Below are positions 1 to 21,230 of a stretch of 21,230 bases of DNA, one piece after another. Below the pieces are notes generated by a model. That model did not search any database. It was given only the letters and a program-made list of their open reading frames with translations, and was not told the origin of the DNA. Source of the stretch: a virus; the IMG/VR virus record IMGVR_UViG_3300006736_001251, positions 1-21,230 of that record. The stretch is one strand, 5' to 3'. Position numbers and translations under genes: made by a program. Within the stretch, counting starts at the first letter, position 1. The number at the start of each line of letters is the position of its first letter.

Positions 1-327
1 ACAGAGACGCACATCACAAGACCGGCTGAACCGGCACAAGAGGAAGTGACTGAACGCCGATTAGTGAGTGAAGCTGTCGAAGCCAAGGACGCAGTTTACG
101 AGACAGTCACCGTGCCAGCGGATGATCGGCCAGATGATGACGACACGGTGCGGCTTGGCTTGATAGCGCAGGATGTGCAGACCGCGATGACTGAAGCGGG
201 TGTTGAGTTCGATCTGGTGAACGAGTCGCCCAACGGGAAGTTGTCGTTGAAGTATGGCAACTTGGTGATGCCGCTGATTAAGGCGGTGCAGGAGTTGTCA
301 GCGCGGGTGAAGACGTTGGAGGCATAG
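1..327 (+). CDS. C-terminal end of tail fibre/spike protein with S74-type intramolecular chaperone domain (partial)
   Basis: The frame is open from the first base, so this is the 3' end of a longer gene cut by the window edge; 108 codons are visible. The C-terminal half reads GLIAQDVQ, then a polar stretch, then YGNLVMPLIKAVQELSARVKTLEA-like helix with L-A-x-E ending. This is the signature of the Peptidase_S74 (endosialidase-type) chaperone domain: G-x-I-A-Q-[ED]-V, then Y-x-x-L, and a final coiled coil A-x-x-E-L. In this family the domain assembles trimeric tail fibres or spikes and then cuts itself off at a Ser-Asp dyad. The dyad should lie near the start of the domain, outside this window, so self-cleavage cannot be judged. 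An acidic linker with a run of Asp sits between the visible segments. It lies 10 bases ahead of the next gene in the same direction. I infer a host-recognition fibre or spike of the virion. Confidence 0.8.
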   Translation, partial: TETHITRPAEPAQEEVTERRLVSEAVEAKDAVYETVTVPADDRPDDDDTVRLGLIAQDVQTAMTEAGVEFDLVNESPNGKLSLKYGNLVMPLIKAVQELSARVKTLEA

Positions 328-337
328 AATTTGGCTT

Positions 338-580
338 ATGGCTAATAAAACAGAAACAGAAAACAAGCAGACCGTTGTTATCAACGGTGAGGAGCATAAC
401 GTAGCAGATTTGTCACAAGAACAAGTCGTGCTACTCAACCATGTAGCCGATCTTGAGAGCAAGATTCGACAAATCAGCTTCAACCTGGAACAAGCCAATG
501 GTGGTAGAAATTACTTTATGGGTTTGTTGACGGCCAGCTTTGTTGCTGAACCTGAGGTCAAGGAGGAAGCTGGCAGATAA
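338..580 (+). CDS. Small coiled-coil phage protein, unknown function
   Basis: 80 residues, starting MANKTETEN at an ATG 10 bases after the tail fibre stop. No strong ribosome binding site is visible; a GGAG lies about 17 bases upstream. The N-terminal part carries VVINGEEHNVADLSQEQ, an 'ING-x-E-x-x-V-x-x-L-S' pattern. It is followed by a predicted helix with heptad-like hydrophobics (VVLLNHVADLESKIRQI) and a hydrophobic YFMGLLTASF segment. The layout resembles the small coiled-coil proteins that tailed phages often carry near tail or lysis genes (DUF6447-like, from memory only). No enzymatic motif is seen. The opposite-strand reading frames over this gene are not protein-like. Confidence 0.65.
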   Translation: MANKTETENKQTVVINGEEHNVADLSQEQVVLLNHVADLESKIRQISFNLEQANGGRNYFMGLLTASFVAEPEVKEEAGR

Positions 581-583
581 GAT

Positions 584-877
584 GTGGGTACGGACACGGC
601 AAATCTTATACAAACGCTGGGATTCCCTGTTGTTGCAGCAGCGGCAGCGGGAATCTTCGGCTATAAGATTGTCTTCTACGTCTTACGGAATTTATCGGGC
701 GAAATTAAAGACTTGTATACGATAATTGTCAAACTGATTGACAGATTGAATGGACATGACAAGGAAACGAACAAGCTCGCCAAAGAAGTCGCAATGTTGC
801 GAGTCGAGATTGGTGCGCTCTACAAGTGCATGGGCGTAACAAAAAAGCCTGTAAATGAAAAGCGGCGTAATGAGTAA
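584..877 (+). CDS. Small membrane protein, holin-like
   Basis: 97 residues from a GTG start three bases after the preceding stop. An ATG two bases earlier (582) opens a different frame that is Arg/Gln-rich and not protein-like, so the GTG frame was chosen. An AGGAGG lies at 561-566, rather far upstream (17 bases). Residues about 10-35 form one hydrophobic segment (LGFPVVAAAAAGIFGYKIVF), followed by a long amphipathic, charged helix with KLIDRLNGHDKE and a coiled-coil-like stretch; a few basic residues end the chain. One N-terminal membrane span followed by a charged helix is the layout of BhlA/UviB-type holin-like phage proteins. With the lipoprotein gene overlapping its 3' end, a role in lysis or the envelope is plausible but not proven. 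Confidence 0.65.
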   Translation: MGTDTANLIQTLGFPVVAAAAAGIFGYKIVFYVLRNLSGEIKDLYTIIVKLIDRLNGHDKETNKLAKEVAMLRVEIGALYKCMGVTKKPVNEKRRNE

Positions 878-1025
878 AGAAGCAAAAGAGGTCATGTATT
901 TACTAGCGATTCTTGGTGGAATCCTGTTGATTGTCATGTTGGCTGGTTGCAAGTCGTTGCCCGGCAAGTTGGAGATTGATACGCCATTTATGGACATAGA
1001 ATACGAAGGGAACAAAGATGCCTAA
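870..1025 (+). CDS. Small lipoprotein
   Basis: 51 residues from the ATG at 870; an in-frame ATG at 855 would add five residues. It starts inside the end of the holin-like gene (8-base overlap) and its stop lies inside the start of the next gene (8-base overlap), which supports translation. Residues 1-7 are charged (MSKEAKE), residues 8-23 are strongly hydrophobic (YLLAILGGILLIVML), and residues 24-27 form a lipobox L-A-G-C. Signal peptidase II would leave a mature peptide of about 25 residues beginning CKSLPG, acidic towards the end. Tiny lipoproteins next to small membrane proteins are typical of phage outer-membrane spanins (Rz1 type), but the mature part has only a few Pro, and I do not assign it firmly. 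Confidence 0.65.
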   Translation: MSKEAKEVMYLLAILGGILLIVMLAGCKSLPGKLEIDTPFMDIEYEGNKDA

Positions 1026-1794
1026 CGTTGGAGGAGTACAATATCCATACACGCCACAGGGAGTAGCAGCCGCTCAACAAGCGGAGAGGCAGATAGGAAA
1101 GATGGGGCCAGCCTTTGGTGGTGGTGGATGGGGTGGTCTTGTGGGTGATCCATTCATATCACCGGGATTACTGGAGCTGGTGAGGCAAAGGCAACAACCC
1201 ACATTTCGTGATGTTTCGCATCGTCCAGAGCGCCCAGCGCCAGCATGGTATGGTGGTGGTATGTCTGGCAATCTCACAGGTGGTGTTTCTGGCCCATCTT
1301 TGCAGGATATGCTGCGATTAAGAGCATTGCAGGAAATGATGCAACAGCCGAGATTTCAGTCTCGTAGGCCTGAACAGCCGACATTTCAGTCTCACCGTCC
1401 TCAACCAACAAATTTTAGTCAGTTAATTGGTCAACTAGTTCGTGGATTACCGCAGACACCAACACCGGGACTTGATCCAAGTCGCGGAGCGCCAAGACCG
1501 CAGCCAACTTTTGGGTCTATTTCACATCGTCCATCAGATATAGGTGGTCGTTCGATACAGAAGATGGGGCCAACAATTCCAGCTAGTACAAACTATCGTG
1601 CGATAAGTCCGGCAAACAGGATTGCTGGTAATATTTCGGCGGTGATGTCAGGCAGACCGGGGCCGAGTCCCGGCACAACACCATATTTGAATGAGTCAGG
1701 TAGACTATCGAGTCCTCCCGGCTACACACCTAATCCATACGGCCCAACAGGACAGTTGAGGCCACCAAGACAACCGGTACAAAAAGGAGGATAA
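1018..1794 (+). CDS. Pro/Gly/Arg-rich, largely disordered protein with repeated short motifs
   Basis: 258 residues; the ATG at 1018 has a good ribosome binding site (GAAGGG at 1005-1010, 7-base spacing). The N-terminus MPNVGGVQYPYTPQG-x-AAAQQAE resembles the 'MPxVGGKxFPYTxxGxxAAxxAA' start of many small phage structural-block proteins (from memory). The rest is low in hydrophobics and rich in Pro, Gly, Arg and Gln. Two kinds of motif repeat. RQIGKMGP (residues 24-31) and RSIQKMGP (178-185) match each other and recur in the protein starting at 7662. PTF-x(2-4)-[HR]RP-like blocks occur at about residues 61-70, 111-118, 121-128 and 163-172. No enzymatic motif is present. It lies immediately upstream of the histone-like gene, which has its own strong AGGAGG. 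A virion accessory or scaffold-like role is only an inference. Confidence 0.7.
   Translation: MPNVGGVQYPYTPQGVAAAQQAERQIGKMGPAFGGGGWGGLVGDPFISPGLLELVRQRQQPTFRDVSHRPERPAPAWYGGGMSGNLTGGVSGPSLQDMLRLRALQEMMQQPRFQSRRPEQPTFQSHRPQPTNFSQLIGQLVRGLPQTPTPGLDPSRGAPRPQPTFGSISHRPSDIGGRSIQKMGPTIPASTNYRAISPANRIAGNISAVMSGRPGPSPGTTPYLNESGRLSSPPGYTPNPYGPTGQLRPPRQPVQKGG
1785..1790 (+). promoter_or_regulatory. Strong ribosome binding site of the histone-like gene
   Basis: AGGAGG seven bases ahead of the ATG at 1798, overlapping the last codons of the preceding gene. It is one of the clearest Shine-Dalgarno sequences in the window and suggests that the histone-like protein is made in quantity. Confidence 0.75.
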
Positions 1795-1797
1795 TAT

Positions 1798-3057
1798 ATG
1801 CCATACAAAAAACAAGGACAACGGAAGAAACTGCTTGATCTAGCGCGTAAAAGCCGAGAACGAGCGCAAGCAAAGCGTGCGGCTAAAACTGCTGCTGTTA
1901 ATCGTGCTAACCGTCTTATATCTGGAGCCAGTCCCAAGACTAGCTCTAAATCTAAAATAATTCGTAATGGCAAAACTAAAATAACAGTTAACGGCAAGCC
2001 CAGCCCACACTTAAGGACAGCGCCTAAAAAACCTTCACATGGTCGGGTAATTCCAAAAGATATAACAGGTCGAACTGCTAAAAGCACTGTCAAACCACCA
2101 ACCGGTAAGACAAGATCGTCAAAGCCTACAGCTGGTATTCCACCAAAGAGAGGATCACTAACCGCAGCACAAAAGCGAGCTAATGAGCAGCGACGAAAGA
2201 ATCTTCGATCAGAAATAGAAGGTAGAATGAAACCTGATGATGTCGGTAGACTTGCCAAGTTATACGGTAAGGTCACAGGAAAAGAGATGACTCATCGTGA
2301 TGAAGCGGCACTTGCTGGGCATATGGCTGCTGAAGGGTTGGGGTTAATGATAGGTGGCCCAATTTTGAAAGGTGGCTTAAAGGTTGGAAAAGTTGGTTAT
2401 GGAGCAGCAAGAGTTGGTGGCGCAGCAGCACTGAAAGCTGGTAAGAAGGTTGCTGGTAAGGCTGTTAAGGCTGGCACAAAAGCAGCTAAATCTGCGAAAG
2501 CTACGGCTGTAAAAACAGGTAAAGCTGTTGGACGCGCTGCCAGAACAGGTGTAACCAAAGCAAAAACTGGTGCAAGAAAGTTAAAAGACATTGCAAAAAA
2601 AGCTGATGCAGCCTTGTTACGCGCTCAGAAACTTGCACGCGGCAAAGGTGGCAAGCTAACAAAGACAACTAAGAAGAAACTGCCAGCTAAGAAGAAACCG
2701 GCGGCTAAAAAGCCGGTAGAGAAGCTGACTCCTGATGCATATAGTCTTGAAGCTAAGAAAGAATTAATTTTAGATTACATAGCAAAAGGTGGGAAGCGCA
2801 AAAAGCCAACGGGCAAGAAGCCAACAAAGCCTCGCATCACAAAGGTTCCAAGGAGAAAGTCAGCCGTCAAGAAAGCACCAGCTAAAAAGCCAGCGGTCAA
2901 GAAAGCGGCAGCTAAAAAACCAGCAACACCTAAACAAGCTATGCAGTCGTTAATTGACGAGGTAGCTGGTTTGCGTGTGGGTGCGAAGAAACCGCGTGTT
3001 GTTCCCAAGAAAAAGCCAGCTGCAAAGAAGCCAGCTGCAAAGAAGAAGAAGAAATGA
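1798..3057 (+). CDS. Histone-H1-like Lys/Ala/Pro-rich basic protein
   Basis: 419 residues with a strong AGGAGG. The composition is dominated by Lys and Ala with Pro, Gly, Thr and Arg. The C-terminal 150 residues are almost pure KKPAAKK/AVKKA-type repeats, as in eukaryotic H1 tails and bacterial HC1/AlgP-type proteins, which bind and compact DNA through charge. About residues 135-175 look folded, with a mixed-charge helix (RKNLRSEIEGRMKPDDVGRL). Residues about 180-215 form a Gly/Ala-rich apolar stretch (GLGLMIGGPILKGG). Two short helices with acidic residues interrupt the tail (near LTPDAYSLEAKKELILDYI and AMQSLIDEVAGL). The gene sits between late structural genes, so the protein is more likely virion-associated or late-expressed than a regulator. 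I infer DNA condensation, in the capsid or of the host nucleoid; a membrane-active role of the apolar stretch is also possible. Confidence 0.75.
   Translation: MPYKKQGQRKKLLDLARKSRERAQAKRAAKTAAVNRANRLISGASPKTSSKSKIIRNGKTKITVNGKPSPHLRTAPKKPSHGRVIPKDITGRTAKSTVKPPTGKTRSSKPTAGIPPKRGSLTAAQKRANEQRRKNLRSEIEGRMKPDDVGRLAKLYGKVTGKEMTHRDEAALAGHMAAEGLGLMIGGPILKGGLKVGKVGYGAARVGGAAALKAGKKVAGKAVKAGTKAAKSAKATAVKTGKAVGRAARTGVTKAKTGARKLKDIAKKADAALLRAQKLARGKGGKLTKTTKKKLPAKKKPAAKKPVEKLTPDAYSLEAKKELILDYIAKGGKRKKPTGKKPTKPRITKVPRRKSAVKKAPAKKPAVKKAAAKKPATPKQAMQSLIDEVAGLRVGAKKPRVVPKKKPAAKKPAAKKKKK
2863..2922 (+). repeat. Two tandem 30-base units encoding AVKKA(P/A)AKKP
   Basis: Codons 356-375 of the histone-like gene are two consecutive 10-codon units, AVKKAPAKKP and AVKKAAAKKP, that differ at a few bases. 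Shorter KKPAAKK copies follow at the extreme C-terminus. This is consistent with growth of the basic tail by tandem duplication. Confidence 0.8.
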
Positions 3058-3212
3058 CTGAGAGACAACAATTGGATGAGTTTACACGAAGGATTTGTCA
3101 GGCTGTTGAGTATTCTGAACAGGAATTGGATTTGACTTTGGAGCAGATGATTGGTGTAATTGAGGTCGCCAAGCAGATGTTAGTTGACAAATTTTTACAT
3201 GAACCTCGATGA
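3054..3212 (+). CDS. Small helical protein, unknown function
   Basis: 52 residues. It starts at an ATG whose last bases are the stop of the histone-like gene (ATGA, 3054-3057), the classic layout for translational coupling. The sequence begins MTERQQLDEFTRRICQAVEYS and continues with an amphipathic helix (ELDLTLEQMIGVIEVAKQML). It is acidic overall, unlike the gene before it. There is no membrane segment and no known motif. The end overlaps the next small gene by 14 bases. A 63-codon frame on the other strand over this region is a shadow. Its place directly behind the basic protein could mean a partner role, but nothing in the sequence proves it. Confidence 0.6.
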   Translation: MTERQQLDEFTRRICQAVEYSEQELDLTLEQMIGVIEVAKQMLVDKFLHEPR

Positions 3213-3363
3213 TCTAAAAGTTCTTGTGGCTTCTGTCTCAGGAATAGGAAACTGGCTACTTGAAATCGACATTTTACTAAAAGTTTCAATCAGTCTGGCG
3301 ACATTGGTGTACATAGTTTTAAAGATTAAACAGCTGATAAATGCCAAAGGGAACAAAAGTTAG
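3199..3363 (+). CDS. Small single-span membrane protein
   Basis: 54 residues, ATG start inside the end of the preceding gene, with no clear ribosome binding site (probably coupled). It begins MNLDDLKVLVASVSGIG. A central Asp is followed by a hydrophobic segment at about residues 26-44 (ILLKVSISLATLVYIVLKI) and a basic tail ending KGNKS. One membrane span with a positively charged C-terminus suggests a small inner-membrane protein. Such proteins are frequent in phage lysis regions, sometimes as holins. It overlaps the next gene by 23 bases. Confidence 0.6.
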   Translation: MNLDDLKVLVASVSGIGNWLLEIDILLKVSISLATLVYIVLKIKQLINAKGNKS

Positions 3364-3466
3364 TCGCTGTGTCAATAAGCTGAAAGGCAAAGGCAGGGCT
3401 ATCGCAATTTGCCAGAAAACAACTGGTCAAAGTTACAAAACTGGACGAAGGAGACGCCGTGGCTGA
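3341..3466 (+). CDS. Very small basic protein with CV...AIAICQ-TG motif
   Basis: 41 residues, ATG at 3341, in a different frame from both neighbours and overlapping both (23 and 8 bases). The sequence has a Cys at residue 10 (SRCVNKLKGKG), then AIAICQKTTGQSYKTG, and ends in five consecutive Arg and a Gly. The C-V-x-x-[LV]-K spacer A-I-A-I-C-Q-x-[ST]-T-G pattern is one I recall from small ORFs in many phages and prophages, which argues that this is a real gene. Its function is not known to me. The two Cys could bind a metal or form a disulphide. The Arg-rich tail suggests nucleic acid binding. Confidence 0.6.
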   Translation: MPKGTKVSRCVNKLKGKGRAIAICQKTTGQSYKTGRRRRRG

Positions 3467-3896
3467 TTACAAAGACGTATTTAAGTTAAAGAAAAAGAAG
3501 CGTAAGGGAAAAAAGCCCTTAAAGATTCAAATACCGGGAATTACTGTTTCCGAAACGGGAGTTTGGGTAAAAGATAAAGCCCCACCAGAAAAAGTTTGGG
3601 CGCAGTTAACCCCGGACGGTAGATTAACACCACTCATCTCAAAAGTAAAACCCACAAATCCCGGTTTGACGGGTCGCAAACTAGCGTGGGCGCAAGGCAG
3701 TCGTCCAGCAAAGCCTCGCCCAATGAAGGGGCCGCCAAGGATTTTACCACCTGAGATTGATCCCAAGCATAAGAAAAAACCAAAAGCAAAAAAACGATCT
3801 GTTAAGAAGACTGCTGGGGGAGAAGGTGGACGAATGAAAATAGGTATTAGAACGGGAGCTAGTGGATTATCGAAGTTAGTTAAAGCAATGAAATGA
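3459..3896 (+). CDS. Lys/Pro-rich basic protein, unknown function
   Basis: 145 residues from a GTG at 3459 with a good ribosome binding site (AAGGAG at 3448-3453, 5-base spacing). It starts MADYKDVFKLKKKKRKGKK. Residues about 22-60 look folded and beta-like (IQIPGITVSETGVWVKDKAPP then VWAQLTPDGRLTPLI). A Pro/Lys-rich stretch follows (KPRPMKGPPRILPPEIDPKHKKKPKAKKR), and the end is a short amphipathic tail (TGASGLSKLVKAMK). It is the second very basic protein of this block and lies 400 bases after the histone-like gene. I infer nucleic acid binding or charge-based packaging; nothing defines a family. Confidence 0.65.
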   Translation: MADYKDVFKLKKKKRKGKKPLKIQIPGITVSETGVWVKDKAPPEKVWAQLTPDGRLTPLISKVKPTNPGLTGRKLAWAQGSRPAKPRPMKGPPRILPPEIDPKHKKKPKAKKRSVKKTAGGEGGRMKIGIRTGASGLSKLVKAMK

Positions 3897-4072
3897 AAGC
3901 ATTAGAAGGTAAAAAAACATACATGACGGCAGCCGGTGGTATTCTCGCAGCTGTGGGCGCGTATCTCTCTGGAGATATGGAAATTGGAACTATGGTTCAG
4001 ATAATCATAACGTCTTTACTTGCCACCTTCCTACGGAAAGGCATAAAGACAGATACAAATGGGGGTAATTAA
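3893..4072 (+). CDS. Small membrane protein, EGKKTY type, possible holin
   Basis: 59 residues. The ATG overlaps the stop of the preceding gene as ATGA (3893-3896). It begins MKALEGKKTYMTAAGGILAA, with a hydrophobic first segment (residues 10-25), a short SGDMEIG turn, then a second hydrophobic segment (MVQIIITSLLATFL) and a basic RKGIKTDT end. The 'LEGKKTY' start followed by two short hydrophobic segments and a terminal R-x-G-I is a pattern I recall from many small phage proteins in or near lysis cassettes. A holin-like role is therefore plausible. It overlaps the next gene by 14 bases. Confidence 0.65.
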   Translation: MKALEGKKTYMTAAGGILAAVGAYLSGDMEIGTMVQIIITSLLATFLRKGIKTDTNGGN

Positions 4073-4340
4073 ACTACTTGCATCGTTGTTTAAGGCCATA
4101 CCGTCATTGGAACGGTTGATCTATAAGCTGTCGGATGCGCTGAAAGAGGCTAATGCAAAGAATCGGCTGGAAGATAAGTTGGGTCATATTGATGCTCTCA
4201 TTGATGGTGAGCGGGTGCAGCACTCCACGGCTGGAGGGCGTGACGGAGTTAAGCCAACATCCGGAGTTTCAAAGGGCAAGAGAGGCCGCGCCAGAGTTCA
4301 CAAGGGCCGCTCTAAAGATGGTCGCAAGGCTGGAGTATGA
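4059..4340 (+). CDS. Small protein carrying an out-of-frame lipoprotein gene inside it
   Basis: 93 residues from ATG 4059. The first half is protein-like: an amphipathic or hydrophobic N-terminus (MGVIKLLASLFKAIPSLERL), then an ANAKNRLEDKLGHIDALID helix. This resembles small phage proteins often found just before an Rz1-like lipoprotein. From about residue 52 on the sequence becomes Gly/Lys/Arg-rich and of low quality, as expected where the codons are dictated by the lipoprotein gene read in another frame. The stop overlaps the ATG of the gene at 4337 (ATGA). By analogy with nested Rz/Rz1 pairs this could be the inner partner, but it lacks a clear transmembrane helix, so the assignment is tentative. 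Confidence 0.55.
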   Translation: MGVIKLLASLFKAIPSLERLIYKLSDALKEANAKNRLEDKLGHIDALIDGERVQHSTAGGRDGVKPTSGVSKGKRGRARVHKGRSKDGRKAGV

Positions 4341-4356
4341 GATTGAACGCCAATGA
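4153..4356 (+). CDS. Nested lipoprotein, Rz1/o-spanin-like
   Basis: 67 residues, starting within the 4059 gene in the +1 frame relative to it and sharing 188 bases with it. The N-terminus MQRIGWKISWVILMLSLMV is a good signal peptide (Arg and Lys, then a hydrophobic core), and the lipobox is V-S-G-C at residues 19-22. The mature part starts CSTPRLEGVTELSQHPEFQ and ends with a helix (APEFTRAALKMVARLEYEIE). The 'PRLEGVT...HPxF...APEFTR' series is one I recall from phage lipoproteins in lysis regions. A frame stop at 4141 rules out a start further upstream. An outer-membrane lipoprotein encoded inside another small gene is the hallmark of spanin pairs, so I infer a role in disrupting the outer membrane at lysis. 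Confidence 0.7.
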   Translation: MQRIGWKISWVILMLSLMVSGCSTPRLEGVTELSQHPEFQRAREAAPEFTRAALKMVARLEYEIERQ

Positions 4357-4537
4357 TTGTCGGGAGTTGCGCAATGACCTTGATGAGTTATTGGAAGCTG
4401 TAAGGGAATTGAAACATGAGTTGGGCAGCGATAACGAAGAGATCGAGTCAAACGGTAAGCGCAATCACAAAAAGAACCGCGACTTCGGTAACGGCGATTA
4501 CAAAAAGAGCCAAGCTAACGGTTGCCGCCATTACTAA
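4337..4537 (+). CDS. Small coiled-coil protein overlapping two genes
   Basis: 66 residues; ATG in an ATGA overlap with the stop of the 4059 gene, with AAGG at 4326-4329 as a possible binding site (7-base spacing). Residues 1-32 are a convincing charged helix (NDCRELRNDLDELLEAVREL). From residue 27 onwards the frame overlaps the AITKR-repeat gene (4416-4544) and the sequence becomes Asn/Lys/Gly-rich, looking like a by-product of that other frame. So either this is a real gene with an unconstrained tail, or only its first part is under selection. No function can be assigned. Confidence 0.45.
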   Translation: MRLNANDCRELRNDLDELLEAVRELKHELGSDNEEIESNGKRNHKKNRDFGNGDYKKSQANGCRHY

Positions 4538-4544
4538 ACGATGA
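4416..4544 (+). CDS. 42-residue AITKR-repeat protein
   Basis: The ATG at 4416 has AAGGGA at 4402-4407 (8-base spacing), and the stop overlaps the ATG of the tail-adaptor gene as ATGA (4541-4544). The protein is MSWA, then three 11-residue units and a partial fourth, each beginning A-I-T-K-R. The four AITKR blocks use different codons at most positions: Ala gcg/gca/gcg/gcc, Ile ata/atc/att/att, Thr acg/aca/aca/act, Lys aag/aaa/aaa/aaa, Arg aga/aga/aga/cga. The amino acids are thus conserved while the bases drift, strong internal evidence that this frame is the translated one. The repeat is basic and amphipathic. I recall similar W-x-x-[IV]-T-K-R repeats in small phage ORFs before tail genes, without a known function. 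Confidence 0.75.
   Translation: MSWAAITKRSSQTVSAITKRTATSVTAITKRAKLTVAAITKR
4428..4541 (+). repeat. 33-base coding repeat (3.5 units) of the AITKR protein
   Basis: Units start at 4428, 4461, 4494 and 4527. Each encodes A-I-T-K-R, three variable residues (the first of them Ser, Thr or Ala), then (S/T)-V or T-V and one small residue. The units differ mostly at third codon positions. Confidence 0.85.
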
Positions 4545-5608
4545 GTGCTGAGTACATAATTGACAGGTTTGGCAAGAAGGTTGGTCTTAATGCTGGTGAC
4601 TCCAATCAGCGTTATGTCATTCTCGACTTTCTCAACGAGGCGATGCAGTCGATTTATGAACAGGTTGACATTCCCGGCTCATTGGTTGAGGAGGAATTCT
4701 ATGTTGCCGGTAAACAGCGGATAGCCCTGAGTCGTGATGTCCACGCTATTCGTGGTATGCGCGAGAAGGAATCCAAACTTAATTGGACAATTAACAACCT
4801 GTTATCGGAGTACAACCACAACAACTGGCGAAGCGATGATCGTTGCTGGCGAATAGTTGGTTATGATCCGCTCAAGAAATCGTTGTCCTCGACAATTACA
4901 GGCACTCGCGGTAGCTCGGCAACTGGCCTGACAGTCCATTGGTTTTCAAACATCGCAGCCACAGAGAAGTTGGCCGTGACTTTTGAGACATCGGCGTCGG
5001 ACAGGCAGACACTTGAGGTCTGGTCTAACTATCCCGGCACGGCAGCTGCCTACACAACCACATCATCACCGCATTCAATAGCACTCACTTTGGACAACAA
5101 TCGCACCATTACATCTGTAGTGGGCATGAGACGGTACGATACAAACAACGAACGGTTTGGCGATCATGCCTCGAATGACGGGGGATTGGTTAGGCTGGTG
5201 GACACGGCTGATACATCAATTGTTTATTCCGAGATACCGCATGACGAAACTGAGTCGCGTTACTTGATTGTGGACATCTCCGAGTTTCCTTGGGACGACA
5301 CAGCGGCACAGGACGACTCGCACACACTTCAAGTGCTTTACAAGAAGAGGCTGAAGTTCATCAAGAACGACAATGATCCCTTCCCGCTTTACGGGTTTGA
5401 GAATATTGTGATGCACAAGATGATGCAGTTGTTCTTGGAAGAACAGGGCAAGTTACAGGAGTCGATGGTTTATGATGGCAAGGTGACTAGGGATTTGGGT
5501 AGGAGAATTGCTGATCTGGAGCGTGGACAGAAGCGCCTGATGCAGTTCGGGCGACATCCGCATGATAACATAACAATGGCTAGACGCTGGCATTATCAAC
5601 GTGGCTGA
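4541..5608 (+). CDS. Tail-tubular / head-tail adaptor-like structural protein (gp11-like)
   Basis: 355 residues, ATG coupled to the preceding stop. The N-terminal 70 residues (IIDRFGKKVGL, then YVILDFLNEAMQSIYEQVDIPGSL, EEEFYV and the turn ALSRDVHAIRGMR) follow the pattern of phage adaptor or tail-tube proteins: helical 'N-x-A-x-x-x-I' followed by a beta region in which substrate-like loops precede a V-x-x-[IV]-R strand. The middle (about residues 120-215) is Thr/Ser-rich and beta-like. The C-terminal part is LYKKRLKFIKNDNDPFPLYG, then a long helix ENIVMHKMMQLFLEEQGKLQ and a helix with LGRRIADLERGQKRL. It is followed at once by the nozzle-like gene, as T7 gene 11 is by gene 12. I infer a ring of the short tail; family membership is by layout, not by a diagnostic motif. 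Confidence 0.6.
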   Translation: MSAEYIIDRFGKKVGLNAGDSNQRYVILDFLNEAMQSIYEQVDIPGSLVEEEFYVAGKQRIALSRDVHAIRGMREKESKLNWTINNLLSEYNHNNWRSDDRCWRIVGYDPLKKSLSSTITGTRGSSATGLTVHWFSNIAATEKLAVTFETSASDRQTLEVWSNYPGTAAAYTTTSSPHSIALTLDNNRTITSVVGMRRYDTNNERFGDHASNDGGLVRLVDTADTSIVYSEIPHDETESRYLIVDISEFPWDDTAAQDDSHTLQVLYKKRLKFIKNDNDPFPLYGFENIVMHKMMQLFLEEQGKLQESMVYDGKVTRDLGRRIADLERGQKRLMQFGRHPHDNITMARRWHYQRG

Positions 5609-7340
5609 TTACGTACAACAATCGTTTATGGGCGGCATGAACATGTCGGTCGATGACACTCGTTTAAGCAACGAAGAATACAAGTTTGCCAAGAATGTTC
5701 GCAATCGTTTCGGCACATTGGAGGGAATCAAGAACGTCAATGATATTTCCAGTAGCATAGGCGCGTTTACACTATTCAGGCCGTCGCAAGCAATCTATTC
5801 GATTGGCGAGTTTGTATTTTTGTTCTTTGATGGCGGCTGCAAGTACCGCAAACCATTGAATCCTGACAGCACTTGGGCTGTTCTTTATGGTGGCGGCACA
5901 ATGGACAGGTCAGCCGAGATATTTGTTCAGGCTGTCCCGGCATCAACCCAGAATTTTCTGCGCAAGGAGACTCGTGTGGCGGGTGCATCTCTTGAACTTG
6001 ATGTGAACACGGCAGTTCAGACAACCGTTGCGGCTATTGTTGTTCAAGATGGGATAAATCAACCGCGCATCATCGAACTTGCTGGTGGTGCAGCTACGGA
6101 CAGAGCGGCCAAGACTTATGCTGAATGGTCGGATGGAACCAAGACATCCCGTGAGTATGTGCCGATTGGCAAGCAAATGACTTTTTTTAACAATAAGCTG
6201 TTTATCATCAGTCCAGACGGAACCCTGATCTATCATAGCGTTAGCGGTCGACCACTTGATTTTGTCATCCCGATTGATACGGATGGGAACAAGGTAAATG
6301 CTGACGAAACCATTGGTGGCGCTCCCGGATCATCCTATACAGTTGGTTACAATGTGATCACGGCCATGACTGTTATGAATAACGAGGCACTTTTCGTCTC
6401 GACGCAAGGCGGCAGTTACGGAGTCACGCTTGATTATGAATTAACGGTATTTGCCGAGCCAATGTTCAAGAAACAGTTTTTGTTTACAGCTAATGCGGTT
6501 AATCAACGGTCGTTTCTTGATTTGCTGGGTGACTTTGCCTTTATTGATCCTGAAGGTTTGCGGTCGTTTAATGCTGTTGCACAGTCGAAGAATGAGGGAC
6601 GCAACTCAGTCTTCTCGCTCAAGGTTGCGCGTCTGTTCAAGGATATTGTACAGGACACCGATAGGTGCGCTGCTATTGTGTATGATGATTATGCCCTGTT
6701 TGCTTGCAACACAATCTTTGGTCACGGCATACTTGTTTATGACACACTCACGCAACAATTTGTAAGTTTCGATCAGCTAACCGATGACAGTAACAGCAAT
6801 ATTGGGCCTGTCATGGGATTTGCCAAGGTGGAGACAAACAACAAGCGCGAGCTATTTGCTCTTACACATGGAACAACAACAAGTTCAGGTGAGCCAGCCC
6901 ACAGGTGCGTTAAGTTATTCGAGGGTTCTAACTTCGCAACGACATACGTCGAGACTCGCGCATTTTGCACCAACGATACCCAAGTCGAGCAGAAGCCGCA
7001 GGAACTTCGTCTTCTATTTAACAAGATACAATCGGCCTCATCAGTCACAGTCACGCAGCGTGTGAATGATGAAAAGACTCCTAACACATTAGCTGGCACA
7101 CAATCAAAGACGATTGCTGTACAATCCGTGCCAATTGATTACTCAGTTGATTTTCCAGTATTATGGAGCGGCACAAAAATGGTTCAAAACCTCTTGTACA
7201 ATTTTCAAAGTGGTCAACAGGGTTGGAAAATATCATATATATTACAATGGACAAACGGAATCAACTTATCCAATATCCAACTCCAGACGCAGGATATTAC
7301 TCCTATGAACCCAATGTTATCTCAGGCTTATGTCAGTTAG
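5601..7340 (+). CDS. Tail nozzle / beta-propeller-like structural protein (gp12-like)
   Basis: 579 residues from a GTG at 5601 that overlaps the end of the adaptor-like gene by 8 bases. No clear ribosome binding site is seen; a later ATG (MGGMNM, residue 10) is possible, but the upstream residues fit. The N-terminus (QSFMGGMNMSVDDTRLSNEEY, then NVRNRFGTLEGIKNV) has the 'F-x-G-G-M/I...L-x-x-x-[EQ]-[YF]...N-x-R-x-R-x-G-x-[LI]' pattern of tail nozzle or stabilisation proteins. The body is beta-rich with repeated strand-turn blocks (QMTFFNNKLFIISPDGTLIY, ALFVSTQGGSYGV, FAFIDPEGLRSF, YALFACNTIFGHGILVYD), as in a propeller read-out of surface loops. The C-terminal 100 residues are a separate beta domain. 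T7 gp12 and P22 gp10 family proteins close the DNA channel at the tail tip. I infer the same job here. Confidence 0.65.
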   Translation: MADYVQQSFMGGMNMSVDDTRLSNEEYKFAKNVRNRFGTLEGIKNVNDISSSIGAFTLFRPSQAIYSIGEFVFLFFDGGCKYRKPLNPDSTWAVLYGGGTMDRSAEIFVQAVPASTQNFLRKETRVAGASLELDVNTAVQTTVAAIVVQDGINQPRIIELAGGAATDRAAKTYAEWSDGTKTSREYVPIGKQMTFFNNKLFIISPDGTLIYHSVSGRPLDFVIPIDTDGNKVNADETIGGAPGSSYTVGYNVITAMTVMNNEALFVSTQGGSYGVTLDYELTVFAEPMFKKQFLFTANAVNQRSFLDLLGDFAFIDPEGLRSFNAVAQSKNEGRNSVFSLKVARLFKDIVQDTDRCAAIVYDDYALFACNTIFGHGILVYDTLTQQFVSFDQLTDDSNSNIGPVMGFAKVETNNKRELFALTHGTTTSSGEPAHRCVKLFEGSNFATTYVETRAFCTNDTQVEQKPQELRLLFNKIQSASSVTVTQRVNDEKTPNTLAGTQSKTIAVQSVPIDYSVDFPVLWSGTKMVQNLLYNFQSGQQGWKISYILQWTNGINLSNIQLQTQDITPMNPMLSQAYVS

Positions 7341-7659
7341 TGTAACTCACACAGATTTTTCGGATGCGACCACGTTGTTTGCCGATCTGGCAGCGGCGAA
7401 TGCCATGCTGGATGGCTTGACAGTACCAGACGCCACAACCAGTACAGATGGTGTTGCAAAGAAGGCGGCAGCGTCAGCCGACATCGCATCAATTGGTGGC
7501 ACATCCGCAGGGACAGCTGCCGCACACACCGCCATTGATTTTGCTGCCTCAGACGCTTCGCACCCGACCAAGGCAGAACTCATTATCGTTCTCAACGATA
7601 TGGCAGAGTCAATTAATCACCTACGGTCTGTCTTACGGACAGCCGGTATTCTTACATAA
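7330..7659 (+). CDS. Small Ala/Thr-rich structural protein, head-fibre-like
   Basis: 109 residues, ATG overlapping the nozzle gene by 11 bases. The composition is Ala/Ser/Thr/Asp-rich with few charges. The middle reads TSTDGVAKKAAASADIASIGG, and the end is a helix (AELIIVLNDMAESINHLRSVL) followed by RTAGIL. A 'T-x-x-G-V-x-x-[QK]-A' segment followed by a small domain and an 'E-x-N-x-L...LR-x-A-G' ending occurs in phage head-fibre and tail-fibre-base proteins, so an external decoration or tail-bound role is possible. The call rests on composition and position between tail and internal protein genes. Confidence 0.55.
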   Translation: MSVSVTHTDFSDATTLFADLAAANAMLDGLTVPDATTSTDGVAKKAAASADIASIGGTSAGTAAAHTAIDFAASDASHPTKAELIIVLNDMAESINHLRSVLRTAGILT

Positions 7660-7661
7660 TC

Positions 7662-8969
7662 ATGCCACATATACCGGGACATATAGCACAACCACCAATA
7701 AGTCCGACAAGTAGAGGAGCGGGAGGAGACCCAACCCAGCGACGGCCTATAGGGAAAATGGGAGGAGACCCAAAAAGACCTATAGGTAAAATGGGGCCAA
7801 TTTCAGATTTCTTCAAGAAACTTGCTGATACTATGGTTAATAATGTAGTAGCTGGTGCAGAAGGTTTGTGGAAGTTTGTCGTAGATCAAGGTACAAAACT
7901 TTTCGGTGACGAGGGTGTTTTTAGCATGGAGAATGTTTTCGAGCTTGGGACAATGTATTTTATTGCAGAGGCTTTGGCAGAAGATAATGGTACAAAGGAG
8001 AATGTAAATAATCTTAAAGCTGCTTACGCAGAAATTTTGCCAGCATTCGTTAAAGGTAAAATTCAGCAGGGAGAAATTGAACAGACTGCTCTTAATGAAT
8101 TAAACACTTATCTACTGCATGGAATCAAGACAAAGACGTATAATCAAGGAGATCAAGATGCTGGTAATATTCCTCACGGTAAACAGATTGGTGATAAGTA
8201 TGCGTTAAAAGTAGCTCCCGGTTCAGAGGATTTAAGGCTGATGGCTGCTACTGGTCTGCAACCTCAGTTTGAAGTTGATGCAAATGGTGATATTGTTCTT
8301 GATCCAGTAACAGGAAATCCAAAAACTTTAAGTGCAGGATTTCCCGGTACACAAACACTATTACGAGCTTATGATCGTGACCAAACTCTTCTTGATAGAT
8401 TAGCTCATGCTCGTGGAACAGCTGATGTCTTTGACCCTGCTGCTGGCACTATGCAAACAGTTGGCAAAGGATTCAGAGCATTTGAAGAAGCTGCTTCACC
8501 ATATCTTGATCCAAGTCAAAAACAACAAGCTGCAAGTCTTCAAGCATTGTTGGGTTCAATGGATCCAACTAAGTTGTCTGGTTCTGAGATGGCGAATGTT
8601 GAGCGTGGTCTTGGTCGTATGGGTATTGGTGTTGGTCGAACAGCTGAGATGGACAAGTACAAGGCAGCCCTAACATTTGGTGATGCCTTAGCTCAGAAGC
8701 AGGATCGGCTTGCACAAGCACTTGGTCAGACTGCATCCATTGTTCCCAGTTTCGGTACAAAATATAATCCAGCAGTTGTTGCAGGACAAGGTGGAATGGC
8801 CAACTTACCAGTTGCTCCCGGTCAAATATCAACTTTCGGTACAACAGCGGGAACTGGCTTGAGTGCTGCTACTGGTATGGTGGATACAACACAACCGTGG
8901 GACGAGCAGGATTGGTTGCGTGGCACTCTGCTTGGTCAAAAAGACAAAACAACTGTGCCGGGAGAATAA
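7662..8969 (+). CDS. Predicted internal virion protein with N-terminal RPIGKMG repeats
   Basis: 435 residues. It starts two bases after the preceding stop without a visible ribosome binding site, so reinitiation is likely. Residues 1-47 are Pro/Gly/Arg-rich and disordered, with two copies of RPIGKMG (28-34 and 39-45), the same motif seen in the 1018 gene. From residue 48 on it is mostly helical (ISDFFKKLADTMVNNVVAG, VFELGTMYFIAEALAED). A mid-region contains FEVDANGDIVLDPVTGNPKT. The C-terminal third is Gln/Ala/Gly-rich with a helix RTAEMDKYKAALTFGDALAQ. Helical, Ala/Gln-rich proteins placed just before a giant protein are typical of the ejected internal core of short-tailed phages. This is inference from layout; no domain is recognised. 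Confidence 0.6.
   Translation: MPHIPGHIAQPPISPTSRGAGGDPTQRRPIGKMGGDPKRPIGKMGPISDFFKKLADTMVNNVVAGAEGLWKFVVDQGTKLFGDEGVFSMENVFELGTMYFIAEALAEDNGTKENVNNLKAAYAEILPAFVKGKIQQGEIEQTALNELNTYLLHGIKTKTYNQGDQDAGNIPHGKQIGDKYALKVAPGSEDLRLMAATGLQPQFEVDANGDIVLDPVTGNPKTLSAGFPGTQTLLRAYDRDQTLLDRLAHARGTADVFDPAAGTMQTVGKGFRAFEEAASPYLDPSQKQQAASLQALLGSMDPTKLSGSEMANVERGLGRMGIGVGRTAEMDKYKAALTFGDALAQKQDRLAQALGQTASIVPSFGTKYNPAVVAGQGGMANLPVAPGQISTFGTTAGTGLSAATGMVDTTQPWDEQDWLRGTLLGQKDKTTVPGE
7722..7793 (+). repeat. Tandem in-frame duplication encoding GGDP..RPIGKM
   Basis: A 13-base identical block (gggaggagaccca) occurs at 7721-7733 and 7760-7772, each followed by cctatagg(g/t)aaaatg. In protein terms this is GGDPTQRRPIGKM then GGDPKRPIGKM. 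Confidence 0.85.
8961..8964 (+). promoter_or_regulatory. Ribosome binding site fixing the start at 8972
   Basis: GGAG seven bases before ATG 8972. It supports this start over the in-frame GTG at 8897, which lies deep inside the preceding gene and would add a Trp/Cys-containing stretch unlike the rest. Confidence 0.7.
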
Positions 8970-8971
8970 TT

Positions 8972-9928
8972 ATGTCCGATTTATTATCTATATTAAACAG
9001 ACGCAAGCGATCTAAGGAATTCACTGAGGGTTTTCGTGAAGGTGCAACACCAGAAGAACTTGAATACTATAATCAGTTTTATCAGGAACCAACTGCTAGT
9101 CCAATCATGCAGCGTGATGAGCTTGGCAGACAATTAGATGAGACTGAAGCTATGAGACGAGCGTTGATGGCACGAGGCATGAATACCCTGCAAGCAAATG
9201 ATGCTGTTCAACGTGCCAAGAAACAGCGGGAAGCAGCGTTTGGTCATAGTAAGGAACTTTACCAACAAGCACATCCAGATGAGGGGCCGGGTATAAGTGA
9301 TGAGTTGTCATATTCAAGATATGCAGAAGACTATGCCCCGTATACACAGACTGACGATCAAGGAGTTGAGACTGTTATGACAGGTGATCCCATGTCTAAA
9401 GAGGATTTTCTGAATAGACAAATTGCGCGTCAACGATTAGCTGGTGATACAAGTGCAGCTGCCAAGGCTGAGTATGATACTGAAACATTAGGGGGACGCA
9501 TTGAGGAGGCGAAAATATCTCTGGAATCGTTGCCAGCACTTGTAGATGCCAAGGTAATTGAGGCAACACTTGGAAGACGAATTAATGAAGCTATACTCAA
9601 AGAAGTGGATATTCTAGAGTCAACTAATGATCCAATTAAGAGAGCTGAGTCTATACAAAGGATTGATGGATATAATAGAATCCTTGGGAGATTGCGAAGT
9701 TCGGGTACTGCCATGCCGGGACAAGACCCGAATCTATGGACTGATGCTGACAAAAAAGAGCTAGAGACTCTGACTCTTGAATCTGAAGGTGCTACGGCTG
9801 GAACTGTTGGTGGCACTCGAATGATAGCTCCCACCACAGAGAAGGTTGTCGGTGATTACTCAGGGGGAGTAACTTCACAAAGGGATGAAAGAGAAGATCG
9901 AGATTTGATGAAAGGCTGGTCTGAATAG
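8972..9928 (+). CDS. Helical internal virion protein (predicted)
   Basis: 318 residues beginning MSDLLSILNRRKRSKEF; the start is set by the GGAG at 8961-8964, two bases past the previous stop. The protein is highly charged and almost entirely helical, with many Glu/Arg/Gln and few aromatics: helices at about 25-110 (DELGRQLDETEAMRRALMAR, DAVQRAKKQREAAF), an acidic middle, another helix block from 160 to 250 (ARQRLAGDTSAAAKAEYD, RINEAILKEVDILES) and a disordered acidic tail ending in MKGWSE. No enzymatic motif or membrane segment is visible. It lies between the 7662 gene and the giant gene, a place commonly held by internal or ejection proteins. The exact function is unknown. Confidence 0.6.
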   Translation: MSDLLSILNRRKRSKEFTEGFREGATPEELEYYNQFYQEPTASPIMQRDELGRQLDETEAMRRALMARGMNTLQANDAVQRAKKQREAAFGHSKELYQQAHPDEGPGISDELSYSRYAEDYAPYTQTDDQGVETVMTGDPMSKEDFLNRQIARQRLAGDTSAAAKAEYDTETLGGRIEEAKISLESLPALVDAKVIEATLGRRINEAILKEVDILESTNDPIKRAESIQRIDGYNRILGRLRSSGTAMPGQDPNLWTDADKKELETLTLESEGATAGTVGGTRMIAPTTEKVVGDYSGGVTSQRDEREDRDLMKGWSE

Positions 9929-9943
9929 AAGTGACACACGAAA

Positions 9944-12900
9944 GTGACTCTTGAAGAGAAAAAACAAAAACTTCGTGAGCAACTTGGATATCCCGATGAT
10001 CATCCAATTTACACCGAAGAAGAGTGGTTAGCTCTTAAAAAGGCTGAAAGAACTTCAGCTGGTCGTGCTGCATTGGAGGGTGCATCAGTTGAGATAGCAC
10101 CGGGAGGTGGTGCTTTGGCTGCAATGGCTGGAGCGAGTAAAGCTCTTGCCAAGATTCCAGTACCAAAAGGGCGTTTAGCTATTCCGGTTGGTATAGCTAA
10201 AGGTGCGGGAATGCTTGGTAGTGCTGTACTTGGTGGTATTGCGACTCGTGAAGCTCAGGCTAAAGTTGAGGAGGCTGTTCGCGGCAAGGATGATTTTGAG
10301 GCGAAAGAGTTGCAACGACGGATGCTGCGCAAGGCACATCCGGTAGCTTACACAGCCGGTGAATTTGCTGGTGGTGGTCTTGGTGGTGGTGTTCGACCCA
10401 CAAGCACCACACTAAAGGGAGCGCAAGAATTCATCAGGACAGCCGGTGGCATTCGCGCCAAGATGAATTCGGATGTCGCCGCCCACGCGCTCTCTAATGT
10501 CGGTGTTGGTGGTGGTCTTGGTCTTGCCTTCGAAGGTGCGAGACAATATTCGGAGGGTGAGTTTAGTCCCGGCGCATTGGCGACTGCTGGTGTTGGTGGT
10601 GCATTGCTGACTGAGCCGTGGGGTCATGGCAGAAAACTTATGGGAGTACCCGCTCGTGGTGTCACCAAGAAACTGGGTGAGATAGAGGAAGCCAAAACGA
10701 AACTGGGTTATGTCTACGAACACGCCACACCGAGACAACTTAGAGAAACTAAGATGCCTCTCTCAACCACGGAAAAACTTCCGACAGAGGTGGCATATCT
10801 TCATTGGAGAGCCAAACAAGGTAATGACCCAAAGGCCAGACAAGTTACCATAGAACAATATGTAAAACTCAGGGAGAAGGAATTGTTTGATGAGTTGGTC
10901 AAGAAAGAGAAGGTGGACACAGACGGAGCCAAGGTAAAACAGGTTGATGATGAACCAACCACAACTTCAGCTGAGACAGCCAAGAAAGAGATTAAAGGTT
11001 CACCTGATCCTAAAATTACAAAAGCGGTAAAAGATAAATTTGAATCCACACAACGCAAGAGATTAGAGAAGCAAGCCAAGGATATAATCAAACGTGAACT
11101 GGAGGGTTTGACGCATCGTGACCTTATGGGAAGTTTGCGACGAGTTAAGTCAGTTACAAGGGAATCTGAGGCGCTTCAATACATTAAGGAAAGCGGCAAG
11201 ACAGCTGAAGAAGCCCGTTTGGAGTTGGCGGCTGAAGTTGAAAAAAACCTGTTACCCGGTGTGTTTGAATCGGCCAAGAATCTGGTGGCAAAGCGCGGTG
11301 TCACACTTAACATTGCTCTTAACAGAATGACGATTGATGCGTTAAGGAGTGTTGCTGGTTATGCAAGAACAAAGCAACGCGATATTATATTAAGCATTGA
11401 TGATTTAACTGCTGACCTACCGTATCATGAAGTGGCGCATGTCTTTGTTCGTGACATGGTGGAGTCCTCTAATGAGAGGGACAGCAAGTTAATGAGAGGC
11501 TGGTTGACTGATCTTTATAGTGATGATCCAAGAGTTGCGAGATTAAGAGGTCATCCAAAACTGCGAGATAGATGGATTGAACCTGTCAGGAGAGAGGTTG
11601 AGGAAATATTTGTAACCGAGAGTAGTAAGCGCCTTGCAGAACGCATCCAGAATTTGCCGAAGGGTAAGTTCGCCCAGATGCGTCGTTGGTTTAGTGATGT
11701 TAAGCGCGGCATGAAGGTGCGTTACGGTAAACCAGCTGTTAATGATATTCTTGATTATCTCGGTCAACGTATGGAGGTGGATGTCAGTATGCTTCTCGAT
11801 AATGATTTGCACACCAGACAAGGCATTCCGTTGGAAGAGTACCTAACCTCAAACAAGTTAAACTCAGAGACTCAACTTGATTTTGGCTTCAAGCCTGACG
11901 CCACTCATAAGGGTACGTTGACTGTTGATGGTGTTACTTATGAGTCGAGTGCCAGCGCCTACGCTATTCCCAAGGAGATTGCTGAGTTGTTTGGCATACC
12001 GGAAATGCCCAAGGGTTTCGTCAAGCAGTATGTGGATAACATGAACAAGATGAAGTCGTCCACGGTCAGGAACGAGAAGTTCGGTTCTGAACTGGAATAT
12101 CTTGAGCCGACTCATCTCATGGAGAACTCGACTGATTATCCAGCTGACTTCAAGAAGCTGATGAAGATTATGCAAGGTCGCAATACAGGTGCGATCAAGC
12201 AGGTTTTCAAGGTTCTTGAAGACATGGATGCGCCCGATATAGTTCTCCAGACTCGACGACCTGAAGACCCGATTGCTTCGTATAACAGCAAGGAGATCAC
12301 CATTGGTATACCGTCGATAGACGATTCCTTCGACATGGTTCTTGCCCAGCAATTGATTCATCGTCGTTTGATGAACGAACCAATATTGACGGATGAACTC
12401 AGCGGTGTGTTAAAAAGGATGCGAAATGCTGAGAATTGGTTCAATGTCTATGAACCATACATGGTCGAGAGTTTTCTGGACTTTGTAATTCGGCGTGACA
12501 GTCGTGTTTCTGATGCGTCTAAAGCTACAGTTGGAAACTATCACAAGGGACTTGATGTTGAGAATGTTGACTTGAGGGGAACACATGGCCATTCGGATTT
12601 GACTAATGCCAACTTCGCCAAGTACAAGCCAAGAATGCAGAATCAGGGTAATGCGTTGCATGATGTGATGAATAATTTGCCTGATGATGTGCGGCTTGCT
12701 TTTGCCACCAGAATGGTTGCCAAGGATAATATATGGTCGAGTCCAGAAGAATTCCTGTCCCACTATGATGCGATGTTGAATCTACTGGGTCTTGAGGGAT
12801 CAACAATTCGGAATAATTTCAATGGTTTAAGTGGCTCGGAGCAAACAATTCTTAACGGCATGTTGAACAAGAGAACATTCAGTGCTTTGGACAGCCTGAA

Positions 12901-15900
12901 TGTTCTTGATGACAAGGTTCGTGTTTCGGGTCACAGGAATCCGCTAGGCCCGGAAGGTTTACGCTATGGTTTAGATGAACTTTGGGAAGGTGAGAAGATT
13001 CCTTATGGTGAATCTGCCTTTGGCCAAAAATCGGCTGTGGATGCCTTGACCCAGAAAGCCGAAGAGGCGCTTGGCATCAAGGGGTTGAAGCCGATTTTGG
13101 AGCGCGTAATTGATCTTCCGGTTTTGCCCAAGACTGATACGCAAATTAATTCTTCAGAAGCTATCCGGACAATGACCAAGATAAGTGGTGAGTCTACGGT
13201 AATGATGGTTAATGATGACACACCCATCCCGCATGACGCGACTCCTAGAGGGATGCAGCAGTCGATTACGGATCGAACTAACAAGATCAAGTACGGGACA
13301 CTAAAGGATTTCAAGATCAAGGAACCCCTGACTTGGAAACCGTTCCAGCGCCTCACACGAAGTTTCCGCCCTGTTATAGACAGGATAAAGGAGATTGGCC
13401 TGACACCGGAAGCCAAGGAACTTGCCATAGAAGTGTCTAAACAAGCGAGAGCCGCGCTTGGTGAACACAGCAAATTGATGGGTCGATTCTTGGAAAGTAT
13501 GATGCTTGCCTTGAGCGAGGTCAAGATGAGTCCAGCTGAGTTCAACTTGCTTGGCGACTATCAACATGCGCGTTGGCGCAAGCATTTGGGTTTGATTGAT
13601 ACAATTGATGATAAACTAATTGATGCTTACAACACTAATGCTAGGGTTCGGTATTTTGATCGGGTGATGGAGAACATCTATCGGGACACTCGACAGTATC
13701 AGAATGATATTGGGATGAAGGTGGAAGTGTTCAGGGGCAATGAATCATTCCTGACTTCCGGCAAGTTCACCCGCGAGTACACACCTGAAATCATCAGTCA
13801 AGTGGTTCGTCGTGTCATGATGAAAGGCGAGACAGCCAGCCCTGAATATCAAAAGCTGCGTAATGAGGCTATTGAGTATTGGGAAAGTCAGTCCAAGAAT
13901 CTCACACCAGAAGAACTTGAACAGTCGCTTCTGGGTTTGGAAGAAGGTAGTGATGTTCCAACTGCGGAAATTATTTCGGACATTGAAAAGCTATTCAAGG
14001 AGCGCGACAGGCTTGGGTTGTTATTTGATAAGATGGCCAGCAGCTTGAAGATGAAGGAACAGAGGATTGGTTCCCAAAGATACAAGGCTCTCCGTGTTGC
14101 CACAGGTAAGATGGGTATTCCACCGCATTGGGTTGAACAGAATGCCATTCAGCGATTGACTCGTTACGTTGTTCGCTTCTCCAAGGACGCAGCTTTCTTC
14201 AAGCACATTGAGAGTGATGATAGGATGCGCAAGATTCTTGGCATACCGGATCAGGAGGGAAACTACCTGAGACCAGACTTACCGGGGCTTGAGAAGGGTG
14301 GCCCATTCAATCTCAAGGTAAACAATGCCGGTGACATAGTTAAACCAGACAAGTCAATAAAGCCTTACAACAGACCAGTACAGTCCAACCATGAAGTGTT
14401 GGATACGTTAATGCAGGGTTACATTGGTTACTATGAAAGTTGGGATTTATGGACGCGCACATTCAATCGAATGGTTACGTCAAGCTGGCTGGGTGTCGGC
14501 GCGGGTCTTCGTGATCTTGCCTCATCCTATCTGTTTGATCTGCCGTACATGCGCACACAAGACTTGCCGATCTTGGTCACGCACTTGTTCAAGTTCAGAG
14601 ATGCTTGGGTCAAGAGTTATCTGACTGGTGTTAATAAGACCAGCCTTGGTAACTTGGAATTTACACATCAGAGTGCCAGCGAAATCTCCGACAACATTAA
14701 CAAGGTGGCCGATGTTGCCTTGGTTGTTGGTGGTCGAAGTGTCTTGGAAAAATCAACTCGCGCATTGCAATTTGCTCTTGGTCGCCAGCTTATCTCGACA
14801 AATCTGAGAATGCGGCCATTGGACAAGATATTGCCTAAAGGGGATTGGACAGCTAACAGACTACTCAGGAACCTGATGGAACACATGGGTGAGACAACTG
14901 TTGCTGGTCGCAAGGTTAGCCTGTTTGATTATGTCGGCAAGAAGAACTCTGATATTCCAGAAGAGTTGCTGGATAATGCGGCAGCAGCTTGGGTGGAGAT
15001 GAACCAAGGTACTTATGATGTTCGTGGTTTACCGACGTTCACGCAGCGCGGTGTCTCAAGTATGTTCACTTCACTTGCAAGATGGTCGATTGAGAAGTCG
15101 GACAGAATGCTCAAGGATGTCTGGATGCCGTTGAGAACTGAAGGTGATCCGTTGCCACTTTTCAAGGCCACGCTGGGTGCATTGCTTGGTGGTGAGGCAA
15201 TCAAGTATCTCAGTGAGGAGATTGCCAACAAGGTTCGGAGTGAACCCAAGTTGCTTGAGGCTATCCAGATGGATAATGCAGAGGAACAGGCTTATGCCGT
15301 TCTCAGTTCGTTGCAAGTGGCTGGTTATTTTGGTTTCCAATCTGCCTTGTTACATGACTTGTACAGGTCATCGCGGTTTGGTGTGTCAGAGGGTATTCCC
15401 GGTGGCTTCACATTTCCCATAGCGGATGCTGCCACCACAATCTTCAAGGATTTTGTGCATCTTCTCAGTTCTGAAGAGGCTTTTAGTAGTGGTTGGAATG
15501 CTGCGTGGATGAAGTTTCTGCGGAATACAATCATGGGACTCAACCAGACTTTGCGATATTCGTTTCAGCATCTCACATTGTCGGATGAGATGTCGGAGTT
15601 TAATGCTCGCACACAACTCAGGAAGTTTAGAAGGCTTGAAACAGGTTTGGACAGGCCGGGAGTGCCGTCAGGAATAAGTAACGAGTATGCTTGGCCAGCC
15701 CGTCGTGCTTTCAAGGAGGCGAACAGCGTGTCTGAAGCCAGACGACTCTTGCCAGCCGCCGTTGCTGAAGCTGCCAGAAAAGCAATTCAGAAGAGACCAA
15801 ACAACAAGAGAGAACAGTCAGAACAATTTGATGATAACTGGAAGGAACTGTACAACCTGATGTGGACGGCGACTCCAGCTTTGCCTAACAAGAAGGATGT

Positions 15901-21163: not shown

Positions 21164-21230
21164 AGAGATTTCAGTTGTAAATTATGCTCCTTCAGCTTGT
21201 ATATTACTTCAGACAAACTCTTCTTCCAAA
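21160..21230 (-). CDS. C-terminal end of a helical protein (partial)
   Basis: The frame is open to the window edge; 22 residues are visible, reading WKKSLSEVIYKLKEHNLQLK then SL and stop. They form a basic amphipathic helix or coiled coil. The other two frames of this strand are closed near the edge. Identity cannot be told from so little. Confidence 0.5.
   Translation of the reverse strand, partial: WKKSLSEVIYKLKEHNLQLKSL

Follow-up and report, generated by a model that had tools for sequence, protein, structure and literature searches.

A selectively maintained 11-residue-repeat microprotein gene overlaps the SU10-type tail adaptor gene in a group of uncultured phages and may encode a tail anchor

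Introduction

In phage T7, six copies of the basic protein gp7.3 sit inside the channel where adaptor and nozzle meet, with the C-terminal loop anchored to the nozzle subunits and the disordered N-terminus surrounding the DNA (PMC11784390). In phage SU10, the N-terminus of the long tail fibre, the fibre dock domain, lies on the surface of the adaptor (PMC9509320).

Here we describe a microprotein gene in a 21,230-base IMG/VR virus record (hereafter the window, the whole stretch of DNA analysed). Like T7 gp7.3, which is mostly unresolved or disordered (PMC11784390), its product is a small, basic and putatively tail-associated companion of the adaptor and nozzle. Unlike gp7.3 (99 aa), the repeat peptides are only 30‒42 aa long, and the T7 study mentions neither 11-residue repeats nor CBM-inserted alleles (PMC11784390); we claim no homology between the two. 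The fibre dock of SU10 provides another likeness: an appendage is attached there through a peptide segment bound outside an SU10-type adaptor dodecamer (PMC9509320), and the repeat peptide may likewise carry one by docking. That segment belongs to a 786-aa fibre protein, of which it is the N-terminus, whereas the repeat peptide is a microprotein in its own right, with an optional domain between the repeats at its two ends. Similar to the CBM/Ig-like domains on phage structural proteins, this central domain is an optional glycan-binding-like β-sandwich on a putative virion protein, but it interrupts the repeat peptide instead of extending a capsid or tail protein.

Results

Organization of the repeat gene and its neighbours

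The region comprises the following features.

4337‒4537, plus strand: 66-aa ORF overlapping the repeat gene, likely a lineage-specific gene of the closer clade (pN/pS 0.27 at 4358‒4414)
4400‒4412, plus strand: SD-like stretch (AAGGG) 5′ of the repeat ORF, read from the sequence
4416‒4544, plus strand: gene of the 42-aa repeat microprotein (ORF with a period-11 repeat, conserved in every relative, pN/pS about 0.4)
4541‒5608, plus strand: SU10-type tail adaptor gene, ATGA-overlapping the repeat gene (match of profiles A2 and A6)
5601‒7340, plus strand: gene of a nozzle-like protein (position and family context; co-varies with the peptide type)

The ATG ORF of 42 codons at 4416 encodes MSWAAITKRSSQTVSAITKRTATSVTAITKRAKLTVAAITKR, in which unit 1 (MSWAAITKR) is followed by three 11-residue units, each terminated by AITKR. 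The period-11 self-match of this peptide covers 17 of 31 positions (0.55), a value that was not reached once when its residues were shuffled 20,000 times. The computed charge is about +8.5, with a pI of 12. The coordinates, sequence, ribosome-binding site and ATGA junction given for this frame in the original prediction were borne out on re-reading, with the SD-like AAGGG ahead of the ORF and CGATGAG at 4541 as its junction with the adaptor ORF. Most relatives also have AAGG or GGA ahead of the repeat ORF. The overlap itself is evident, and the peptide would be co-translated with the adaptor if the ATGA serves for coupling. The AITKR blocks had been described as using different codons at most positions. 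This is correct for most pairs of blocks but not for every pair, since 2‒4 of the 5 third positions differ per pair (2‒5 of 15 nucleotides overall).

The adaptor ORF encodes 355 aa. While the window protein itself has no PF24175 (SU10_adaptor) match, relatives L112, L110, L113, L114, L136, L169, and L180 pass the gathering cut-off of this family, and the window adaptor profile (A2) aligns by hhalign with the profile of a distant clade (A6) over nearly the full length (100% probability, E 3.8e-76, 45% identity). The tail-adaptor identity proposed for this gene is thus supported. For the nozzle-like protein itself, neither Pfam nor PDB gave a match.

Elsewhere in the window, positions 1798‒3896 contain very basic low-complexity ORFs (a Lys/Ala-rich one of 419 aa, one of 41 aa ending in GRRRRRG, and one of 145 aa). 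The motif R-x-I-G/Q-K-M-G-P/G occurs twice in each of the ORFs 1018‒1794 and 7662‒8969 (window positions 1087‒1110, 1549‒1572, and 7743‒7799). It was not seen in the relatives scanned and may serve virion proteins in common for docking or processing.

Selection on the repeat ORF

Relatives were retrieved via the adaptor gene (72‒100% identical), and all 35 that include the adaptor start have a 42-codon ORF at the same place, giving 19 distinct peptides together with the window. A profile search brought in the further relatives L060 and L064‒L066, and within the AITKR clade the exact 42 codons and the ATGA junction are retained in 39 of 39 bare-peptide contigs. Across the 22 distinct nucleotide sequences of this clade, the pN/pS of the 4416 frame is 0.41 (0.39‒0.43 overall, and 0.43 with the start codon omitted), while a column-shuffle control gave 0.84 ± 0.18, with 0.48 as the lowest of 200 values. 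The same bases give 0.80 in the +1 frame and 1.50 (1.5‒1.64 overall) in the 4337 frame. A pN/pS of about 0.4 indicates purifying selection on the 4416 frame, and the codon varies at 10 of the 15 degenerate residues that are invariant across the clade. Chance or a frame artefact is ruled out by the shuffles, the pN/pS values, and the distant relatives. By these comparative measures, the 4416 ORF is a bona fide, selectively maintained gene, and the pN/pS values and the relatives uphold the proposal of a conserved microprotein that is under selection as a protein and linked to the adaptor gene.

An ATGA overlap with the start of the adaptor gene would also be expected of a leader ORF that serves solely for translational coupling of the adaptor and whose peptide is irrelevant. 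This explanation is hardly credible and is already contradicted by the protein-level purifying selection, by repeats that are kept while their codons drift, and by the recurrence of this motif in clades whose DNA has diverged.

When units are compared by position across genomes, they are more alike (similarity 0.70) than the units of a single genome are to one another (0.53). The duplication of the units is therefore old and has not been homogenised, and concerted evolution of the units is ruled out by the same comparison. No second copy of the repeat peptide was found elsewhere in the genomes searched.

A probably overprinted ORF at 4337‒4537

The longer competing frame had been described as showing no comparable order. 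This description applies inside the overlap (pN/pS 1.5‒1.6) but not upstream of it: in the 19 codons between the stop of the upstream lipoprotein ORF and the repeat ATG, the pN/pS of the 4337 ORF is 0.27, and no stops occur in 16 distinct sequences. Since the codons ahead of the overlap are constrained, both ORFs are considered genes in the closer clade. The C-terminal half of the 4337 product, which is basic, is read from the bases of the repeat gene in another frame. We looked for homologues that keep the 4337 frame and have lost the 4416 frame and found the reverse; in the distant relatives L031‒L035, L060, and L064‒L067, the 4337 frame is absent or stopped and the repeat is kept. The repeat gene is likely the older of the two, with the 4337 ORF a lineage-specific gene that overprints it and whose C-terminal half is dictated by the AITKR frame.

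Breadth of the family

A wider search with the profile of the nozzle-like neighbour (A3) and then with the distant-clade adaptor profile (A6) yielded additional contigs. In all of the approximately 120 IMG/VR contigs with an intact slot, a repeat peptide of three or four units (30‒42 aa) or a fusion of it is present, ATGA-coupled to an SU10-type adaptor gene and directly 5′ of it. The A6 search accounts for 80 loci, a second and more distant set, three of which end at the contig edge; in each of the other 77, an ATGA junction couples a repeat protein to the adaptor (two fusions, and bare peptides of 30‒42 aa). Besides the AITKR peptides, an AVTAR type of 42 aa (MATTAVTPRTKPTVSAVTARTKSSVSAVTARSKPTKSSVTAR) was found, together with a 31-aa version in L136 and L146 that is shorter by exactly one unit. 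Peptides of 30‒33 aa, such as MATSAIVKVTPTKAKTALVKRDKAAVTALVKR and MTPAVKVTTTKETAPPTKRDKPAVAPAVKR, go with adaptors that are only about 45‒51% identical, and their scores against the AITKR-unit profile were matched or beaten by 0‒18 of 2000 shuffles.

AlphaFold models the bare peptide as one long helix (pLDDT 87, pTM 0.51; other models 56‒84), unlike separate docking motifs. We do not trust a continuous α-helix, given the prolines within the units of many relatives and an additional Pro-rich clade; since Pro-rich relatives such as MTPAVKVTTTKETAPPTKRDKPAVAPAVKR exist, a conserved helix is unlikely.

A pattern scan of 2.9 million viral contigs for in-register [AV]-I-[TA]-K-R blocks with a 33-base period matched 21 stretches, all of which sit in contigs of relatives of this locus. 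The peptide has no significant match in INPHARED (tblastn) or in PHROGs, Pfam, and PDB (profile searches), and the best candidate, phrog_14302, fell short of significance (best E 0.044, 3 of 17 members). No homologue of the repeat peptide was found in isolates, the nozzle profile found no prophage relatives in one genome per GTDB species, and our literature search found no paper describing this repeat peptide. The original prediction had mentioned small Trp/Thr-Lys-Arg repeat ORFs before phage tail genes, which these databases and the literature search did not confirm.

Pattern scans of viral and genome contigs for a wider class of WTNVTKP-type repeats gave essentially chance matches. A suggestive case is the 72-aa ORF of L038 (868‒1666, minus strand), the only analogous W-type ORF found next to an SU10-type adaptor. 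Its W-T-x-V-T-K-P motifs recur with period 11 at both ends of an insert, and it adjoins a PF24175 gene. This ORF comes directly after its adaptor, whereas the repeat peptide comes before its own, and the L038 ORF is not significantly similar to the AITKR unit profile (221 of 2000 shuffles).

Co-variation of the peptide with the adaptor and nozzle

A lysis-like cassette is located at 3893‒4356 of the window, with a holin-like ORF (3893‒4072) followed by the ORF 4059‒4340. A lipoprotein ORF (4153‒4356, lipobox LMVSGCS) is largely embedded in the latter in another frame. The arrangement at 4059‒4356 resembles embedded spanin genes and is similar in relatives.

The relative L112 shares 96% identity in the holin and 72% in the spanin-like protein with L065, against 52% in the slot, 44% in the adaptor, and 41% in the nozzle. 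With L115, which also has an AVTAR peptide, it shares 81% in the adaptor and 72% in the nozzle. L112 is thus a natural recombinant. Since its lysis genes are like those of L065 and its adaptor and nozzle like those of L115, the peptide has travelled with the adaptor and nozzle. In a partial Mantel test of 28 loci, the peptide-adaptor correlation given the lysis genes is 0.60 (0 of 999), a value from which shared ancestry is not fully removed, and the partial correlation between the peptide and the lipoprotein is likewise positive (0.39). The peptide type therefore seems, from few recombination events, to go with the adaptor and nozzle and not with the lysis genes.

These results bear on a possible role in lysis. 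The repeat gene lies directly 3′ of the holin-like ORF and of the lipoprotein ORF nested in another frame, and its product is cationic, as would suit a lysis-related or membrane-active peptide of the holin/spanin-like cassette. Since the peptide type in L112 follows the adaptor and nozzle rather than the holin, and since the CBM fusions described below would make little sense there, we regard a function in lysis as very unlikely.

Fusion alleles with a CBM-like insert

In eight contigs from eight data sets, which represent both main clades (L094, L095, L096, L101, L103, L109, L110, and L111), the same slot encodes a fusion protein of 180‒214 aa with an inner domain of about 150 residues. The ends of the fusions resemble the repeat peptide, with MTPIVNKTR or MTPVTKRDK at the start and ITPITKR or VPITKR at the end. 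The L096 fusion retains two C-terminal units (ITPATKRTKPSVTAITKR), while those of L110 and L111 start with MATVAVTAR and end in the more diverged SAAIIR. The adaptors of L096 and L109 are 97‒98% identical to that of L065, with fusions of 191‒199 aa in the former and a bare 42-aa peptide in the latter. The same swap is seen in the AVTAR clade between L110 (fusion) and L114 (bare), whose adaptors are 91% identical. Judging from these pairs, fusion and bare peptide are alleles of each other.

AlphaFold predicts a β-sandwich within residues 12‒171 of the fusion, with a local pLDDT mostly of 70‒95 from residue 50, and the repeat ends unfolded on their own (pLDDT <50). In Foldseek, the inserted domain matches CBM22, CBM16, CBM4, and CBM29 (E 2.9e-5 to 1e-3) with modest TM-scores of 0.4‒0.5, as well as CBM-cenC domains of phage tail, tail-fibre, and baseplate proteins (E 6e-6 to 1e-3 overall). 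The domain is named CBM-like only, because Pfam finds no CBM family in it by sequence. The predicted CBM-like insert may bind glycans and face outward, but CBM-like folds are common and the TM-scores modest, which weakens its interpretation as a cargo.

As a separate observation, the relative G001 (L125:6869‒13321) contains a 2150-aa tail-spike-like ORF, 13 stretches of which match PHROG tail spike models, and the L125 locus also has ORF stretches of 12‒13-residue acidic repeats (RTETRVVTPAEEE).

Discussion

The repeat gene product would be a small, basic, repeat-built tail protein that is translated together with the adaptor. Each of the 11-residue units ([TSAD]-K/x-[P/x]-[TSA]-[VI]-[ST]-A-[IVL]-T-[KA]-R) may represent a short linear docking motif for equivalent sites on the adaptor/nozzle ring, so that the peptide would stabilise or staple the adaptor/nozzle junction and act as an anchor. 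In some phages, a CBM-like β-sandwich insert separates the first unit from the last, and the same anchor may then show a glycan-binding domain outside the tail. The fusion and its fold are supported by computation, whereas the display of the CBM-like domain and its binding are inferred. We give about even chances to a virion peptide that docks on the adaptor or nozzle through its cationic repeats and can carry a glycan-binding cargo.

The main rival is a role like that of T7 gp7.3, in which a basic channel peptide at the adaptor-nozzle junction would hold the DNA end, help the nozzle assemble, and be ejected first. The charge and pI of the peptide, its small size, and its coding position among tail genes fit this role, as do the ATGA coupling to the adaptor and the co-variation with the adaptor and nozzle; T7 gp7.3 is itself basic, with six copies and a C-terminal loop on the nozzle (PMC11784390). 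However, folded CBM-like domains of about 150 residues would hardly fit in several copies into a DNA-filled channel, and such domains occur in eight contigs on near-identical adaptors. A search of 50,697 phage records, PHROGs, and Pfam gave no significant peptide match that would point to gp7.3 homology, although the peptide is too short and diverged for this absence to decide. We consider a gp7.3-like role somewhat unlikely. The fusions favour the outside of the tail, while the charge and size also fit the inside. The alleles with a CBM-like insert point to an exposed anchor and away from a plug, and the linker or tail-tube plug of the original prediction stays a rival.

The basic composition and the nearby small Lys/Arg-rich ORFs (1798‒3057, 3341‒3466, and 3459‒3896) would also suit a DNA-condensing or head-packaged peptide, one among the many small basic proteins of this region. 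Charge alone would not account for the strict register and length of the repeats, the co-variation with the adaptor and nozzle, the ATGA coupling, or the CBM insertion, and we consider such a role quite unlikely.

Returning to the anchor on the tail, we tentatively propose a modular virion "docking tape" as a new class, in which three or four in-register 11-residue motifs form a constant partner of the SU10-type adaptors in this phage group. The repeats would bind symmetric sites of the tail ring, and the phages may repeatedly splice in glycan-binding domains, thereby gaining an extra adhesin with the structural genes untouched. The peptides are best filed as a new, unnamed family of adaptor-companion microproteins within the known small tail accessory proteins, and not as gp7.3 homologues.

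The present locus suggests that metagenomic sequences by themselves can suffice to validate a conserved microprotein, together with the second gene that overprints it. If our reading is correct, the adaptor genes of a large uncultured phage group are constantly accompanied by a peptide that has been overlooked and that none of the family libraries searched contains. The repeat unit would then give phage tails a docking motif that is short and portable, and the fusion alleles would represent a natural on/off adhesin swap at one fixed site.
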